Below, one piece after another: positions 1 to 64,000 of a stretch of 64,000 bases of DNA. The DNA is from Croceimicrobium hydrocarbonivorans (GTDB lineage: Bacteria; Bacteroidota; Bacteroidia; Flavobacteriales; Schleiferiaceae), in the NCBI RefSeq assembly GCF_014524565.1, contig NZ_CP060139.1, positions 1,185,501 through 1,249,500 on the forward strand, given 5' to 3'. Position 1 is the first letter of the stretch; the number at the start of each line of letters is the position of its first letter. The notes beneath the pieces are model-generated. The model did no database searches and was not told the DNA's origin. It worked only from the letters and a program-made list of their open reading frames with translations. The position numbers and the translations under genes were made by a program.

Positions 1-1
1 T

Positions 2-676
2 GGTTTAGATATTATGTTGAGCTCATTAACTGACTCAACTGCTGATATCGAGATTGCATTCTACGATACCACTGGTTTTGCTTTCAACGCTGGATTCCCA
101 GCTGGAGCTACTGCTGCTTTCCGTAAATCATTCACCTTGAATGGTTCTTTAATCGGAACTAATGCTTATTTCGACTTGAACGATGCTAACGGTAACCCAT
201 TAGTATTACCAGCTCAGCCTTACTTGATGATCATCAACTTCTTCCCGAATGCAAGTGGTGGTGTGATTCGTATCGCGAATGACGCATCTTTCGATCAGCC
301 AGGATACGCTACTGTAATGCAGTTAGCTGACGGTAACTGGTATGGTGGATTTACTTCTGATGTACACGAAGGAACCTTCTTACGTTTGAACGTAGCTGAG
401 TACCAGCCCGGACAAGGTTTAGAAGAAGAAAACTTTGATGCCTTCACTATGTATCCTAACCCAACTGCAGGTGCTACCAAAATGGAATTTGCAGAAGGTG
501 GAAACTATACCATTGAAGTATTAGACATGACTGGCAGCCGCGTTATCTCTATCGAAGAGAGCGTAAATGCTAACGAAACCATCGAATTCGACATGAGCCA
601 ATACCCAATGGGTGTTTACATGGTAAATGTTAAAGGCGATCGTTTGAATAAAACTGTGAAGCTCACTGTGAAGTAA
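2..676 (+). CDS. T9SS-secreted protein, C-terminal part (5' end outside window)
   Basis: The frame is open to the first base of the window, and the residues before the first in-window ATG (position 14) still align with the downstream paralogue, so the true start lies upstream. The visible part matches the C-terminal third of the 826-2865 protein: an Asp/Thr-rich beta segment (DSTADIEIAFYDTTGF), an NFFPNA-G-VRIAN motif, then a T9SS type A sorting domain of about 75 residues. That domain starts at FTMYPNPTAG and ends in KTVKLTVK. The sorting domain is known to direct export through the outer membrane and is then cleaved or anchored. No catalytic domain is visible, so the function is unknown. 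A strong hairpin terminator follows 23 bp after the stop. Confidence 0.85.
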   Translation, partial: GLDIMLSSLTDSTADIEIAFYDTTGFAFNAGFPAGATAAFRKSFTLNGSLIGTNAYFDLNDANGNPLVLPAQPYLMIINFFPNASGGVIRIANDASFDQPGYATVMQLADGNWYGGFTSDVHEGTFLRLNVAEYQPGQGLEEENFDAFTMYPNPTAGATKMEFAEGGNYTIEVLDMTGSRVISIEESVNANETIEFDMSQYPMGVYMVNVKGDRLNKTVKLTVK

Positions 677-698
677 GAACGCAAGTCTTTAGATTTAA

Positions 699-735
699 AA
701 TCCCGGTTTGCATCCTGCAGATCGGGATTTTTTAT
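699..735 (+). terminator. Rho-independent terminator
   Basis: A 7-bp perfect stem (AATCCCG 699-705 with CGGGATT 723-729) is followed by a T-rich run (TTTTTATT). It lies directly after the T9SS cargo gene ending at 676 and separates it from its paralogue. Confidence 0.85.
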
Positions 736-825
736 TGCCCCCTATTGTGATAAAGGGCAATTAATGACAAGCAAAGGCTAGCACTTCCCGCTAATATTGT
801 GGTTTAAATCCCTATAAACTATAGT

Positions 826-2865
826 ATGAAAAAAGCAGCTATCCTTTTGGGCTCCGTTCTTATCGGCTCAGGTAGCCTTCTGGCTCAGAGTCAAGGAAAC
901 AAAGCCCCAATGGCAATTAAGCCGGCTCTCATTGAAAAACAAGAGCTTAACCGAGAGTACCGCGGGTACAACCAAAACTCTCAAATCGAGAGTGCAGCTA
1001 CGACTACTACTTTCTGGAGCGAAGACTTCTCTAACGGCATTCCATCTACTTGGCAACAAAACGGAAGCACTGCGCTTTCTGCTTGGGAATACCGCGGACC
1101 CAATACTGTTCCTACTAACGCAACAGGTTCTCAAGGAGCTTGGGCCCAAGGTACTGGTCCCATCGTAAGCCCTACAGCTAGTAACGGATTTGTGATTTTC
1201 GATTCTGATTTCTTGGATAACGCAGGTAGCCAAACCAATCCTGGTAGTGGCGTTGCTCCTGCTCCTCACATTGGTCGTTTGTTAACGGATACCATCGACC
1301 TTAGTGGTGAGACTGCAGTAGAATTAAGAATCAATTCTTACGCTCGTCAGTTCTTCAGCCGTTACTTCATCGCTTTCAGTAAAGACGCTGGTCAAACCTG
1401 GAACGATACCATCGAATTATACGATGCCCTCGAAGTAAATGAAGATTCTGAAGTTGATGGCGTAGAAACCTTCAACGTTTCTGGCTACATCGGTGGTGAG
1501 GCTCAAGCTATGATTCAGTTTATCTACGCTGGAAACAAGCCAGGTAACGTTAATGGAACTGGATACTACTACTGGATGTTAGACGATATCGAATTACGTT
1601 CACTTCCAGAAAATGCTTTCCGTTTCACCGAATTTAATGGTGCTCCTCCTCAAGATATCACCTTTAACGGAAATCCATTATACACCAAATACGGTGTAAT
1701 GAACGATGATCAAATTGTTCCTATCAATTTCGACGCTAACGTATACAACTACGGTTCTGTAACTCAAACTAACATCAAGTTAGAAGTAGAGATTTACGAC
1801 GGAACTGGTGGTCTTGTAACTACTGTGAGCTCTCCAGCTGGTGCTTCTTTACCAATGTTGGACACCTTAGACTTCAACACTTTAACTACTCCATCTTGGA
1901 CTCCTCCTGCTGTTGATGAGTATACTTTCATTTACAAAATTACTTCTGACAGCCTTTCTGTTTCTACTACCAATGCTACCGACACTGTTAACTTCAGCGT
2001 TCGCGAAAACAACTATGGTGTAGATTGGGGAACTATCGACAACTTCTTCGGTACTACTAGTGCTGTAGGTGATATGGTAGCTGCTGGTACTCGTTACGCT
2101 TTAGAAAACGAAGATTCTGACAGCACCGGTTCTGGTTTAGTATTCTTAGACGGTGTAGATATTTACTTATCTGCTCGTACTGACTCTACTGCCGACTTAG
2201 AAATCAGTCTTTTCGATACTACAGGCTTTGCTTTCAACGCTGGTTTCCCAGCTGGAACTACTCCTGAATTTACCCGCACTTATACCTTAAATGCTAACTC
2301 TATCGGTGGATTGATCCGTTTCCCATTCAGCTCCTTAGACAGTGTTTATGACAATGGCACCTGGACTGAAGTTGACCGTCCTTTGGCTGTTCCTACCGGA
2401 ACCTACTTTGTGATTGTAAACTTCTTCCCTAATGCAGCCGATGGTGTTGTACGTATCGCTAACAGCGCTCAATACTTCCAGCCTTCCGAGTCTGCAGTAT
2501 TCCAAACTGGCGACGGTGACTGGTTCGGTGGCTTCTTAAACTCTACTACTTTCGAAGCTCCTATCATCCGTTTAGCTGTAGCTGATGCTCCACGTTACGA
2601 TGTAAGCATCTCTGAAAATGATATCAACCGCTTCAGTGTGTATCCTAACCCAACCAATGGCGAAGGTTCAGTAGCATTCCACCAAGGTGGTACCTACTCT
2701 TTAAACCTTATCGACATGGTAGGTCGTGTACACTACAGCGATGAAGTAACCGTGAACGAAAACGAACGTCGTGAATTCAACTTCAACGACTTGAAGCCTG
2801 GTGTTTACCTACTTCAAATTGAAGGCGAAGGTTTAAACAAAACCATCAAACTTCAGGTTCAATAA
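826..2865 (+). CDS. T9SS type A sorting-domain protein with signal peptide
   Basis: 679 residues. A Sec signal peptide occupies about residues 1-20 (MKKAAILLGSVLIGSGSLLA, then QS). Around residues 60-260 is a jelly-roll region resembling choice-of-anchor J domains (FWSEDFSNGIPSTW at its start, WMLDDIELRS at its end). Beta-rich segments follow, and the last ~75 residues (FSVYPNPTNGEG to KTIKLQVQ) form a T9SS type A sorting domain. It is probably an abundant surface or secreted protein; no enzyme motif is seen. Codon choice is strikingly uniform (GCT, GGT, AAC, TCT), unlike most neighbours, which fits high expression. The upstream TAATATTG at 792-799 is a near-match to the Bacteroidota -7 element. 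It is a tandem paralogue of the gene at 2-676. Confidence 0.9.
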   Translation: MKKAAILLGSVLIGSGSLLAQSQGNKAPMAIKPALIEKQELNREYRGYNQNSQIESAATTTTFWSEDFSNGIPSTWQQNGSTALSAWEYRGPNTVPTNATGSQGAWAQGTGPIVSPTASNGFVIFDSDFLDNAGSQTNPGSGVAPAPHIGRLLTDTIDLSGETAVELRINSYARQFFSRYFIAFSKDAGQTWNDTIELYDALEVNEDSEVDGVETFNVSGYIGGEAQAMIQFIYAGNKPGNVNGTGYYYWMLDDIELRSLPENAFRFTEFNGAPPQDITFNGNPLYTKYGVMNDDQIVPINFDANVYNYGSVTQTNIKLEVEIYDGTGGLVTTVSSPAGASLPMLDTLDFNTLTTPSWTPPAVDEYTFIYKITSDSLSVSTTNATDTVNFSVRENNYGVDWGTIDNFFGTTSAVGDMVAAGTRYALENEDSDSTGSGLVFLDGVDIYLSARTDSTADLEISLFDTTGFAFNAGFPAGTTPEFTRTYTLNANSIGGLIRFPFSSLDSVYDNGTWTEVDRPLAVPTGTYFVIVNFFPNAADGVVRIANSAQYFQPSESAVFQTGDGDWFGGFLNSTTFEAPIIRLAVADAPRYDVSISENDINRFSVYPNPTNGEGSVAFHQGGTYSLNLIDMVGRVHYSDEVTVNENERREFNFNDLKPGVYLLQIEGEGLNKTIKLQVQ

Positions 2866-2888
2866 TCTGAAGAAGCTTTAGATTCAGA

Positions 2889-2926
2889 AAGCCGTCTCGG
2901 TCAAACCGAGACGGCTTTTTATTTTT
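2889..2926. terminator. Bidirectional hairpin terminator
   Basis: A stem of about 12 bp (2890-2901 with 2905-2916, loop CAA) is followed on the plus strand by TTTTTATTTTT. The reverse strand has a weaker T run, so the hairpin could also serve transcription from the minus strand, where the ABC gene ends at 2973. Confidence 0.85.
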
Positions 2927-2972
2927 ACAGTAATAGGATAGAATTCAAAGCCTGGTTCAGGCCTGAGAAATA

Positions 2973-3725
2973 TTAAACCTTGCGGCGAATTTTTTTGAAG
3001 AGCTCCGAACTGTACACGAAATCTACAATCTCGGCATTGTCGGTACCAAGAATCTCTTCACCAGTTCCCTGCCAGGCCTTCTTGCCGTCTTTAATGAAAA
3101 TGATATGATCCCCAATCTCAATTACTGAGTTCATATCATGGGTATTGATTACCGTTGTCATCTCAAACTCCTGAGTAATCTCCTGTAAAAGCTGGTCGAT
3201 AACAATAGCCGTTTTGGGATCTAAGCCAGAGTTCGGTTCATCACAAAAGAGATATTTCGGATTCATGCTAATGGCCCTTGCAATGGCCACCCGCTTTTGC
3301 ATACCTCCCGATAACTCGGATGGGAATTTCTGATTAACACCAGGTAAATTCACCCGTTCCAAACAAAAGTCAGCCCGATCCTTTTTCTCCGCTGCCGACA
3401 TACCACTAAACATACTTAGGGCGAAGGTTACATTCTCTTCAATGGTCAATGAATCAAACAAGGCATTGCCTTGAAACACCATTCCCATTTCAGTGCGTAA
3501 ACTCTTACGATCCTTGCGATTTAAATCGCCTAAAGCCGTGCCATCGTATTCAATCTCACCCGAATCGATATCATGCAAACCCACCAAGGATTTTAGAAAT
3601 ACCGTTTTACCGGATCCGCTCTGACCAATAATTAAATTCGTCTTCCCCTTGTAAAAGGAAGCATCAATACCCTTGAGCACTTCATGCTCCCCAAAAGACT
3701 TTCGTATTTCCTTTACTTCGATCAT
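2973..3725 (-). CDS. mlaF: MlaF-like ABC transporter ATP-binding protein
   Basis: 250 residues, the normal length for the Mla/Tgd/Mce-type ATPase that powers phospholipid transport between the membranes. Visible motifs are Walker A GQSGSGKT (residues 34-41), the signature LSGGMQKR, Walker B YLFCDEPNSGLDP and the switch His in NTHDMNSV. The start ATG at 3725 overlaps the stop of the permease gene by one base (TAATG), so the two are translationally coupled. No MlaD/MCE substrate-binding gene is visible downstream; a shared bidirectional hairpin closes the unit. Assignment to the family is firm; the exact lipid substrate is inferred. Confidence 0.9.
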   Translation of the reverse strand: MIEVKEIRKSFGEHEVLKGIDASFYKGKTNLIIGQSGSGKTVFLKSLVGLHDIDSGEIEYDGTALGDLNRKDRKSLRTEMGMVFQGNALFDSLTIEENVTFALSMFSGMSAAEKKDRADFCLERVNLPGVNQKFPSELSGGMQKRVAIARAISMNPKYLFCDEPNSGLDPKTAIVIDQLLQEITQEFEMTTVINTHDMNSVIEIGDHIIFIKDGKKAWQGTGEEILGTDNAEIVDFVYSSELFKKIRRKV

Positions 3726-4471
3726 TAGACCAGTAATACTTGGGTTAGCATATAGTTACTTACAATAATGGCCACAGAGCTGCTCACTACCGCCTTGGTG
3801 GCATTGATCCCCACCTCTATAGCACCGCCTCGGACATAAAATCCGAAATAGGCACTGATGCTTACAATTAGAAATGCAAAAACAAAGGTTTTTATCAAAG
3901 CATAGGTGATGTGATAGGCATTGAAGTCAACCGTAAGACCATAATAGTAGTCCTCTGCCGACATTACCCCTCCAATGGAAGCTAAATAGCCCCCCACTAA
4001 CCCCAGGGCCATACTAATGATGATTAGGATCGGATTAAAGAAAGCAAGGGCTGCAATTTTGGGTGCAATCAAATAAGATGCAGGATTCACCCCCATTACT
4101 TCCAGAGCATCAATCTGCTCGGAAACGCGCATACTCCCCAAGGTAGAAGCAATATTGGAGCCTACCTTACCTGCTAAAATCAAGCTGATAATGGTGGGAG
4201 AAAATTCCAGAACAATACTCTCGCGAGTGGCGATAGCAATGTAATAATCAGGAATCAGTGGATCATCAAGATTAAAGGCCGTTTGGATGGTTACAACCGC
4301 TCCCACGAATAAGGAGATTACTGCCACAATTCCCAGGGAGTTAATGCCCAGTAAATCCAGATCACTCAAAAAGGCATTATAATACATCTTGCCATTCTCA
4401 GGGCGACGAAAAGTGCGGCCCAATAGCACTATGTATTTCCCTAAAGACTCAATCCACTTGTTGAAAAACAT
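3725..4471 (-). CDS. mlaE: MlaE-family ABC transporter permease
   Basis: About 248 residues with five or so hydrophobic segments and the MlaE-family core (EFSPTIISLILAGKVGSNIA, then GSMRVSEQIDALEVMGVNP). This is the integral membrane part of a lipid ABC transporter. I choose the ATG at 4471 (MFFNKWIESLGKYIVLLGR) over a GTG at 4498 because a -7-like element (TATTTTCG on the minus strand, 4476-4483) lies inside the longer version, and because family members start near this point. It is followed immediately by the ATPase gene. The divergent neighbour is the lipoprotein-SprT-pur operon. Confidence 0.88.
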   Translation of the reverse strand: MFFNKWIESLGKYIVLLGRTFRRPENGKMYYNAFLSDLDLLGINSLGIVAVISLFVGAVVTIQTAFNLDDPLIPDYYIAIATRESIVLEFSPTIISLILAGKVGSNIASTLGSMRVSEQIDALEVMGVNPASYLIAPKIAALAFFNPILIIISMALGLVGGYLASIGGVMSAEDYYYGLTVDFNAYHITYALIKTFVFAFLIVSISAYFGFYVRGGAIEVGINATKAVVSSSVAIIVSNYMLTQVLLV

Positions 4472-4475
4472 ATCG

Positions 4476-4483
4476 CGAAAATA
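4476..4483 (-). promoter_or_regulatory. Near-consensus Bacteroidota -7 element for mlaEF
   Basis: The minus strand reads TATTTTCG, one mismatch from TAnnTTTG, five bases before the chosen ATG. It lies back to back with the plus-strand element at 4488-4495. Confidence 0.4.
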
Positions 4484-4487
4484 AGAG

Positions 4488-4495
4488 TAATTTTG
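4488..4495 (+). promoter_or_regulatory. Bacteroidota -7 element for the lipoprotein-SprT-purKE operon
   Basis: TAATTTTG is a perfect TAnnTTTG match 15 bases before the ATG at 4511. A TTG at 4461-4463 lies 24 bases upstream, slightly wider than the usual -33 spacing. Confidence 0.55.
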
Positions 4496-4510
4496 CACGG
4501 AGCTCTTATT

Positions 4511-4630
4511 ATGAAGAAAGGCATTTTACGAAAACTCCCCTTCTTGATTGCCCTCCTGCTTTGTTTGGCATTTACCGCCTGCAGAGGATTGGAGCCTTGC
4601 AATTGTCCGGGCAAAACTGAGCTTCGATGA
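4511..4630 (+). CDS. Very small cysteine-containing lipoprotein (39 aa)
   Basis: The frame reads MKKGILRKLPFLIALLLCLA, then a lipobox-like FTAC with the candidate lipidated Cys at 24, then a 15-residue tail RGLEPCNCPGKTELR with two more cysteines (C30, C32). The stop TGA (4628-4630) overlaps the next ATG (4627) as ATGA, and a perfect TAnnTTTG element lies upstream; both argue that it is a real, translated gene. Signal peptide plus lipobox place it in a membrane facing the periplasm. The function is unknown. The CxC tail could bind a metal or form a disulfide, but that is speculation. The Phe at -3 of the lipobox is atypical. Confidence 0.72.
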   Translation: MKKGILRKLPFLIALLLCLAFTACRGLEPCNCPGKTELR

Positions 4631-5265
4631 AGAAAGGACCGGATCCTTTTGCGGCCCTCAACAAATACCTGCCTACCGGCAGTTTGGAGCTCCTCCGTCC
4701 TTTACTGGATCGCTATCCCTTGCAGTTAAAAGTTAGCAAGCCCCGGAAAACCAAATTTGGCGATTATCGCTATCCGCAAAAAGGAGAAGCGCATCGCATT
4801 TCGGTGAATGGCGACCTCAACCCCTATGCTTTTCTAATAACCCTCTTACACGAATACGCTCACCTAGTGGCCTTCGATAAATTTGGCCGGAAGATTAAAG
4901 CACATGGTGAAGAATGGCAATTTTGCTTTCGTGAAATCGGCAGTCCTTTTTTAGATGCCAAAATTTTCCCCATCAAATTAGAACGCGCTTTTAGAGCCAG
5001 TTTGGCCCGCGGACATGCCAGCTCAGCCACGGATCATCAGCTGCTGCGAGTGCTCAAAGAATTCGATCAACAAGAATCGGCAGAGCCTCGTACCTTTGTC
5101 GAAGATTTAGAACCCGGCGCAATCTTCGTGCTTAATGGTCGCATCTTTAAGAAAGGACCCAAAAGTCGTAAGCGCTACAAATGTGACGAAGTTAAAAGCG
5201 GTCGTCAATTTATGGTACACCCCCTGGCAGAAGTCGGGATTTGGAAGGAAACAAATGAACACTAA
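4627..5265 (+). CDS. SprT-like zinc metalloprotease-family protein
   Basis: 212 residues. The zinc motif HEYAH (residues 75-79) is followed by HGEEW about 20 residues later, which would give the third ligand, as in SprT/Spartan-like domains. The C-terminal part (YKCDEVKSGRQFMVHPLAEV) is a small beta domain common in the Bacteroidota family. No signal peptide, so probably cytoplasmic. The eukaryotic relative Spartan degrades DNA-protein crosslinks, but the bacterial role is not settled. The start overlaps the lipoprotein stop (ATGA), and the 3' end overlaps purK by 11 bases. Confidence 0.82.
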   Translation: MKKGPDPFAALNKYLPTGSLELLRPLLDRYPLQLKVSKPRKTKFGDYRYPQKGEAHRISVNGDLNPYAFLITLLHEYAHLVAFDKFGRKIKAHGEEWQFCFREIGSPFLDAKIFPIKLERAFRASLARGHASSATDHQLLRVLKEFDQQESAEPRTFVEDLEPGAIFVLNGRIFKKGPKSRKRYKCDEVKSGRQFMVHPLAEVGIWKETNEH

Positions 5266-6418
5266 GAATTACTACTCTTCAGATTTCAGATTAGGAATTG
5301 TTGGCGGCGGGCAGCTAGGTAAAATGCTGCTGCAAGAAACCCGACGATTGGATATTGGAACCTCGGTTCTCGACCCTAGTGAGGTAGCACCTTGCAGACT
5401 GGGAAGCAATGAATTTACTGTAGGTTCACTTACAGATTTTGATACCGTTTATCAGTTCGGACAAAACTGCGATGTGCTGACCATCGAAATTGAAAATGTA
5501 AGCGTTGAGGCTCTTCAAAAGCTGGAAGAGGAAGGCAAGAAGGTGTTTCCACAGCCCCATATTATTCGCTTGATTCAAAGTAAAATTCGCCAAAAGAATT
5601 TCTATAAGGAAAACCTTATCCCCACCGCGGATTTCATCAGCTTCGAAAACAAAGCGGAACTGATGACAGCCATCAACAAGCAACAAGTTCCCTTTCCATT
5701 TGTATGGAAACAGAGCACTGGCGGTTTTGATGGCCGCGGGGTAGCTATGATTCGCAAGAAAGCAGATTTGGAAACTTTACCCGATGTACCTTGTCTAGCA
5801 GAAAGCATGGTTCCCTTTGAGAAGGAACTGGCTGTAGTAGTAGCCCGCTCCGCTAATGGTGAGTGCCGCTCCTTCCCTACGGTAGAGATGGATTTCCACC
5901 CCGAAGCCAATTTAGTAGAATATGTCTTCAGCCCCGGAAATGTAGAAGAAGCTATAAGCGACAAGGCCCAAGAATTAGCCCGAATGGTTGCCGAAAAGTT
6001 GGGCATTGTTGGTATTCTGGCGGTAGAGATGTTCCTCACCAAAGACGGAATGATCCTGATAAATGAGGTAGCACCCCGCGTTCACAATTCAGGGCACCTT
6101 AGTATTGAAGGCAATGTAAGCTCTCAATTTGAGCAGCATTTACGTGCCATTTTAGACCTTCCCTTAGGTTCTACCGAGACCATTCAACCTGCGGTGATGG
6201 TAAACCTGGTAGGTGATGAGGATTATACCGGCCCGGTATATTATGAGGGTATTGAAGAAATTATGGCTTTGAGCGGTGTGTATGTGCACCTCTATGGGAA
6301 GGCGGAAACTCGTCCCTTCCGGAAAATGGGTCATGTTACAATAATCGACCCCGACTTAGAAGCCGCCCGCGCCAAAGCCCGTATCGTAAAAGAAAAAATT
6401 AAAGTTATCAGTCAATGA
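5255..6418 (+). CDS. purK: N5-carboxyaminoimidazole ribonucleotide synthase
   Basis: 387 residues. PurK uses ATP and bicarbonate to carboxylate AIR in purine synthesis; PurE then rearranges the product. The N-terminal motif GIVGGGQLG (residues 14-22) and the ATP-grasp body (FVWKQSTGGFDGRGV, VEMFLTKDGMILINEVAPRVHNSGH) identify it. I use the ATG at 5255: an in-frame extension upstream would lie wholly inside the SprT-like gene and lacks family similarity. It ends in an ATGA overlap with purE, so the pair is coupled. Confidence 0.95.
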   Translation: MNTKNYYSSDFRLGIVGGGQLGKMLLQETRRLDIGTSVLDPSEVAPCRLGSNEFTVGSLTDFDTVYQFGQNCDVLTIEIENVSVEALQKLEEEGKKVFPQPHIIRLIQSKIRQKNFYKENLIPTADFISFENKAELMTAINKQQVPFPFVWKQSTGGFDGRGVAMIRKKADLETLPDVPCLAESMVPFEKELAVVVARSANGECRSFPTVEMDFHPEANLVEYVFSPGNVEEAISDKAQELARMVAEKLGIVGILAVEMFLTKDGMILINEVAPRVHNSGHLSIEGNVSSQFEQHLRAILDLPLGSTETIQPAVMVNLVGDEDYTGPVYYEGIEEIMALSGVYVHLYGKAETRPFRKMGHVTIIDPDLEAARAKARIVKEKIKVISQ

Positions 6419-6903
6419 GCGCCCAAGTAAGTGTAATCATGGGAAGCCAGAGCGACCTGCCTGTAATGCAAGAAGCCCTGGATGTACTTAAAGAATTAGG
6501 TGTTGAGGCCGAAGTAAATATCGTTTCGGCCCACCGTACCCCGGAAATCATGTTCGACTTTGCGAAGAACGCTCATGAAAAAGGAATTAAGGTGATTATT
6601 GCCGGTGCAGGTGGTGCAGCGCATTTACCCGGAATGGTAGCTTCTATGAGCCCTCTTCCTGTGATTGGTGTACCTGTAAAAAGCCGCAACTCTATTGATG
6701 GCTGGGACTCCGTTTTGTCAATCCTGCAAATGCCGAGCGGAGTGCCTGTGGCAACGGTAGCCCTAGACGGAGCCAAAAATGCCGGAATTTTGGCCGCCCA
6801 AATCATAGGCAGCCACGTTCCGGAAGTGCTTCAAAATATCATCGATTATAAGGAAGGCTTAAAAGCCAAGGTGATCGCTTCTCGCGAAAAGCTGAATTCC
6901 TAA
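6415..6903 (+). CDS. purE: N5-carboxyaminoimidazole ribonucleotide mutase
   Basis: 162 residues, the usual length of class I PurE. The motifs MGSQSDLPVM, SAHRTPE, AGAGGAAHLPGM and VPVKS match the family. It converts N5-CAIR made by PurK into CAIR. The ATG overlaps the purK stop. Its stop codon (6901-6903) overlaps the stop of the convergent LytTR gene (6900-6902), leaving no room for an intrinsic terminator between the two. Confidence 0.96.
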   Translation: MSAQVSVIMGSQSDLPVMQEALDVLKELGVEAEVNIVSAHRTPEIMFDFAKNAHEKGIKVIIAGAGGAAHLPGMVASMSPLPVIGVPVKSRNSIDGWDSVLSILQMPSGVPVATVALDGAKNAGILAAQIIGSHVPEVLQNIIDYKEGLKAKVIASREKLNS

Positions 6904-7661
6904 AGGTTTTTCAAAAGGGTCATTAACTGCTCCTTTTTTCGGTTGGCTACCGGAATTCGACTACCGTCTTCCAAAATAAGGTAGCCTCCATCCGTTTGCA
7001 CATACTTCTTCAGATAGTTCACATTCACCAAATGGGATTTGTGGATGCGTAGGAAATTATAACCTTCCAACATCATATCAAATTCCTTTAAGGTTTTGGA
7101 TGCCAGGAGATTCTTTTGACCATTCAAGAAGAAAGTGGTGTAATTGGAGCTACTCTCCAAACGGATAATATCGGTCAATCGAATTACGTGCATACCATCC
7201 GAAGTAGGCACCACAATCTTTTTAGGGGAATCTGAGGCCTGACGGATATTCTCTACTAGTACATTGAAATTACTAGCTCTTTTAGGAAGGCCCTTTTCAC
7301 TTTCCACTTTGCGGACGGCCTTAACCAATTCTTCCGGATCTACAGGTTTAAGAAGATAATCGAGAGCGCTAAACTTGATCGCTTGGATAGCGAATTCATC
7401 GTGGGCGGTAATAAATATTACGGCCGGATGCTTCTTCGTCTCATCTGCCATAAGGCCATTTAAAAGGTCGAAGCCACTTTCGCCTGCCAAATCAATATCC
7501 AGGAAAAGAACGTCTATATCTTCCTGATCCAGAAGATCCAAGCCCTCTTGCACGGAACCACCTTGTCCGGCAATTTCCAATTCAGGGCAAAATAAATCCA
7601 GTTTCCCCACTAAGGCTTCGCGCGAATTTTGTTCGTCGTCGATAATAACTGCTCTGAGCAT
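6900..7661 (-). CDS. LytTR-family response regulator
   Basis: 253 residues: an N-terminal receiver (acidic IDDE at 7-10, phosphoacceptor Asp 55 in VLFLDID, KPVDPEE near the end) and a C-terminal LytTR DNA-binding domain (RLESSSNYTTFFL, FLRIHKSHLVN, PVANRKKEQL). It starts two bases after the histidine-kinase stop, so kinase and regulator are co-transcribed and form a LytS/LytR-type two-component system. The target genes are unknown. The divergent HHH/barrel unit at 10609-13325 is a reasonable candidate by position only. Confidence 0.93.
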   Translation of the reverse strand: MLRAVIIDDEQNSREALVGKLDLFCPELEIAGQGGSVQEGLDLLDQEDIDVLFLDIDLAGESGFDLLNGLMADETKKHPAVIFITAHDEFAIQAIKFSALDYLLKPVDPEELVKAVRKVESEKGLPKRASNFNVLVENIRQASDSPKKIVVPTSDGMHVIRLTDIIRLESSSNYTTFFLNGQKNLLASKTLKEFDMMLEGYNFLRIHKSHLVNVNYLKKYVQTDGGYLILEDGSRIPVANRKKEQLMTLLKNL

Positions 7662-7663
7662 AT

Positions 7664-10495
7664 TTATAATTCTTGAGCGGGTAAACGTATGATCACCTTA
7701 GTGCCACAGGCCTCCCCTTGTTGGTTGTATTTATCAATGATCTTTAGATCGATCACATCGTTCATGGATCGTTTCAGGAGATCGATCCTATCCTTATTAA
7801 TCTGAGTTGCCATGCTGCGATGCGCCTTCTTATTCGGCAATTCTTTGGCTTTTTCCCTGCCAATTCCATCATCTTCAATCGTGCAGCAAAGTAGGTCTCC
7901 ATCCAGCTTAAAGCTGATATGAATAAAGCCATTCCCTTCTTTAGGCTTAAGTCCATGCAAGATCGCATTTTCTACATGAGGCTGAATTAACATGGGTGGA
8001 AGTCCAATATCATAATCCAGTTCCTCATCGACTTCAATCTCGTACTCAAACTTATTATTGAAACGTAGCTTTTCTAATTCAAGATAGTTCTTCAAAACCG
8101 AAACCTCTGTTTCTACCGGATGAATATGCTCCATTGATGATTCAAGGGTTAGCCTCATCAATTTTGCGAAATTGTTGAGATAACGCACTGCCATCTTCGG
8201 ATCCTGCTTAAAGATAAAACTGGAAATACTATCCAGGGCATTAAAGATAAAATGGGGGTTCATCTGCAAGCGCAGGGCCTTACGTTCCATTTCCAAAAGG
8301 TCATTTTCCAGGCGTAAACGCTCCTCCCTTCTTTGCCAACGATCGCGCAGATAAACATAGGCCAAAGCAAAAAGCGCCAAAGCAATCAAAGACCAAAACC
8401 ACCAAGTACGCCAAACCGCCTCTTTCACAACAAAAACATAAGGCTTCGCACTTAAAGCCCAGCTTTGCCAGGGATAACGCGACTCAACTTCCAAAGTATA
8501 GCGGCCTGCTTTTAAATCACTAAACAAGGCTTCACGACGGGTACCAGCATAGGTCCAATTATCACTTTGCCCCAGTAATCGATAGCGATACTGAATCAAT
8601 TCAGGTAATAAAATGCTGCGCAAGCCATAGCGAAAGCGGAGGTAGTTTTGATCGTGATCCAACTCCGTAAACTCCCTTAATCCACTGAAAGCTTCGCTTG
8701 GCCACATATCTAGGTCCGCCGCATTTTCCTCCCTTAATAATTCCGCTTCCAACAGTGCTAAAACCCCCGGATGATGGTATTGCTTAAAGCGTTTAAGATC
8801 CCAAATAAACAGACCTTCTTCACCGGCGGCATAGAGCTCGCCTTCCCTTTCCTTTAGTGCGCCCCCATTAACCGGAGGACCAAAGAAATGGATCTGTGCC
8901 GACTCGCCCGCCTTATGACTTTCCTTTACATCAGATAAACTTACCAGACCTTTATTGGTACCAATCCACAATTCACCTTCACTCAAAGCAAAGGCTCGAA
9001 TTTCCGCAAACTCCAAATCTTTAAGGCTGTAGATATGGGCCTTTGAATTTGAGCGATCAATGATATACAGGCCATTACTGATGGTCCCTACCGCTAAACG
9101 CTTACCGGGCATTGGCTGTATGGCACTCATACCTATGCTATCCAGATTTACTCCGGCCAGCTCTTGATAATGCTGCCAATTACTGCCATCAAAATGCCAG
9201 AGTCCCTGAGTATAAGAGGCAAACCAAAAACCATCTTGAGGCAGATATTGGATGGAAAAAATGCTAGCAAAACCCAGCTCTTCATCGGATAAGATTCTTT
9301 GCCATTGCCCGGACTTTAAGCGCCAAATACCACTGCTACCTGCAGCCCAAATTTCTCCATTTCCTTTGCCGATACTAAATACAAAGCCATCAATAGGGGT
9401 GGAATGAATAACTTCCTGTCCTTCAATTTTATAATATAAACCCGCTTCGGTGGCGATGTATATAGTATCACCTTCAACCAATGAAGCCAAGACCAGGCCC
9501 TTCAATGAAATTACTTTTTGAAAAGGCCAAACCTCTAATCCAAAGGGGGTTCCCAAGAAAACCTTATTCTCATCTACCGAAAGGTTCAGTAATGGCATTT
9601 TCCGACCAAATTCCTTGAAAAAAGGACTTTGCATTTTGAAGATTCCACGGCTGGTACTTAAAAGAACCAAACCTTGAAAGCTGTAGATATTCTTGATCTC
9701 TGAGGCACTAAAATAGCCCTGGTAATCATTGCTATAGAATCCTGAAAGATCAGATTCATCTCGACCTTGCAGATAGACATTTTGCCTATCTACAAAGACA
9801 TTCAAGGAAGGCGTACTTAAGGCAAAGGCAATACTATCTCCTCTTTGTTGGTCTGGTCCTAGAGGGGCGGTCTTTAAATTATAGAGCTTGCCGTGGGCCA
9901 GATAAAAATCAGCTTTACCGGCTGCCAAACTTATATAAGCACTGCTATCTAATTGCTGCCAGGCGTCTTGCCAAGTATAAAGCGCATCTGATGTACAAAG
10001 CACCAATTGATCCTCAATTTGCCCCAAATCCTTAAAGCCATCGGGCAATGCTGAATGAAAGAAAAGGGAATCCCCATCCCAATGATATAAGCCATTAGAT
10101 AGAGCCACATAGAGCTGACCTTGAAAATCACAGATGTCCAGTATCTGAGTTCCTTCAGGTAGGGATATTAATTTAAAGTCCTTGCCCTGAAACTCTGCCA
10201 AACGACGACCATCCTGAATATATAGACGCTCTCCTTTGAAACTGCGAACAACTTGATTGATTAAAGGAAATTCCTTCAGACCAAAATTCTCAAAGCGATA
10301 GCCATCATAGCGCAGCAAGCCGGCGCCTTCACTAGCCATCCAGATAAAGCCCTCCGGCCCTTGCACCATATCGGTTATACTGAGGGTAGGCAGACCTTCT
10401 TCCAAGCCAATACGCTCAAATGCAGCTTCTTGTGCCTTGGCGGACCAAAGGCAAGCAAAAAGTAAAAATGCGAGAAAATGCTGAGCACGGGCCAT
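7664..10495 (-). CDS. Propeller-type sensor histidine kinase (LytS-like catalytic core)
   Basis: About 943 residues from the ATG at 10495. A signal peptide covers about residues 1-21 (ARAQHFLAFLLFACLWSAKA), then a long periplasmic region of two-component-propeller-like repeats (LEEGLPTLSITDMVQGPEG, IWMASEGAGLLRYDG, LWIGTNKGLVSL) and a Y_Y_Y-like domain (YRYRLLGQSDNWTYAG). One transmembrane helix lies near 698-718. The His_kinase core has its phosphoacceptor in LQMNPHFIFNAL (His ~748), followed by a HATPase domain (N box VENAILHG, G box DDGIG). A TTG at 10540 would only add residues before the signal peptide, so the ATG is preferred. It has no fused receiver, unlike the hybrid kinases of polysaccharide-use loci. 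The ligand is unknown. Confidence 0.92.
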   Translation of the reverse strand: MARAQHFLAFLLFACLWSAKAQEAAFERIGLEEGLPTLSITDMVQGPEGFIWMASEGAGLLRYDGYRFENFGLKEFPLINQVVRSFKGERLYIQDGRRLAEFQGKDFKLISLPEGTQILDICDFQGQLYVALSNGLYHWDGDSLFFHSALPDGFKDLGQIEDQLVLCTSDALYTWQDAWQQLDSSAYISLAAGKADFYLAHGKLYNLKTAPLGPDQQRGDSIAFALSTPSLNVFVDRQNVYLQGRDESDLSGFYSNDYQGYFSASEIKNIYSFQGLVLLSTSRGIFKMQSPFFKEFGRKMPLLNLSVDENKVFLGTPFGLEVWPFQKVISLKGLVLASLVEGDTIYIATEAGLYYKIEGQEVIHSTPIDGFVFSIGKGNGEIWAAGSSGIWRLKSGQWQRILSDEELGFASIFSIQYLPQDGFWFASYTQGLWHFDGSNWQHYQELAGVNLDSIGMSAIQPMPGKRLAVGTISNGLYIIDRSNSKAHIYSLKDLEFAEIRAFALSEGELWIGTNKGLVSLSDVKESHKAGESAQIHFFGPPVNGGALKEREGELYAAGEEGLFIWDLKRFKQYHHPGVLALLEAELLREENAADLDMWPSEAFSGLREFTELDHDQNYLRFRYGLRSILLPELIQYRYRLLGQSDNWTYAGTRREALFSDLKAGRYTLEVESRYPWQSWALSAKPYVFVVKEAVWRTWWFWSLIALALFALAYVYLRDRWQRREERLRLENDLLEMERKALRLQMNPHFIFNALDSISSFIFKQDPKMAVRYLNNFAKLMRLTLESSMEHIHPVETEVSVLKNYLELEKLRFNNKFEYEIEVDEELDYDIGLPPMLIQPHVENAILHGLKPKEGNGFIHISFKLDGDLLCCTIEDDGIGREKAKELPNKKAHRSMATQINKDRIDLLKRSMNDVIDLKIIDKYNQQGEACGTKVIIRLPAQEL

Positions 10496-10527
10496 CTGCG
10501 AAAGGTATTGCCAATGCCGAATTAAAC

Positions 10528-10535
10528 CAAATTTA
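10528..10535 (-). promoter_or_regulatory. Bacteroidota -7 element for the kinase-regulator operon
   Basis: The minus strand reads TAAATTTG, a perfect TAnnTTTG match, 33 bases before the kinase ATG. It also supports the shorter kinase start over the TTG at 10540. Confidence 0.5.
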
Positions 10536-10596
10536 GACAAGCGTTTAAAGCGGATTAGTAAACGTTTGCCATCGCAGTAATGCTTGGGCCTCCTCC

Positions 10597-10604
10597 TAGA
10601 TTTG
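10597..10604 (+). promoter_or_regulatory. Bacteroidota -7 element for the 10609 gene
   Basis: TAGATTTG is a perfect TAnnTTTG match ending five bases before the ATG. Transcription would begin at or very near the start codon. Confidence 0.5.
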
Positions 10605-10608
10605 GCTC

Positions 10609-11376
10609 ATGCGATTCTATCTGATCATAGTCTTCATCCCCATTAGCCTGAGCAGCCAAACTTTTCAGGCTTACAGTGCTGCTTTGGCGGATCTCAATTT
10701 ACTCGGCCCTCAAGCCTTGATTATCGCCAACCCTGCTAATAAAACCCAGTACAAACAAAGGCTAGCATTGCATTCCTGTATATGGCCTGGCTTAAAAGAC
10801 CTCAATGAAGCCAGCCTAAGTTTTGGTCGTGCTGCCCAGGGCAAACATTATGGTATTCTTCTGCAGCAATGGGGACCGCTGAACTATAGAGAACAGATGT
10901 TAGCCTTGGCTTTCGGACTGGAACTCAGCTCTAAAATGGCCATGGGAATTCGCATGGATTTACAGCAAAAACAAATTGTGGAAAAGGATAAATCCTATCA
11001 TCTGAATAGTCAGCTTTATTGGGATTATCACCCCAGTGCAAACTGGCAATGGGCCAATCGACTGCAAATTGCTAAGGTGCCTTTAGGAGCAAAGCTTAGT
11101 TTGGATAGTCAAATGAGCTTTCAGGGCTTTAGCGGTTTAAGGCTATTGATGGGGATAAGTCTACCTCAACAGAGTCCGGGCTTTGGGGCTTTTGCACTGG
11201 AGTATAATTTTAAAGATTGGCTCTTTCTAAGGCAGGGTTTTAAATTAAAGCAAGACCTGGATTACCGTGCGGGCTTGGGTATTAGATGGAAGGCCTGGAT
11301 ATTGGATCTAGGATTTCAATGGCAAAAGGCCCTAGGTGCAGGACAGCAAATCAGCCTAAGCTATTGCTGGTTATGA
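10609..11376 (+). CDS. Unknown exported protein, probable outer-membrane beta-barrel
   Basis: 255 residues with a signal peptide (MRFYLIIVFIPISLSSQ, then TFQAY). The body alternates aromatic and hydrophobic residues with short turns and ends in a hydrophobic strand (QQISLSYCWL), the pattern of a small outer-membrane barrel resembling PorQ/PorV-like or FadL-like families. I do not recognise a named family. The stop overlaps the next ATG (ATGA at 11373-11376), so it is coupled to the helix-hairpin-helix gene and the two products probably act together. It is divergent from the kinase-regulator pair. Confidence 0.75.
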   Translation: MRFYLIIVFIPISLSSQTFQAYSAALADLNLLGPQALIIANPANKTQYKQRLALHSCIWPGLKDLNEASLSFGRAAQGKHYGILLQQWGPLNYREQMLALAFGLELSSKMAMGIRMDLQQKQIVEKDKSYHLNSQLYWDYHPSANWQWANRLQIAKVPLGAKLSLDSQMSFQGFSGLRLLMGISLPQQSPGFGAFALEYNFKDWLFLRQGFKLKQDLDYRAGLGIRWKAWILDLGFQWQKALGAGQQISLSYCWL

Positions 11377-13325
11377 TTCGGGCCTTCGTCCTATCCTTGC
11401 TAATCTGCAAAGGCTTAGTTGCTCAAAGCTTATGGGAGCAACAATTGGAACAAAGCTCCCTCGCTGAGCAAAGTCCAGAGGCCCTAGAACAATGGGCTAA
11501 TCAATTGCAAAATTGGGAGCAAAGACCCATTGAAATTAATTTGTGGAGCCGACAGCAATTAATGGAAACCGGTTTATTTAATGTCTTTCAAGTGCATAAT
11601 CTTCTACAATACCGTGAACGATACGGGGCATTATTATCAATTCCCGAGCTTAACCTGATTAAGGGCTTTGAAAAAGAAAGAATCCAATTCCTTGCTCCCT
11701 ATTTGAGCTTTCAGACTAAAGAAAGTAGCCATGGCTTAAGCTGGCAGAGTTTCCGCAACATCAGGGAACATCAGTTGGCCTGGCGTTGGCAGCTTAATCG
11801 CCGGAATCTGGATGCAAATCAAAAAAACACCTATTTAGGGGATCCACTTGAAAGTCGATTGGTGTATCGAGCTCAGAACCGCTCAGGCTTATCTATTGGC
11901 TTAAACCTTCAAAAAGATCCGGGAGAAGCTTGGCATCTTCCTTTTGGCTTTGATCATCTGGCAGGCCATCTGCAATATCAAGGTCCTGGCAAATGGCGAA
12001 AATTAATCTTAGGCGACTTCCATTTTAGTTTTGGTCAAGGTTTAAGCTTATGGTCAGGCTCAGCCTTTCATGCCACCGGATTTGATCAGGCATTCGCAGC
12101 TTATGCTCGTGGGATCAGTGCTTTTGGCGGCAGTGAAGAGCAAAGGTTCTTCCGAGGAGTAGCGGTCAGCTATCAAAAAGATGCTTGGAGGACAGAAACC
12201 TTTATTTCTTTTAGGGACTTAGATGCCAGTTTAACTGAAACCAAGGAAGGAAGGGTGGCCATGATTCGTAATGGCGGATACCATCGCAATGAAAAAGAAC
12301 TCAGCTCTAAAGATCAAGTTTCATTAAAATCTCTGGGCATGGCTCTGCACTATGAGGGAAAGAATTTTGATCTAAGCTTTTTGCATCATCAGCATTATTT
12401 CGCCATCCCCCTAATGGAAGCCTCGGACTTAAGTGAAAGCCATAAAGTTGTGGGAAAAAGCTATTATGGCTATGCTCTGGCCGGGCAATTACTTTGGCAG
12501 CAATTTCACCTATTTGGAGAATGGGCCATGGACCAGGAGGCAGACTGGGCTCTATATATCGGCTGGGAGCGCAACTGGTGGGAGCGATTTAAAATCAGGC
12601 AAGCCTGGCGCAAATTTCAAGTTAATTATCAAGGTTTCTGGAATGATGCCCGTGCACGTAGTGGCAGCGCCGGTGAATTTGGAATCCTGCATCAAATTGA
12701 AGCCAATTGGACCTACCAGTTGCGGAGCTTAGTGGAAGTAGACTATTATGCATTCCCCTGGCCCCGCTACCAAATTGAAGGCCCTTCTGCCGGAAAGCGC
12801 ATTAGTTTTATCCAGGAATGGCGACCTAAATCCTCCCAAAGTCTAGAACTCCGACTTCGCCATCAGAAAGACGAAAAATGGGATGGAACTAGTTTCAAAG
12901 GAGATCCTGCCCTTAGCAGAAGCAGTGTCGAAAACTGGCAAATTCGATTTGTGCACAAGCTTCAGCTTAGTAGCGCTTGGAGCAGTCGCAGTTCCATACA
13001 ATTTTATCTACTACCCGAAAATTGGAATCAAGTAGCCAGCTTTCTTTCACAACAATGGACCTACAAATTTGGGTCCTGGCGCCATAGTTTAAGCTTAAGC
13101 ATGGCCAATGATCCCGCTGGGATAGCAGTCTTTTACGATTATGAGCCCGACTTATTGAGAAGCTTTTCGATTCCTGCCTACCGTGGCCAGAGCCTTCGAC
13201 TCTCTATCTATAGTCGCTGGAAGTCAAGAAAATGGCAGGCTGAAGCCAAACTTGCTTATGCCGATGATATTTATTATTCTAATGCTCAAATAGAGCTTAA
13301 ATTGCAATTGCATTATTCATTTTAA
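11373..13325 (+). CDS. Helix-hairpin-helix domain protein with barrel-like C-terminal region
   Basis: About 650 residues from the ATG that overlaps the preceding stop. A signal peptide (IRAFVLSLLICKGLVAQ) precedes two ComEA/GspK-like helix-hairpin-helix motifs at about residues 55-105 (IEINLWSRQQLMETGLFNVF, then LSIPELNLIKGF). The remaining 500 or so residues are rich in Trp, Arg, Gln and beta-strand patterns and end in IELKLQLHYSF, which suggests an outer-membrane barrel. Such exported HHH-barrel proteins recur in Bacteroidota, but I know of no assigned function. DNA binding at the cell surface (uptake) is possible; HHH motifs also occur in non-DNA contexts, so this is only an inference. Confidence 0.8.
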   Translation: MIRAFVLSLLICKGLVAQSLWEQQLEQSSLAEQSPEALEQWANQLQNWEQRPIEINLWSRQQLMETGLFNVFQVHNLLQYRERYGALLSIPELNLIKGFEKERIQFLAPYLSFQTKESSHGLSWQSFRNIREHQLAWRWQLNRRNLDANQKNTYLGDPLESRLVYRAQNRSGLSIGLNLQKDPGEAWHLPFGFDHLAGHLQYQGPGKWRKLILGDFHFSFGQGLSLWSGSAFHATGFDQAFAAYARGISAFGGSEEQRFFRGVAVSYQKDAWRTETFISFRDLDASLTETKEGRVAMIRNGGYHRNEKELSSKDQVSLKSLGMALHYEGKNFDLSFLHHQHYFAIPLMEASDLSESHKVVGKSYYGYALAGQLLWQQFHLFGEWAMDQEADWALYIGWERNWWERFKIRQAWRKFQVNYQGFWNDARARSGSAGEFGILHQIEANWTYQLRSLVEVDYYAFPWPRYQIEGPSAGKRISFIQEWRPKSSQSLELRLRHQKDEKWDGTSFKGDPALSRSSVENWQIRFVHKLQLSSAWSSRSSIQFYLLPENWNQVASFLSQQWTYKFGSWRHSLSLSMANDPAGIAVFYDYEPDLLRSFSIPAYRGQSLRLSIYSRWKSRKWQAEAKLAYADDIYYSNAQIELKLQLHYSF

Positions 13326-13343
13326 GAAACCACGTGCAGATGC

Positions 13344-13351
13344 GATATTTG
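13344..13351 (+). promoter_or_regulatory. Near-consensus -7 element for ferritin
   Basis: GATATTTG is one mismatch from TAnnTTTG, 14 bases before the ferritin ATG. Confidence 0.35.
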
Positions 13352-13365
13352 CTAAAATTTTACGC

Positions 13366-13884
13366 ATGCTATCAGAAAAATTAGCTTCAGCGCTAAACAA
13401 CCAAATTCAAGTGGAGGCCATCTCCTCACAAGTATATTTAGCCATGGCCTCCTGGGCCGAAGTACAAGGTTTAGAAGGGGTTGCCTCTTTTATGTACGAA
13501 CAATCGGATGAGGAACGTCTACACATGTTAAAGCTGGTGAAATTCGTAAACGAGCGCGGTGGTCACGCTGTAGTTTCTGAATTAAAAGCCCCTAAATCAG
13601 ACTTTGGTACTTTTAAAGATATGTTTCAAGAACTCTTTGAGCATGAACTAAAGGTATCGGCCAGCATCAATGAATTGGTTCACACTGCTTTAGAAGAAAA
13701 AGACTATGCTACCCATAACTTCTTGCAATGGTATGTTGCCGAGCAAATCGAAGAAGAAGCGGTAGCTCGCACTATTTTGGATAAAATCAATTTGATCGGA
13801 AACGATAAAGGCGGACTGTATTTATTTGACCGCGACATTAAGCAACTCACTGTAGAAACTGCAGCAAACGACAACCCTAAATAA
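13366..13884 (+). CDS. ftn: Non-heme ferritin
   Basis: 172 residues, the standard length for bacterial ferritin. Ferroxidase-centre residues are visible in QVEAISSQVYLAMASW and YEQSDEERLHMLKLV (Glu and the ExxH pair) and in EQIEEEAVARTILDKI. It stores iron as a ferric mineral inside a 24-subunit shell and detoxifies Fe(II). It is cytoplasmic. The next gene begins 12 bases later, so arginine decarboxylase may be co-transcribed, though the roles are unrelated. Confidence 0.95.
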   Translation: MLSEKLASALNNQIQVEAISSQVYLAMASWAEVQGLEGVASFMYEQSDEERLHMLKLVKFVNERGGHAVVSELKAPKSDFGTFKDMFQELFEHELKVSASINELVHTALEEKDYATHNFLQWYVAEQIEEEAVARTILDKINLIGNDKGGLYLFDRDIKQLTVETAANDNPK

Positions 13885-13896
13885 GCCGAACGGTAA

Positions 13897-15300
13897 ATGA
13901 AAAACACCTACTTTGATCTGATCGATCAGACCTATTATTTTCCACAGGAAGGTTTTGACTTGCGTGATGACCAACTCACCTTTCATGGAATTTCGCTTAA
14001 GCACCTGATTGACAAATACGGAACTCCTTTCCGTTTTATCTATCTGCCTAAGATTGGCGATCAGATCAAAAAAGCGCGTAATCTCTTTAATCGTGCCATC
14101 AAACGCTCTTCCTTCCGAGGGGAATATCAATTCTGTTATTGTACCAAGTGCAATCACTTTTCACATGTGGTGAGCGAGGCGCTAAAGCATAATGTTAACC
14201 TGGAAACCTCCTCCTCTTTCGACATTGACCTTATTCTCAATCTCTACAAGGAAGGTAAGTTTACCAAGGATCGCTATATCGTAAACAATGGCTATAAAAC
14301 CGACGACTATCTTCAGAAGATCGTGAAAATGCATGAGCTCGGTTTTGAGAATATCATTGTGGTATTGGATAGCATGACGGAGCTGGAGCGATTAATGAAG
14401 TTCGCTGGTGATAATAAAATTAAGATCGGTCTGCGGATGGCCATTAATGAAGAACCGCAGTCGAGCTATTACACTTCTCGATTAGGCATTCGTCATAACG
14501 AAATGCTGGATTTTTACGAGAATCACATCAAAGACAATCCACAGGTTGAGCTTAAAATGCTGCACTTCTTTGTGGATTCGGGCATTAAAGACAGCCTCTA
14601 CTACTGGGGTGAATTTAAGCGTGCCATTAAACTTTATACCGAACTCAAGAAGAGAGCAGATAGCCTCACTCATTTCAATTTGGGTGGTGGATTCCCGATT
14701 CGCAACAATCTGGGTTTTGAGTACGATTACGAATACATGATTCGTGAAATCGTGCAAAACATCAGCGATGCCTGCGATGCAGAGGAAGTGCCTCATCCCA
14801 ATATCTTCACCGAATTTGGAAAATACACCGTTGGTGAATCAGGAGCGATCATCTTCAAGGTACTGGAGCAAAAGAAACAGAACGATACCGAAAGCTGGTA
14901 TATCATCAATAACAGCTTGATGAACACTATTCCTGATGCCTGGAGTATTCACGAAAAGTTCATTCTCCTGCCCATCAATAAATGGGATCACGAATACCAA
15001 AGGGTAAATATTGGTGGAATTAGCTGTGATCACTCGGATTACTATAATTCCGATGAGCTGAACCAGGAAGTATTACTGCCTACCTACGATGATAATGATG
15101 AAGAGCCACTTTACATTGGTTTCTTCCACACCGGAGCTTATCAAGATGCCATTTCAGGTTATGGTGGCATTAAGCATTGCCTGATCCCTTCCCCTAAGCA
15201 TGTGATTATCGATCGGGATGAGAAAGGCAATATCGTCGACTATGTATACCGCAATGAGCAGTCGGCAGAAGAAATGTTTAAACTATTAGGTTACAAATGA
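13897..15300 (+). CDS. speA: Arginine decarboxylase, alanine-racemase-fold type
   Basis: 467 residues, shorter than the ~630-660-residue E. coli type because the insertion domain is missing, as in other Flavobacteriia. PLP-binding features of fold type III are visible: the Lys in FCYCTKCNHFSHV, the HFFVDSGI strand, the glycine loop LGGGFP and the substrate-site Cys in GGISCDHSD. It would make agmatine from arginine, the first step toward putrescine. The stop overlaps the agmatinase ATG (ATGA), which supports the assignment. A related substrate (ornithine, lysine or carboxy-polyamine) cannot be excluded from sequence alone. Confidence 0.88.
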   Translation: MKNTYFDLIDQTYYFPQEGFDLRDDQLTFHGISLKHLIDKYGTPFRFIYLPKIGDQIKKARNLFNRAIKRSSFRGEYQFCYCTKCNHFSHVVSEALKHNVNLETSSSFDIDLILNLYKEGKFTKDRYIVNNGYKTDDYLQKIVKMHELGFENIIVVLDSMTELERLMKFAGDNKIKIGLRMAINEEPQSSYYTSRLGIRHNEMLDFYENHIKDNPQVELKMLHFFVDSGIKDSLYYWGEFKRAIKLYTELKKRADSLTHFNLGGGFPIRNNLGFEYDYEYMIREIVQNISDACDAEEVPHPNIFTEFGKYTVGESGAIIFKVLEQKKQNDTESWYIINNSLMNTIPDAWSIHEKFILLPINKWDHEYQRVNIGGISCDHSDYYNSDELNQEVLLPTYDDNDEEPLYIGFFHTGAYQDAISGYGGIKHCLIPSPKHVIIDRDEKGNIVDYVYRNEQSAEEMFKLLGYK

Positions 15301-16148
15301 GAATTTACGCCGGTGTAGAAGAAGAATGGGGCGATTACGACAAAGCGCGCATTCTTTTACAATCCATTCCCTACGACGGAACCAGTACCTGGGGCAAGGG
15401 TGCCGACCAGGGCTTTGAATCCTTCCTAGATGCTACCGACAATATGGAGGTTTACGATATCGAAACCGATTCGGAAGTCTACAAACAAGGAGTGCATATC
15501 CTGGATCCCATTCGCGAAGACTCCAGTCCGGAAGCCGTATTTGAGACCGTTTACAAAAAGACCCAAGAACTCCTAAAAACAGGCAAGTACCTCACCTTCT
15601 TTGGCGGTGAGCACAGTATCAGCATAGGGGTAATTAAGGCTTTTTACGAGCATCATGATAATTTAAGCGTGCTGCAAATTGATGCCCATGCGGATTTACG
15701 TCCTGAGTATCACGGCAGCCCCTATAACCATGCCTGCGCGGTATTTGACGCCAGTCAGAATTGCAATTTGGTGCAAGTAGGCATTCGCAGCATGGATGCG
15801 GATGAAAAACAATATGTGCAAGAAGGTAATTGCTTTTATGCTCACGAAATGTGGGGTCATGATCGCTGGATGGATGAATCCATTGCCCGACTTACTGATA
15901 AGGTTTACCTCACCATTGACTTGGATGCTTTTGATCCATCAATTTTAGCCGCTACCGGAACTCCGGAACCCGGCGGTATGGGCTGGTATGAAACCTTAAA
16001 ATACCTGCGTAGGGTATTCCGCGAAAAAGAAGTTGTAGGCTTCGACATCGTAGAGCTGGCACCAGAAAAGGCCCATAAGGCTTCTAATTTTTTAGCCGCC
16101 AAACTGTATTACAAACTTTTAAGCTATCAATTCGAAGATGGAAAATAA
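15297..16148 (+). CDS. speB: Agmatinase (ureohydrolase family)
   Basis: 283 residues. Binuclear Mn-site motifs are present: GGEHSIS, QIDAHADLR and TIDLDAFDPS. It would hydrolyse agmatine to putrescine and urea. The ATG overlaps the speA stop and the end overlaps the next gene by 11 bases, so the three genes form one translationally linked block. Position downstream of arginine decarboxylase favours agmatinase over arginase or formimidoylglutamase. Confidence 0.92.
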   Translation: MRIYAGVEEEWGDYDKARILLQSIPYDGTSTWGKGADQGFESFLDATDNMEVYDIETDSEVYKQGVHILDPIREDSSPEAVFETVYKKTQELLKTGKYLTFFGGEHSISIGVIKAFYEHHDNLSVLQIDAHADLRPEYHGSPYNHACAVFDASQNCNLVQVGIRSMDADEKQYVQEGNCFYAHEMWGHDRWMDESIARLTDKVYLTIDLDAFDPSILAATGTPEPGGMGWYETLKYLRRVFREKEVVGFDIVELAPEKAHKASNFLAAKLYYKLLSYQFEDGK

Positions 16149-17115
16149 AGGACCCATTGGCCAGTTTATGCTGGAACATTACAAGCACTTCAATGCTGCT
16201 GCTTTAGTAGATGCCGCAAAAGGATATGAAAAGCATTTAGCAGAAGGCAAGAAAATGATGATTACCCTGGCAGGTGCCATGAGTACCGCTGAACTGGGCA
16301 AAAGTCTGGCTGAAATTATTCGTCAGGATAAAGTGCAAATCATCTCTTGTACTGGTGCCAACCTCGAAGAAGATTTAATGAATTTAGTAGCTCATAGCCA
16401 CTATGAGCGCGTACCCCACTACCGCGATCTTACCCCTAAAGAAGAATGGGATTTATTGGAGCGTGGCCTAAATCGGGTAACCGATACTTGCATTCCAGAA
16501 GAAGAAGCCTTCCGTAGATTACAAAAGCACATCTTCGAAATCTGGAAGGATGCCGAAGCAAAGGGTGAGCGTTATTTCCCACATGAGTTTATGTATAAGC
16601 TACTGAACTCCGGAGTATTGCAACAATATTATGAGATCGACCCTAAGAACAGCTGGATGCTGGCAGCGGCAGAAAAGAACCTGCCCATCATCGTTCCAGG
16701 TTGGGAAGATTCGACCATGGGGAACATTTTCGCTTCTTATTGCTTAAAAGGAGAGCTCAAGGCTTCAACCATGAAGAGTGGAATTGAATACATGACTTTC
16801 CTGGCCGATTGGTATACGGACAATGCCGGAACAGATGGTATTGGCTTTTTCCAGATCGGTGGTGGTATCGCGGGTGACTTCCCAATTTGTGTAGTACCTA
16901 TGCTTTATCAGGATATGGAACGCACTGATACTCCTTTCTGGTCTTATTTCTGCCAGATTAGCGACAGTACCACCAGTTACGGATCCTACTCCGGAGCAGT
17001 TCCCAATGAGAAAATCACTTGGGGAAAACTGGACATTCATACGCCGAAATTCATTGTAGAAAGTGATGCAACTATAGTTGCGCCACTGCTCTTTGCTTAC
17101 CTCTTAGGCTGGTAA
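16138..17115 (+). CDS. Deoxyhypusine synthase family protein
   Basis: 325 residues. The NAD-binding and active-site segments of deoxyhypusine synthase are recognisable: TLAGAMSTAELGKSL, the SCTGANLEEDL motif, GWEDSTMGN, FQIGGGIAGDFPICV and the catalytic-Lys segment ITWGKLD (Lys 297), followed by VESDATIVAPLLFAYLL. In eukaryotes the enzyme transfers an aminobutyl group from spermidine to eIF5A. Bacteria lack eIF5A, and some bacterial homologues act as homospermidine synthases. Its place right after speA-speB points to polyamine chemistry. The real acceptor (putrescine, another amine or a protein) cannot be read from the sequence. An EF-P gene lies at 39654. Confidence 0.9.
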   Translation: MENKGPIGQFMLEHYKHFNAAALVDAAKGYEKHLAEGKKMMITLAGAMSTAELGKSLAEIIRQDKVQIISCTGANLEEDLMNLVAHSHYERVPHYRDLTPKEEWDLLERGLNRVTDTCIPEEEAFRRLQKHIFEIWKDAEAKGERYFPHEFMYKLLNSGVLQQYYEIDPKNSWMLAAAEKNLPIIVPGWEDSTMGNIFASYCLKGELKASTMKSGIEYMTFLADWYTDNAGTDGIGFFQIGGGIAGDFPICVVPMLYQDMERTDTPFWSYFCQISDSTTSYGSYSGAVPNEKITWGKLDIHTPKFIVESDATIVAPLLFAYLLGW

Positions 17116-17141
17116 TAAAGCTAAAGACGCCCAAAGGCATT

Positions 17142-18668
17142 ATGGAAACAATTGAAAACGTAGAACTCGCCTACTTAAACGCCGAGGATTATCAAGCCTT
17201 AAAAGATTTAATGGATGCCGCCTATGCTGGCATGAATAGCCTTCACTGGAAAAAAGAGGAAATCGAGAAATTGGTTTCCCTCTTTCCGGAAGGGCAGGTC
17301 ATTTTAAAGGTGAATGGCGAATTGGCGGGTTGTGCGCTTTCGGTTTTGCAGGATGACAGCATCACCGAGAAAAACCATAGTTACTCTGATGTAACTGGTA
17401 ATGACACCTTCAAGACTCATAAAAAGGACGGTGACCTGCTCTATGGTATTGATGTTTTCATTTCTCCTAAATACCGCGGATTGCGCCTGGCCCGCCGACT
17501 CTATGATTTCCGTAAAGAGCTTTGTGAACAGCTCAATTTAAAGGGAATCGCCTTTGGGGCCCGAATGCCCAAATACCATTTATACGCCAAGGAACTGAGT
17601 CCTCTGCAATACCTGGAAAAGGTAAAAGCAAAGGAGATTGAAGATCCGGTGCTCAATTTTCAGTTCAACAATGATTTCCACGTAAAGAAAATCCTCAAAA
17701 ACTATTTGGAAGGAGACACCGAATCTCTGGACCATGCAGTTTTGATGGAGTGGAACAATGTGTATTATGAAAAGCCCAGTGCCGGTCCTGGCAGCCAAAC
17801 TCGGGTAATTCGCGTAGGCTTGGTACAATGGCAAATGCGCCCCTATAGCGACTTGGACGAATTAATGAGTCAAGCTGAATTCTTCCTAGACTCTATTTCC
17901 GGCTATCACTCCGATTTCGCCCTCTTCCCGGAGTTTTTCAATGCGCCTTTAATGGCCGCTTACAATGAAATAAAAGAGTCGGAAGCTATTCGGAAATTGG
18001 CGGGCTATACCGAAGAGATTGTGAATCGTTTCTCCCAATTGGCAGTAAGTTACAATATCAACATCATTACCGGGAGCATGCCCGAAATTGTGAATGATAA
18101 GCTTCGCAATGTAGGCTATCTCTGCCATCGTGATGGTCGCCTGGATCGCTTTGAGAAAATTCACGTTACCCCCGACGAAGAACGAGTTTGGGGTATGGAA
18201 GGCGGCGACATCCTGCGTAGCTTCGATACCGATTGTGGCAAAATAGGTATTCTGATTTGCTACGATGTGGAGTTCCCGGAACTAAGCCGAATTTTGGCTG
18301 AAGAAGGCATGGACATCCTTTTTGTTCCCTTCCTTACCGACACCCAAAATGGTTACAGCCGAGTGCGCAATACCGCTCAAGCTCGCGCCATTGAAAACGA
18401 GTGTTATGTGGTTATTGCCGGTAGTGTAGGCAACTTACCCAAAGTGAGTAATATGGATATTCAGTTTGCCCAATCCATGGTATTTACACCCTGCGACTTT
18501 GCCTTCCCTAGCACCGGTATTAAGGCCGAAGCTACCCCTAATGCGGAGATGATTCTGGTAGTAGATTTAGATATCAATCTACTGCGAGAACTCAACGAAT
18601 TTGGAAGCGTCCGAAACCTTAAAGACCGACGACTAGACCTCTATCGTCTTACAAAACTAAAAGCTTAG
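17142..18668 (+). CDS. GNAT acetyltransferase-carbon-nitrogen hydrolase fusion
   Basis: 508 residues. Residues ~1-210 form a GNAT domain with an acetyl-CoA loop-like segment (SPKYRGLRLARRLYDFR). Residues ~222-500 form a nitrilase-superfamily hydrolase with the Glu-Lys-Cys triad in FALFPEFFNAP, FEKIHVTPDEE and GILICYDVEFPE. The hydrolase half resembles N-carbamoylputrescine amidase-type enzymes. It follows the deoxyhypusine synthase gene by 26 bases and is probably the last gene of the polyamine operon, so an amide of an acylated or carbamoylated polyamine is a plausible substrate; this is inference. Its TAG overlaps the stop of the convergent lipoprotein gene. Confidence 0.9.
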   Translation: METIENVELAYLNAEDYQALKDLMDAAYAGMNSLHWKKEEIEKLVSLFPEGQVILKVNGELAGCALSVLQDDSITEKNHSYSDVTGNDTFKTHKKDGDLLYGIDVFISPKYRGLRLARRLYDFRKELCEQLNLKGIAFGARMPKYHLYAKELSPLQYLEKVKAKEIEDPVLNFQFNNDFHVKKILKNYLEGDTESLDHAVLMEWNNVYYEKPSAGPGSQTRVIRVGLVQWQMRPYSDLDELMSQAEFFLDSISGYHSDFALFPEFFNAPLMAAYNEIKESEAIRKLAGYTEEIVNRFSQLAVSYNINIITGSMPEIVNDKLRNVGYLCHRDGRLDRFEKIHVTPDEERVWGMEGGDILRSFDTDCGKIGILICYDVEFPELSRILAEEGMDILFVPFLTDTQNGYSRVRNTAQARAIENECYVVIAGSVGNLPKVSNMDIQFAQSMVFTPCDFAFPSTGIKAEATPNAEMILVVDLDINLLRELNEFGSVRNLKDRRLDLYRLTKLKA

Positions 18669-19222
18669 CCTTTCTTCTTTCGCGAAGGGGCTGCTTTCAA
18701 TTCTTCAAATTTCAAATTAGGCGGAAAACCCTGAGGGAAGCGCGCAAAGTGGTAGAGCTCCGACAGGGGAATTTCGTAATCCGTGTGGGAAGCCCGATCC
18801 TTAACCTGGTCATTAACTACTCCCATAGTCACCACATTGACGGGCAAACTAACTACACCTACAATGCCATGACTTATAGGCATTAGCGAGAGCGCAATAT
18901 TGGACCATACCGGATACTCAGGCTCGAACATATAGACCCGAAAGCCTTGAATCTGATCGATCATCACCTCTACATGATCTACTTCTCCATCCTCACCATG
19001 AATGATGAAGATACTGCTATCGTTCACTGAAATCAGTTCACCTACCACCTTGGGCACTTTCGAGCTGCGCTTTAGATCCAATTCGATGTAAGAACCGTAA
19101 AGATTTTGATGGGCTTCTGAAGACTTGGGTAAGATGTCGGAAGTAGAGCAAGCACTGACCAAAATCACTAGAACAAGCAGCAAGCCTAGTTTTGAAATAC
19201 AATTTTTCATAATCAGCAGCAT
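18665..19222 (-). CDS. Unknown lipoprotein
   Basis: 185 residues. A lipoprotein signal (KLGLLLVLVILVSAC, lipidated Cys) is followed by a mostly beta region. A hydrophobic stretch (WSNIALSLMPISHGIVGVVSLPVNVVTMGVV) appears near residues 105-140. The ATG at 19222 overlaps the stop of the upstream lipoprotein gene (TAATG); an ATG four codons later (19210) would give a more typical signal peptide. No family recognised. The tail is basic (APSRKKKG). It is co-transcribed with the 518-residue lipoprotein and probably works with it. Confidence 0.75.
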   Translation of the reverse strand: MLLIMKNCISKLGLLLVLVILVSACSTSDILPKSSEAHQNLYGSYIELDLKRSSKVPKVVGELISVNDSSIFIIHGEDGEVDHVEVMIDQIQGFRVYMFEPEYPVWSNIALSLMPISHGIVGVVSLPVNVVTMGVVNDQVKDRASHTDYEIPLSELYHFARFPQGFPPNLKFEELKAAPSRKKKG

Positions 19223-20778
19223 TAAGGTTTGAGGGTCAATGGTTCTGCGGGCACTTGAGAAGACCAGAATACTTCTTCCATATTCTGCTCGTAAATCTTA
19301 TATGCCTCTGCTTCTCGCTTAAGATAAAGTGCAGGCTGCTTAAACATCTGTCGTAGTTTCCAAAGATCTTTATCTGCTAACCATTCCTTGCGCATCCATT
19401 CCAAATAATAACCTTCGGCTTTTAAAAAGAGCGCATAGTTTTGATTCGGATCTAAGGAAAAATCCAACTCAAAATAGTCGCCCGGCATGGAAACTAATTG
19501 TAAATCCGGATCATTCAATTCGGTTTTTGCTTGCGCTGATACTATTCCCGCCTTACGCACCGCAATTGGCTTCAAGGCCTGTGGTTCTAGCTTCCGCTGA
19601 ATGGAGCAAATAGCAGCACGATCAATTCTCCATAAGCCAAGGTTCATTACTAGTTTTAATTTCAAAGGACCTTTCGGCTGATGCGCCAAATCCAAAATCT
19701 GTCGGTTAATAGCAATAGGCCCGGTTTCATAGAATGATCCTTGCAAATCCCAGCGCTGAGCTTCTTCATTCCAGAGATAGACTTCCAGTTCCCCTAATTC
19801 CGATTTGAGGCCCTTGTCCATGGTTTCATACAAATCGCCACTATTCTCAAATTTGGCGATAATGTCTGCCACCTCATCACCCATATAGGAAAGGGCGGAA
19901 TAAATAAAATAGGTCGTCATTAAAGTCTGACGAAAATCGAGTACCAAGCCCAGATCTTCTTGAGAGGGATCCACATCAAATTCTAAAATCAACTCCTCCT
20001 TGGAAGCTAGATTCTCCGCATCCGCCTCAGAAAAATACTCCTGACCATCAGCAGCAGCTAAAAGCGCATTATTGCGAGGCATCCATAATCCTTGGGTGGC
20101 ATAAAAATCACCTATACGGCTTTGGTAAATGCGCTCCCCTTCATTCTGGGCCAGGGCAACTAATTGAACCGATCGCAAAACATGGGTTTCCTGCGCTTCG
20201 TTCTTCATCACTAAGGTGAAGAGGGAATCCGAATACTCCGAAATCTTCAGATCGTCGATATCGGCATATTCCAAAGAAGGACAAATAGCATTGGAAAAGC
20301 CTTCGGCTCGAGCCGAAAAAAGGCCCTGATCCTCCACGGTATAAAAGGTAGGACAAGAGCCAAAACAAGCTTTAGGATTAGCCAGACACACGAAGGACAA
20401 GCCTATATTAACCACCGTTAGGGGGGCCAACATTTGATGCCCGGAACTAATATCCAGCTCTTTATTTACCTCAAAGAGACTAACCGAAGCGATGGGTAAG
20501 CTTCGTTCTGCACTATCTAAAAAATCACGATTGGCATCATAGTGATAAGCCATCCCTTGTACGGCCCTGCTATTGGTATCTACCCACCAGGCACCTGGGA
20601 AAAAGTAGACCTCACCATTTTTCAGATGGGCCTTTAAAATACTCTCTGTTGGAATATCCTGAGTTTTATGCACGGCATCCTGCACATCACGGTAATGCCA
20701 TTTGTACTCAAGTTCTTTGCAGGCTGAAGCACTTAAAATGAGCAGCCCCAAGCCCCATAAAAGGACATAATTTTTCAT
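19222..20778 (-). CDS. Unknown large lipoprotein
   Basis: 518 residues with a lipoprotein signal (YVLLWGLGLLILSASAC, Cys at about 20). A cysteine-containing motif ANPKACFGSCPTFY (around residue 135) stands out, and I believe it recurs in uncharacterised Bacteroidota lipoproteins. The rest looks globular, with no transmembrane segment after the signal. I cannot assign a function. The stop overlaps the ATG of the 185-residue lipoprotein, forming a two-gene unit. It is divergent from the DUF1684 gene across a 68-bp gap. Confidence 0.8.
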   Translation of the reverse strand: MKNYVLLWGLGLLILSASACKELEYKWHYRDVQDAVHKTQDIPTESILKAHLKNGEVYFFPGAWWVDTNSRAVQGMAYHYDANRDFLDSAERSLPIASVSLFEVNKELDISSGHQMLAPLTVVNIGLSFVCLANPKACFGSCPTFYTVEDQGLFSARAEGFSNAICPSLEYADIDDLKISEYSDSLFTLVMKNEAQETHVLRSVQLVALAQNEGERIYQSRIGDFYATQGLWMPRNNALLAAADGQEYFSEADAENLASKEELILEFDVDPSQEDLGLVLDFRQTLMTTYFIYSALSYMGDEVADIIAKFENSGDLYETMDKGLKSELGELEVYLWNEEAQRWDLQGSFYETGPIAINRQILDLAHQPKGPLKLKLVMNLGLWRIDRAAICSIQRKLEPQALKPIAVRKAGIVSAQAKTELNDPDLQLVSMPGDYFELDFSLDPNQNYALFLKAEGYYLEWMRKEWLADKDLWKLRQMFKQPALYLKREAEAYKIYEQNMEEVFWSSQVPAEPLTLKP

Positions 20779-20834
20779 TTTAATCAGTAATGGTTTAGTC
20801 CGAAGGTAGCCAATTAATGACTATAGGCTTTCCT

Positions 20835-20842
20835 TATCTTTG
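20835..20842 (+). promoter_or_regulatory. Bacteroidota -7 element for the DUF1684 gene
   Basis: TATCTTTG, perfect TAnnTTTG, ends four bases before the ATG at 20847; the transcript would be nearly leaderless. No TTG at the usual -33 distance. Confidence 0.5.
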
Positions 20843-20846
20843 AAGA

Positions 20847-21461
20847 ATGCGAAACATCCTTCTCTATTTAAGCCTATTAATCGGAGCAAATCTTAGTGCT
20901 CAATCCGCTTTAATGGATAGCCTCCTTTGGTTAAATTATGAGTATCGCCTCGATCAAAATTTAGAGTTCGCTGACTCCGCCGAATCTCCCTTGGAAGAAG
21001 AGGATCGCCAAAACTTCAGTAGTTTGGATTGGTATCCGCTTGACACCAATTTTATAGTATGGGCACAAATTGAATTGACACCAGATTCCGAGCCCTTTAA
21101 AATGCCTACCACCACCGACCGTAAACCGGTTTACAAGCAATATGCTATAGCCCACTTCCAATTGGGTGACAGTTTATTCCACTTACAGATCTATCAAAAC
21201 CTCGGATTAATCAAAATGCCTCAATACCAGGATTATCTTTTCGTCCCCTTTACAGATCATTCTAATGGCTTTGGCAGTTATGGTGGTGGACGCTATTTAG
21301 ATTTGCGTTTGCCTCAGGGCGATTCGCTTCTTATCGATTTCAATCGAGCCTACAATCCTTACTGCGCCTATAACGGAAGGTACTCCTGCCCCATTCCTCC
21401 TCGGGAAAACCGACTCAATTATTTCATTAAAGCCGGAGTACGATACGAGCCAAAACATTAA
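20847..21461 (+). CDS. Exported DUF1684 family protein
   Basis: 204 residues with a signal peptide (MRNILLYLSLLIGANLSAQS). The C-terminal block with YLDLRLPQGDSLLIDFNRAYNPYCAY and YSCPIPPRENRLN is the hallmark of DUF1684, a family of unknown function. The AYNPYCAYNGRYSCPIPP segment carries conserved cysteines. Likely periplasmic or secreted. It appears monocistronic, and the next gene is a helicase with its own leader. Confidence 0.85.
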   Translation: MRNILLYLSLLIGANLSAQSALMDSLLWLNYEYRLDQNLEFADSAESPLEEEDRQNFSSLDWYPLDTNFIVWAQIELTPDSEPFKMPTTTDRKPVYKQYAIAHFQLGDSLFHLQIYQNLGLIKMPQYQDYLFVPFTDHSNGFGSYGGGRYLDLRLPQGDSLLIDFNRAYNPYCAYNGRYSCPIPPRENRLNYFIKAGVRYEPKH

Positions 21462-21510
21462 AAATGAGCTCATAAAAAGAGAGAACCAAACTTCCTCTAA
21501 AAAATTAATA

Positions 21511-21539
21511 TTGCAGCTCATTTTCTTTTTAAGCTGCAA
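21511..21539 (+). repeat. Inverted repeat in the helicase leader
   Basis: TTGCAGCT (21511-21518) and AGCTGCAA (21532-21539) are perfect 8-bp arms around a 13-base loop. No T run follows immediately. It could be a weak terminator of the DUF1684 gene or an RNA structure in the helicase 5' leader; DEAD-box helicase genes are often regulated through their leaders. Confidence 0.4.
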
Positions 21540-21585
21540 TTCAAATAATTAGTCGACCTTTGCAGCGAATTTTAAGCGATCTTTT

Positions 21586-23058
21586 TTGAGCTCTTTTTTT
21601 GAACTTGGACTGTCTCCTGAAGTCCTCCGCGCCCTCGACGAAATGGGCTTTGAAACCCCATCTCCCATCCAAGCGCAAGCCATTCCTGCCCTTTTAGATG
21701 ATGCCCGTGATTTAATTGGTTTAGCCCAAACCGGTACTGGTAAAACAGCCGCCTTTGGCTTACCCCTATTGGAACGCATTGACCCTGAGTTCCCTCACAC
21801 CCAGGCATTAATCTTGGCTCCCACCCGGGAATTAGGACAGCAAATCGGAGAGCAATTACAATCCTTCGGGAAGTATTTGGACAAAATGAATATCCTCACT
21901 GTTTACGGTGGTGCGAATATTCAAACTCAAATGAAGGCGCTGCATAAGCCTCAGCATATCCTCATCGCTACCCCCGGCCGTTTGATCGACTTGATTAAGC
22001 GTCGTGCGGTAAATCTTGAGAACCTCGAAATTTTGGTTCTGGATGAAGCAGATGAAATGCTGAATATGGGCTTTAAGGAAGCTTTGGATGAAATCCTGGC
22101 TTATACCCCTAAAGAAAAAATGACCTGGCTTTTCTCGGCTACTATGCCGAAAGAAATTCGCCGCATCGTTGATACTTATATGCATCAACCTTTCGAGGTG
22201 AAAATCGATCAAAAGCAACAGGTAAATCAAAATATCGATCATCAGGTAGTTCACGTTCGTCACCACCAGAAGAACCTGGCCCTGAAGCGCTTTATTGACC
22301 TCGACCCCGAAATCAGGGCGGTGGTTTTCTGTCGTACCAAATTGGATACCCAATCCTTAGCTGAAGAGCTAATGAAAGATGGTTATGGGGCCGATGCCTT
22401 GCATGGTGACCTCAGCCAGGTACAACGCGACCGCGTTATGAAGCGTTTCAAGAACCACGAATTACCGGTTCTGATTGCTACCGACGTAGCCGCCCGTGGT
22501 ATTGACGTGAATGATCTCACCCACGTTTTCCACTTCTCTTTACCAGATGATCCTTCTTACTATACCCACCGTTCAGGACGTACCGCTCGCGCGGGTAAGA
22601 AAGGAATCTCTTTGGCGATGATTGGCCCTCGTGATCAAGGAAAACTGCGTCGTTTGGAAAAAGATTTAGGTATCAATTTCCGTCAGGTACAAATTCCTGA
22701 AGTGGACGATATCGCTGACCTCCGCTTAAAAACTTGGGGCGAGCAAATCCTGAATCAACCGATCAAAGGAAATATTCCTTCTGGCATGATGGCCGAGCTA
22801 CAAAACCTTTGGGGAAACCTTTCCAAAGAGGAGTTTATGGCCAAGGTAATTGCCTTCGAAGCTTCTAAATTAAACCTCCAAAATGAGGAAAGCCTGAATG
22901 TAAACCATGGCAAAGACCGTGGTGGTAATTTCAGAGGCGGAAAAAAAGGAGGCAACCGAAGCGGCAAACCCGGTGGCGGAGGTCCTTCCTTCAAAGCCAA
23001 GCGCAAGCCTTTCAAGCATGGACATAATCGTCCGAATGCAAAGCGGAAGAAGAAGTAG
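21586..23058 (+). CDS. DEAD-box ATP-dependent RNA helicase
   Basis: 490 residues. All motifs are present: Q motif (GFETPSPIQAQAIP), I (AQTGTGKT), Ia (PTRELGQQ), II (DEAD), III (SAT), VI (HRSGRTARAG). The C-terminal ~60 residues are Gly/Lys/Arg-rich, a likely RNA-binding tail. It probably acts in ribosome assembly or mRNA turnover. The start appears to be TTG at 21586 (MSSFFELGLSPEVL): there is no ATG in frame between the upstream stop and the Q motif. A 12-bp-stem terminator lies about 200 bases downstream. Confidence 0.93.
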   Translation: MSSFFELGLSPEVLRALDEMGFETPSPIQAQAIPALLDDARDLIGLAQTGTGKTAAFGLPLLERIDPEFPHTQALILAPTRELGQQIGEQLQSFGKYLDKMNILTVYGGANIQTQMKALHKPQHILIATPGRLIDLIKRRAVNLENLEILVLDEADEMLNMGFKEALDEILAYTPKEKMTWLFSATMPKEIRRIVDTYMHQPFEVKIDQKQQVNQNIDHQVVHVRHHQKNLALKRFIDLDPEIRAVVFCRTKLDTQSLAEELMKDGYGADALHGDLSQVQRDRVMKRFKNHELPVLIATDVAARGIDVNDLTHVFHFSLPDDPSYYTHRSGRTARAGKKGISLAMIGPRDQGKLRRLEKDLGINFRQVQIPEVDDIADLRLKTWGEQILNQPIKGNIPSGMMAELQNLWGNLSKEEFMAKVIAFEASKLNLQNEESLNVNHGKDRGGNFRGGKKGGNRSGKPGGGGPSFKAKRKPFKHGHNRPNAKRKKK

Positions 23059-23262
23059 TTAGCTGGTAGTTGGTAGCTAGTCGTTTGTCGTTTGTAGCTG
23101 GTACTATTCTTTCAAGAGAAATTAGAGGATAGACGGTAGACGATAGATTTCGTGATGCCGCCTAACACTGGATTGAATTTTCAGCATTGCTTAAATCAAG
23201 TATCAGCATGCTCTTGTCCATCTATCCGCTTGTTTTATTCCAAACATCAGCATGTTTTAAGG

Positions 23263-23303
23263 AAAAGCTCAGCTGCTTTTCTAAAAAGTAGCTGAGCTTT
23301 TTA
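23263..23303 (+). terminator. Intrinsic terminator downstream of the helicase
   Basis: Arms AAAAGCTCAGCT (23263-23274) and AGCTGAGCTTTT (23290-23301) are perfectly complementary over 12 bp, with an inner CTTTT/AAAAG pair extending the stem. T residues follow at the end. Confidence 0.75.
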
Positions 23304-23454
23304 AAAAAGATGAAGAGGATTTTAAATAAATAAGCCGACAATCAACGCAGATGATAAGGAGCTTAGACCTCAGCTCTACTAAAGGTGCACAAAATCTTTC
23401 ATACTATTTTGGATAGCAAAAGGGAGACTCTTATTTTAATGATGGTGCCTAAAA

Positions 23455-23478
23455 ATTGAATCGAATTTGCAATTCAAT
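23455..23478. repeat. Palindrome with GAAT-N5-ATTC core
   Basis: The core GAAT-TTGCA-ATTC is flanked by ATTGAAT (23455-23461) and ATTCAAT (23472-23478), complementary arms offset from the core. It is followed by TCCTAGAGCTCCT, which resembles the sequence after the copy at 23556. Confidence 0.5.
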
Positions 23479-23555
23479 CCTAGAGCTCCTTTGCGACACT
23501 TTGCTTCTTTGCTCCTTTAGCGCAGCGGGCGGTAGAAAACATACTCGGCTTTTGA

Positions 23556-23570
23556 CGAATTTGCAATTCG
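23556..23570. repeat. Palindrome with GAAT-N5-ATTC core next to the aroA stop
   Basis: CGAATTTGCAATTCG, with outer GGCT (23547-23550) and AGCC (23571-23574) able to pair. It ends three bases from the aroA stop codon (23574-23576). Confidence 0.55.
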
Positions 23571-23573
23571 AGC

Positions 23574-24803
23574 CTAGAACTCCTCCAATTCAAAGCCCAG
23601 CACCTTACAATGCTCCCAAAAGGCAGGATAGGACTTTCCTACTACTTCAGGGTTTTCGATTTCAATAGGATGCAATAAGGCCAGCGCGGCAAAGCCCATG
23701 GCCATGCGATGGTCTCCATAAGTTGCAATGCTTTGCAAGCTGGTTTGGAAGCCACCTTTTAAATGAAGGAAGTCTTTTCCAACTTCAGATTGCTGCCCGA
23801 ATTTCTGCAATTCTTTTTGCAAAGCGGCAATGCGATCCGTTTCCTTTATCCGCAAGGTTTGCAGTCCGGTGAATTGTACTGAATGCCCTTTAGCAGCATA
23901 AGCCGGAATTAAGGTCTGACTCAAATCCGGTGTATCCAATAAGTTTATTTGAGTCGGTATTGGCAATGCTTCGGCTTTATGAATACGAATGCCGGAACCG
24001 ATAAAAGTTTGATCTACTCCTAAGGGTGCCATCAATTGAGCAACAATAGAATCACCCTGCATACTGAACTGCCTGAATCCGGGTAAATAGATTTCCGCTT
24101 CCTGCGCCAAAGCCGCCATGGCTAGCCAATAAGAGGCGGCAGACCAATCTGGTTCCACCGTCATTTGTTTAGGGAAATCAAGTTCTGTTTGAGCTGGAAT
24201 GCGTACTTCATTGCCCAGTACAAAAACTTTAAAACCCATACGGCGCATGCAATTAGCCGTGAGGTAGATATAAGGCATTGAAACCGGCTGCCCAGCCCAT
24301 CGCATTTCGAGGCCTTGCTCCAGAGAAGGAGCAATCATCATCAAAGCGGAAAGGTATTGACTGGATAGGCTGGCATCAATATGCAACAAGCCACCCTTTA
24401 GCTTACGACCCTTGATCTTTAAGGGTGGGAATCCCTGTTTTTCCAGGTATTCAATCTCTGCCCCTAAATCGCTTAAAGCTTTGACCAAAGGTGCTATCGG
24501 ACGTTCCCGCATGCGCTCAGATCCATCTAATATCCATTCACCTTTTTGCGTAGCTAGAAAGGCCGTGAAAAACCGCATGGCCGTTCCTGCATCTCCGGCA
24601 TTAAGCTCCTTTTGATTGGGGTAAGATGCTAAAAGTTGCTGCAAGATTTCACTGTCCTTACTATCCGAAAGACCACTTAATTGCATTTCCGGAGCATACA
24701 ATGCTTTTAGAATCAAAAAGCGATTCGACTCACTTTTTGAGCCTGGCAATTGAATGCGACCGCGCACTATTCCGCTCGGATGTGAAAGTCGAAGCTTAGT
24801 CAT
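23574..24803 (-). CDS. aroA: 3-phosphoshikimate 1-carboxyvinyltransferase (EPSP synthase)
   Basis: 409 residues from the ATG at 24803 (MTKLRLSHPSGIV). It joins PEP to shikimate-3-phosphate in the chorismate pathway. Motifs are QLPGSKSESNRFLI, LNAGDAGTAMRFF, DTPDLSQTLIPAYAA (a DTPD variant of the usual D-PD motif) and LRIKETDRIAAL. The start lies inside the last codons of aroB (8-base overlap), so the two are coupled. A longer version beginning inside aroB has no family support. The stop sits at a palindromic repeat. Confidence 0.95.
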   Translation of the reverse strand: MTKLRLSHPSGIVRGRIQLPGSKSESNRFLILKALYAPEMQLSGLSDSKDSEILQQLLASYPNQKELNAGDAGTAMRFFTAFLATQKGEWILDGSERMRERPIAPLVKALSDLGAEIEYLEKQGFPPLKIKGRKLKGGLLHIDASLSSQYLSALMMIAPSLEQGLEMRWAGQPVSMPYIYLTANCMRRMGFKVFVLGNEVRIPAQTELDFPKQMTVEPDWSAASYWLAMAALAQEAEIYLPGFRQFSMQGDSIVAQLMAPLGVDQTFIGSGIRIHKAEALPIPTQINLLDTPDLSQTLIPAYAAKGHSVQFTGLQTLRIKETDRIAALQKELQKFGQQSEVGKDFLHLKGGFQTSLQSIATYGDHRMAMGFAALALLHPIEIENPEVVGKSYPAFWEHCKVLGFELEEF

Positions 24804-25860
24804 GAAAGCATTGATTGTAACGCTCCAAAACCGATTGCATGGGCACTTCAATATCATAAACTCCTACCCCACATTCGCGAAGCAGGCTAAAGTGTAAATG
24901 GCTACCCTTATTTTTCTTATCTCCTAAAAGCAAGGTCTTTAAGTCCTCAGCTTGGGGTTTGAGCTTGGGAACAGAATAGAGTTTCTGAATATCAGTTTGC
25001 AAAGCCTGCACTTCATTGATATCGCATCCCGCGAAAGCGGCCGAGAGCGAAAGCTCCACTTGCATCCCCAGGGCCACGGCATAACCATGGCTTAAGGGCT
25101 GTCCCGCCTGCTGATGCCAGGATTCCAAGGCATGCCCAATACTATGACCGAAATTTAAAATCTTACGCAGTCCACCTTCATGCTTATCTTGACTTACCAC
25201 CCTGGCTTTTATAGCTACCGAATGGGCAATTAAGGCCGAATCAATTTGAGCAGCAGTTGGCTTTCGCCGAATAAGAGCTCGATAATGTTTAGCATCAGCA
25301 ATAAGGCCATGTTTCAACATTTCGGCCCATCCCGAAAGAAACTCCTCCTCAGGCAAAGTATCGAGAAACTCGGGTAAAATGCCCACCATTAGTGGTTCTG
25401 TAAACAGACCAATGCGATTTTTATAGGCCCCGAAGTTAATGCCCGTTTTAGCACCAACAGAAGCATCCACCATAGCTAGCAGGGAAGTGGGAAAATTCAC
25501 AAAATCGATTCCCCGCATATAGGTCGCGGCGGCAAATCCTCCCAGATCGCTAATCACTCCACCACCCAAATTGATCAATAAACTATGGCGATCCATTTCC
25601 AGGGCCCCGAAGGCATCCCAAAGCTGAGCCAGTACTTCCAGAGATTTGGTATCCTCACCCGGCTCTAATTCTACAACTTCCAATTTATTCGGATCCAAAT
25701 CAGGAAGCTGAGACAGAAAGCCTGGCAAGCATTGATCATGGGTATTGGAATCGCAGAGTACCGCAATCTTAGAATAGTCCTTATTCCGAACTAAGGATTG
25801 GAATTGCGCCAAGGCCCTTTCTTCGAAAAAGAGCCCGTATTTCTCCAGTTGATCGATCAT
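24796..25860 (-). CDS. aroB: 3-dehydroquinate synthase
   Basis: 354 residues. Converts DAHP to 3-dehydroquinate, the second step of the shikimate pathway, using NAD and a divalent metal. Recognised by INLGGGVISDLGGFAAATYM, PTSLLAMVDASVGAKTGIN and the metal-ligand segment ILNFGHSIGHALE. It overlaps aroA at its 3' end. A perfect -7 element lies five bases before the ATG. The divergent gene is proline dehydrogenase, 164 bp away. Confidence 0.95.
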   Translation of the reverse strand: MIDQLEKYGLFFEERALAQFQSLVRNKDYSKIAVLCDSNTHDQCLPGFLSQLPDLDPNKLEVVELEPGEDTKSLEVLAQLWDAFGALEMDRHSLLINLGGGVISDLGGFAAATYMRGIDFVNFPTSLLAMVDASVGAKTGINFGAYKNRIGLFTEPLMVGILPEFLDTLPEEEFLSGWAEMLKHGLIADAKHYRALIRRKPTAAQIDSALIAHSVAIKARVVSQDKHEGGLRKILNFGHSIGHALESWHQQAGQPLSHGYAVALGMQVELSLSAAFAGCDINEVQALQTDIQKLYSVPKLKPQAEDLKTLLLGDKKNKGSHLHFSLLRECGVGVYDIEVPMQSVLERYNQCFHD

Positions 25861-25865
25861 AAAAT

Positions 25866-25873
25866 CAAAGGTA
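25866..25873 (-). promoter_or_regulatory. Bacteroidota -7 element for aroBA
   Basis: The minus strand reads TACCTTTG, perfect TAnnTTTG, ending five bases before the aroB ATG. Confidence 0.5.
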
Positions 25874-26024
25874 AGCAGGCTCTTCGGAATAGTGATGGGA
25901 ATCGCCGGAAGGGACTTGGATTTGCAGTAAATTAGTATGTAATTCGTCGCTGCAAAATTGAGCTCCCCTAAAACGAGTAAACAGATGAGGGATAAGGTTT
26001 TGCAAGCCTCTTAAAAATTGCGAG

Positions 26025-27191
26025 ATGTTAGACTTCAACGATACCAAAACCGCTTTTATCTTAAAGTCGGATAATCAGTTACGGAAAGCCTATTGGCTCT
26101 TTCGCTTGGTAGCCAATTCAAGTTTAGTAGGACTGGGCCGTCGTGCCAGCAACCTGGCCATTAAATTGGGCCTCCCCATCCGAACGGTAGTTAAGCAAAC
26201 CGTGTACGATCAATTCGTGGGTGGCGAAACCATTGAGGAATGTCAGGCTATTATCGATAAACTGCGCGAACATGGTGTTTCGGCTCTTTTGGACTTTGCC
26301 GTGGAAGGCAAGGAAACCGAAGCCGACTTTAATGCCACCAAGGACGAAATCGTAGAAACCATTCAATATGCCGGTGGTCATCCCGGAATTCCCTTTGGGG
26401 TTTTTAAAGTTACCGGTATTGCACCCTTTGATTTATTAGAACGCCATAGTGCCGGCCTGCCCTTTAATGAGGTGGAAGCCCGCGCTTGGGAACGTGCTAA
26501 AAGCCGGATGGAGGAAATCTGCTATACCGCCAATAAATATGGCCTTCGCATTATGATTGATGCCGAAGAAAGCTGGATTCAGAAAGCCATTGATGAGATG
26601 GCCCGCGAAATGATGGAGCGCTTTAACCGCGATCGAGTGGTGGTAATTAATACCCTGCAGATGTATCGCAAGGATCGCCTTCAATTCTTAAAAGACTCTT
26701 ACCACGAAGCCCGTGAAAAAGGCTATTTCTACGGAGCCAAATTGGTGCGTGGTGCCTATATGGAGAAAGAACGTGATCGCGCGGCCGATAAAAAATACCC
26801 CGATCCCATTCATGCCACCAAAGCCGATAGCGACCAAAGCTATGATGATGGCATCCGTTTCTTAATGGAACACCTGGACACCATTCTGGTAGTGGCTGGT
26901 AGTCATAATGAGGAAAGCGCCCGACTTTTGGCCGAAAAGGTAAATGAACTGAAACTCGACCCTAAAGATGATCGGGTTTGGTTTAGCCAATTATACGGCA
27001 TGAGTGATAACCTCAGCTTTAATTTGGCCAAGGCCGGATATAATGTGGTGAAGTACCTGCCTTTCGGGCCGGTTACCGAAACCCTACCCTATTTGATTCG
27101 TCGGGCGGAAGAAAATTCCAGTGCCTCTGGTCAAAGTGGTAGAGAGCTTAGCCTCATTAAAAAGGAAATGAAGCGACGCGGACTGGACTAA
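26025..27191 (+). CDS. Proline dehydrogenase
   Basis: 388 residues; a monofunctional PRODH that oxidises proline to pyrroline-5-carboxylate with FAD. Motifs include LLDFAVEGKE, the active-site GAKLVRGAYMEKER, VAGSHNEESARL and the C-terminal YLPFGPVTETLPYLIRRAEEN with its substrate-binding Arg pair. No P5C dehydrogenase domain is fused and none lies adjacent. It is convergent with the small DUF4258-like gene, whose stop is two bases away. Confidence 0.93.
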   Translation: MLDFNDTKTAFILKSDNQLRKAYWLFRLVANSSLVGLGRRASNLAIKLGLPIRTVVKQTVYDQFVGGETIEECQAIIDKLREHGVSALLDFAVEGKETEADFNATKDEIVETIQYAGGHPGIPFGVFKVTGIAPFDLLERHSAGLPFNEVEARAWERAKSRMEEICYTANKYGLRIMIDAEESWIQKAIDEMAREMMERFNRDRVVVINTLQMYRKDRLQFLKDSYHEAREKGYFYGAKLVRGAYMEKERDRAADKKYPDPIHATKADSDQSYDDGIRFLMEHLDTILVVAGSHNEESARLLAEKVNELKLDPKDDRVWFSQLYGMSDNLSFNLAKAGYNVVKYLPFGPVTETLPYLIRRAEENSSASGQSGRELSLIKKEMKRRGLD

Positions 27192-27193
27192 TT

Positions 27194-27550
27194 CTAGTTG
27201 GTCTCCATTGGCGATACCGCCAAAACAGTAGCAATAGAATCGCAGTTCTCAATGCGGAAGCTCTTCATTCGATCTTTTAAATCGAGATGATAAACATTGC
27301 AGCCCTCGTCATTGATTTCACTTTTATTGAAGTCTACGCGAGCACGCTCCAAAGCGTATTGTAAATCGACGGTATCCGCAGAGTTCACTTCTGGTGACAA
27401 CTGAATTTCCTTCAAGCGTAGGTCGTAGAGCACGCGATCGTTAGGAAAATAATTGCATTCGATATCTCGGTCGCCAAAAATGAAAAAGACTAAAAGGCTA
27501 CCTAAGCCTACTCCGAGTAAATAATAGAGGATTTTTCTTCCGATGCGCAT
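27194..27550 (-). CDS. Small membrane-anchored protein, DUF4258-like
   Basis: 118 residues. An N-terminal transmembrane anchor (ILYYLLGVGLGSLLVFFIFG) is followed by an extracytoplasmic domain with IECNYFPNDRVLYDLRLKEI and CNVYHLDL...FRIENCDSIATVLAV, a pattern I associate with DUF4258 proteins of Flavobacteriia. Conserved cysteines occur in both blocks. Function unknown. In related genomes I recall it sitting beside proline dehydrogenase and aroB, as here. Confidence 0.72.
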   Translation of the reverse strand: MRIGRKILYYLLGVGLGSLLVFFIFGDRDIECNYFPNDRVLYDLRLKEIQLSPEVNSADTVDLQYALERARVDFNKSEINDEGCNVYHLDLKDRMKSFRIENCDSIATVLAVSPMETN

Positions 27551-27627
27551 ACGCTGTATTCAATGGCGACAAAGGTAGAAGGGCCGAACATTTTTTTAAG
27601 ACCTTTACACAAGATATCCGTAAAAAA

Positions 27628-28389
27628 ATGATGGATCTAAAAAATTTACAGGCGGGAGACGAGCATTATAAGGCCTTTGTAGGACCGCCTTTGAAATACG
27701 ATCTTTTAGGCGCTCTGCAGTTTACCTTGCTCACAGCCGCAGGTTTGCGGGCCGATCACACTTTATGCGATATTGGTTGCGGCTCTCTTCGAGCTGGTAA
27801 ATTGCTCATCCCCTACCTCAACAGCGGTAATTATTACGGAATTGAGCCTAATCAATGGCTAATCGATGAAGCGGTAAGCCAAGAGCTAGGTCAGGACTTA
27901 GTAGAGCTTAAACAACCGAAATTCTTAAACGGGGCCAATTTTGAGATTAGCAAATTCGAAGAAAAGTTCGATTTCATTCTGGCTCAAAGTATCTTCTCAC
28001 ATGCCAGCGGCTCGCAAATTCGTGCCTGCTTAAAAGAAGTTCGTCAAAGTTTAAACCCCAAGGGCATTTTTGTCGCCACCTTTATTTGGGGCAAAGAAGA
28101 TTATGAAGGGGAAGAATGGGTGTATCCCGGTTGTGTTTCCTATCGCCCGAATACCGTTAAAGATTGGGCTTGGCGAGAATTTGGCTTAAAGATGAAAGTA
28201 TGCGACTGGCCACATCCAAATGGTCAAAACTGGGCCATCTTTCATTTACCTGGACAGGAACATCGTATTGATCAGATTGCGCGCTTTAGCATGGATGCTT
28301 ACAAAGCGGATGTGGTTGCTATCCCCGACCAGCAAAGCGGTGGGGTACTCAATAACTTCAAAGCTAAATTGAAAAGCTTAATCGAATAA
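27628..28389 (+). CDS. SAM-dependent methyltransferase
   Basis: 253 residues with a Rossmann-type SAM motif (LCDIGCGSLRAGKLLIPYL) and FDFILAQSIFSHASGSQIRACL as the motif II/III region. There is no signal peptide. The substrate is unknown. ATG codons at 27628 and 27631 are both possible. The last 12 bases overlap the convergent alanine dehydrogenase gene. Confidence 0.82.
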   Translation: MMDLKNLQAGDEHYKAFVGPPLKYDLLGALQFTLLTAAGLRADHTLCDIGCGSLRAGKLLIPYLNSGNYYGIEPNQWLIDEAVSQELGQDLVELKQPKFLNGANFEISKFEEKFDFILAQSIFSHASGSQIRACLKEVRQSLNPKGIFVATFIWGKEDYEGEEWVYPGCVSYRPNTVKDWAWREFGLKMKVCDWPHPNGQNWAIFHLPGQEHRIDQIARFSMDAYKADVVAIPDQQSGGVLNNFKAKLKSLIE

Positions 28390-29586
28390 AAGATCGACCT
28401 CTGCATAAGGCAGATCAAACCACTCACCAATTCCTTTCCGAACCAAATTTCCTTTGTAGAGGTATAAACCTTTGCGGATATGTCTCTGCAAGTGCAGCAC
28501 TTCTTCGATCCCTCCAGCTTCACCGATGGAAAGCAGGACGGGCGCCATAATATTGCTAAGCGAAAAGGAGGCGGTCCGACTTACCCTAGAAGCAATATTC
28601 GGCACACAATAATGCACAATATCAAATTTGCGGAATACCGGTTGATCATGACTGGTAAGGTCGCTGGTTTCAAAGCAACCGCCCTGATCGATACTTACAT
28701 CTACCACCACACTACCAGGCTTCATTTTTCGAACCATATCCTCAGTAACCACACAAGGAGTGCGCCCCGTTTCGGAACGAATGGCCCCTACTGCCACATC
28801 GCAGCGCATCAAGGCCTTTTCCAAAATTTTAGGCTGAATTACACAGGTATAAATCGGAATATTATTGAGCATGGATTGCAGGCGGCGCAATTTGGAAAGT
28901 GAGCGATCAAAAACCTTCACATTGGCCCCTAAACCCAAAGCCGTGCGAGCCGCAAAGGTTCCTACCGTTCCTGCTCCGATAATTACTACTTCAGTAGGTG
29001 GTACACCCGAAACGCCGCCCAGCATAAAGCCTTTGCCTTCATTGGCATTGCTAAGATATTCGGCCGCAATTAGGATGGAGGTGTTTCCAGCAATTTCGCT
29101 CATACTGCGAACCACGGGCACTATGCCATCTTCATCTTCAATATTCTCGAAGCTCAGGGCCGTAACCCCTTTCTTCATTAAAGCTTTGAAGTACTTTTTA
29201 CGGCGGGTTTTTAACTGCAAGGCCGAAATTAAGGTTTGGCCTTTCTTCATCAATTCAATCTCCTCATCGCTAGGTGGCTCCACCTTAACGATCATGTCCG
29301 CTTCGAACACCTCCTTTGCAGAGTAGACGATTTTAGCACCGGCTTCAGAGAAATCCTGATCTGAATAATGGGCATTTAAACCCGCATTGGTTTCTACAAT
29401 CACTTCATGACCGTGCTCTACCAATAGGTTTACCGCATCGGGGGTAAGAGGAATTCGTTTCTCCTGCAAGCAAGTTTCGGCAGGGATGCCGATCTGCAAA
29501 TGCTGTCGGGATTTTTGCACTTCCAAAACCTCCTCCTGAGGCATTAATTCGGAAGAGGAAAAGCTTAAAAATTCAGGCTTACTCAT
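28378..29586 (-). CDS. ald: Alanine dehydrogenase
   Basis: 402 residues, with an N-terminal extension of about 30 residues typical of Bacteroidota. Motifs include IGIPAETCLQEKRIPLTPDAV, SEIAGNTSIL, the NAD-binding VVIIGAGTVGTFAARTA and VVVDVSIDQGGCFETS. It interconverts alanine with pyruvate and ammonia. The start overlaps tsaE by 8 bases, an arrangement I recall from other Bacteroidota. Confidence 0.93.
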   Translation of the reverse strand: MSKPEFLSFSSSELMPQEEVLEVQKSRQHLQIGIPAETCLQEKRIPLTPDAVNLLVEHGHEVIVETNAGLNAHYSDQDFSEAGAKIVYSAKEVFEADMIVKVEPPSDEEIELMKKGQTLISALQLKTRRKKYFKALMKKGVTALSFENIEDEDGIVPVVRSMSEIAGNTSILIAAEYLSNANEGKGFMLGGVSGVPPTEVVIIGAGTVGTFAARTALGLGANVKVFDRSLSKLRRLQSMLNNIPIYTCVIQPKILEKALMRCDVAVGAIRSETGRTPCVVTEDMVRKMKPGSVVVDVSIDQGGCFETSDLTSHDQPVFRKFDIVHYCVPNIASRVSRTASFSLSNIMAPVLLSIGEAGGIEEVLHLQRHIRKGLYLYKGNLVRKGIGEWFDLPYAEVDLLFD

Positions 29587-30010
29587 GGTGGTGACTTAAG
29601 CGGATAATGCGGCTTTCGGCCGAAGTAACTTCGATTTCAATCAAGGCAAAATCGGGGGGTATTAAGGTACTAATTTTTTCAGGCCACTCCATAAAGAGGT
29701 AATCTCCGCGATCGAGGTAATCTTCCCAGCCCATATCCCAGGCTTCGGATTCATCTTCGAGACGGTACCAATCGAAATGAAAAATTTGCTCCCCCTTAGC
29801 TCCCTGGTATTCATTAACCAAAGAAAAGGTAGGGCTGCTTACCTCATCCTTTACCCCTAATGCTTTGCAAAGAGATTTTATTAAAGTGGTTTTACCCGCT
29901 CCCATTTCTCCTTTAAACAAGACTAAAGAATCCTTTAGAGCTACTACTATTTGGGGTGCCAAATCTGCCAATTCAGCTTGACTGGCTATTTCAAATGTGT
30001 GACTGACCAT
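29579..30010 (-). CDS. tsaE: tRNA threonylcarbamoyladenosine biosynthesis ATPase
   Basis: 143 residues, the typical length. Walker A GEMGAGKTTLIKSL, the SSPTFSLVNEY switch and FHFDWYRLED identify TsaE, the ATPase that drives the TsaBD complex making t6A37 in tRNAs. It is the first gene of a two-gene unit with ald. A perfect -7 element lies four bases before its ATG. Confidence 0.95.
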   Translation of the reverse strand: MVSHTFEIASQAELADLAPQIVVALKDSLVLFKGEMGAGKTTLIKSLCKALGVKDEVSSPTFSLVNEYQGAKGEQIFHFDWYRLEDESEAWDMGWEDYLDRGDYLFMEWPEKISTLIPPDFALIEIEVTSAESRIIRLSHHHE

Positions 30011-30014
30011 TACA

Positions 30015-30022
30015 CAAATTTA
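30015..30022 (-). promoter_or_regulatory. Bacteroidota -7 element for tsaE-ald
   Basis: The minus strand reads TAAATTTG, ending four bases before the tsaE ATG. Confidence 0.5.
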
Positions 30023-30161
30023 AAGCCTTCCCATAATCTTCCTACAAGTCGAAATGAATCAAGGTTTAAAAAGTTTGCAAGGCAATAAACTCATTCAACA
30101 GGAAAGAAAAAGCAGCGAACTGGCCTTGGAAGTCTGGAATGCAGCCAAGCTTTGGAACCCA

Positions 30162-30563
30162 CTAAAAATAATAGACCAACAAACCTTGCCTAAGCTGCGA
30201 CTTAGAGCCATAAGTAAGCAATCTACCAACAGCGTAACAGCCAGCGGCGATCCCTCCGTAAACTAAAAAAACTTGGCCTGCAAATTCAGCATCCCTGATT
30301 ATTGCCAAGCCAAAAACAGCTGTACCTGCGCTCGCAATTGCGGCTGAATAAAACGGATAACTAATGATTGTATAAACTTGGGATCGGTTTGCAAATCTTT
30401 TTAAGTCCGGCTTAGCATCTTGATTCCTCAGAAAAGCTCGTATTTCAGAGCTGGTATACAGCTTAAGATCAGTATCAACCTGTCCACTGGGCCGATATTG
30501 GGCAGACATCGTGAAACTGAACAAACTAAAAATCAATACAATAAAAAAGGGTACGGTTTTCAT
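30162..30563 (-). CDS. Unknown small membrane protein
   Basis: 133 residues. A signal peptide (FFIVLIFSLFSFTMSAQ) is followed by a polar stretch and two hydrophobic segments (VYTIISYPFYSAAIASAGTA and FAGQVFLVYGGIAAGCYAVG). No family recognised. It stands alone, about 150 bp from tsaE and 130 bp from the SCO1 gene. The signal peptide and good hydrophobic structure support it as real. Confidence 0.65.
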   Translation of the reverse strand: MKTVPFFIVLIFSLFSFTMSAQYRPSGQVDTDLKLYTSSEIRAFLRNQDAKPDLKRFANRSQVYTIISYPFYSAAIASAGTAVFGLAIIRDAEFAGQVFLVYGGIAAGCYAVGRLLTYGSKSQLRQGLLVYYF

Positions 30564-30696
30564 AGAAAAATGAATTATCAGGTTTTAAAGGCTAGAATAC
30601 ATAATTCTAATCGAAAAGTAATTTTGATTTACCCTAGATAAACGCAAACTGCTCTCGAGATCCTGATTATCCTTGGTTTCGGTAAGCTCCCCGCAA

Positions 30697-31341
30697 TTAG
30701 CCTTCCTGCTTAAGACTTTCTATATCAAGTATAAGTTGATTAACAGAACTGAGGTTTAATCCATTATAGATTCCGCGGATCCTGCGCTGCTTATCTACCA
30801 ACACAAAATTCTCCGTATGCAGGAAGTCATCACTGCTTTTTACGAGTCCTAAATCCTCCTCTACGAAATAACCTTTACGCCCCAAACTATAAATCAAATC
30901 GCGATCACCAGTAACCAAATGCCATTTGCCAGAAATCACCTGATGAGCCTGGGCATAGTCTTTCAAAACGCTAACCGAATCATAGTCTGGAGTGACGGAA
31001 TGAGAGAGCAATAACACTTCATTATCATCTAAGAATGCCTTCTGAAGTAAGGACATATTAGTGGTCATTTTAGGGCAAATACCCGGGCAAGAGGTAAAGA
31101 AAAAATCAGCGACATAGATCTTTCCCTCAAAGGTTTTCTCGTTAATGGAATCGCCTTCCTGATTAATAAGTTGGAAGGGAGGAATCTTATGAAAGTCCTT
31201 TAATTCAGTAGAATTGGGCTCTAGCCAATGCGGAGTAAAACTAGCCTCATTATAATAAGGCAGTTCCGAAATGCTGGCCACTTGCTCCTTCTCTCCAGTC
31301 TGACAAGATACCAATGCGAGGGACAGGCAAAAAATAGCCAT
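30697..31341 (-). CDS. SCO1/SenC family lipoprotein
   Basis: 214 residues from the ATG at 31341, which begins a lipoprotein signal (AIFCLSLALVSC). The thioredoxin fold carries the copper/redox motif TSCPGICPKM and the distal His in FLHTENFVLVD, the three ligands of Sco proteins. Family members deliver copper to the CuA site of cytochrome oxidase or reduce it. It lies seven bases after the MORN-like lipoprotein and is third in an operon with a YHYH protein. A longer frame upstream would run through the neighbour and is rejected. Confidence 0.88.
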   Translation of the reverse strand: MAIFCLSLALVSCQTGEKEQVASISELPYYNEASFTPHWLEPNSTELKDFHKIPPFQLINQEGDSINEKTFEGKIYVADFFFTSCPGICPKMTTNMSLLQKAFLDDNEVLLLSHSVTPDYDSVSVLKDYAQAHQVISGKWHLVTGDRDLIYSLGRKGYFVEEDLGLVKSSDDFLHTENFVLVDKQRRIRGIYNGLNLSSVNQLILDIESLKQEG

Positions 31342-31348
31342 GCCATGC

Positions 31349-31948
31349 CTAAAACTCCAGTCCTTCCTCTTCCAATTGAAAACAGAGCTTAGAGCGTTTA
31401 AGTCCGTAAATACGGCCATCCTTAACTTCATAGTTATTAAATAATTTTCCGTTTTCTCGCCAAGATTGTTGCAAGCCACTTTCTTTACCCATTGCGAGCT
31501 GTAGCTTCTTAAATAAAAGCCCGGATTTATAATATTGTAGCTGCTCTCCATCTGGCACCCCCTCCTTAAAATTAGAAAGGGTTCGGAGCTTTCCATTGCG
31601 CCACCAGCTTCGCGATTCACCACTTAATTTTCCCTCTACATAATTGGCCTCATAACTTAGGCTTGCATTGGCAAACCATTTACGATAGAGCCCATGTTTC
31701 TTCCCTTGAGAATATTCAATTGAGCTGGCCCGACTTCCATCTGGATAGCGAGAAATCCCGGTTCCCGTAAATGGCAATCCTCTATAAAAAACCTCTCCGC
31801 TAAGCCTATTCAAAATCAAGGAGTCGCTTGACACGATAATAGCATCATCCAAAACTCTAGACTCTGTCAATTGAAGCGGCTCAGCCTTGAAGTTACAAGC
31901 GACTACAATGAGCCCTAGAAGTAGGCTATAAAACTTATTGAATCGCAT
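31349..31948 (-). CDS. MORN-like repeat lipoprotein (YwqK-type)
   Basis: 199 residues from the ATG at 31948, with a lipoprotein signal (FYSLLLGLIVVAC). At least four MORN-like repeats follow (GTGISRYPDGSRASS, HGLYRKWFANASLSYEAN, SGESRSWWRNGKLRTLSN, GLQQSWRENGKLFNN). Such proteins are often labelled YwqK-family antitoxin, but no toxin is present and the signal peptide makes that role unlikely. The start lies 14 bases inside the YHYH gene, so it is coupled to it. Confidence 0.85.
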   Translation of the reverse strand: MRFNKFYSLLLGLIVVACNFKAEPLQLTESRVLDDAIIVSSDSLILNRLSGEVFYRGLPFTGTGISRYPDGSRASSIEYSQGKKHGLYRKWFANASLSYEANYVEGKLSGESRSWWRNGKLRTLSNFKEGVPDGEQLQYYKSGLLFKKLQLAMGKESGLQQSWRENGKLFNNYEVKDGRIYGLKRSKLCFQLEEEGLEF

Positions 31949-32756
31949 TAGGTGTTCCCTGATAATCCCCGGGGAAGATGATATAATACTCTCCCAGATA
32001 AGCAGAATTTTGAATGTGATAATGGTATTCGCCTTCACTATTATGCTGGGTTACTGAAGTATGTCCGCCAGAAGCATCCAAATCTGTTGGATAGGTACCG
32101 GTAGAATGACATTTTCTTCCGTAAATGAAAAAGCCGTCTGCAATAATTCCTAGCAAAGCATCGTCGTCATCGCTCCATGCTTTTGGCTCCAAATGGTAAT
32201 GGTAACTCTGCGGTCCGGTGTGGGCTGCAGTATAATCCAAGGAAACCACAGCATCATTCAAGGGAACATTAGGCCCTTCTTCATCATTGTAAATCATGGA
32301 ACCACTGACTGCCATTCCTATGGCTCCCAATCCGGTTGAAGTGCTGCTGCTAGCAATACTGGGATTAGCAGGAACTCGCAGAGTATAGCTCCCATTAAAA
32401 TCATCAATATTCCCTGGGGCCATATCTTGATAGCTAGTCACCGTAGGCTCCACAAATAAAGGATGATTAACGGATGCCGCAGGGGTAGTTAAGGTATTTC
32501 CCATGGGATCAGTTGCGGTTCTAGCGGTGGTATTTGACCAATAGGGTGAAGTATGATTGGGCAATCCATTTGATTCCAGCACTACCTCAGATCCATCTAG
32601 ATAAATTGTGAAGTTATCCGAATCGAACTCCGAAAAAGCAGCGTGTAGGCTGGAGTTGTTTTGGTTGGAAGTATTTGAGTTGTCAGTGTCGCTCTCCTTA
32701 TTACAAGCAGATATCAGCAGTGCTGAACATAAAACGCTTAATGCTTTTCTTTTCAT
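31935..32756 (-). CDS. YHYH domain lipoprotein
   Basis: 273 residues. A lipoprotein signal (ALSVLCSALLISAC) and a Ser/Asn/Asp-rich linker precede the YHYH domain. Its marks are the two motifs SYHYHLEPKAW and GEYHYHI, plus DGFFIYG and LDASGGHTS. The His/Tyr clusters suggest metal binding. The family is uncharacterised as far as I know. It is the first gene of an operon with a MORN-like and a SCO1 lipoprotein, so all three would sit on the same side of the envelope. Confidence 0.88.
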   Translation of the reverse strand: MKRKALSVLCSALLISACNKESDTDNSNTSNQNNSSLHAAFSEFDSDNFTIYLDGSEVVLESNGLPNHTSPYWSNTTARTATDPMGNTLTTPAASVNHPLFVEPTVTSYQDMAPGNIDDFNGSYTLRVPANPSIASSSTSTGLGAIGMAVSGSMIYNDEEGPNVPLNDAVVSLDYTAAHTGPQSYHYHLEPKAWSDDDDALLGIIADGFFIYGRKCHSTGTYPTDLDASGGHTSVTQHNSEGEYHYHIQNSAYLGEYYIIFPGDYQGTPNAIQ

Positions 32757-32890
32757 AAGTATAAATCATTAGTACCTCTTGTAGACTTAGGAAGTCGAGG
32801 ATAGTTTAATTTGAAAAGAAAAATATTTTTTGCCTCCGCCTCAAATACCTGTTTTAATGAACATTAAAATGCTTGCAAACTCCATTGAAA

Positions 32891-32940
32891 ACAAAAAAAG
32901 GTCAGAAACAATCGACGGATAATCGAATGTTTCTGACCTT
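32891..32940 (-). terminator. Intrinsic terminator of porX
   Basis: 12-bp perfect arms (32898-32909 with 32929-32940, AAGGTCAGAAAC) enclose a 19-base loop. On the minus strand a run of seven T follows. It lies 18 bases beyond the porX stop. Confidence 0.85.
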
Positions 32941-32957
32941 CTAATTCAAATATTTAC

Positions 32958-34517
32958 TTAGGATTTTGGGCTTAGATTTACGAAGGGTATTATCATCTCC
33001 TCTAAGCTCACCCCTCCATGTTGATAGGTGTTCCGATAGTACTTCACATAGTGATTGAAGTTATTGGGATAGGCGAAAAACAAATCTTCCTTAGCAAAGA
33101 TGTAAGCGCTATTGATATTTTGCTTGGGCAGATGCACTGCCTCCGGAACTTTAATCTCCAAAACATCCTTCCCTTGATAACTCATACCGCGACCACTCTT
33201 GTAGCGCAAATTGGTATTGAGACTACGATCGCCCACCACCTTAGTTGGATCTACCACATTAATAGTTCCATGATCTGTAGTTAAAAGCACGGGAATCTTC
33301 TTTTCACTTAATTGGCGCAGCATATCCAGAAGAGGTGAATTGCGAAACCAGCTCAAGGTTAAAGATCGATAGGCTTTATCATTATCCGCTAATTCGCGAA
33401 TCACCTTCATATCGGTTTTAGCATGGCTGAGCATATCCACAAAATTGTAGACAATAACATTCACCTCATTTTTCAGTAAATTATTGAGGTTCTCCGAGAG
33501 CTTCTTACCGTAATTATGATTGGTTACTTTCTCATAGCCCATGCTGCGGCTGCCAAAGCCTAAGCGCTTGAGATTATCCGCAAAAAAGTCGGCCTCATAA
33601 TTATTCTTACCCTCATCATCCTCATTGTCTTCCACCCATTTATCGGGGAAGCGTTTCTTGATCTCCGCTGGCATTAATCCTGCGAAAAGGGAATTTCGAG
33701 CAAATTGAGTGGCAGAAGGTAAGATGCTCCAATAGGTACGATCTTCTTCTATACTAAAGTACTTTTCAATCTCGGGCTGAATCACCTTCCATTGATCGTA
33801 ACGAAGGTTATCAATCACCACCAGGAAAAAGGGTTGATCCTTATCCAAACTTGGGCGCACCCAGTTTTGCACCAGGGTATGACTCATTATGGGCGCATCC
33901 TCTGGATAGGCGAACCAATCTTCGTAATTGTTTTGTACAAAGCGGAAGAATTGGGCATTGGCCTCACTCTTTTGAGAACGTAAAATTTCATTCAGGCTCT
34001 CATCCTCAAGTTTATCCAATTCCAGTTCCCAATAAGTTAAGCGCTTAAAAAGCTGTTCCCAACCTTCGATATCGCGCACCATGGATAGGTCCATCGCCAA
34101 TTGACGAAACTCCTGCTGGTAATTGCTGGTGGTTTTCTCATTCACCAGGCGGCGGTTTTCCAAATGCTTTTTAAGCGTTAACAGAATTTGATTGGGATTT
34201 ACCGGCTTGATCAGATAATCGCTGATCTGCGAACCAATCGCATCTTCCATAATGCTCTCCTCCTCGCTCTTCGTGATCATCACCACCGGCAGAGTTGAGA
34301 ACTTTTCTTTGATATGTTGTAAAGTTTCCAGGCCATCCATACCTGGCATATTCTCATCCAGAAAGACCATTTGGTAGCGTTTTTCCTGCACCATATCCAG
34401 TGCATCGGAGCCATTATTGGCTGTGTCTACCTGGTAACCTTTGGCTTCCAGAAATAATATATGAGGTTTCAGAAGATCTATCTCGTCATCAACCCAAAGG
34501 ATTTGAATATTGTCCAT
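32958..34517 (-). CDS. porX: PorX: response regulator with PglZ/alkaline-phosphatase-like domain
   Basis: 519 residues from the ATG at 34517 (MDNIQILWVDDEIDLL). The N-terminal receiver has DDE at 10-12 and phosphoacceptor Asp 54 (MVFLDENMPG). A helical linker leads to a PglZ-type alkaline-phosphatase-superfamily domain (VVIDNLRYDQW, LLTTDHGTINV, YQHGGVSLEEMIIPF). In Porphyromonas and Flavobacterium PorX works with the kinase PorY and sigma factor SigP to control T9SS genes. That fits the T9SS cargo at the left end of this window. A start at 34664 would run far upstream and lacks similarity. Confidence 0.93.
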   Translation of the reverse strand: MDNIQILWVDDEIDLLKPHILFLEAKGYQVDTANNGSDALDMVQEKRYQMVFLDENMPGMDGLETLQHIKEKFSTLPVVMITKSEEESIMEDAIGSQISDYLIKPVNPNQILLTLKKHLENRRLVNEKTTSNYQQEFRQLAMDLSMVRDIEGWEQLFKRLTYWELELDKLEDESLNEILRSQKSEANAQFFRFVQNNYEDWFAYPEDAPIMSHTLVQNWVRPSLDKDQPFFLVVIDNLRYDQWKVIQPEIEKYFSIEEDRTYWSILPSATQFARNSLFAGLMPAEIKKRFPDKWVEDNEDDEGKNNYEADFFADNLKRLGFGSRSMGYEKVTNHNYGKKLSENLNNLLKNEVNVIVYNFVDMLSHAKTDMKVIRELADNDKAYRSLTLSWFRNSPLLDMLRQLSEKKIPVLLTTDHGTINVVDPTKVVGDRSLNTNLRYKSGRGMSYQGKDVLEIKVPEAVHLPKQNINSAYIFAKEDLFFAYPNNFNHYVKYYRNTYQHGGVSLEEMIIPFVNLSPKS

Positions 34518-34528
34518 ATTTTCGTTTT

Positions 34529-34557
34529 CGAATTTACCCTGCCCAACAAGTATACAA
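34529..34557 (-). promoter_or_regulatory. Promoter of porX (TTG-N18-TAAATTCG)
   Basis: The minus strand has TTG (34555-34557), 18 bases, then TAAATTCG (34529-34536), one mismatch from the Bacteroidota -33/-7 pattern, ending 11 bases before the ATG. Confidence 0.45.
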
Positions 34558-34559
34558 TT

Positions 34560-35783
34560 TTGAGGCGTACCAATAAGCTTAAGATACTTAACGATCCGAT
34601 TTACGGCTTCATTACGATTCCCAGCCCCTTTATTTTTGATTTGCTGGAACACCCTTATTTCCAACGATTAAGGAGAATCACTCAATTGGGATTAACCTAT
34701 TTGGTTTACCCCGGAGCCTATCATACCCGCTTTCATCATGCGCTTGGCGCCATGCATTTAATGCGGAAAGCCGTTCACCTCCTTCGTGAGAAAGGCCACG
34801 AAATTACGCCAGCAGAAGAAGAAGGCGTATACATTGCGATACTTTTACACGATATCGGTCATGGTCCCTTCTCCCATGCTCTGGAAAATTCCATCGTGCC
34901 CGGTATCGATCACGAAGCTCTTTCACTAGCCTTTATGGAAGAGCTCAATTTGGAGTTCGAAGGTAAATTACAATTGGGCATCGACATCTTTATGGATCGT
35001 TACCCCAAGCAATTCCTACATCAATTAATTAGCTCTCAGCTGGATATGGATCGCCTCGACTATTTACGTCGGGATTGTTTCTACACCGGTGTTACCGAAG
35101 GGAAAATTAATTCAGAGCGATTGATCACCATGCTCAATGTGGCCGATGATCAGATTGTAGTCGACTCCAAAGGCATTTACAGCGTAGAAAAATTTATTGT
35201 GGCCCGCCGCTTAATGTATTGGCAGGTCTATTTGCATAAAACGGTTTTAGGAGCCGAGTATCTGCTAATTCAAATCTTGAAAAGAGCCCGCATGATTTAT
35301 ACCGACCGTATGCCCATGCCATCGGTGCTAAGACCATTTTTAAGCGGTGCTTTACCGGAAGGCAGAAAGGCCTTGGTGGCACAATATGCTGAGCTGGACG
35401 ATAATGATATTATGGCAGCTATTAAGGAATGGCGTAAAAGCGATGACACCACTTTGGCCATGCTTTGCAATCGACTGCTCGACCGAAATTTATTAGGGGT
35501 GCGTATGCAAGATCATCCCTGGACGGAAGATGAAATGTTGGAGCTCAGAAAAGCGGCCACCGAGAAATACGGAATTAGTGAAAAAGATGCCCGCTACTTG
35601 ATCTTCCAACAGGAAATAAGCAACAATGCCTACAACCCGGAAAAAGATCGCATTAATTTACTTTATAAGGATGGTAGCCTGGTAGATATTACCGAAGCAG
35701 CGGATCAACTAAATATCAGCGCCTTAGCAAAACCAGTGGTTAAATATTTCCTATTTAGCCCTAAATCCTTACTCAGCTCCTAA
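34560..35783 (+). CDS. HD-domain phosphohydrolase (dNTPase-like)
   Basis: About 407 residues. The HD superfamily residues are clear: [28 protein letters not shown] and [17 protein letters not shown]. This resembles the SAMHD1/dGTPase-like family common in Bacteroidota, which starts with a NKLKIINDPIYGF-type sequence. The same segment follows a TTG at 34560 here, so I take TTG as the start. An in-frame ATG at 34461 would lie inside the divergent porX gene. The substrate is not known. Two dozen bases separate it from lpxD, which has its own -7 element. Confidence 0.87.
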
Positions 35784-35796
35784 GAGCCTTTATTTG

Positions 35797-35804
35797 TACT
35801 TTTG
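35797..35804 (+). promoter_or_regulatory. Bacteroidota -7 element for the lpx operon
   Basis: TACTTTTG, perfect TAnnTTTG, ends five bases before the lpxD ATG. Confidence 0.5.
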
Positions 35805-35809
35805 GACCA

Positions 35810-36823
35810 ATGGAATTCAGCGCGCAACAAATTGCCGACATGCTGCAGGGTAAAGTAGACGGCAACCCCGAGGTTAAAGTCCACAATCTCAGCAAGATCG
35901 AAGAAGGAAAGCCCGGTACTCTGAGCTTCTTAGCCAATCCGCAATACACCTCCTATATATACGAGACCCAAGCATCGATTGTAATTGTTTCGGAAGATTT
36001 TAAGCCCGAAAATGCAATTGCCTCTACCCTCATTCGGGTAAAAGATGCCTATGGTGCTTTTGCGAAATTACTAGAAGCCTACAGCAGTTTACAAAATACC
36101 GAGACTGGCATTGAGCCTAGTGCTATTATTGCCGATTCAGCTGAAATCGCCGAAGATGTATACATCGGAGCCGGTTGTCAAATAGGAGCCGGTGTTAAGA
36201 TTGGTAAAGGCACTAAGATCTATGGCAACACGGTGATTGGCCCCAATAGCCGCATTGGCGAAGCATGCCTTATTCAAAGTGGAGTGCATGTTTACCGCGA
36301 TAGCCAAATTGGTAATCAGGTGAGCATCCATAGCGGAGTAATCATTGGAGCGGATGGATTTGGCTTTGCGCCGAAAGGATCTGAATATTCTAAAGTGCCA
36401 CAAATCGGAAATGTTCGCATTGAAGATGGGGTAGAGATCGGTGCCAATACTACAATTGACCGTGCTACCTTGGGTTCGACTATCATCCGTAAGGGAGTAA
36501 AACTCGACAACCTGATTCAAATCGGGCATAATGTGGAGATTGGTGAAAACACCGTAATCGCCGCACAGGCAGGTGTTGCAGGATCCACCAAGGTAGGTGC
36601 TAATTGTATGATTGGTGGTCAGGTTGGTATTTCCGGTCATCTTAAAATTGGCGACCGGGTAAAGATTGCCGCCCAAAGTGGAATTATGAATAATATTGAA
36701 GATGACAGCGTAATCATGGGCAGTCCCGCCTTTGGGATTTCTGATTACCGTAAGTCCTATGTATATTTCCGCAAATTGCCCAAATTAATTAGCGAGCTCC
36801 AAAAAAGCATCAAAGGTTCATGA
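35810..36823 (+). CDS. lpxD: UDP-3-O-acylglucosamine N-acyltransferase
   Basis: 337 residues. An N-terminal uridine-binding domain ([16 protein letters not shown]) is followed by a left-handed beta-helix of hexapeptide repeats and the catalytic His in [14 protein letters not shown]. Adds the N-linked acyl chain in lipid A synthesis. First gene of lpxD-lpxC/fabZ-lpxA; its stop overlaps the next ATG (ATGA). Confidence 0.95.
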
Positions 36824-38220
36824 GCAAGCCACAAAACACCTTAAGTCAGAGCGTTAAAATCTCTGGCTTTGGCCTCCATACCGGAGCCGAAGTAAGTTTA
36901 CATTTTCAACCGGCAGCAGTCGACTACGGAGTAGTTTTTAAACGTGTAGATCTGGATGGAGCCCCCGAGGTTCCTGCTCTGGCCAGTTTTGTAACCCATA
37001 CAGAGCGAGGCACTACCCTCGAAAAAGGCGCTGCGGCGGTAAGCACAGTGGAGCATGTTTTAGCGGCCCTTACTGGACTGGATATCGACAATTGCCTTAT
37101 TGAAGTGGACGGACCCGAAATGCCAATTATGGATGGCAGCAGCCTACCCTTCGTTAAGGTATTAGAAGAAGCGGGTACTCAAGCTCAGGATAAAGACAAA
37201 CAGTATTTTGAAATCAAGGAAAGCATTCGTTTTTACGATGCTGAGGAAGATGTAGAGCTGATTGCCGTTCCCGCCGATGAATATCAAGTTTCGGTAATGG
37301 TAGATTATGGCACTAAGGTTTTAGGTAGCCAAAGTGCCCAACTCAATAAAATGAGTGATTTCAAATCCGAAATTGCCCCTTGCCGTACCTTCAGCTTTTT
37401 GCATGAATTAGAACTACTACTCGACCACGGATTAATTCGTGGTGGCGATTTAAATAATGCCATCGTTTATGTGGATCAGGAGCTTTCACCTGAAAAACTG
37501 GAGAAATTAAAAAAGGCATTCAAGAAAGATCAGGTATCCGTTAAATCCAATGGAATTCTGGATAACCTTGATTTACACTTCACAAATGAAGCCGCCCGTC
37601 ATAAATTATTGGACGTAATTGGCGACCTTCGTTTAGTGGGTGCCCCTATTAAGGGAAAAATTATTGCTTCAAAACCTGGACACAAAGCCAATACTACTTT
37701 CGCCAAACTGTTAGCCAAAGCCATGAAAGAACAAATGCAACGCGCCGATATTCCGGCTTATGACCCCGACCAAAAACCGGTTTATAACGTAACTGAAATT
37801 CAGCACATTCTCCCCCACCGCCCACCATTCCTCTTGGTAGACAAGGTGATGGAGATTAGTGAAGATCATGTTATGGCGGTTAAAAGCGTAACCATGAACG
37901 AGCCTTTCTTCGAAGGTCACTTCCCGGGAGCTCCGGTTATGCCAGGCGTACTGCAAGTGGAAGCAATGGCACAGGCCGGAGGCATTCTGGCCCTAAGCAC
38001 CGTACCCGACCCCGAAAACTACCTCACCTACTTCTTAAAGATTGACAATGTTCGTTTCAAGAAACAAGTTGTTCCTGGCGACACCTTGATCTTTAAATTG
38101 GTGATGACAGAACCGATCCGCCGCGGCATCGTAAAGATGACCGGAAAAGCCTATGTAGGCAGCTCACTGGTTTGTGAAGCCGAAATGATGGCGCAGATCG
38201 TTAAAGAAAAGAACAAATAA
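36820..38220 (+). CDS. lpxC/fabZ: Bifunctional LpxC deacetylase / FabZ dehydratase
   Basis: 466 residues, a fusion typical of Bacteroidota. Residues ~1-310 are UDP-3-O-acyl-GlcNAc deacetylase with zinc-ligand segments [10 protein letters not shown] and [10 protein letters not shown]. Residues ~320-466 are 3-hydroxyacyl-ACP dehydratase ([33 protein letters not shown]). It couples the committed lipid A step to supply of hydroxyacyl-ACP. Overlaps lpxD (ATGA) and lpxA (TAATG). Confidence 0.96.
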
Positions 38221-39002
38221 TGAATCAACCTCTCGCCTACGTCCACCCCAGTGCTAAGATTGCCCCCACCGTGGTAATCGAACCTTTCACCACCATCCAT
38301 AAAAATGTGGTGATTGAAGAAGGTACCTGGATTGGATCCAATGTTACTATTATGGAAGGTGCCCGCATCGGTAAAAACTGCCGAATTTTCCCGGGTGCTG
38401 TGATTTCTGCCATTCCTCAGGATTTGAAATTCGAAGGAGAAGACAGTACCGTAGAAATCGGAAATAATGTAACCATCCGTGAATTTGTAACCATCAACCG
38501 AGGCACCAAGGCCCTGGGCAAAACTGTAATTGGCGATAATAGCCTAATTATGGCCACCGCTCACGTAGCGCACGATTGCGTAATTGGTAAAAACTGCATC
38601 GTTGTAAATGGTGTACTCCTGGCCGGTCACGTTGAAGTAGACGATTGGGCCATTATTGGTGGACTTTGTGCCGTACAGCAATTTGCCAAAATTGGCACCC
38701 ATGCCTTTGTAGGTGGTGGATCATTAGTACGTAAAGATGTTCCTCCCTTTGTAAAGGCGGCTAAAGAACCTATTTCCTATGCGGGTATTAACTCTATTGG
38801 CTTGCGCCGAAGAGGTTATACCAATGAGCAGATCAATGAGGTACAGAACATTTACCGTATTCTTTTCCAGAAGAATTACAATGTTAGTCAGGCTTTATCT
38901 ATCATTGAAGCCGACTTCGAAGCTACCCAGGATCGGGATGAAATTCTCACTTTTATCCGGAATTCACAGACCGGAATTATGAAAGGTTTCCGCCTCGAGT
39001 AA
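38220..39002 (+). CDS. lpxA: UDP-N-acetylglucosamine O-acyltransferase
   Basis: 260 residues, standard length. Hexapeptide-repeat beta-helix with the catalytic His segment TAHVAHDCVIGKNC and the GINSIGLRRRGYT C-terminal helical domain. First acylation of lipid A synthesis. The next ATG directly follows its stop. Confidence 0.96.
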   Translation: MNQPLAYVHPSAKIAPTVVIEPFTTIHKNVVIEEGTWIGSNVTIMEGARIGKNCRIFPGAVISAIPQDLKFEGEDSTVEIGNNVTIREFVTINRGTKALGKTVIGDNSLIMATAHVAHDCVIGKNCIVVNGVLLAGHVEVDDWAIIGGLCAVQQFAKIGTHAFVGGGSLVRKDVPPFVKAAKEPISYAGINSIGLRRRGYTNEQINEVQNIYRILFQKNYNVSQALSIIEADFEATQDRDEILTFIRNSQTGIMKGFRLE

Positions 39003-39623
39003 ATGAAATTAGAATACCGGAAGGCCGGTCGTCGCTTTCCCGGTCAAATAGTATTTCAAAACCTTGATCTCGAAATCGAGGCTGGCAGTCATTGGGCTAT
39101 ACTTGGTGCCAATGGCAGTGGGAAATCCACCTTTCTAAAAACAGCTTTCGGCGCTCTGAGCCTTAGTGAAGGTAGCCTCCAGCATTCTATAGATGGGCAG
39201 ACAGTAGACATGCAAAGCGCGGCTTTAAACATCGCCTATGCCGCTCCCTATTTCGAGTTAATCGAAGAACTCACTGTGCTGGAATTCCTAAAAACCGCCC
39301 AGGGTTTTCGCACTTTCAAAAATCAATTAGGGCCCCAGGATATTGTCCAGAAAGCCATGCTGGAAGAGGCCGCAAAGCGAAAAATCCGCTTTCTGAGCTC
39401 CGGTATGAAGCAGCGCCTTAAACTTTGTTTGGCACTTTTTTCAGAAGCAAAGTTGATTATCCTGGACGAACCTACGTCCAACCTCGATCGAGCGGGAGTC
39501 CAGTGGTTTCGGGACTTATTGGAAAATGAAATCGAAGATCGCAGCCTTTTAATCGGTACAAATTACAATGAAGACGAAGGCTTTCTTTGTGATCAGCATT
39601 TAAGGGTGACCGATTATCAATAG
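39003..39623 (+). CDS. Stand-alone ABC ATPase in the lpx operon
   Basis: 206 residues, one nucleotide-binding domain: Walker A GANGSGKST, signature LSSGMKQRLKL, Walker B KLIILDEPTSNLD. No membrane domain is fused and no permease gene is adjacent. It begins immediately after the lpxA stop, so it is co-transcribed with lipid A genes, while efp downstream has its own -7 element. It may power an unlinked permease for an envelope component. The short length and lack of extra domains make ABC-F or UvrA types unlikely. Confidence 0.88.
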   Translation: MKLEYRKAGRRFPGQIVFQNLDLEIEAGSHWAILGANGSGKSTFLKTAFGALSLSEGSLQHSIDGQTVDMQSAALNIAYAAPYFELIEELTVLEFLKTAQGFRTFKNQLGPQDIVQKAMLEEAAKRKIRFLSSGMKQRLKLCLALFSEAKLIILDEPTSNLDRAGVQWFRDLLENEIEDRSLLIGTNYNEDEGFLCDQHLRVTDYQ

Positions 39624-39630
39624 GCTTTAA

Positions 39631-39638
39631 TATTTTTG
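39631..39638 (+). promoter_or_regulatory. Bacteroidota -7 element for efp
   Basis: TATTTTTG, perfect TAnnTTTG, 15 bases before the efp ATG. It overlaps the TTG that could otherwise be taken as an upstream start, so the ATG at 39654 is preferred. Confidence 0.5.
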
Positions 39639-39653
39639 CTCAAAATCATTAAG

Positions 39654-40223
39654 ATGGCAGATACTTCAGATATCCGTAATGGATTGTGCATCACCTTTAA
39701 CGGTAACCCTCATCAAATCATTGAATTTCTTCACGTAAAGCCCGGCAAAGGCCCAGCTTTCGTGCGCACTAAATTACGGAACCTCGATACCGGTCGTGTA
39801 ATTGACAACACCTTCCCTTCCGGATCGAAATTGGAAATTATTCGGATCGAAAACCGGAACTATCAGTTCTTATACGAAGATCCCAGCGGATGGCACTTCA
39901 TGAACATGGATGATTTCAACCAAATCACCATCCCTAAAGAATTAATCAATGCCCCTCAGTTTTTGAAAGAGGGTATGGAATGTCAGGTATTGTTCCATGC
40001 CGACGAGGATCGTCCATTAGTATGTGAGCTTCCTCAAAAGGTTGCATTAGAAATCACCTATACCGAACCCGGAATTAAGGGCGACACCGCCACTAACACT
40101 TTGAAGCCTGCAACGGTAGAAACTGGTGCCGAAATTCGTGTACCTTTATTCATTGAGCAAGGCGAGAAAGTGGTGATCGACACTGCTTCCGGCGATTATA
40201 AAGAACGTTATAAAGGCGAATAA
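39654..40223 (+). CDS. efp: Elongation factor P
   Basis: 189 residues. The three-domain factor relieves ribosome stalling at polyproline. The tip loop reads VKPGKGPAF with Lys 32 at the position modified in Lys-type EF-Ps, followed by RTKLRN. No EpmA, EpmB or other EF-P modification gene is in the window. The stop overlaps the ATG of the LpxD-like gene (TAATG). Placement in the lipid A cluster is usual for Bacteroidota. Confidence 0.96.
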   Translation: MADTSDIRNGLCITFNGNPHQIIEFLHVKPGKGPAFVRTKLRNLDTGRVIDNTFPSGSKLEIIRIENRNYQFLYEDPSGWHFMNMDDFNQITIPKELINAPQFLKEGMECQVLFHADEDRPLVCELPQKVALEITYTEPGIKGDTATNTLKPATVETGAEIRVPLFIEQGEKVVIDTASGDYKERYKGE

Positions 40224-41161
40224 TGGATTTCAAAAAGCCGCTTCAACTTTCCGAATTAGCAGATTTCCTGCAATGCGGCTTCCGTGGCGAGGCTGAACAC
40301 CTCACCTATGGATTTAATGAAATTCATCGTGTTCGTCCTGGTGATCTGGTTTTTGTAGATCATCCTAAATATTACCAAAAGGCTTTAGACTCTGCCGCTA
40401 CCACCATTATTATTAATCAGGAAGTAGAGGTTCCAGAGGGAAAAGGTCTTTTAATTTCTGAGGATCCTTTTCGGGATTTTAATCGACTTACCCGCAAGTA
40501 TTTCCCTTTCCAAGCTCGTGAAACTGCAATAGCAGATGATGCTGAAATTGGAGAAGGAACCATCATTCAACCCGGCTGTACCATTGGTCATGGAGTTAAG
40601 ATTGGCAAAGACTGTGTAATTCACGCTAATGTGAACATTGGTGACAATTGCCAGCTCGGCGATCGGGTAATCATCCAGGCTAATACCGTAATTGGCTCTG
40701 ATGCTTTTTACTATAAAAAGCGTGCTGAAGGTTTCGATCGCTTACTCAGCGGTGGAAATGTTGTGATTGAGGACGACGTCGAAATTGGCGCTTCTTGTAC
40801 TATTGATCGTGGCGTAAGTGCGGATACTCGCATTGGCAAAGGCTCTAAATTCGATAATCAGGTGCATGTAGGTCATGATACCATTGTGGGCGAAAAATGT
40901 CTTTTTGCCGCTCAAGTAGGTGTGGCCGGCTGTACCATTATTGGCAATGGCGTTACCCTCTGGGGTCAGGTTGGTGTGAGCTCTGATATTACGATTGGCG
41001 ATAAGGCTGTTGTTCTTGCTCAATCTGGTGTATCGAAGTCTTTGGCCGGTGGCAAAGTGTATTTCGGATACCCTGCCGACGAGGCGCGGAAACGTCACCG
41101 TGAAATGGCTTCACTACGCTTATTACCCGAGATTATCAATCGCATTGAATTGGAAGAATAA
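40223..41161 (+). CDS. LpxD-like hexapeptide acyltransferase
   Basis: 312 residues, a second LpxD-type protein: an N-terminal domain (RPGDLVFVDHPKYYQKAL), then a hexapeptide beta-helix with a His motif VHVGHDTIVGEKC. It is distinct from the lpxD at 35810 and is annotated in other Bacteroidota as UDP-3-O-acylglucosamine N-acyltransferase-like. The true acceptor is uncertain. Last gene of the cluster, closed by a strong terminator. Confidence 0.88.
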   Translation: MDFKKPLQLSELADFLQCGFRGEAEHLTYGFNEIHRVRPGDLVFVDHPKYYQKALDSAATTIIINQEVEVPEGKGLLISEDPFRDFNRLTRKYFPFQARETAIADDAEIGEGTIIQPGCTIGHGVKIGKDCVIHANVNIGDNCQLGDRVIIQANTVIGSDAFYYKKRAEGFDRLLSGGNVVIEDDVEIGASCTIDRGVSADTRIGKGSKFDNQVHVGHDTIVGEKCLFAAQVGVAGCTIIGNGVTLWGQVGVSSDITIGDKAVVLAQSGVSKSLAGGKVYFGYPADEARKRHREMASLRLLPEIINRIELEE

Positions 41162-41181
41162 TCCTCAAGCTTATTAAAAAG

Positions 41182-41213
41182 AAAGCCCCGCTTTGCAGCG
41201 GGGCTTTTTTATT
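41182..41213. terminator. Bidirectional hairpin terminator
   Basis: AAGCCCCGCT (41183-41192) pairs with AGCGGGGCTT (41197-41206); T runs follow on both strands. Serves the lpx/efp cluster (plus) and susD (minus). Confidence 0.9.
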
Positions 41214-41228
41214 GGATTGAATTATTTC

Positions 41229-42665
41229 CTAGTGGAAAGGACAAACATCAGCAGTGGCCTTATTCTGAACAATAAGGTTACTGATATTATGATTGATAGT
41301 ACAAGTACGCGCTACCTCATCATAAGTAATAGCATCAATTTCACTAGCGATGGCCTGTAGATAACCAGGAATAACAGGCTCAGTATCAGAAGTGGTCACA
41401 TTGCTATTTAAGAGTTGCTCATTTTGAGAAACTACCAGGGTAATACCCATATCCATCATCCGTAATCCTTCACCGATAAACACTTCCTGACGGATATTGT
41501 AAATCGCTTCCAACATAGCATCACCAGTAATACCAGTAACCATTGCTACATCATAAGAAGTACCGGAAACGGTAGGTACATTTACATTACCTCCTTGACG
41601 GTATAGCACTAATCCTGCACGACCATCAACGGTAATATCGGTACTATCAGGACGAGTTCCGGGATTACGCTCGGTACGGTCTTCAGTAGCATCATTTAAG
41701 CTACGAACCGGACGATTAGACACCACAGTAAAGAGATCGGTGAGGGCCAGCAAAGCTCCTGGATCATTACCGGCAGCATTGGCAGCCTCGGCTTTGATCA
41801 AATGAGCCTCTTCTACTTTGAATAAAGGAATTTCAGAATCTTCGTTGGCAGAAATTACCGCGAACTTAGGATCCAAGAAATCCAGCTTAGGCAAGGGTTG
41901 CAAGTCGTCGAAACTACCGCGATCATACAAGGCATCTTGTAATGAGTTTACGGTATAATCTAAACTATTGCTATTACCGCGGCTGTTCTGTGGGTCGAAT
42001 TTAATAGTGCGCAGAAACTCAGCGTCATCAGCAATTACCGCATTAGCCATAGCTACGGCATTGGTAGCATCACCTTTAAGGTAATAGGCACGCATCATAC
42101 CGGCTTTAGCCGAAGTATTCTCACTGGTGGTATTTGAGGTATTAAAGTAATTGATAGCGGCATCTAAATGCGCATCACTACTCATTACCGGACCAGCAGC
42201 GGAACCTGGTAAATTGCGATAATACATGGCAGCCCAGAGATGAGACAATCCAGCGAAGAATTCAAATTCTGCCTGTACTGTTGCATCGTAATTGGGATCA
42301 TTAGGTCCAATCTCGGATAATCCGAAGAGGGCCATTTCGCGAATACGGGCAATATGGAACTGGGAATCATCCACATCATCATCTTGCCAGTCGATAGTTA
42401 AACCATCTACAAACTGATTGAAGAAGGTTTGGGTATTTACATAATTGTCGGAAGCAATCTCAGCTACAATCAAATTGTTGTTAGCGGTAATGGCCAGCTG
42501 ACGCTCTAAACCATTTAACCAACTTTTAGATGAGTTAGGCTGCCCTACCAAGGCGTCTTCCGAAAGGTTGGGGTTCACCACATCTGTGGGATCCACCGCT
42601 TCACAACCTACAATTAGCAATGCTGAAGCGGCTACGATCGAAACTTTAGTCAATAACTTTTTCAT
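41229..42665 (-). CDS. SusD/RagB family outer-membrane lipoprotein
   Basis: 478 residues. A lipoprotein signal (VSIVAASALLIVGC) precedes a helical TPR-like SusD fold (LSHLWAAMYYRNLPG, AEFLRTIKFDPQN, IPLFKVEEAHLIKAEAANAAG, EAIYNIRQEVFIGEGLRMMDM). It caps the SusC channel and binds the substrate outside the cell. It begins 11 bases after susC. No glycoside hydrolase, peptidase or regulator flanks the pair, so the substrate cannot be inferred. Confidence 0.92.
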   Translation of the reverse strand: MKKLLTKVSIVAASALLIVGCEAVDPTDVVNPNLSEDALVGQPNSSKSWLNGLERQLAITANNNLIVAEIASDNYVNTQTFFNQFVDGLTIDWQDDDVDDSQFHIARIREMALFGLSEIGPNDPNYDATVQAEFEFFAGLSHLWAAMYYRNLPGSAAGPVMSSDAHLDAAINYFNTSNTTSENTSAKAGMMRAYYLKGDATNAVAMANAVIADDAEFLRTIKFDPQNSRGNSNSLDYTVNSLQDALYDRGSFDDLQPLPKLDFLDPKFAVISANEDSEIPLFKVEEAHLIKAEAANAAGNDPGALLALTDLFTVVSNRPVRSLNDATEDRTERNPGTRPDSTDITVDGRAGLVLYRQGGNVNVPTVSGTSYDVAMVTGITGDAMLEAIYNIRQEVFIGEGLRMMDMGITLVVSQNEQLLNSNVTTSDTEPVIPGYLQAIASEIDAITYDEVARTCTINHNISNLIVQNKATADVCPFH

Positions 42666-42676
42666 CTTGCTTTAAA

Positions 42677-45499
42677 TTAAAGGTTAACACGTAAGGTTGC
42701 TAAATAGATGCGAGGAGCACTCTCGGTACCGAAAGCAAAACCACCACCAGCGAAACCACCTTGGGTACGAATACCAGAACCAGTAACATCGGGGTCGAAG
42801 CTAGAGCTTACCCAGTTAAAGGCATTCTGCAGGGTAAATCCAAGACGCAAGTTCTTGATGCGGCTGTCTAATAGGCTACCGAAGTTGTATTCCACACCTA
42901 CGGTACGTACCTTAATATAATTGGCATCTTCTACCCAGTATCCTGCTAAGTCGAAGAAGGAAGTAATACCAGCGTCTAATACTTCTTGTGGGAAACGATC
43001 TTCATCATTCACGCCACCGAAATAACGCAGTACATCATCTACGTTTACACCTTGACCACCAAATTGGTAATCACCGTTTAAGAATACGCTTAACTTATTG
43101 TTCCAGGTATAGTCGATTCCGAAAGTACCGAAGGTTGGAGAGAAGGTAGTACCTAAATAAGCATTACGCTCTACCTCATAGCCACCATTACCATCAGATA
43201 CAACCTTAGCACCGCGTAGGTAACCCAAAGGCTGACCTTGATTAACCCAAGAACCGAGGAAGGTAAAACCACCTACCACAAATTCTGGTGCACCACCAGT
43301 GCTCAGTACATTGTTTTGGTTGTAGTTATAAGAGAAGCGAGCATTCATATTATGCTTCTCAGAATTAAGGATATTCACTCCTAAAGCGATTTCGAAACCG
43401 GTGTTTTCGATTTCACCTACGTTTTTCTCCTGTGCGCTCTGACCAGTAGATGGGGCTTGTGGAGGCGTAAAGAGAGCACCCTCAGTAAGCGTACGATAGT
43501 AAGTAAATCCTAAGGTTAAACGCTTGAACAAGCCGATATCAACACCCACCTCTGTGGTTTTGGCAATCTCGGATTGTAGTTCAGGGTTCCCTGGATTATC
43601 GAAAGCAAAAGATTGTAAACCATTGTAAGGATTCAAGGCAAAAGTCAAATCATTCGCAAATGGCGTTGGGAAAATGGTTGCTTCACCATAGTTGGCTCTG
43701 AATTTCATCAAGTGTACCACATCCTTAGAGATATTATTCTTGAAGAAAGCCTCATCAGAGATCACGTAAGATCCACCTAATTTAATCAGCGGAATTAAAC
43801 CAATCTCATCACCAAAAGCGGTGTTACCATCAAAACGAAGACCCAGGTCTAAGAAGAACTTGTCTTTCCAACCTACGTTTTCGGCGATGTACAATCCGTA
43901 AGATGTTACGGTATTATAGAAATCCTGTACACTTTGATCGGCGGAGTTATTTACAGACTCTGAACCATCAGGCACACCAGTGGCACTGATTAAAGTCTGA
44001 TAATCATTTTGACGGAACATCTGACCACCCACAGTAGTGATGAAATCAAAGTCTCCTACTCTTTCGCGATAAGCGGTATTTAAGTTGGCACTTAATACTA
44101 AGAAGTTACGTGTACTAACATCAATATAACCTTGATCCGTAGTTCCATCAGGGTAAGAACCCTTTACAATTTGCAAGGCATTGGTACCTAACTCCTGTTG
44201 CTTAGAATTACGACTATCCAACCCGAAGTCGAAGGAAACTACCACCTTATCACTCACATCGTAAGTAAAGTTGTTAGCCACGTTAAAGCGGTTAATTCTT
44301 TCGGTAATGGCTGTTACATCAGCTTCATCCTGTAATTGCTGCTTAAGGTTATCGAGGTAAGTTTGGTTAGAGTCACCAACATTACCATAGGAGCCACCTT
44401 CGATATTACCGAAACGAGAATAGCTGGTATTCGCATTATAATCACGGGTAAACTCAGAATTCGAGTAAGCCAATGAAGCAGAATAGCGCAAGCGGTTTGA
44501 AACGCGAGAGGCTACTGTAGTACGGAAATTGCGACGAGTTTGCTGGTTAACAGCATTAAAGCCATCGTCCTGGTAAATAGAACCAGAGAAGCTATAGTTA
44601 AAGGCGTCGGTACCTCCTGAGAATCCCAAGCGGTAGTTTTGCACGAAACCAGGCTCGAAAACGAGGTCCGCAGTTTCCTGCCAACGTAAGAAGTCGGTAG
44701 TACCGCGCATCTGACCTAATTGAGTTTCGAAGTAAACATTCGAACGACCGGCTTTTCCACGCTTGGTGAAAATTTGCAGCACCCCATTCGCAGCATCAGC
44801 ACCATATAAGGTTGTAGCTGCACCACCGGGGATATACTCGATACGATCAATATCCTCCATCGGAATATCAGCAATGGCAGAAGACTGCGCACCACCGGTA
44901 TTTAATCCCAAACTGGGGTTTGAGTTCAAGTTATCCACCCGTACTCCATCGATCATAATTACCGGAGTGGTGTTCGTATTAGCTGACACCGGACCCCGTG
45001 AACGAATGATTGAAGCGGTTCCTGGCTGACCGGAACTCAACTTAATCTGAGCATTGGGTAATTTGGATTGAATTAATTGATCCAGCTGCATCGCAGGCGA
45101 TTTTTTCAGCTCTTTCGAATCAATTGATGAAACGGTGGTCGAGATCCGTTTTCGACTCACCCCTACCCCTTGTCCGGTTACTACAACTTCGTCCAATTGC
45201 TCATTGGACTCTTTCATGAACACGTCGATAGTGGTGTTGGATCCCACTTCCCGTTCTTGTGTTGTAAAACCTAAAGAAGAAATAACAAGGATTGATTTAG
45301 GACCGGCAACGGTGATGGAATAAGAACCGGAGGCATCTGTAGCCGTACCATTTTTAGTTCCCTTCTCAATCACCGAAGCTCCGGGGATAGGCTCTCCGCC
45401 CGGCCCCTTAACGGTTCCTTTGACTGTGCGCGATTGGGCAAAACCCACCTGCACGCATAGCGCTAACAGTAGCGTTAGCACCGCTTTGGTTGTTCGCAT
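42677..45499 (-). CDS. SusC/RagA family TonB-linked outer-membrane receptor
   Basis: 940 residues. A signal peptide (AVLTLLLALCVQVGFAQ) is followed by a carboxypeptidase-like regulatory domain (VKGPGGEPIPGASVIEKGT). Then comes a plug domain (LDEVVVTGQGVGVSRKRIST, VIMIDGVRVDN, IERIEYIPGG-like segment) and a 22-strand barrel ending IYLATLRVNL. TonB-dependent import of an oligomeric nutrient is expected. It uses the narrow codon set of highly expressed genes, and a good promoter lies upstream. Confidence 0.95.
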   Translation of the reverse strand: MRTTKAVLTLLLALCVQVGFAQSRTVKGTVKGPGGEPIPGASVIEKGTKNGTATDASGSYSITVAGPKSILVISSLGFTTQEREVGSNTTIDVFMKESNEQLDEVVVTGQGVGVSRKRISTTVSSIDSKELKKSPAMQLDQLIQSKLPNAQIKLSSGQPGTASIIRSRGPVSANTNTTPVIMIDGVRVDNLNSNPSLGLNTGGAQSSAIADIPMEDIDRIEYIPGGAATTLYGADAANGVLQIFTKRGKAGRSNVYFETQLGQMRGTTDFLRWQETADLVFEPGFVQNYRLGFSGGTDAFNYSFSGSIYQDDGFNAVNQQTRRNFRTTVASRVSNRLRYSASLAYSNSEFTRDYNANTSYSRFGNIEGGSYGNVGDSNQTYLDNLKQQLQDEADVTAITERINRFNVANNFTYDVSDKVVVSFDFGLDSRNSKQQELGTNALQIVKGSYPDGTTDQGYIDVSTRNFLVLSANLNTAYRERVGDFDFITTVGGQMFRQNDYQTLISATGVPDGSESVNNSADQSVQDFYNTVTSYGLYIAENVGWKDKFFLDLGLRFDGNTAFGDEIGLIPLIKLGGSYVISDEAFFKNNISKDVVHLMKFRANYGEATIFPTPFANDLTFALNPYNGLQSFAFDNPGNPELQSEIAKTTEVGVDIGLFKRLTLGFTYYRTLTEGALFTPPQAPSTGQSAQEKNVGEIENTGFEIALGVNILNSEKHNMNARFSYNYNQNNVLSTGGAPEFVVGGFTFLGSWVNQGQPLGYLRGAKVVSDGNGGYEVERNAYLGTTFSPTFGTFGIDYTWNNKLSVFLNGDYQFGGQGVNVDDVLRYFGGVNDEDRFPQEVLDAGITSFFDLAGYWVEDANYIKVRTVGVEYNFGSLLDSRIKNLRLGFTLQNAFNWVSSSFDPDVTGSGIRTQGGFAGGGFAFGTESAPRIYLATLRVNL

Positions 45500-45526
45500 A
45501 GCTATAATTTATTGGTTATCCACTAC

Positions 45527-45556
45527 CAAAAATGTTAAAAAAAGTTTAATTGACAA
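45527..45556 (-). promoter_or_regulatory. Promoter of susC-susD (TTG-N19-CATTTTTG)
   Basis: The minus strand has TTG (45554-45556), 19 bases, then CATTTTTG (45527-45534), one mismatch from TAnnTTTG, 28 bases before the ATG. This is the best -33/-7 pair in the window. Confidence 0.55.
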
Positions 45557-45643
45557 GCCGAATCACTTAACGCAAACTTAATTTAACAGCCAGCACATTT
45601 AGCAAGAATCGCCAAGTGCTTCTAAACTAATACTATAGAACAA

Positions 45644-47071
45644 TTAATATTTTTTCTGTCCGTAGAGGTCCAGATATACAAGGAAGGATGTAAAGCCCCA
45701 AACCGGTAAGGTGGCCTTATCCATGTCGAGGAAATTATTCAAGAAACCATGGGTCCAATAGGTTATCAAGCCCATTAATGCCGCCAAAGCCAGCACTTTA
45801 AGTTCATGATCCTCTACTTTAGAATAGGCCCTAATGCCGGTCCTAATACTTAGATAAACCAGAATTAAAACCAAAATCAATCCTAAGGTTCCGCTTTCCG
45901 CCAATGGACCGATGTATTCACTATGGGCATTGCCCATATCTCCATTATTGGTAGAAATAATAGTTTTCTCGCTCGGTTTCTGATAAGGGGCATAGAGAAA
46001 CATATAAGTGCCGGGGCCATGACCAAATACCGGCCTTTCGCCATACATGCGGAAAGCCGATTTCCAGCGATTGATACGTTCCATATTAGAAGCATCAGTA
46101 GAAATATTACTGATCGACTCTACATGCTCACTTAAATCGTCGCTACTAGTGGTATCATTCTTTTCGAAGCGCTGCATAATATCTCCTTGGAAATAAAACA
46201 AAGCGCCGATAAAGGCGAAGACCATCAAAACCAAAATCTCTTTCCGCAGGCGTATCCACACCATAAAACCTGCCATTCCCGCTACCACCAGACTCACCCA
46301 AGCGGCCCGTGTATAGGATAAAACCACGCCCGCCAATAAGATCAGCAATACTGTTCCTGCCAATAATTTGCGGTTCAGATCCCAATTCATGAAAAAGGTA
46401 AAGGCTACCGCTATTGGGATATATAGTGCTAATACCGCCCCATAAGAAGTATGCTCCTTAAAGAAGGGGAACATTACCCATACTGAGGCATCTTTAGTAA
46501 AGCCCCACTGAGCATGCACGGTGACCGTATAAATAACCACCGCTGCCAGAGGCAATAGATAGAGCCAGAAAAAGAGATAGGTACGTTTTCGATCTTGAAA
46601 AAGGCGCGACATCAAATAAAAGAATACCGAAACGAACCAAATACGGGCAATGAGGTATTTGGCACTTACCAAGGGTAACTGTGAAGTTAGAGTGGTAACA
46701 AACATCCAAAAGATCATTGCCAATATGGCTACCGATACCGGATGCTTCACCAGTTTCAGGTCGAAGTTCCCCTTAAAAAGGATCTTGGCAAAAAAGATGA
46801 GCATGATCCCGAAAAGCAAGGGCTCCGTAGGCAGAGTAAAGCCGACTTTAAGGGTGGGATGAAGATAAAAAATACTAAGGGGGGTACTGAAGATCACGAA
46901 ATACAGGACCTTATCCAAAGCCAGGAAAGTCATGGTAACCACCAATAGCGCTACCGGAATTAAGAGGGCCCAATATTGCTGGGACACAATAAGTCCGATA
47001 TTCAATAATGCTACCAGTAAGCCCGTAAGGTATACCGGCCGATCTTCCTTATGAAATTGAATACCCCTCAA
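45644..47071 (-). CDS. O-antigen ligase / polymerase family membrane protein
   Basis: 475 residues with about a dozen transmembrane helices and the Wzy_C-type periplasmic loop (RWKSAFRMYGERPVFGHGPGTYMF, MGNAHSEYIGPLAESGTLGL). Either joins or polymerises surface polysaccharide. The start seems to be TTG at 47071, two bases after the Wzz-like stop; no in-frame ATG occurs before the first helices. Last gene of a three-gene minus-strand unit. Confidence 0.88.
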   Translation of the reverse strand: MRGIQFHKEDRPVYLTGLLVALLNIGLIVSQQYWALLIPVALLVVTMTFLALDKVLYFVIFSTPLSIFYLHPTLKVGFTLPTEPLLFGIMLIFFAKILFKGNFDLKLVKHPVSVAILAMIFWMFVTTLTSQLPLVSAKYLIARIWFVSVFFYLMSRLFQDRKRTYLFFWLYLLPLAAVVIYTVTVHAQWGFTKDASVWVMFPFFKEHTSYGAVLALYIPIAVAFTFFMNWDLNRKLLAGTVLLILLAGVVLSYTRAAWVSLVVAGMAGFMVWIRLRKEILVLMVFAFIGALFYFQGDIMQRFEKNDTTSSDDLSEHVESISNISTDASNMERINRWKSAFRMYGERPVFGHGPGTYMFLYAPYQKPSEKTIISTNNGDMGNAHSEYIGPLAESGTLGLILVLILVYLSIRTGIRAYSKVEDHELKVLALAALMGLITYWTHGFLNNFLDMDKATLPVWGFTSFLVYLDLYGQKKY

Positions 47072-47073
47072 GC

Positions 47074-48111
47074 CTAGGCTTTTTTACGAGAGCTACGCAG
47101 GGTATCCCAAATCAGAATTGAAATCAAAGTAGCGGTAAAGGCACCCAACATACTCAGGGCGACCACCAACCAACGAATTGGATATTTCTTCTTCTCCGCA
47201 GGATAGGCGTTGTTTACCTTAAAAGTGGCAGGCAAACTTTGGGACACGTCCACTTTCGCTTGATCGTAGGCGGTTTTCAATTTAACCACCTCTTCTTTCA
47301 TATAGCTTAAGTCATCGCGAAGGGAAACATAGGTACCACCGTATTTGGCCAGGGTATCCAACTTTTGTTCTATGGAAGCTACTGCTGCTGATTTAGCACC
47401 TTTCTCAATAATGGCTGTAGCCAATTGCTCGTTAAACACCGACGATTGGGTCTCATAATCATGCACGCCTTTATAGCGAAGCTCAGTTAAAGAATCCTCT
47501 AAAACTTGAACCTCGTCTTTCAGGGCGAAATACTCACCTTGAATAATCTTTAATCCTTGCATGGCGCGTTCCCGCTGAATGCGATCCTTTACCATATCCA
47601 ACAAAGCCACAATATCATTTGCCATAAAGGCAGCGGTATCCGGATCGGTATCCAATACATTAATTTCCACACTCATAAACTCAGTGCGACGGAAAGAAAT
47701 ATTGCTGGAAAAGGTTTTATACAATTCCGTTTTGGCATACTTCCCGGAAGGATCGATTTCATAATGCTTCATCAGATTGTATTTCTGAATGATGCTATCC
47801 CGAATCTCATCGGTATTCAAAATTTGCAGCAATTGCTCTGCTTCCTCTTCCTTACCAAATTCCAAAATATCCTGACCGCGACTAGAAAACTTCTGCGGTA
47901 AAAGAGCCTTAGACAGGGAGTTGGTTGTAGATGGGAATACGGTTACCGTTGATTCGAATAAAGGATCAATGAAAGACGGACCGCTGAAAACAGCGGCCAG
48001 AATTCCGGCAACCAGAGAAACAATAATCAATGGCATGCGCCAATTGTAGAGGTAAACGATCAAATTGGTGGAGTCGAATACGCGATCCTGATCGGCTTTG
48101 GAACCTTCCAT
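47074..48111 (-). CDS. Wzz-like chain-length determinant protein
   Basis: 345 residues with the usual plan of this family: an N-terminal transmembrane helix (MPLIIVSLVAGILAAVFSG), a long periplasmic region with coiled coil (about 180-290), and a C-terminal helix (WLVVALSMLGAFTATLISILIW). There is no cytoplasmic kinase domain. It likely sets the length of the polymer handled by the neighbouring polymerase. A TATTTTTG element lies 21 bases before its ATG. Confidence 0.87.
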   Translation of the reverse strand: MEGSKADQDRVFDSTNLIVYLYNWRMPLIIVSLVAGILAAVFSGPSFIDPLFESTVTVFPSTTNSLSKALLPQKFSSRGQDILEFGKEEEAEQLLQILNTDEIRDSIIQKYNLMKHYEIDPSGKYAKTELYKTFSSNISFRRTEFMSVEINVLDTDPDTAAFMANDIVALLDMVKDRIQRERAMQGLKIIQGEYFALKDEVQVLEDSLTELRYKGVHDYETQSSVFNEQLATAIIEKGAKSAAVASIEQKLDTLAKYGGTYVSLRDDLSYMKEEVVKLKTAYDQAKVDVSQSLPATFKVNNAYPAEKKKYPIRWLVVALSMLGAFTATLISILIWDTLRSSRKKA

Positions 48112-48131
48112 GAATTAAGCTTTTAGGCGGG

Positions 48132-48139
48132 CAAAAATA
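48132..48139 (-). promoter_or_regulatory. Bacteroidota -7 element for the Wzz-like gene
   Basis: The minus strand reads TATTTTTG between the flippase stop and the Wzz-like ATG; may give this pair a second promoter. Confidence 0.4.
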
Positions 48140-48145
48140 GAAATA

Positions 48146-49594
48146 TTAAGTGCTACTGCGGTCCTTTAAACGCTGCTTAAGCAATTCTATTCCCTGAGCC
48201 CAAGGTAAAAGCCTCCAAAGAACTACTGATGCCGCGGCTCCACCAATAATTAAAAGCAGCGACCAATACCAATCCATCTCCAGCAAACTAAGGCCATAAG
48301 CCAAGAGTAAAGCCTGAAGTGAATAGGCTAAAAATCGCCATAAAAAGGAGCTTCGCCAAGCTAAATTGGCCAATCGATAGCAAAGCCTGAATTGCAGGAG
48401 CGCACTCAAACTCTGAGTTACCAAGGTCGCCACTGCCGCCCCTCGGGCTCCGTATTTAGGAATCAGCAAGGCATTGAAAATCACATTAAGGATTAAGCCC
48501 CCAAAGGCGATATAATTAAGCTCCCGCAAATTTCCCCTTGCCGTAAGCATGGTTCCAAAAACATAGGTCGCCCCCATGGATAAAGAGGAAAACAGCAAGA
48601 TTTGTAAAAGGCCACTGCTAATTTCGGAATGCTCATCATAGAGATAGGCCATTAATTCTTCGGCTTCAAAAACACCCCCCAGGGTAATACTCAGGCTCAT
48701 TACATAGATCAGCACAAAGGATAGCTTGGCCAGATCCGAAACCGGCTCCTCTCGAGAGATCAAGGTGGCAAACATGGGGAGCAATAAAACCGAGAAAAGG
48801 TAGGCCGGCTGATTAAAGGTATCCAACAAGCGGAAGGCCTGCGCATAGATACCAGCCTCTGAATTGCCAATAAGCTGCTGCAGCATTAATTGATCAATTC
48901 GGGTATACATGGCCATTAAAAAGATCATCAAAGCATAAGGCAAGCTGCGGCCTAGCTTCTTCCGAAATTTCATCCATCGAAAATGAGGCTTGAAATAAGG
49001 TACCCGCCATAAGATCAGCAGCAAGGCGAGACCAGCGGTTAGCCCATAGGCCAGAGCCTGCAAGGCCGCGAAGATTTGAACATCGATACCCGACTGACTG
49101 AAATACAAGAGATAGCCAGCGGTTAAAATCATCAGGCTTTTATCGAAGACACTTAATACCGCATCCCATTTAAACAAATGCAATCCGGTAAGGTGAGAAC
49201 GTAAAAAGAAAAGTGCAGAAGCAAAAACCTGCGACAAACTCAACCAAAGTAAGAGCTGCGCACCTCCAGACCAGAAGCCCAGGAAAAAACCCAGCCCCAT
49301 GGCGACTAAAAAGTAGACTCCAGCGAGGCTAATCTTAATCATGAAGAGTTCGGAGAAATGTCGGGCTAATTGCTGTGGATCGGTAGCAATCTCACGGTTG
49401 CTATAATGAGCCAGACCCAGATCCAGCACAATATTGAAGATCATCACAAAGCTGAGCACCGCTGAGTACAGGCCATAGGCATCTGAGCCGACCTGATTTT
49501 GTACTTCGAGATCGATTCCGAAAATCCAGATCGGCTTGATCAAAAAATTAACGAATAGCAACAGCGCCAGGCTGCCAACGAATTTCTTTTGCAT
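48146..49594 (-). CDS. Wzx-type polysaccharide flippase
   Basis: 482 residues with 12-14 predicted helices and a MATE/MVF-like organisation (VQNQVGSDAYGLYSAVLSFVMIFNIVLDLGL, MYTRIDQLMLQQLIGNSEAGIYAQAFRLLD). It would flip lipid-linked sugar repeat units across the inner membrane. First gene of the unit with the Wzz-like and ligase/polymerase genes; divergent from a glycosyltransferase. Confidence 0.9.
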   Translation of the reverse strand: MQKKFVGSLALLLFVNFLIKPIWIFGIDLEVQNQVGSDAYGLYSAVLSFVMIFNIVLDLGLAHYSNREIATDPQQLARHFSELFMIKISLAGVYFLVAMGLGFFLGFWSGGAQLLLWLSLSQVFASALFFLRSHLTGLHLFKWDAVLSVFDKSLMILTAGYLLYFSQSGIDVQIFAALQALAYGLTAGLALLLILWRVPYFKPHFRWMKFRKKLGRSLPYALMIFLMAMYTRIDQLMLQQLIGNSEAGIYAQAFRLLDTFNQPAYLFSVLLLPMFATLISREEPVSDLAKLSFVLIYVMSLSITLGGVFEAEELMAYLYDEHSEISSGLLQILLFSSLSMGATYVFGTMLTARGNLRELNYIAFGGLILNVIFNALLIPKYGARGAAVATLVTQSLSALLQFRLCYRLANLAWRSSFLWRFLAYSLQALLLAYGLSLLEMDWYWSLLLIIGGAAASVVLWRLLPWAQGIELLKQRLKDRSST

Positions 49595-49633
49595 AAGCTT
49601 TGCGCCTTGCGAAGATAGTGAATCGAAGAGGTC

Positions 49634-49641
49634 TATCTTTG
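49634..49641 (+). promoter_or_regulatory. Bacteroidota -7 element for the glycosyltransferase
   Basis: TATCTTTG ends four bases before the GTG start and helps fix that start. A divergent TATCTTCG lies at 49610-49617 on the minus strand ahead of the flippase. Confidence 0.5.
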
Positions 49642-49645
49642 TCTC

Positions 49646-50764
49646 GTGAAGATTGCAGTAAATACCCGTTTACTCCTTAAAGATCGCCTCGAAGGCATTG
49701 GCCAATTTACCGCCAATATCTTCGAAATCTTGAGTCGTGAGCACCCGGAAGTCGAATGGATTTTTCTGTTCGATCGTCCCTGGCACCCCGACTTCATCTT
49801 TGACCCAGGTATCGAAGCCAAGGTCTTATTCCCACCTACGCGCCATCCCTTTTTATGGCAGTGGTGGTTTCAATGGTCGGTCCCGCGTTACTTAAACAAG
49901 ATTAAAGCAGATCTCTTTATATCACCAGATGGCATGATTCCCCTTTGGGGCCAATGCCCTTCCATCGCAGTCATCCACGATTTGAACTACGAGCATCAAC
50001 CAGATAATCTGGATAAGGTTGCTGGTGGTTTTATGCGGCATTATTACCCCAAATTTGCTCACCACGCAATAAGGGTAGCCACCGTTTCTGAATACTGTAA
50101 AAAGGATATCGCTGATACTTATAGCGTATCGCCAGATAAAATTGATGTAGTTCCCAATGGCTATGGCCCGCATTTTAAGGCCCTTTCGCCAGAAGCCAAA
50201 ACAAAGGTGCGCGCAAAATACGCAGAAGGCTCCCCCTACTTTTTGTACTTAGGAGCCCTGAATCCCCGTAAAAATCTGGAAGGTTTAATGGGTGCCTATG
50301 CTTTGTATCGCGATAATGGCGGCCAGCACAAACTACTGATTACCGGCGAGAAAATGCGCTGGACCCCAGCCATTGAGCAAGCTTTTCAAAGCAATCCTTA
50401 TAAGGAGGACATCCTTTTTACCGGACGATTAGCCGATGCTGATTTAGCAGAAGTTTTGGCCAGCGCGGAGGGCCTCTGCTTGGTTTCCCATTTTGAAGGA
50501 TTTGGCATTCCTATTATCGAAGCATTTGCCTGCGAGACCGCTGTGATTTGCGCTAATAACACAGCCATGCCAGAGATTGCGGGTGAAGCTGCTCTATTAG
50601 TAGATAGTCGCAATAGCGAGTCAATCGCCAAAGCACTGCAGCAAATGGAAAATGCGGAAGTACAAGCCGATCTCATCCAAAAAGGCAAAGTGCAATTGCA
50701 GAAATTCTCTTGGCAAAAAGCCGCGGAAGCCATGTGGGACAGCATTCAAAAAAGCTTGCACTAA
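49646..50764 (+). CDS. Group 1 (GT4-type) glycosyltransferase
   Basis: 372 residues from a GTG start ([21 protein letters not shown]). GT-B fold signatures are present: [20 protein letters not shown] for the nucleotide-sugar site and [21 protein letters not shown] with the E-x7-E-like motif. It probably adds a sugar to the polysaccharide made by the divergent flippase operon. Donor and linkage are unknown. rnhB starts one base after its stop. Confidence 0.9.
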
Positions 50765-50765
50765 G

Positions 50766-51374
50766 ATGGCTCAGCTCAAAAACTTTAAAGAGAAAGGTCG
50801 CCTGGAAGCAGGTTGCGATGAAGCAGGCAGAGGTTGTTTAGCCGGGCCCGTTTATGCCGCGGCGGTAATATTAAAGCCGGGCTTCCGACATAAATTATTG
50901 GACGACTCCAAGAAACTCACTGAAAAGCAAAGGGACGAACTAAGAGTTTACATCGAGGAAAAAGCACTGGCCTGGGCCGTGGCTTCTGTGTCGGCAGCCG
51001 AGATTGACGAAATAAACATCCTCAAAGCCTCCTTCTTAGCTATGCACCGGGCTTTGGATCAATTAAAAACCAGACCCGAATTTTTATTAATCGACGGTAA
51101 TCGCTTTACTCCTTACCAGGACTTAGAGCACAGTTGCGAGACTAAAGGCGATGGAAGATTTAAGTCGATAGCCGCCGCCTCTATTCTGGCTAAAACGCAT
51201 CGTGATGAGGCCATGCTCAAACTAGCTGAAGACTACCCCCAATACCAATGGGAACGAAACAAAGGCTACCCTACCCAAGCTCATCGCCAAGCGATTCGAG
51301 AGCATGGAGCTTCACGCTGGCACCGACAAAGCTTCACTTTACTTCCCCCGCAGTTAAAATTAGACCTCGACTAG
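50766..51374 (+). CDS. rnhB: Ribonuclease HII
   Basis: 202 residues from the ATG at 50766. The active-site motif [20 protein letters not shown], the LIDGNRF strand and [21 protein letters not shown] give the DEDD carboxylates. It removes ribonucleotides from DNA and RNA-DNA hybrids. An extension upstream inside the glycosyltransferase gene has no family similarity. Confidence 0.95.
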
Positions 51375-51382
51375 TTTTCTAG

Positions 51383-51390
51383 TACTTTTG
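51383..51390 (+). promoter_or_regulatory. Bacteroidota -7 element for the 872-residue lipoprotein
   Basis: TACTTTTG, perfect TAnnTTTG, 18 bases before the ATG at 51409. Confidence 0.5.
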
Positions 51391-51408
51391 TACAAACTCA
51401 AGGGGTTC

Positions 51409-54027
51409 ATGTCGTTGAAACATTCTTTCTTTTTAATTCTCTCTCTCATTTTTTTAGGCGCTTGTCGCGAAAGCGAAAAAAGCAAAAGCCAGATTCAAGA
51501 GGTACTGCCTTTAAATACAGTATGGTTAGCCGAAATAAATGATTGGGAAGAAGTAATTGCTAAGAAATCAAATTCGCGGGTTCTCGATTTAATCAGCCAA
51601 TTCGAAAGTATTGAGAGCTTCCATTCACATTGGCGTAATGCTGCGGAGTTAAGCAATAAGGATAGCCTTCAGGACTTGATGAGTAGCAGCCAGGTGTATC
51701 TGGCCGAAATCCTCTCTGGCGCCGACCGTTACAATTGGTTATTGATTCTCCTTAATGATGATGCATCCGCCGAAAGGCTTTTCCAGAACTTCCAGAAAGT
51801 AGACGGAATACAAAGCCTGGAATATTCCGGTGAAAAAATTTATCAGCTTAAGCTGAATGAAAAGCAGGATCTCTACTTATACCACAGCAATGATCTCTAT
51901 TTAATAAGTGGTGATCGTATCGCCCTGGAAGCAGCTATCCGCCAAAAGAACAGCCCTACCCAAGTGGCGGAGAATGATCGATTGCGTCAAATTCGTGAGA
52001 GTCGTAATCCGCGTTCCCCACTAAATGTATACCTCAACCTAAAGAGCTGGCCCGATTATCTTAATACCATTGGCAAGCTTAAAGCACAGTTTTTAGCAGA
52101 TATGGGCGATTGGCTTTTACTGGATCTGGATGCCGAAACCCATGATCTTATCGCCACCGGATTACTGAACCACCCTGAGACCGAAGCTTATTTCCCACAA
52201 GCCTTAGCCTCTTTACGCAGTGATCAAATTCAGGCCCAAAAGTTAATTCCGGTGAATTTGGCCCGTTGGGTTCATATGAGCATCGGCAATATTGGTCAAT
52301 ACCAAAGAGCCTATGAAGCCCAACTAGAAAAGGCCGGCACCCTTAAAGATCATCAGGAGATCATCGCTAAATTGCCCGCCAATGTAGGTAGTCAACTGGC
52401 TGGAATCATCGACTCTGAAATGGGCACCTTCCAAGCTGGTCGGGCGCAAAACCAAGCTTATGAATTTGCCTATTTCAATTTCCGCGATGAGGAGTTGGCG
52501 GCGAAAACCTTGGAAGCACTTTCAGATAGCAACTTCATCGAAGGCTATCGCGGGCATGTCATTCGCAAGCTTAGCCCCATGAATCTTTTACCTCGTTTAT
52601 ACGGTTCGGTATTCGAGGCCTTTCACCAGCCCTATTACCTTATCCACAAAGATTATGTTTTACTGGGCAATCAATTGGCCGCCTTAAAAGTGGTCTTGAA
52701 TGATATTCTCGATTCTAAAACTTTGGATCGCAGCGATTCTTACCTCAACCTTAGCAATCAATTGCCAGGAAAAGCACAAGTGCAAATTGTGTATGGTATT
52801 CCAGAATGGCTTCCCAATCAAAAAGAAGCTCTTAATAATGGATTAAGTGAAGAACTAGAAAGCCTGCAAGACAGCCTACAGAACCTGCGCTGGGCCATCC
52901 TGCAGTTAAGAGCAGATAAGGATCGCAGCTTTGTTTCGGCCATGATTCGGGAGGAGCAAGCCATTAAAGAGAAAATCGTTAGACAATGGTCTGTACAATT
53001 GGAAGGTCAACCGAGTGGAGCACCTCAATTCTTAAAAAATCACAATAATCAGAAGCTCGATATTGCCATTCAGGATGAAAACCACCGTTTGTACCTCATC
53101 TCCCGTAAGGGTGAAGTGTATTGGACTAAAGATCTTGATGGTCCTATAATCGGTGATATCCGCCAAATTGATATTTACCGCAACAATAAATTGCAAATGG
53201 TATTTAATACCGCTAATCAATTGTGGGTGCTGGATCGCTTGGGTCGGAATGTAGAAGGATTCCCGGTAAAACTGAAGGCAGAATCTACCGCTCCGGTAGG
53301 CGTATTTAATTACGATCAGGCTCGAAATTACCGCTTGGTTGTGCCCTGCGGACCGATGCTCTACAATTACGATGTAGAGGGCAAAAGCGTAAAAGGCTGG
53401 AACTTTAAAAAGGCCGCTTCCGACATTGTAAGCGAACCCCAGTTCTTTAGTGTAGCGGGCAAGGATATTATTGTTTGCCTTACGGCGGATGGTAAACTCT
53501 ACCAATTAAACCGCCGTGGTGAAGAGCGCTTTAAGGTGGATGAAAAAATTGAAGAGCTCAAAACCAGCTTCTATCTAAAGGCGGGCGAAAGCTTGAAAAA
53601 GTCAGAGTTGATAGCCGGCTCTAATTCGGGTAAGATGTATGTGATTAATCCCGAAGGCAAGGTGGATGCCTTGTACCTTGATCGCAGTCATCCGGCCAGT
53701 CATCTGATCTATTTTGAAGGCCGCTATATCTTTAGTGATGGCGCCCAGCTTTTTGTTAAGGATGACCGTATGCCCTTTGAAGCCAGCTTGGAAGATGACA
53801 TCAGCGTTAAGCCCAAGGCTATGATCCTGAACAATCGATTCTATACCGCTGCTTTCTCTGCTGGAGCCGAAGAAATCCGACTCTTTAATGAAGAAGGAAA
53901 TTTGGTAGATGGTTTCCCGGTATTTGCGCAAGGACCCTTTGATATGGGATCCTTAAACCGCGACAAGAGCCTCAATATTGTTACCTATAGTAATGATGGC
54001 ACATTGATTTGTTATCGCCTCCGCTAA
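51409..54027 (+). CDS. Large lipoprotein with C-terminal beta-propeller
   Basis: 872 residues from the ATG at 51409, with a lipoprotein signal (HSFFLILSLIFLGAC). Residues ~30-540 resemble DUF3352-type extracytoplasmic domains (repeated ALKVVLNDIL, SYLNLSNQLPGKAQVQ-like segments). From ~550 onward there are blade-like repeats (LYLISRKGEVYWTKDLDG, LWVLDRLGRNVEGFPVKL, LYQLNRRGEERFKVD, EIRLFNEEGNLVDGFPVFA), consistent with a six- to eight-bladed propeller. Possibly an outer-membrane scaffold or sensor; the function is unknown. It is convergent with the DUF3784 gene across a 33-bp gap filled by a palindromic repeat. Confidence 0.82.
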   Translation: MSLKHSFFLILSLIFLGACRESEKSKSQIQEVLPLNTVWLAEINDWEEVIAKKSNSRVLDLISQFESIESFHSHWRNAAELSNKDSLQDLMSSSQVYLAEILSGADRYNWLLILLNDDASAERLFQNFQKVDGIQSLEYSGEKIYQLKLNEKQDLYLYHSNDLYLISGDRIALEAAIRQKNSPTQVAENDRLRQIRESRNPRSPLNVYLNLKSWPDYLNTIGKLKAQFLADMGDWLLLDLDAETHDLIATGLLNHPETEAYFPQALASLRSDQIQAQKLIPVNLARWVHMSIGNIGQYQRAYEAQLEKAGTLKDHQEIIAKLPANVGSQLAGIIDSEMGTFQAGRAQNQAYEFAYFNFRDEELAAKTLEALSDSNFIEGYRGHVIRKLSPMNLLPRLYGSVFEAFHQPYYLIHKDYVLLGNQLAALKVVLNDILDSKTLDRSDSYLNLSNQLPGKAQVQIVYGIPEWLPNQKEALNNGLSEELESLQDSLQNLRWAILQLRADKDRSFVSAMIREEQAIKEKIVRQWSVQLEGQPSGAPQFLKNHNNQKLDIAIQDENHRLYLISRKGEVYWTKDLDGPIIGDIRQIDIYRNNKLQMVFNTANQLWVLDRLGRNVEGFPVKLKAESTAPVGVFNYDQARNYRLVVPCGPMLYNYDVEGKSVKGWNFKKAASDIVSEPQFFSVAGKDIIVCLTADGKLYQLNRRGEERFKVDEKIEELKTSFYLKAGESLKKSELIAGSNSGKMYVINPEGKVDALYLDRSHPASHLIYFEGRYIFSDGAQLFVKDDRMPFEASLEDDISVKPKAMILNNRFYTAAFSAGAEEIRLFNEEGNLVDGFPVFAQGPFDMGSLNRDKSLNIVTYSNDGTLICYRLR

Positions 54028-54033
54028 ACCTAC

Positions 54034-54086
54034 ACTAGGTCGAATTTTAAATTCGTGAAACTAGGTCGAATTTGAAATTCGACCTA
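54034..54086. repeat. Tandem pair of GAAT-N5-ATTC palindromes
   Basis: Two copies with a 26-base period: CGAATTTTAAATTCG (54041-54055) and a 25-base near-perfect palindrome (54062-54086, arms TAGGTCGAATTT / AAATTCGACCTA). The second overlaps the stop and last codons of the minus-strand gene ending at 54061. Confidence 0.65.
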
Positions 54087-54786
54087 TTGCTATTTGCTCA
54101 AATTCCTTTTCTGCCGATCTATCTTCCGGCACATAATAGAGTTCCTCGCCATTCTTTAACTGAATGTACAAGAGTGGGGATGCTTTCGATAGCACTAAAA
54201 GCTTTACCCTATCACCAGCTTTGGTGCGGAAATAACCCTTAAAAACCGGAGCCATCGCAAAGCCATTAACTTTACTGGTAATTGGAGGTAATTCATCTAC
54301 CAACCGAATGCTTTCGATATCATCAATTTCAAAATCGGCTCCGTACATCCCTGAGATGTGCACTTTTTGATCTTGGACTACAAAATCAATATTCTGATCG
54401 CCATAAATAAGCAAAGTGCTTACGCCAATAATGCAGACTAAGAGAGCACCAATTGCCCAATAAGAATAGCGTGGTGGATTATGATCATAGCGTCTGGCTC
54501 GAATAATAAAAACCAGATAAGCCAAGATTGGAAAGAGTCCTAAAAACCATCCCACCACATTCTGGCCCCATTGAAAAAAGAGGAGTACCCCAAAGATTCC
54601 GAAACTCAGACCCAGAAAAATATGGAAGCTCTTAAACTGTTTCAAAAAGCCTTTCAAATCAAAATTGGCTCGCTCCTCTTCGGTCATGGTATTATAACCC
54701 GAAAGCAAGTAACGCGCATTATTGGTATTCACCGCGAAAGCCAGAACCAGAAACAAAAGGCTCATGCCTATAATCAGATACAACAT
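54061..54786 (-). CDS. DUF3784-like membrane protein with PH-like domain
   Basis: 241 residues. N-terminal helices with NARYLLSGYNTMTEEERANFD match DUF3784. More helices follow, and a C-terminal extracytoplasmic or cytoplasmic domain (IDFVVQDQKVHISGMYGADFEIDDIESIRLVDELP) resembles bacterial PH-like domains. Function unknown. The last residues (GRISNST) are encoded by a palindromic repeat, so the C-terminus may have been changed by its insertion. Confidence 0.8.
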   Translation of the reverse strand: MLYLIIGMSLLFLVLAFAVNTNNARYLLSGYNTMTEEERANFDLKGFLKQFKSFHIFLGLSFGIFGVLLFFQWGQNVVGWFLGLFPILAYLVFIIRARRYDHNPPRYSYWAIGALLVCIIGVSTLLIYGDQNIDFVVQDQKVHISGMYGADFEIDDIESIRLVDELPPITSKVNGFAMAPVFKGYFRTKAGDRVKLLVLSKASPLLYIQLKNGEELYYVPEDRSAEKEFEQIAIGRISNST

Positions 54787-54857
54787 GACAAATGATTTGA
54801 AAAAGCTAACGCAGTTTAGCTAAAAAACGGTTATTGGCATTGGAAAAAATTGCGGAG

Positions 54858-54880
54858 AAGCTGAATTACATATTCAGCTT
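54858..54880. repeat. Palindrome with GAAT-N5-ATTC core
   Basis: AAGCTGAAT (54858-54866), loop TACAT, ATTCAGCTT (54872-54880): perfect 9-bp arms. Confidence 0.6.
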
Positions 54881-54901
54881 AGAATCTAGCTTGAATTTGC
54901 C

Positions 54902-54926
54902 TCGCTTGAATATGCAATTCAAGCGA
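54902..54926. repeat. Palindrome with GAAT-N5-ATTC core
   Basis: TCGCTTGAAT (54902-54911), loop ATGCA, ATTCAAGCGA (54917-54926): perfect 10-bp arms. It ends three bases before the stop codon of the DUF2809 gene (54930). Confidence 0.65.
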
Positions 54927-54929
54927 CAA

Positions 54930-55316
54930 TCAAATCGCCTGCTCATCTTTCAAAATCAGCTTATGGTCCAAAAACTGCACTAAACAAACTCCACAGCTAT
55001 AGGCTAAAATATCCGACCATAAAAAGCCTTGACCTAAAATCAAATGACCGATGGTGGTAGAACGAATAGCCGTGAGCCATTCCCAAGAAATCATTTGTTG
55101 AAATTCAATGGCATAGCAAAAGACCAATGCCGCTAAGGCCGAAGGCCGTACGCTTAAATTGGGGAATAAGAAGCGAAAGCCGAAGTAGATAAATACGGCA
55201 TAGAGCGCATCACCCAGATAGGCATGGCCCCATTCCAACATTTTAAAACTACGGGAAGCAAGTCCTAAGCCAATACTACAAAGGCTTAAGACGAAATACA
55301 TAAATCTAAGGTTCAT
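54930..55316 (-). CDS. DUF2809 family membrane protein
   Basis: 128 residues, four or so transmembrane helices. YLGDALYAVFIYFGFRFLFP, EFQQMISWEWLTAIRSTTIG and GQGFLWSDILAYSCGV match DUF2809, a small membrane family of unknown function. It lies 30 bp downstream of the DUF1801 gene and may be co-transcribed. Confidence 0.85.
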   Translation of the reverse strand: MNLRFMYFVLSLCSIGLGLASRSFKMLEWGHAYLGDALYAVFIYFGFRFLFPNLSVRPSALAALVFCYAIEFQQMISWEWLTAIRSTTIGHLILGQGFLWSDILAYSCGVCLVQFLDHKLILKDEQAI

Positions 55317-55346
55317 AGGGGGTAAAAAAGTATGCAGTTTTAGGGT

Positions 55347-55970
55347 TTAACGATCATGAAAGCCTTTACCGATCAATATGTGATCTTTCCATTTTTCAAT
55401 ACGTGCCCAGCGCGTTTTACTTTGCTTAGCACCGTTAAACTGAATTAAATAAGCCCTTTTCCTCCCCGGGCTCAGCGACTCAAATGCCGCTTCAAATCCT
55501 GCATCCTCCTGAAATGCCTGCTGCAATTCTTCTGGATAATCCATAGCTTCAGGAGCACTGGCAGGCACTTTTGCACCTGACTCTTCCACCGCAATGGCTT
55601 GTCGAATAAAATCAAGAATGGCTTGCTCCTGCTCCAAAACAGAATCACCTTCCTTGAATTTAAAAAGTTTGGGTACCCGACTATTCGGTCCGGCAAACTC
55701 TAATAAATTGTTTGGATCCTTAAGCAAAGCCCCCTTAAAAAAGTTGAGCGAACAATAATCCTTGAATGCACTCAAGATTAAAATGTTCTTCCCCTTATGG
55801 GTATAAGTAGGCATGCTCCATTTGCGCTCCTCCACCAAAGGACTGCTCAACAGAATACTGCGCAATTGCTGCAGTGGCTCTGCCCAGCGGTGTACTTTGC
55901 AATCAGGACTTTGGTATAAGTCACAACGACCGCATCCTTCTGTAAAATAAGTATCTACTTCCGGGTTCAT
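55347..55970 (-). CDS. DUF1801/YdeI-like protein
   Basis: 207 residues from the ATG at 55970 (MNPEVDTYFTEGCGRC). The region WSMPTYTHKGKNILILSAFKDYCSLNFFKG is the DUF1801 fold, and the C-terminal YPEELQQAFQEDAGFEAAFESLSPGRKRAYLIQF with QSKTRWARIEKW matches YdeI-type bacteriocin-protection/OmdA domains. Cytoplasmic; biochemical role unknown. A CxxCDLY...C cluster near the N-terminus (CGRCDLYQSPDC) could bind metal. Confidence 0.85.
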   Translation of the reverse strand: MNPEVDTYFTEGCGRCDLYQSPDCKVHRWAEPLQQLRSILLSSPLVEERKWSMPTYTHKGKNILILSAFKDYCSLNFFKGALLKDPNNLLEFAGPNSRVPKLFKFKEGDSVLEQEQAILDFIRQAIAVEESGAKVPASAPEAMDYPEELQQAFQEDAGFEAAFESLSPGRKRAYLIQFNGAKQSKTRWARIEKWKDHILIGKGFHDR

Positions 55971-56084
55971 AGAAAGCTGCAAATATTAGGACATCGGAGG
56001 CCCGAAGTTGCAATATTTTATTGACCCAGATAAACTGAAAGGGAATAAATTAAGGTAAAGGGAGCTTAAAATTTAAGGTCGTTC

Positions 56085-56969
56085 TTAGCGCAGCTCCAAT
56101 CGAGTTCCGGGCTTTGGCGTTTCACCTACCGGAATATCATTGCGCTGGTAAATCTTCTCCAATTTAATAGCATAGCGCTGGGAGATCTCATACAAATCAT
56201 CACCTTCCACAAAGGTGTAGTAGCGATTCTCACGTGCCGCCCTACTGCGTTTGGGTTGCAAATAAATGATTTGCCCTGGCTCCAGCTTGGCATCGTAGCG
56301 CAGCTCATTGTACTCCAATAGATCCTCAGTTCGCTTATTAAAATATTCTGCCAGACTTTCGAAGGTGTCGCCCTTTCTAGCGATCACAAAATCCACCTTA
56401 TTAGGAGATTCCTGCACCAATAAATCTGCCGGGTCTGGCACCTCTTTGGGAGGATTGGTTTTGATCACCGCCCGCACATCGTACTTATGCAGTTTATGGC
56501 GTTCAATAAGGTCGATCAACAAATCAGCATATTTAGGATTGGTCGCATAACCGGCCTTTTTCAATCCCTTGGCCCAACTTTTATAATCATGGGATTTCAG
56601 ATCGAAGAGCTTGGCATAGCGACTGCGTTCCTTTAAAAACCTGGAATGATCTCGAAAACTATCCTCCGCATGATCGTACTTCCGGAAACACTCATCATCC
56701 TCGTCATCATCATGGTACACCTTCTCCCCTTTCCAATCGAGGTGGCATTTAATACCAAAGTGATTATTGGCCTCTTTAGCCAGTTTACTTTGACCACTAC
56801 CCGATTCCAAGATCCCCTGTGCTAAAGTGATGCTTGCCGGAATCCCATATTCGAGCATCTCGGCTTGAGCCACCTCATGCCAATCGGCAATATATTGCTC
56901 GGTAACAGATTGAGCAGAAAGGCCCAAGGTACATAAGGCAAAAACGAGTATAAGGAGCTTCTTAGTCAT
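56085..56969 (-). CDS. Secreted glucosaminidase with LysM domains
   Basis: 294 residues from the ATG at 56969 with a signal peptide (KKLLILVFALCTLGLSAQ). Residues ~25-165 are a glucosaminidase/flagellar-FlgJ-type peptidoglycan hydrolase (ASITLAQGILESGSGQSKLA, NNHFGIKCH, YKSWAKGLKKAGYATNPKYADLLIDLIE) and Glu in ILESGSG is the likely catalytic acid. Two LysM repeats follow (DFVIARKGDTFESLAEYFN and YYTFVEGDDLYEISQRY). It acts on cell-wall glycan. The start overlaps the PLP-enzyme gene by 8 bases. Confidence 0.93.
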   Translation of the reverse strand: MTKKLLILVFALCTLGLSAQSVTEQYIADWHEVAQAEMLEYGIPASITLAQGILESGSGQSKLAKEANNHFGIKCHLDWKGEKVYHDDDEDDECFRKYDHAEDSFRDHSRFLKERSRYAKLFDLKSHDYKSWAKGLKKAGYATNPKYADLLIDLIERHKLHKYDVRAVIKTNPPKEVPDPADLLVQESPNKVDFVIARKGDTFESLAEYFNKRTEDLLEYNELRYDAKLEPGQIIYLQPKRSRAARENRYYTFVEGDDLYEISQRYAIKLEKIYQRNDIPVGETPKPGTRLELR

Positions 56970-57915
56970 AGGCAATCAATTCTTCGGACTTCTTAGCCAA
57001 TCGCCGATTCATTCCGGCAATGCCTTGCAGTCCTCCGCTATGCAAAACTAAAACCCGACTACCGGCTTTAAAATGCCCTGCTTCAATATCTTTCAACAAT
57101 CCAAACAACAATTTGGAGGTATATACCGGATCAAGCTTAAGCTGATATTTACGGTAGGTTTCATTCATGAACTGCACCAGCTCCTGATTTATTTTAGCAA
57201 AGCCACCGAAATGATAATCTGTGACCAAGTCTAATTTACGGATTAGCAAATCTCTCGGAATCGGCGCCAAGCCATATTCACTTTGATATTCTTGCAGGTA
57301 TTGCGCTATGGCCGGCTTCAAAAAAGACCCTCCTTTCAAGGCTGCATACACGCGAATTTTCGGCGCTTTGGGATGAGCCAGCAATCCGGCCGCCGTGGTT
57401 CCGGTACCTGCTGCTAGGGCAATGCAATCATAAGTTCCCTCCAGCTCATCGATAATCTCCGCACAACCTTTTAAGGCTGGGACTCCCTTACCGCCTTCGG
57501 GTAAAATGTATAAACCGGGACGTAGTTCTTGCAAGGCCTCCAAAAATTCTGGATTCTCCTTTAAACTGTAATCCTTGCGCGAAATCGCTTCCCACTCCAT
57601 GCCTTGAGCAGAGCAATATTCTAGGGTAGGGCTATCACCAGCCTCTTCGCCCCTTACCATGGCGTAAGTAGGAATCTCGGCTAATTTCCCCAAGGCCGCC
57701 AAAGCCGCCAAGTGATTGCTAAAAGCTCCACCAAAACTTAGGATTTGCCGATAATCTCCCAGATAGAATTTTTCCAGATGGTATTTCAGCTTACGCCATT
57801 TATTACCGCTAATCTCCGGATGAATCTGATCATCGCGCTTAAGAAATACGTCCACCCCATGATGATTGAGCAAAAATTCCTCCTTGCTATTCAGGGTGTT
57901 AATTGAAAGTTCCAT
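56962..57915 (-). CDS. PLP-dependent ACC deaminase / D-cysteine desulfhydrase family enzyme
   Basis: 317 residues from the ATG at 57915. PLP-Lys 39 lies in SGNKWRKLKYH; SFGGAFSNHLAALAALG and AAGTGTTAAGLLAH are phosphate and cofactor loops. The family includes D-cysteine desulfhydrase and 1-aminocyclopropane-1-carboxylate deaminase. Sequence alone does not decide which; annotations in Bacteroidota are usually generic. The ATG overlaps the AraC gene stop (TGATG), so the regulator, this enzyme and the glucosaminidase form one operon. Confidence 0.87.
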   Translation of the reverse strand: MELSINTLNSKEEFLLNHHGVDVFLKRDDQIHPEISGNKWRKLKYHLEKFYLGDYRQILSFGGAFSNHLAALAALGKLAEIPTYAMVRGEEAGDSPTLEYCSAQGMEWEAISRKDYSLKENPEFLEALQELRPGLYILPEGGKGVPALKGCAEIIDELEGTYDCIALAAGTGTTAAGLLAHPKAPKIRVYAALKGGSFLKPAIAQYLQEYQSEYGLAPIPRDLLIRKLDLVTDYHFGGFAKINQELVQFMNETYRKYQLKLDPVYTSKLLFGLLKDIEAGHFKAGSRVLVLHSGGLQGIAGMNRRLAKKSEELIAYD

Positions 57916-58919
57916 CAAAGGCCTACACTCATTACTTGCTTGGGACTCACATTAAAGCGTTTGCGGAAATTGCTGGAGAATGTTTGACTGCTAGTATAAC
58001 CTACTTCCAAACAAACTTCACGTACACTTAGCTCCTGCTCATTATTGGTAAGCAGATCATAAGCGCGCTGCAAACGCATATCCCGAAGGTAATCACTAAA
58101 ACTCGATTGCAAATCTTCCTTAAAGCGTCTTTGTAACCAGCGGGAGCTCACCCCAAATTGTTCCGCTACTCGGGTTAAGCTAATGGGCTTATGTAGGTTT
58201 TCACGCATATAGGCCAGCACTTCAAAAAGGGCCGAAGAAGTGCGCGACTCTCTTTCCTGCTCCCCTAAAAGACCACTTGAAGGTCTTTCCAAAAACAACA
58301 TGGTTTTATTGAGAATCTTCAAAACCAGGCTTTCTGCCAAAAAGAGGTTATTTACATCCTGATCGAGGGGAATAATATTGAGCTTATCGAAATAGGCACC
58401 CAGGTATTCATCTTCAGGGCGAATGGCAATCATTGATTCTTCATTGAGCCTCTTCGCTACCCCTCCACTATTCTCAAACTTTTGCAAAATGCGCTGCAAA
58501 ACCTGATCATTAAAGGAAATATTTAGGGTTTCGTAGGGCTGCTCGCAATAAATTCGCTGATAGCTGATGTGATCGTTTTGTCGGTACACCACCACGGAAG
58601 GAGCATCAACACGCCTTCCTTCACTCACATCGCCACCATGAAAAACAAAGGAACCCGAATACAAGAAGCCCACGGTGAACAAAGGCTCATCGATCTTCAT
58701 TTCGAACTCTACTTCATCCTTCAAAAGAGCTCGTGTTTTTTTGATGGTATAATGACCAATCCCCCGCACGGAGCTAACGTCTATCCTTCCTAATCCCGGC
58801 TCCTCAAAGAAGCCCCGATACTCGGAGAGAAAGAGATCGTTTGCTGATTCAAATCGCTCCTGATGCAAAGTGTTATCGCGCAGTACTTTAGAATACTCCG
58901 CCCATTGCAATCTCCTCAT
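57915..58919 (-). CDS. AraC-family transcriptional regulator
   Basis: 334 residues. The C-terminal ~100 residues hold two helix-turn-helix motifs (SLTRVAEQFGVSSRWLQRRFKED and SVREVCLEVGYTSSQTFSSNFRKRFNVSP). The N-terminal ~200 residues are a sensory domain without a recognised family. First gene of an operon with the PLP enzyme and glucosaminidase, which it probably regulates, perhaps together with itself. Confidence 0.9.
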   Translation of the reverse strand: MRRLQWAEYSKVLRDNTLHQERFESANDLFLSEYRGFFEEPGLGRIDVSSVRGIGHYTIKKTRALLKDEVEFEMKIDEPLFTVGFLYSGSFVFHGGDVSEGRRVDAPSVVVYRQNDHISYQRIYCEQPYETLNISFNDQVLQRILQKFENSGGVAKRLNEESMIAIRPEDEYLGAYFDKLNIIPLDQDVNNLFLAESLVLKILNKTMLFLERPSSGLLGEQERESRTSSALFEVLAYMRENLHKPISLTRVAEQFGVSSRWLQRRFKEDLQSSFSDYLRDMRLQRAYDLLTNNEQELSVREVCLEVGYTSSQTFSSNFRKRFNVSPKQVMSVGL

Positions 58920-59070
58920 TTAAAAATCCTCATTAGGTGCATCTTTCCCCCTAGCATCCCCTTAGAGAACGATCAAATTTAATTAAACCTCATGGGGAAG
59001 CCACAAAAACAGCTCGGTGATTTATTATTTTTCTACAATTCCAAGCTCTGATTTCAAAAGGGCTTCGACT

Positions 59071-59112
59071 TTATCACTTGATTTAATTAGACTTATCATC
59101 AAGAAGTGATAA
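59071..59112. promoter_or_regulatory. Candidate operator: inverted repeat upstream of AraC gene and hutU
   Basis: Nine-base perfect arms TTATCACTT / AAGTGATAA, 24 bases apart. Position in a divergent spacer suggests a regulator site; which protein binds it is unknown. Confidence 0.3.
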
Positions 59113-59231
59113 AGGTAAAATGCCTCGACTTTTCAATCTATGATGAATCTCACATCCGAGCACCAGATCGCTTCTACCTTGCCTCAATAAGATAAAAAGA
59201 GTCCGGCTCTGGCAGGCAAAGGCAGAGATTG

Positions 59232-59239
59232 TAATTTTG
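59232..59239 (+). promoter_or_regulatory. Bacteroidota -7 element for DUF5522-hutU
   Basis: TAATTTTG, perfect TAnnTTTG, 14 bases before the ATG at 59254. Confidence 0.5.
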
Positions 59240-59253
59240 CCAAAAATTCAGCA

Positions 59254-59415
59254 ATGCCCCAGCTCGAAAAGGGAGACTATTATTATTCGGAAGAAGGTTT
59301 TATTGTTTTTACCAAACAGTATCACCTTAAAAGGGGTTATTGCTGTCAAAGTGGTTGCAAACACTGCCCTTACGGCTACAATAAAGCAACCGGAACATTT
59401 AAACGCAAGCGATGA
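59254..59415 (+). CDS. Small cysteine-rich DUF5522 protein (53 aa)
   Basis: The frame reads MPQLEKGDYYYSEEGFIVFT, then KQYHLKRGYCCQSGCKHCPY and a basic tail ending FKRKR. The central Y-H-L-x-R-G-Y-C-C-x3-C-x2-C-P-Y-G-Y block is what I recall as DUF5522, a short Bacteroidota family. Cysteines 30, 31, 35 and 38 with His 24 and 37 could bind zinc or an iron-sulfur cluster (inference). The TGA stop overlaps the hutU ATG (ATGA at 59412-59415), and a -7 element precedes it, so it is the first gene of this operon. Its role is unknown. Confidence 0.85.
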   Translation: MPQLEKGDYYYSEEGFIVFTKQYHLKRGYCCQSGCKHCPYGYNKATGTFKRKR

Positions 59416-61430
59416 TCGATACCACTATTGACTTTCAAACAGCCATTCGCCAGGGTATTCCCTCTGAGCTCCCTGCTCCTAAAGCTCCAAATGCGGAATG
59501 GAGTCATGCTCCAAAACGCAAGGACATTTTAAGTGAGGAAGAAAAGGTTTTAGCCCTTAAAAATGCCCTGCGCTATTTCCCTAAAAAATGGCATGCTGAG
59601 CTTGCATCCGAATTCGCCCTCGAACTAAAAAAATACGGTCGTATTTACATGTACCGCTTTAAGCCAGATTACGAAATGTACGCCCGCCCCATCAGCGAAT
59701 ACCCAGCCCAATGCCAGCAGGCAGCGGCTATTATGCTGATGATCCAAAATAATTTAGATCCGGCCGTAGCCCAGCATCCAGACGAACTTATCACCTATGG
59801 AGGTAATGGAGCGGTATTCCAAAACTGGGCTCAATATCTGCTTACTATGCAGTACCTCTCCGAAATGACGGAGAACCAAAGTCTGCACATGTACAGTGGT
59901 CATCCCATGGGATTATTTCCCTCTCATCCCGATGCCCCGCGTGTAGTTGTTACCAATGGAATGGTAATCCCAAATTACTCCAAACCCGATGACTGGGAAC
60001 GTTTTAATGCTCTGGGCGTAAGTCAATATGGTCAAATGACCGCCGGCTCCTACATGTACATTGGCCCACAAGGAATTGTACACGGAACCACCATTACCGT
60101 ATTAAACGCCCTGCGCAAAGTTGGCGCAGAACCCAATAGCGGAGCCTTATTCGTAACCGCGGGCCTAGGCGGCATGAGCGGCGCCCAGCCTAAAGCTGGA
60201 AATATTGCCGGTTGTGTTAGCGTGACCGCCGAAGTAAACCCCGCAGCAAGTCGTAAGCGACATGCTCAAGGCTGGGTGGATGAGCTAATTTCGGATATCG
60301 ATCAATTAGTTAGCAGAGTAAAAGAAGCTAAGGCTACTCAAGAAACTGTATCCATTGCCTATGAGGGCAATGTGGTAGAAGTTTGGGAAGCCTTTGATAA
60401 GGAAGGTATTTATATTGATCTCGGCTCAGACCAAACCTCATTGCACAACCCTTGGGCGGGAGGTTATTACCCCGTTCAGTTAGGCTTTGAGGAGGCCAAT
60501 GAAATGATGGCTAATCAGCCGGAAGAATTTAAAGCACTGGTGCAAGAAAGCTTACGCCGACACGCAGCAGCGGTTAATAAACATACGGCCAAAGGCACCT
60601 ATTTCTTTGATTATGGCAATGCCTTTTTACTAGAAGCTAGTCGGGCTGGGGCCGATGTTATGAATCCCGAACCTACTATTGGTCGCGAATTCAAATACCC
60701 CAGTTATGTGCAAGACATTATGGGCCCCATGTGCTTCGATTATGGCTTTGGACCTTTCCGCTGGGTATGCACCTCTGGCAAGGCCGAAGATCTGGCAGCA
60801 ACCGATCGCATTGCCAGCGAAGTATTAAGTAAAATGGCGGAAACCGCTCCGGCGGAGATTCGCCAACAAATGGAAGATAATATCCGCTGGATTGAAGCTG
60901 CCGGCGCCAATAAAATGGTGGTGGGATCACAAGCCCGGATTCTCTATGCCGACAGTCAAGGTCGGATTGAAATTGCTAAGGCTTTTAATCGAGCGATTGA
61001 AGCTGGAAAAATTGGTCCCGTTGTTTTAGGGCGTGATCATCATGATGTAAGCGGCACCGACTCTCCCTACCGTGAAACCTCCAATATTTACGATGGTTCC
61101 CAATTTACAGCCGATATGGCGATTCAAAATGTAATTGGCGATAGCTTCCGGGGCGCAACTTGGGTTAGCATTCACAATGGTGGCGGCGTTGGCTGGGGCG
61201 AAGTTATTAATGGTGGCTTTGGAATGTTACTGGATGGTAGTGATGCTGCCAATCGTCGCTTGGAAAGCATGCTCCTCTATGATGTAAATAATGGTATTGC
61301 TCGCCGTAGCTGGGCACGAAATGAAGGTGCCGTATTTGCGATAAAACGGGAAATGGAGCGCACACCCGGACTTAAAATTACCCTGCCGGAAGAAAGTGAT
61401 ATTGACCTTAGTCAAATTCTAAAAGACTAA
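59412..61430 (+). CDS. hutU: Urocanate hydratase
   Basis: 672 residues, longer than the ~555-residue enterobacterial enzyme, as in the Bacteroidota form. Motifs include MYRFKPDYEMYARPISEYP, LITYGGNGAVFQNW, GGMSGAQPKAGNIAGC, VGSQARILYADSQGR and the glycine-rich FRGATWVSIHNGGGVGWGEVINGG. It converts urocanate to imidazolonepropionate in histidine breakdown, using tightly bound NAD. No other hut gene lies nearby; it is coupled to a DUF5522 gene instead. A terminator closes the unit. Confidence 0.95.
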   Translation: MIDTTIDFQTAIRQGIPSELPAPKAPNAEWSHAPKRKDILSEEEKVLALKNALRYFPKKWHAELASEFALELKKYGRIYMYRFKPDYEMYARPISEYPAQCQQAAAIMLMIQNNLDPAVAQHPDELITYGGNGAVFQNWAQYLLTMQYLSEMTENQSLHMYSGHPMGLFPSHPDAPRVVVTNGMVIPNYSKPDDWERFNALGVSQYGQMTAGSYMYIGPQGIVHGTTITVLNALRKVGAEPNSGALFVTAGLGGMSGAQPKAGNIAGCVSVTAEVNPAASRKRHAQGWVDELISDIDQLVSRVKEAKATQETVSIAYEGNVVEVWEAFDKEGIYIDLGSDQTSLHNPWAGGYYPVQLGFEEANEMMANQPEEFKALVQESLRRHAAAVNKHTAKGTYFFDYGNAFLLEASRAGADVMNPEPTIGREFKYPSYVQDIMGPMCFDYGFGPFRWVCTSGKAEDLAATDRIASEVLSKMAETAPAEIRQQMEDNIRWIEAAGANKMVVGSQARILYADSQGRIEIAKAFNRAIEAGKIGPVVLGRDHHDVSGTDSPYRETSNIYDGSQFTADMAIQNVIGDSFRGATWVSIHNGGGVGWGEVINGGFGMLLDGSDAANRRLESMLLYDVNNGIARRSWARNEGAVFAIKREMERTPGLKITLPEESDIDLSQILKD

Positions 61431-61434
61431 CATC

Positions 61435-61470
61435 AAGGCTCTGATTTATGCGATCAGAGCCTTTTTTCTT
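61435..61470 (+). terminator. Intrinsic terminator after hutU
   Basis: AAGGCTCTGAT (61435-61445) pairs with ATCAGAGCCTT (61453-61463) around a 7-base loop, followed by a T-rich run. Confidence 0.9.
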
Positions 61471-61510
61471 TTAAAGACCTGATAGTCATTCATTAGGCTC
61501 AGGATTTAGC

Positions 61511-61518
61511 TATCTTTG
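61511..61518 (+). promoter_or_regulatory. Bacteroidota -7 element for rsgA
   Basis: TATCTTTG, perfect TAnnTTTG, 36 bases before the rsgA ATG at 61555; it also argues against an upstream GTG/TTG start at 61516. Confidence 0.5.
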
Positions 61519-61554
61519 GTATTCAAAATATTGAGCGCCAAAACCTTAGCTAAA

Positions 61555-62622
61555 ATGAACTTAAACACCCTCGGATTAAGCCCTGCTGCTCAAGCATTTA
61601 CCGAAGACGAAACCCTCAACGACTTCCTTTTGGCCCGAGTGACTGCCGTGCATCGCGATCGCTATACCCTTCAAGATGCCGAACGCACCTACAGCGCCGA
61701 AATCACCGGTAACCTCCGTTACAGCGTGCAGGACAGCAGTGAATTGCCGGCAGTAGGTGATTGGGTAAAAGCCATCCCCAGTGGAGAAGACAGCGCGGTG
61801 ATTATAGAAGTATTGGAACGCAGCTCCTTACTGAAGCGCAAGGCCGTGAACAAATTCGGCGAAAGCCAAAGCATTGCCGCCAATCTGGATCAAGCCTTTA
61901 TTGTGCAGGCGGTAGGTCAGGATTTTAACCTCAATCGATTGGAGCGCTACCTAGCAATTTGCAATGCAGCTCCAATAACGGCGATTTTAATCATCAGTAA
62001 AGTTGACCTGATTTCGAAGGAAGAATTACAGAGCTATATTGATAAAGTTAAGGCACGCCATCTGGATTTGGAGGTTTTAGGTTTTTCCAATTTTGATCCG
62101 GAATCCATCGCCGAGATCGCACAAAAAATGCAGGCTCATAAAAGCTATTGCATATTAGGCTCTTCCGGCGTGGGTAAATCCACCCTTATCAATGCCTTAA
62201 GAGCGAATGACCAGCTTAAAACGCAAAGCATAAGCAATAGCAATCAAAAAGGCAGGCATACCACTACCCATCGCGAATTATTCATTCTCGCTAATGGCGC
62301 TATCGTAATTGATACTCCGGGAATGCGTGAAATTGGCATTACCGATGATGCTTCGGCCTTGGAGGCTACTTTTGAAAGCATCCAGGAAATTGCTCGAAAT
62401 TGCAAGTTTAGCGACTGTCAGCATGAAGGTGAAAAAGGCTGTGCCATTCAAGCAGCGATAGATTCCGGAGAACTATCCGAAGAGCTCTATGCCAGCTACC
62501 ATAAATTGAAGCTGGAGCAAAAGCATTACAGCACCAGCCTCAAAGAAAAAAGGGCTAAAGAAAGAGCCCAAGGCAAGCTCTTTAAAGCTGGAAAGGCCCA
62601 TCGAAAAAATCATAAATACTAG
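61555..62622 (+). CDS. rsgA: Ribosome small subunit-dependent GTPase A
   Basis: 355 residues. An N-terminal OB-fold (VGDWVKAIPS) is followed by a circularly permuted GTPase domain: the G4 motif (IISKVD, ~147-151) precedes G1 (GSSGVGKST, 202-210) and G3 (DTPGMREI). The zinc motif is visible as CKFSDCQHEGEKGC. It checks maturation of the 30S subunit. The ATG at 61555 is chosen because a -7 element lies at 61511-61518. Length is above the ~300 of the shorter family members, mainly from the N-terminus and a basic tail (KAHRKNHKY). Confidence 0.93.
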   Translation: MNLNTLGLSPAAQAFTEDETLNDFLLARVTAVHRDRYTLQDAERTYSAEITGNLRYSVQDSSELPAVGDWVKAIPSGEDSAVIIEVLERSSLLKRKAVNKFGESQSIAANLDQAFIVQAVGQDFNLNRLERYLAICNAAPITAILIISKVDLISKEELQSYIDKVKARHLDLEVLGFSNFDPESIAEIAQKMQAHKSYCILGSSGVGKSTLINALRANDQLKTQSISNSNQKGRHTTTHRELFILANGAIVIDTPGMREIGITDDASALEATFESIQEIARNCKFSDCQHEGEKGCAIQAAIDSGELSEELYASYHKLKLEQKHYSTSLKEKRAKERAQGKLFKAGKAHRKNHKY

Positions 62623-62625
62623 TCC

Positions 62626-63003
62626 ATGAATTTGGAGCAAAACAAGGAAAATGCCATCGCCTTTTACCGCATGGCTTATGAAGGAAATCCCGCCGAAGCG
62701 GTGGCTCAATATCTAGGCACCGAATACATTCAACATAATCCGGACGTAGCGGACGGAACGGCAGGCTTTATCGCCTATTTCGAGCGCATGCAAGCAGAAT
62801 ACCCTGAAAAGTCGATTGAATTTGTGCGCTGCATAGCAGAGGGCGATCTGGTAGCCTTGCATACCCACCAAACCTGGCCTGGCAATGAAGAGTATATTAC
62901 CATGGATTTCTTTCGCTTTAATGCCGATGGGAAAATCTGTGAGCACTGGGATGCCATCCAAAAGATTCCCGAAAAATCGGCCAACCCAAATACCATGTAT
63001 TGA
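62626..63003 (+). CDS. SnoaL/NTF2-like protein
   Basis: 125 residues with the alpha+beta cone fold of nuclear-transport-factor-2-like proteins (AIAFYRMAYEGNPAEAVAQYLGTEYIQHNPDVADG, HTHQTWPGNEEYITMDFFRFNADGKICEHWD). It starts 3 bases after rsgA and its stop overlaps the next start. Commonly annotated as SnoaL-like; the substrate or partner is unknown. Confidence 0.87.
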   Translation: MNLEQNKENAIAFYRMAYEGNPAEAVAQYLGTEYIQHNPDVADGTAGFIAYFERMQAEYPEKSIEFVRCIAEGDLVALHTHQTWPGNEEYITMDFFRFNADGKICEHWDAIQKIPEKSANPNTMY

Positions 63004-63797
63004 AAAGTTCTGAGATCAAATACGACCGCATCGGCCAAAGCTATAATAGCACCCGCAAGGCCGACCCTTATTTATTGGAAAGACTAATTGCCCTGCTCGA
63101 CCCGCAAGCCAAAGAAGCTTTCTTGGATTTGGGCTGTGGCACCGGAAATTACAGCATCGCCCTGCAAAAGCAGGGCCTCAAACTTTTGGGTATGGACCCT
63201 TCGGAAACCATGCTGAAGGTGGCTCGAGAAAGAAATCCAAAGGGAGATTGGCAAATTGGACAGGCTGAAAACACCGGGCTTGAGGATCAATCGATGGATG
63301 GCATTATAGCCACCCTCACCTTACATCATTGGACGGATTTGGAAAAAGCCTTTTTGGAAATTAGTCGCGTGCTCAAGGCTCAAGGCCGGATGGTGATTTT
63401 CACCTCCACTCCGGAGCAAATGCAAGGCTATTGGCTCAATCATTATTTCCCGCAAATGTTAGCTGATTCCACCGCCCAAATGCCCAGTCTTGAAAGAATT
63501 AAAGAAGCAGCCCAAGCCGCGAGCATGTATATCGAGAGGGAGGAAATCTATCAGGTGAGAAAGGATTTGCAAGATCAGTTTCTACAATGTGGCAAGGAGC
63601 AACCTGAATTGTATTTCCGGGATGAGATTCGAAAAGGCATTTCTTCCTTTGCGGATCTTAGCCGACAGGAGGAAGTAGACCGGGGATTATGGCTATTAAA
63701 ACAGGATGTGGAAAGCGGAAAGTTCTGGGAGATTAAAAAGCAATACGATTCAGATTTGGGCGATTATCTCTTCTTAGCGCTTAAAAAAACAGAATAA
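63000..63797 (+). CDS. Class I SAM-dependent methyltransferase
   Basis: 265 residues. SAM motif LDLGCGTGNYSIAL, MDPSETML and DGIIATLTLHHWTDLEKAF identify the fold. The start is TTG at 63000, overlapping the TGA of the NTF2-like gene; sequence similarity to family N-termini (YDRIGQSYNSTRKADPYL) begins a few codons later. Substrate unknown; probably a small molecule. Part of a short operon with rsgA. Confidence 0.85.
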   Translation: MKSSEIKYDRIGQSYNSTRKADPYLLERLIALLDPQAKEAFLDLGCGTGNYSIALQKQGLKLLGMDPSETMLKVARERNPKGDWQIGQAENTGLEDQSMDGIIATLTLHHWTDLEKAFLEISRVLKAQGRMVIFTSTPEQMQGYWLNHYFPQMLADSTAQMPSLERIKEAAQAASMYIEREEIYQVRKDLQDQFLQCGKEQPELYFRDEIRKGISSFADLSRQEEVDRGLWLLKQDVESGKFWEIKKQYDSDLGDYLFLALKKTE

Positions 63798-63835
63798 AGC
63801 TAGACCAATAAGATTAACCTTGACGTTTCCTTTTA

Positions 63836-64000
63836 ATGCTAAGCCCTTTAAAATTTGAAGCCCGAAAACTTATTCCCATATACAGCTTGGTGATCTGTGG
63901 TCTTAGCAGCCTATTGCTTTTTGCTCTTCAAGCTAAAAAAGCACCGCTTCTAATTCCAAACGAAAAGGTCTTTCCCGAAAAAGCTCAAAGTTTGCAAAGC
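63836..64000 (+). CDS. Unknown membrane-anchored protein, start only (3' end outside window)
   Basis: 55 codons visible, open to the window end. The reading starts MLSPLKFEARKLIPIYSLVI and continues with a single hydrophobic segment (CGLSSLLLFALQA) and a basic/polar stretch (KKAPLLIPNEKVFPEKAQ). It looks like a signal-anchored extracytoplasmic or sensory protein. The family cannot be recognised from this fragment. Confidence 0.55.
   Translation, partial: MLSPLKFEARKLIPIYSLVICGLSSLLLFALQAKKAPLLIPNEKVFPEKAQSLQS

Follow-up and report, generated by a model that had tools for sequence, protein, structure and literature searches.

Proteins of the SCO1/SenC family hold copper with the two cysteines of a CxxxC motif and a distant histidine, and the task for which they are best known is the assembly of cytochrome oxidase (available part of PMC7558416). 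Thiol reductase activity has been reported for some bacterial members, and none for the SCO protein of Streptomyces, whose sco operon includes a PCuAC-like gene (excerpts of PMC3603459). The histidine-rich YHYH family (PF14240) is little studied: a survey of jumbo phages predicted its domain to be a zinc-dependent hydrolase with a histidine triad and an aspartate as zinc site (accessible sections of PMC7824862), the family has been named in diatoms (excerpts of PMC11992049), and the name is found for phage and giant-virus proteins in the Foldseek listing of predicted viral proteins. As a described case of metal-dependent sigma factor control, binding of metal by CnrX releases the sigma factor CnrH in the CnrYXH system of Cupriavidus, the metals being cobalt and nickel and not copper (accessible part of PMC7689651). 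Finally, surface lipoproteins of the Bacteroidota have an export signal which is acidic and follows the lipidated cysteine (excerpts of PMC5080379).

The locus considered here lies in the window, i.e. the whole stretch of 64,000 nucleotides of Croceimicrobium hydrocarbonivorans DNA that was analysed, where the sequence and its list of open reading frames show three consecutive genes, all on the minus strand. The first codes for a YHYH lipoprotein of 273 aa (31935-32756) which belongs to the short type of PF14240 and contains two YHYH motifs, the second for a MORN_2-repeat lipoprotein of 199 aa (31349-31948) and the third for an SCO1/SenC lipoprotein (30697-31341, with a possible upstream start at 31419). 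The YHYH and MORN genes overlap by 14 nt; a start of the SCO gene at ATG 31341 lies 7 nt past the MORN stop, and a start at ATG 31419 gives an overlap of 71 nt with MORN. Since the window has no ATG, GTG or TTG at the position that matches the SCO start of the relatives, one of these two has to serve. The corresponding profile matches in the relatives overlap or directly adjoin one another in 63 of 74 MORN/SCO pairs and in 46 of 81 YHYH/MORN pairs. All three proteins score above the Pfam cut-offs, with 51.4 bits against 25 for YHYH (best stretch at profile positions 2-114 of 193), 36.1 against 29.6 for MORN_2 and 89.4 against 22.8 for SCO1-SenC. On inspection by eye, each protein shows a lipobox (LLISAC in YHYH, LIVVAC in MORN and LALVSC in SCO), the last being weak if the start is at 31341. 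Coordinates, Pfam scores and lipoboxes thus bear out the sequence-only reading of this stretch, which had described successive, overlapping or nearly touching genes for YHYH, MORN-like and SCO1 lipoproteins.

Upstream of the trio, an inverted repeat at 32898-32940 (18 nt, 94% complementary, assigned to neither strand) separates it from the next gene and is perhaps the terminator of that gene, in which case the trio would be a transcription unit of its own; the terminator scan listed no terminator for this repeat. In the expected promoter region (32757-32897, minus strand) there is one sigma-70-like match with 9 of 12 positions at 32785-32758, which by itself is no evidence, as the scan of 30560-33000 gave 12 such matches with 6.0 expected. 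A Bacteroidota-type promoter motif was found 37 times in the window against 55.65 expected and at no place between YHYH and the next gene. With the match counts of both motif scans unconvincing, no promoter is claimed. Downstream of SCO follows a gene for a secreted-looking protein of 133 aa (30162-30563, minus strand), which has no counterpart at the same position in the sister genome G014 (L043).

Relatives were collected by a pattern scan with two peptides in a collection of one genome per species (84,980 species), which yielded 163 confirmed relatives; the best 80 of these were used as loci, a sample which leans to close kin. Within these best 80 of 163, MORN follows YHYH in all 80 (gap of at most 310 nt) and SCO follows MORN in 74 (gap of at most 357 nt). 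Of the six loci without SCO, two are truncated at a contig end (L071, L091) and four are truly without it (L090, L092, L100, L114), which counts against the unit proposed below; the order of the trio is intact in 74 of the 78 loci not cut by a contig end. The grouping therefore survived the adjacency check that had been set for it beforehand, with MORN in 80 of 80 and SCO in 74 of 78 evaluable loci. Apart from the trio and the sigma/sensor cassette described below, the commonest neighbour family occurs in only 19 of the 80 loci; since neighbours recur far less often, the trio stays together amid changing surroundings, as it does in many Bacteroidota, and its arrangement is far beyond chance.

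In a survey of 88 genomes of the family, to which three of the 80 loci apparently belong as well (L051, L056, L124), YHYH orthologues were found in seven genomes. Six of these contain a MORN orthologue (at least 43% identity over the whole length), in each case adjoining YHYH, and in the seventh (G026) the sequence ends at a contig end. The best MORN match in family genomes without YHYH reaches 30% over part of its length. Although some SCO protein is present in 85 of the 88 genomes, those at least 60% identical to that of the window occur only in the six genomes with YHYH and MORN, other SCO proteins being at most 49% identical among the matches listed. The matching SCO gene adjoins YHYH-MORN in five of the six; in G005 it is placed on another contig, which again counts against the unit proposed below. 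The co-occurrence of YHYH with SCO and MORN that had been put forward for tabulation is seen in this family, where matching MORN and SCO proteins are met only alongside YHYH.

A sample from the whole class comprised 197 genomes, 67 of them with PF14240, and 60 stretches taken from part of 95 listed places, leaving out the weak places G214 and G136:C3 as well as some strong ones. Trio-type YHYH was present in nine of the 60 stretches, with MORN adjoining in 9/9 and SCO in the 7/7 that do not run into a contig end; judged by profile score, five of the nine are remote, and they still keep the gene order. The other 51 stretches contain no SCO match and one weak MORN match (L178). The surroundings of 30 SCO matches from 40 class genomes served as a control and gave no trio-type YHYH and no MORN match, one of them (L213) showing a weak 30-bit match to the canonical YHYH profile.

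Several loci show variations of this layout. At L118:5370-9057 the first two genes are doubled (YHYH-MORN-YHYH-MORN-SCO). The trio is also found on contigs titled Thalassovita sp. (L127) and uncultured proteobacterium (L101), perhaps misbinned Bacteroidota. One protein family near the trio in 19 of the 80 loci has EF-hands in its example according to Pfam, and another in 10 of 80 (including L071:2015-4447) has a CotH kinase/lamin-tail/T9SS protein as example. In the Cellulophaga locus L064 (4788-6983), a small EF-hand protein and a divergent pair of histidine kinase and LytTR regulator precede the trio and replace the sigma cassette; L070, L074, L082, L099 and L106 resemble it by gene size and clustering. 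A mobile-element origin of the trio was considered and set aside, the search having given two distant plasmid matches (Persicobacter) and none in phages at E 1e-5.

We propose that the trio is a unit for handling copper, in which YHYH acts as a metal protein on the cell surface and MORN and SCO are located in the periplasm, a reading for and against which we see about equal chances. The three genes would form one operon for copper handling in the envelope, probably for scavenging or delivery rather than for oxidase assembly. YHYH would be an outer-membrane lipoprotein that is flipped to face the outside of the cell, and its invariant cluster of histidines and aspartate may bind a metal ion, most likely copper. 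SCO would serve this unit alone, as a copper chaperone (or thiol reductase) of the periplasm, and MORN would be its periplasmic partner, with the C-terminal cysteine serving as a copper ligand or as a thiol which SCO reduces or loads. We infer the copper binding of YHYH, its surface location, the direction of the copper flow and the contacts among the three proteins. The copper unit is suggested by the conserved order of the trio, the invariant residues of all three proteins, the co-occurrence within the family, the cassette found in 32 of the 80 loci, the kinship to YHYH proteins that associate with MbnP and MbnH homologues, and the export features.

As to the latter, the YHYH protein of the window has its lipobox cysteine at position 18, followed by acidic residues (CNKESD). 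At least two acidic residues at positions +2 to +6 were counted in 41 of 52 YHYH proteins against 7 of 53 MORN and 9 of 61 SCO proteins (Fisher p 5e-16, ignoring kinship). These counts cover the sequences in which the lipobox rule fired (52 of 80 for YHYH, 53 of 80 for MORN and 61 of 74 for SCO), and at least one call, L066, looks false; acidic starts may in general also belong to a low-complexity linker. Canonical YHYH proteins, in turn, have a T9SS tail in 38 of 43 cases, so that YHYH looks surface-bound by either route. These signals predict YHYH to be outside and MORN and SCO to be periplasmic, and the idea that the three lipoproteins share one face of the envelope is accordingly disfavoured at the level of prediction.

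MbnP is a copper-binding protein, as the name of its NCBIfam family indicates. The accessible part of PMC3621798, dating from 2013, called its link to copper unproven. Homologues of MbnP and of MauG/MbnH are regular neighbours of the canonical, longer YHYH genes, for which 43 loci were available, 40 of them with at least 3.5 kb upstream; a profile score of at least 560 defined the long type (23 loci). On the same strand, MauG/MbnH homologues are found upstream in 23 of the 40 loci and MbnP in 22; within the long type the figures are 22 and 21 of 23, with a sigma factor in 14 and the same kind of sensor as at the trio in 13. One example MbnP scores 131.7 bits against 27 in Pfam and 37.5 against 140 in NCBIfam, and one example of the MbnH family TIGR04039 scores 205 bits against a cut-off of 363; because the NCBIfam scores fall below the equivalog cut-offs, we name these proteins as homologues and not as proven equivalents. 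It is mainly this association that makes copper the preferred metal of YHYH. SCO (same strand, within 4.5 kb) and MORN were found upstream of none of the 40 canonical genes and, with SCO missing there, the evidence from MbnP/MbnH reaches the YHYH protein of the window by family kinship only. The comparison with the MbnP/MbnH pair therefore has two sides: canonical YHYH genes stand in operon-like rows with both and with a similar sigma/anti-sigma/sensor cassette, whereas the trio locus itself holds neither, the four MbnP matches of the window's genome lying elsewhere. At L137 the trio is located directly downstream of a canonical YHYH gene. The window's genome also has a second YHYH gene, of canonical type and with a lipoprotein-like start (G000:C1:2688542-2689162; L050:8516-9493), which adjoins a gene for a 191-aa protein that has no Pfam match and looks secreted and membrane-anchored; a similar-looking protein of 212 aa, also without Pfam match, is found near the trio in L088.

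Genes for an ECF sigma factor and for a small sensor lie as a pair upstream of the trio on the same strand in 32 of the 80 loci, in 20 of these within 300 nt of YHYH. Another 39 loci have at least 3 kb upstream without the pair, although in two of them (L095, L097) a sensor appears right at the end of the stretch; seven could not be judged and two have a sigma factor downstream. The sensor is small, has a membrane segment at its N-terminus and contains two histidines which are present in 21 of 21 aligned sequences, and in a wider set of 35 one of them is kept in 100% and the other in 94%. The small protein encoded between sigma factor and sensor, which has no Pfam match, is a putative anti-sigma factor by position alone. 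The row of ECF sigma factor, small putative anti-sigma factor and small membrane-segment protein with two invariant histidines resembles CnrYXH (available part of PMC7689651). It differs from CnrYXH in that three of five scanned sensors match Metal_resist, all below the cut-off (20.9 against 29.2 bits at best), and in that a sensor homologue was searched for and is absent from the window's genome and from its sister G014. The genome without sensor, the 39 loci without cassette, the cobalt and nickel of CnrX and the low Metal_resist scores all count against the copper unit.

The SCO protein of the window matches solved Sco proteins such as 4hde, and C114 and C118 of the CxxxC motif, H204 and H80 (P0003 numbering) are kept in 75 of 75 sequences; CxxxC and histidine are also found in the four divergent trio loci with SCO. 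In the MORN protein, Cys189 near the C-terminus, in a motif like G-R-x-x-G-L-K-R-x-x-L-C, is invariant in 80 of 80 sequences, a count which leaves out one incomplete sequence (L071), and it is kept in the five divergent trio loci as well. This suggests a part in chemistry for MORN beside the scaffold role that had been guessed for it. The trio might instead be an envelope thiol-redox unit, in which SCO keeps the MORN cysteine, and perhaps Cys216 of YHYH (present in 60 of 81 sequences, i.e. the 80 loci and the window), in the reduced state, and in which the cassette senses envelope stress and not metal. The invariant MORN cysteine and CxxxC motif fit this alternative, as do the sensor scores below the Metal_resist cut-off and the reductase activity of some bacterial SCO proteins, that of Streptomyces excepted (excerpts of PMC3603459), and the possibility that SCO is a thiol reductase weighs against the copper unit. 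However, the distal SCO histidine, a copper ligand in the SCO proteins studied, is kept in all 75 sequences, the eight invariant histidines of YHYH point to metal, and canonical YHYH sits with MbnP/MbnH homologues. We consider the thiol-redox alternative unlikely.

Those eight histidines, H68, H98, H179, H186, H188, H232, H245 and H247, are invariant together with D207 in 81 of 81 YHYH sequences (80 loci and the window). Five divergent trio YHYH proteins keep both YHYH motifs, H68 and H232 but not H98, which is a point against the copper unit. Once canonical proteins are included in a mixed alignment of 56 rows, only H179, H186, H188 and D207 of the nine remain invariant; by alignment, the trio YHYH proteins thus combine the three-histidine-plus-aspartate site of the family with a second set of histidines of their own. 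A first structural model based on 58 close relatives (mean pLDDT 71; best PDB match at E 0.64, best VIA Z 2.8) was discarded and replaced by an AlphaFold2 model of residues 37-273, made from a mixed alignment with canonical rows, which has a pLDDT of 92.5 and a pTM of 0.89. With this model, the best Foldseek match among predicted viral proteins is a cyanophage YHYH protein (E 1.2e-7, TMq 0.56). Against solved structures the best PDB match has an E of 1.7, which does not show a new fold; VIA-align found none of the 274 Foldseek candidates at Z of 2 or more, and a sequence search for a solved YHYH relative gave weak chance-level matches only.

The window's YHYH protein thus resembles the phage proteins of PMC7824862, as far as its accessible sections describe them, in Pfam family, three histidines plus aspartate and predicted fold. 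It differs from them as a short bacterial lipoprotein with two YHYH motifs, additional invariant histidines and no phage context. YHYH may accordingly be a surface metal-dependent hydrolase which SCO and MORN help to metallate or to anchor. The family-wide residues fit the predicted zinc site of the phage domain, a prediction that also tells against the copper unit, and the model matches phage YHYH proteins; that it matches no solved structure, hydrolase or other, is neutral in this respect. A copper chaperone would nevertheless be an odd constant neighbour for a zinc enzyme, and the second histidine set of the trio proteins is absent from the canonical ones. A hydrolase with two helpers seems to us quite improbable.

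The sequence-only reading had seen in the three genes a metal or oxidase-assembly unit, and its metal part holds up better: the conserved trio, the SCO ligands, the histidines and aspartate of YHYH, the cassette in 32 of 80 loci and the MbnP/MbnH kin describe a conserved metal-linked unit. A tree of 77 SCO rows was calculated, for which alternate trio loci (37 of 74) were taken together with the window, three additional trio loci, four divergent ones and 32 other sequences, among which L192 and L221 represent one and the same gene; the 45 trio SCO proteins form one clade with a support of 100/99. A different SCO gene of the window's genome sits among a UbiA-family prenyltransferase gene, by position probably a heme O synthase, two COX3 genes and one COX4 gene (L192), and no oxidase gene was seen on reading the trio neighbours in the window. 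Cytochrome oxidase assembly, with SCO loading CuA and YHYH and MORN helping, would be the family's best-known job (available part of PMC7558416) but is weakened by this other SCO among oxidase genes, by the separate clade and by the presence of trio YHYH in only 7 of 88 family genomes as compared to 85 with some SCO, and we regard it as very unlikely.

The copper unit shares with the sco operon of Streptomyces (excerpts of PMC3603459) the CxxxC motif with distal histidine, the lipid or membrane anchor and the placement in an operon with other predicted metal-handling proteins. In contrast to SCO1/SenC/PrrC and the sco operons described, its partners are YHYH and MORN lipoproteins, its SCO proteins form a separate clade and no oxidase genes lie beside it. 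Literature searches among open-access papers turned up no description of the trio, of its sigma cassette or of the parallel MbnP-MbnH-YHYH row, and the word YHYH is absent from PMC11213822 and from the accessible part of PMC3621798. Each of the protein families is known, and the trio probably represents an apparently undescribed form of copper-handling SCO operon.

A wider suggestion is possible, albeit doubtful: YHYH proteins may constitute a novel class of copper proteins at the cell surface, whose fold is perhaps unprecedented and which use two export routes (lipoprotein signal or T9SS) and two copper chemistries (SCO and MORN or MbnP and MbnH), often under one CnrX-like sigma switch, and the trio may be a surface-to-periplasm relay for copper acquisition in the Bacteroidota. 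If the copper unit is real, it would provide PF14240 with a function and a metal, and thus with a first role, and it would reveal a way in which copper may be acquired or managed at the surface of Bacteroidota cells.
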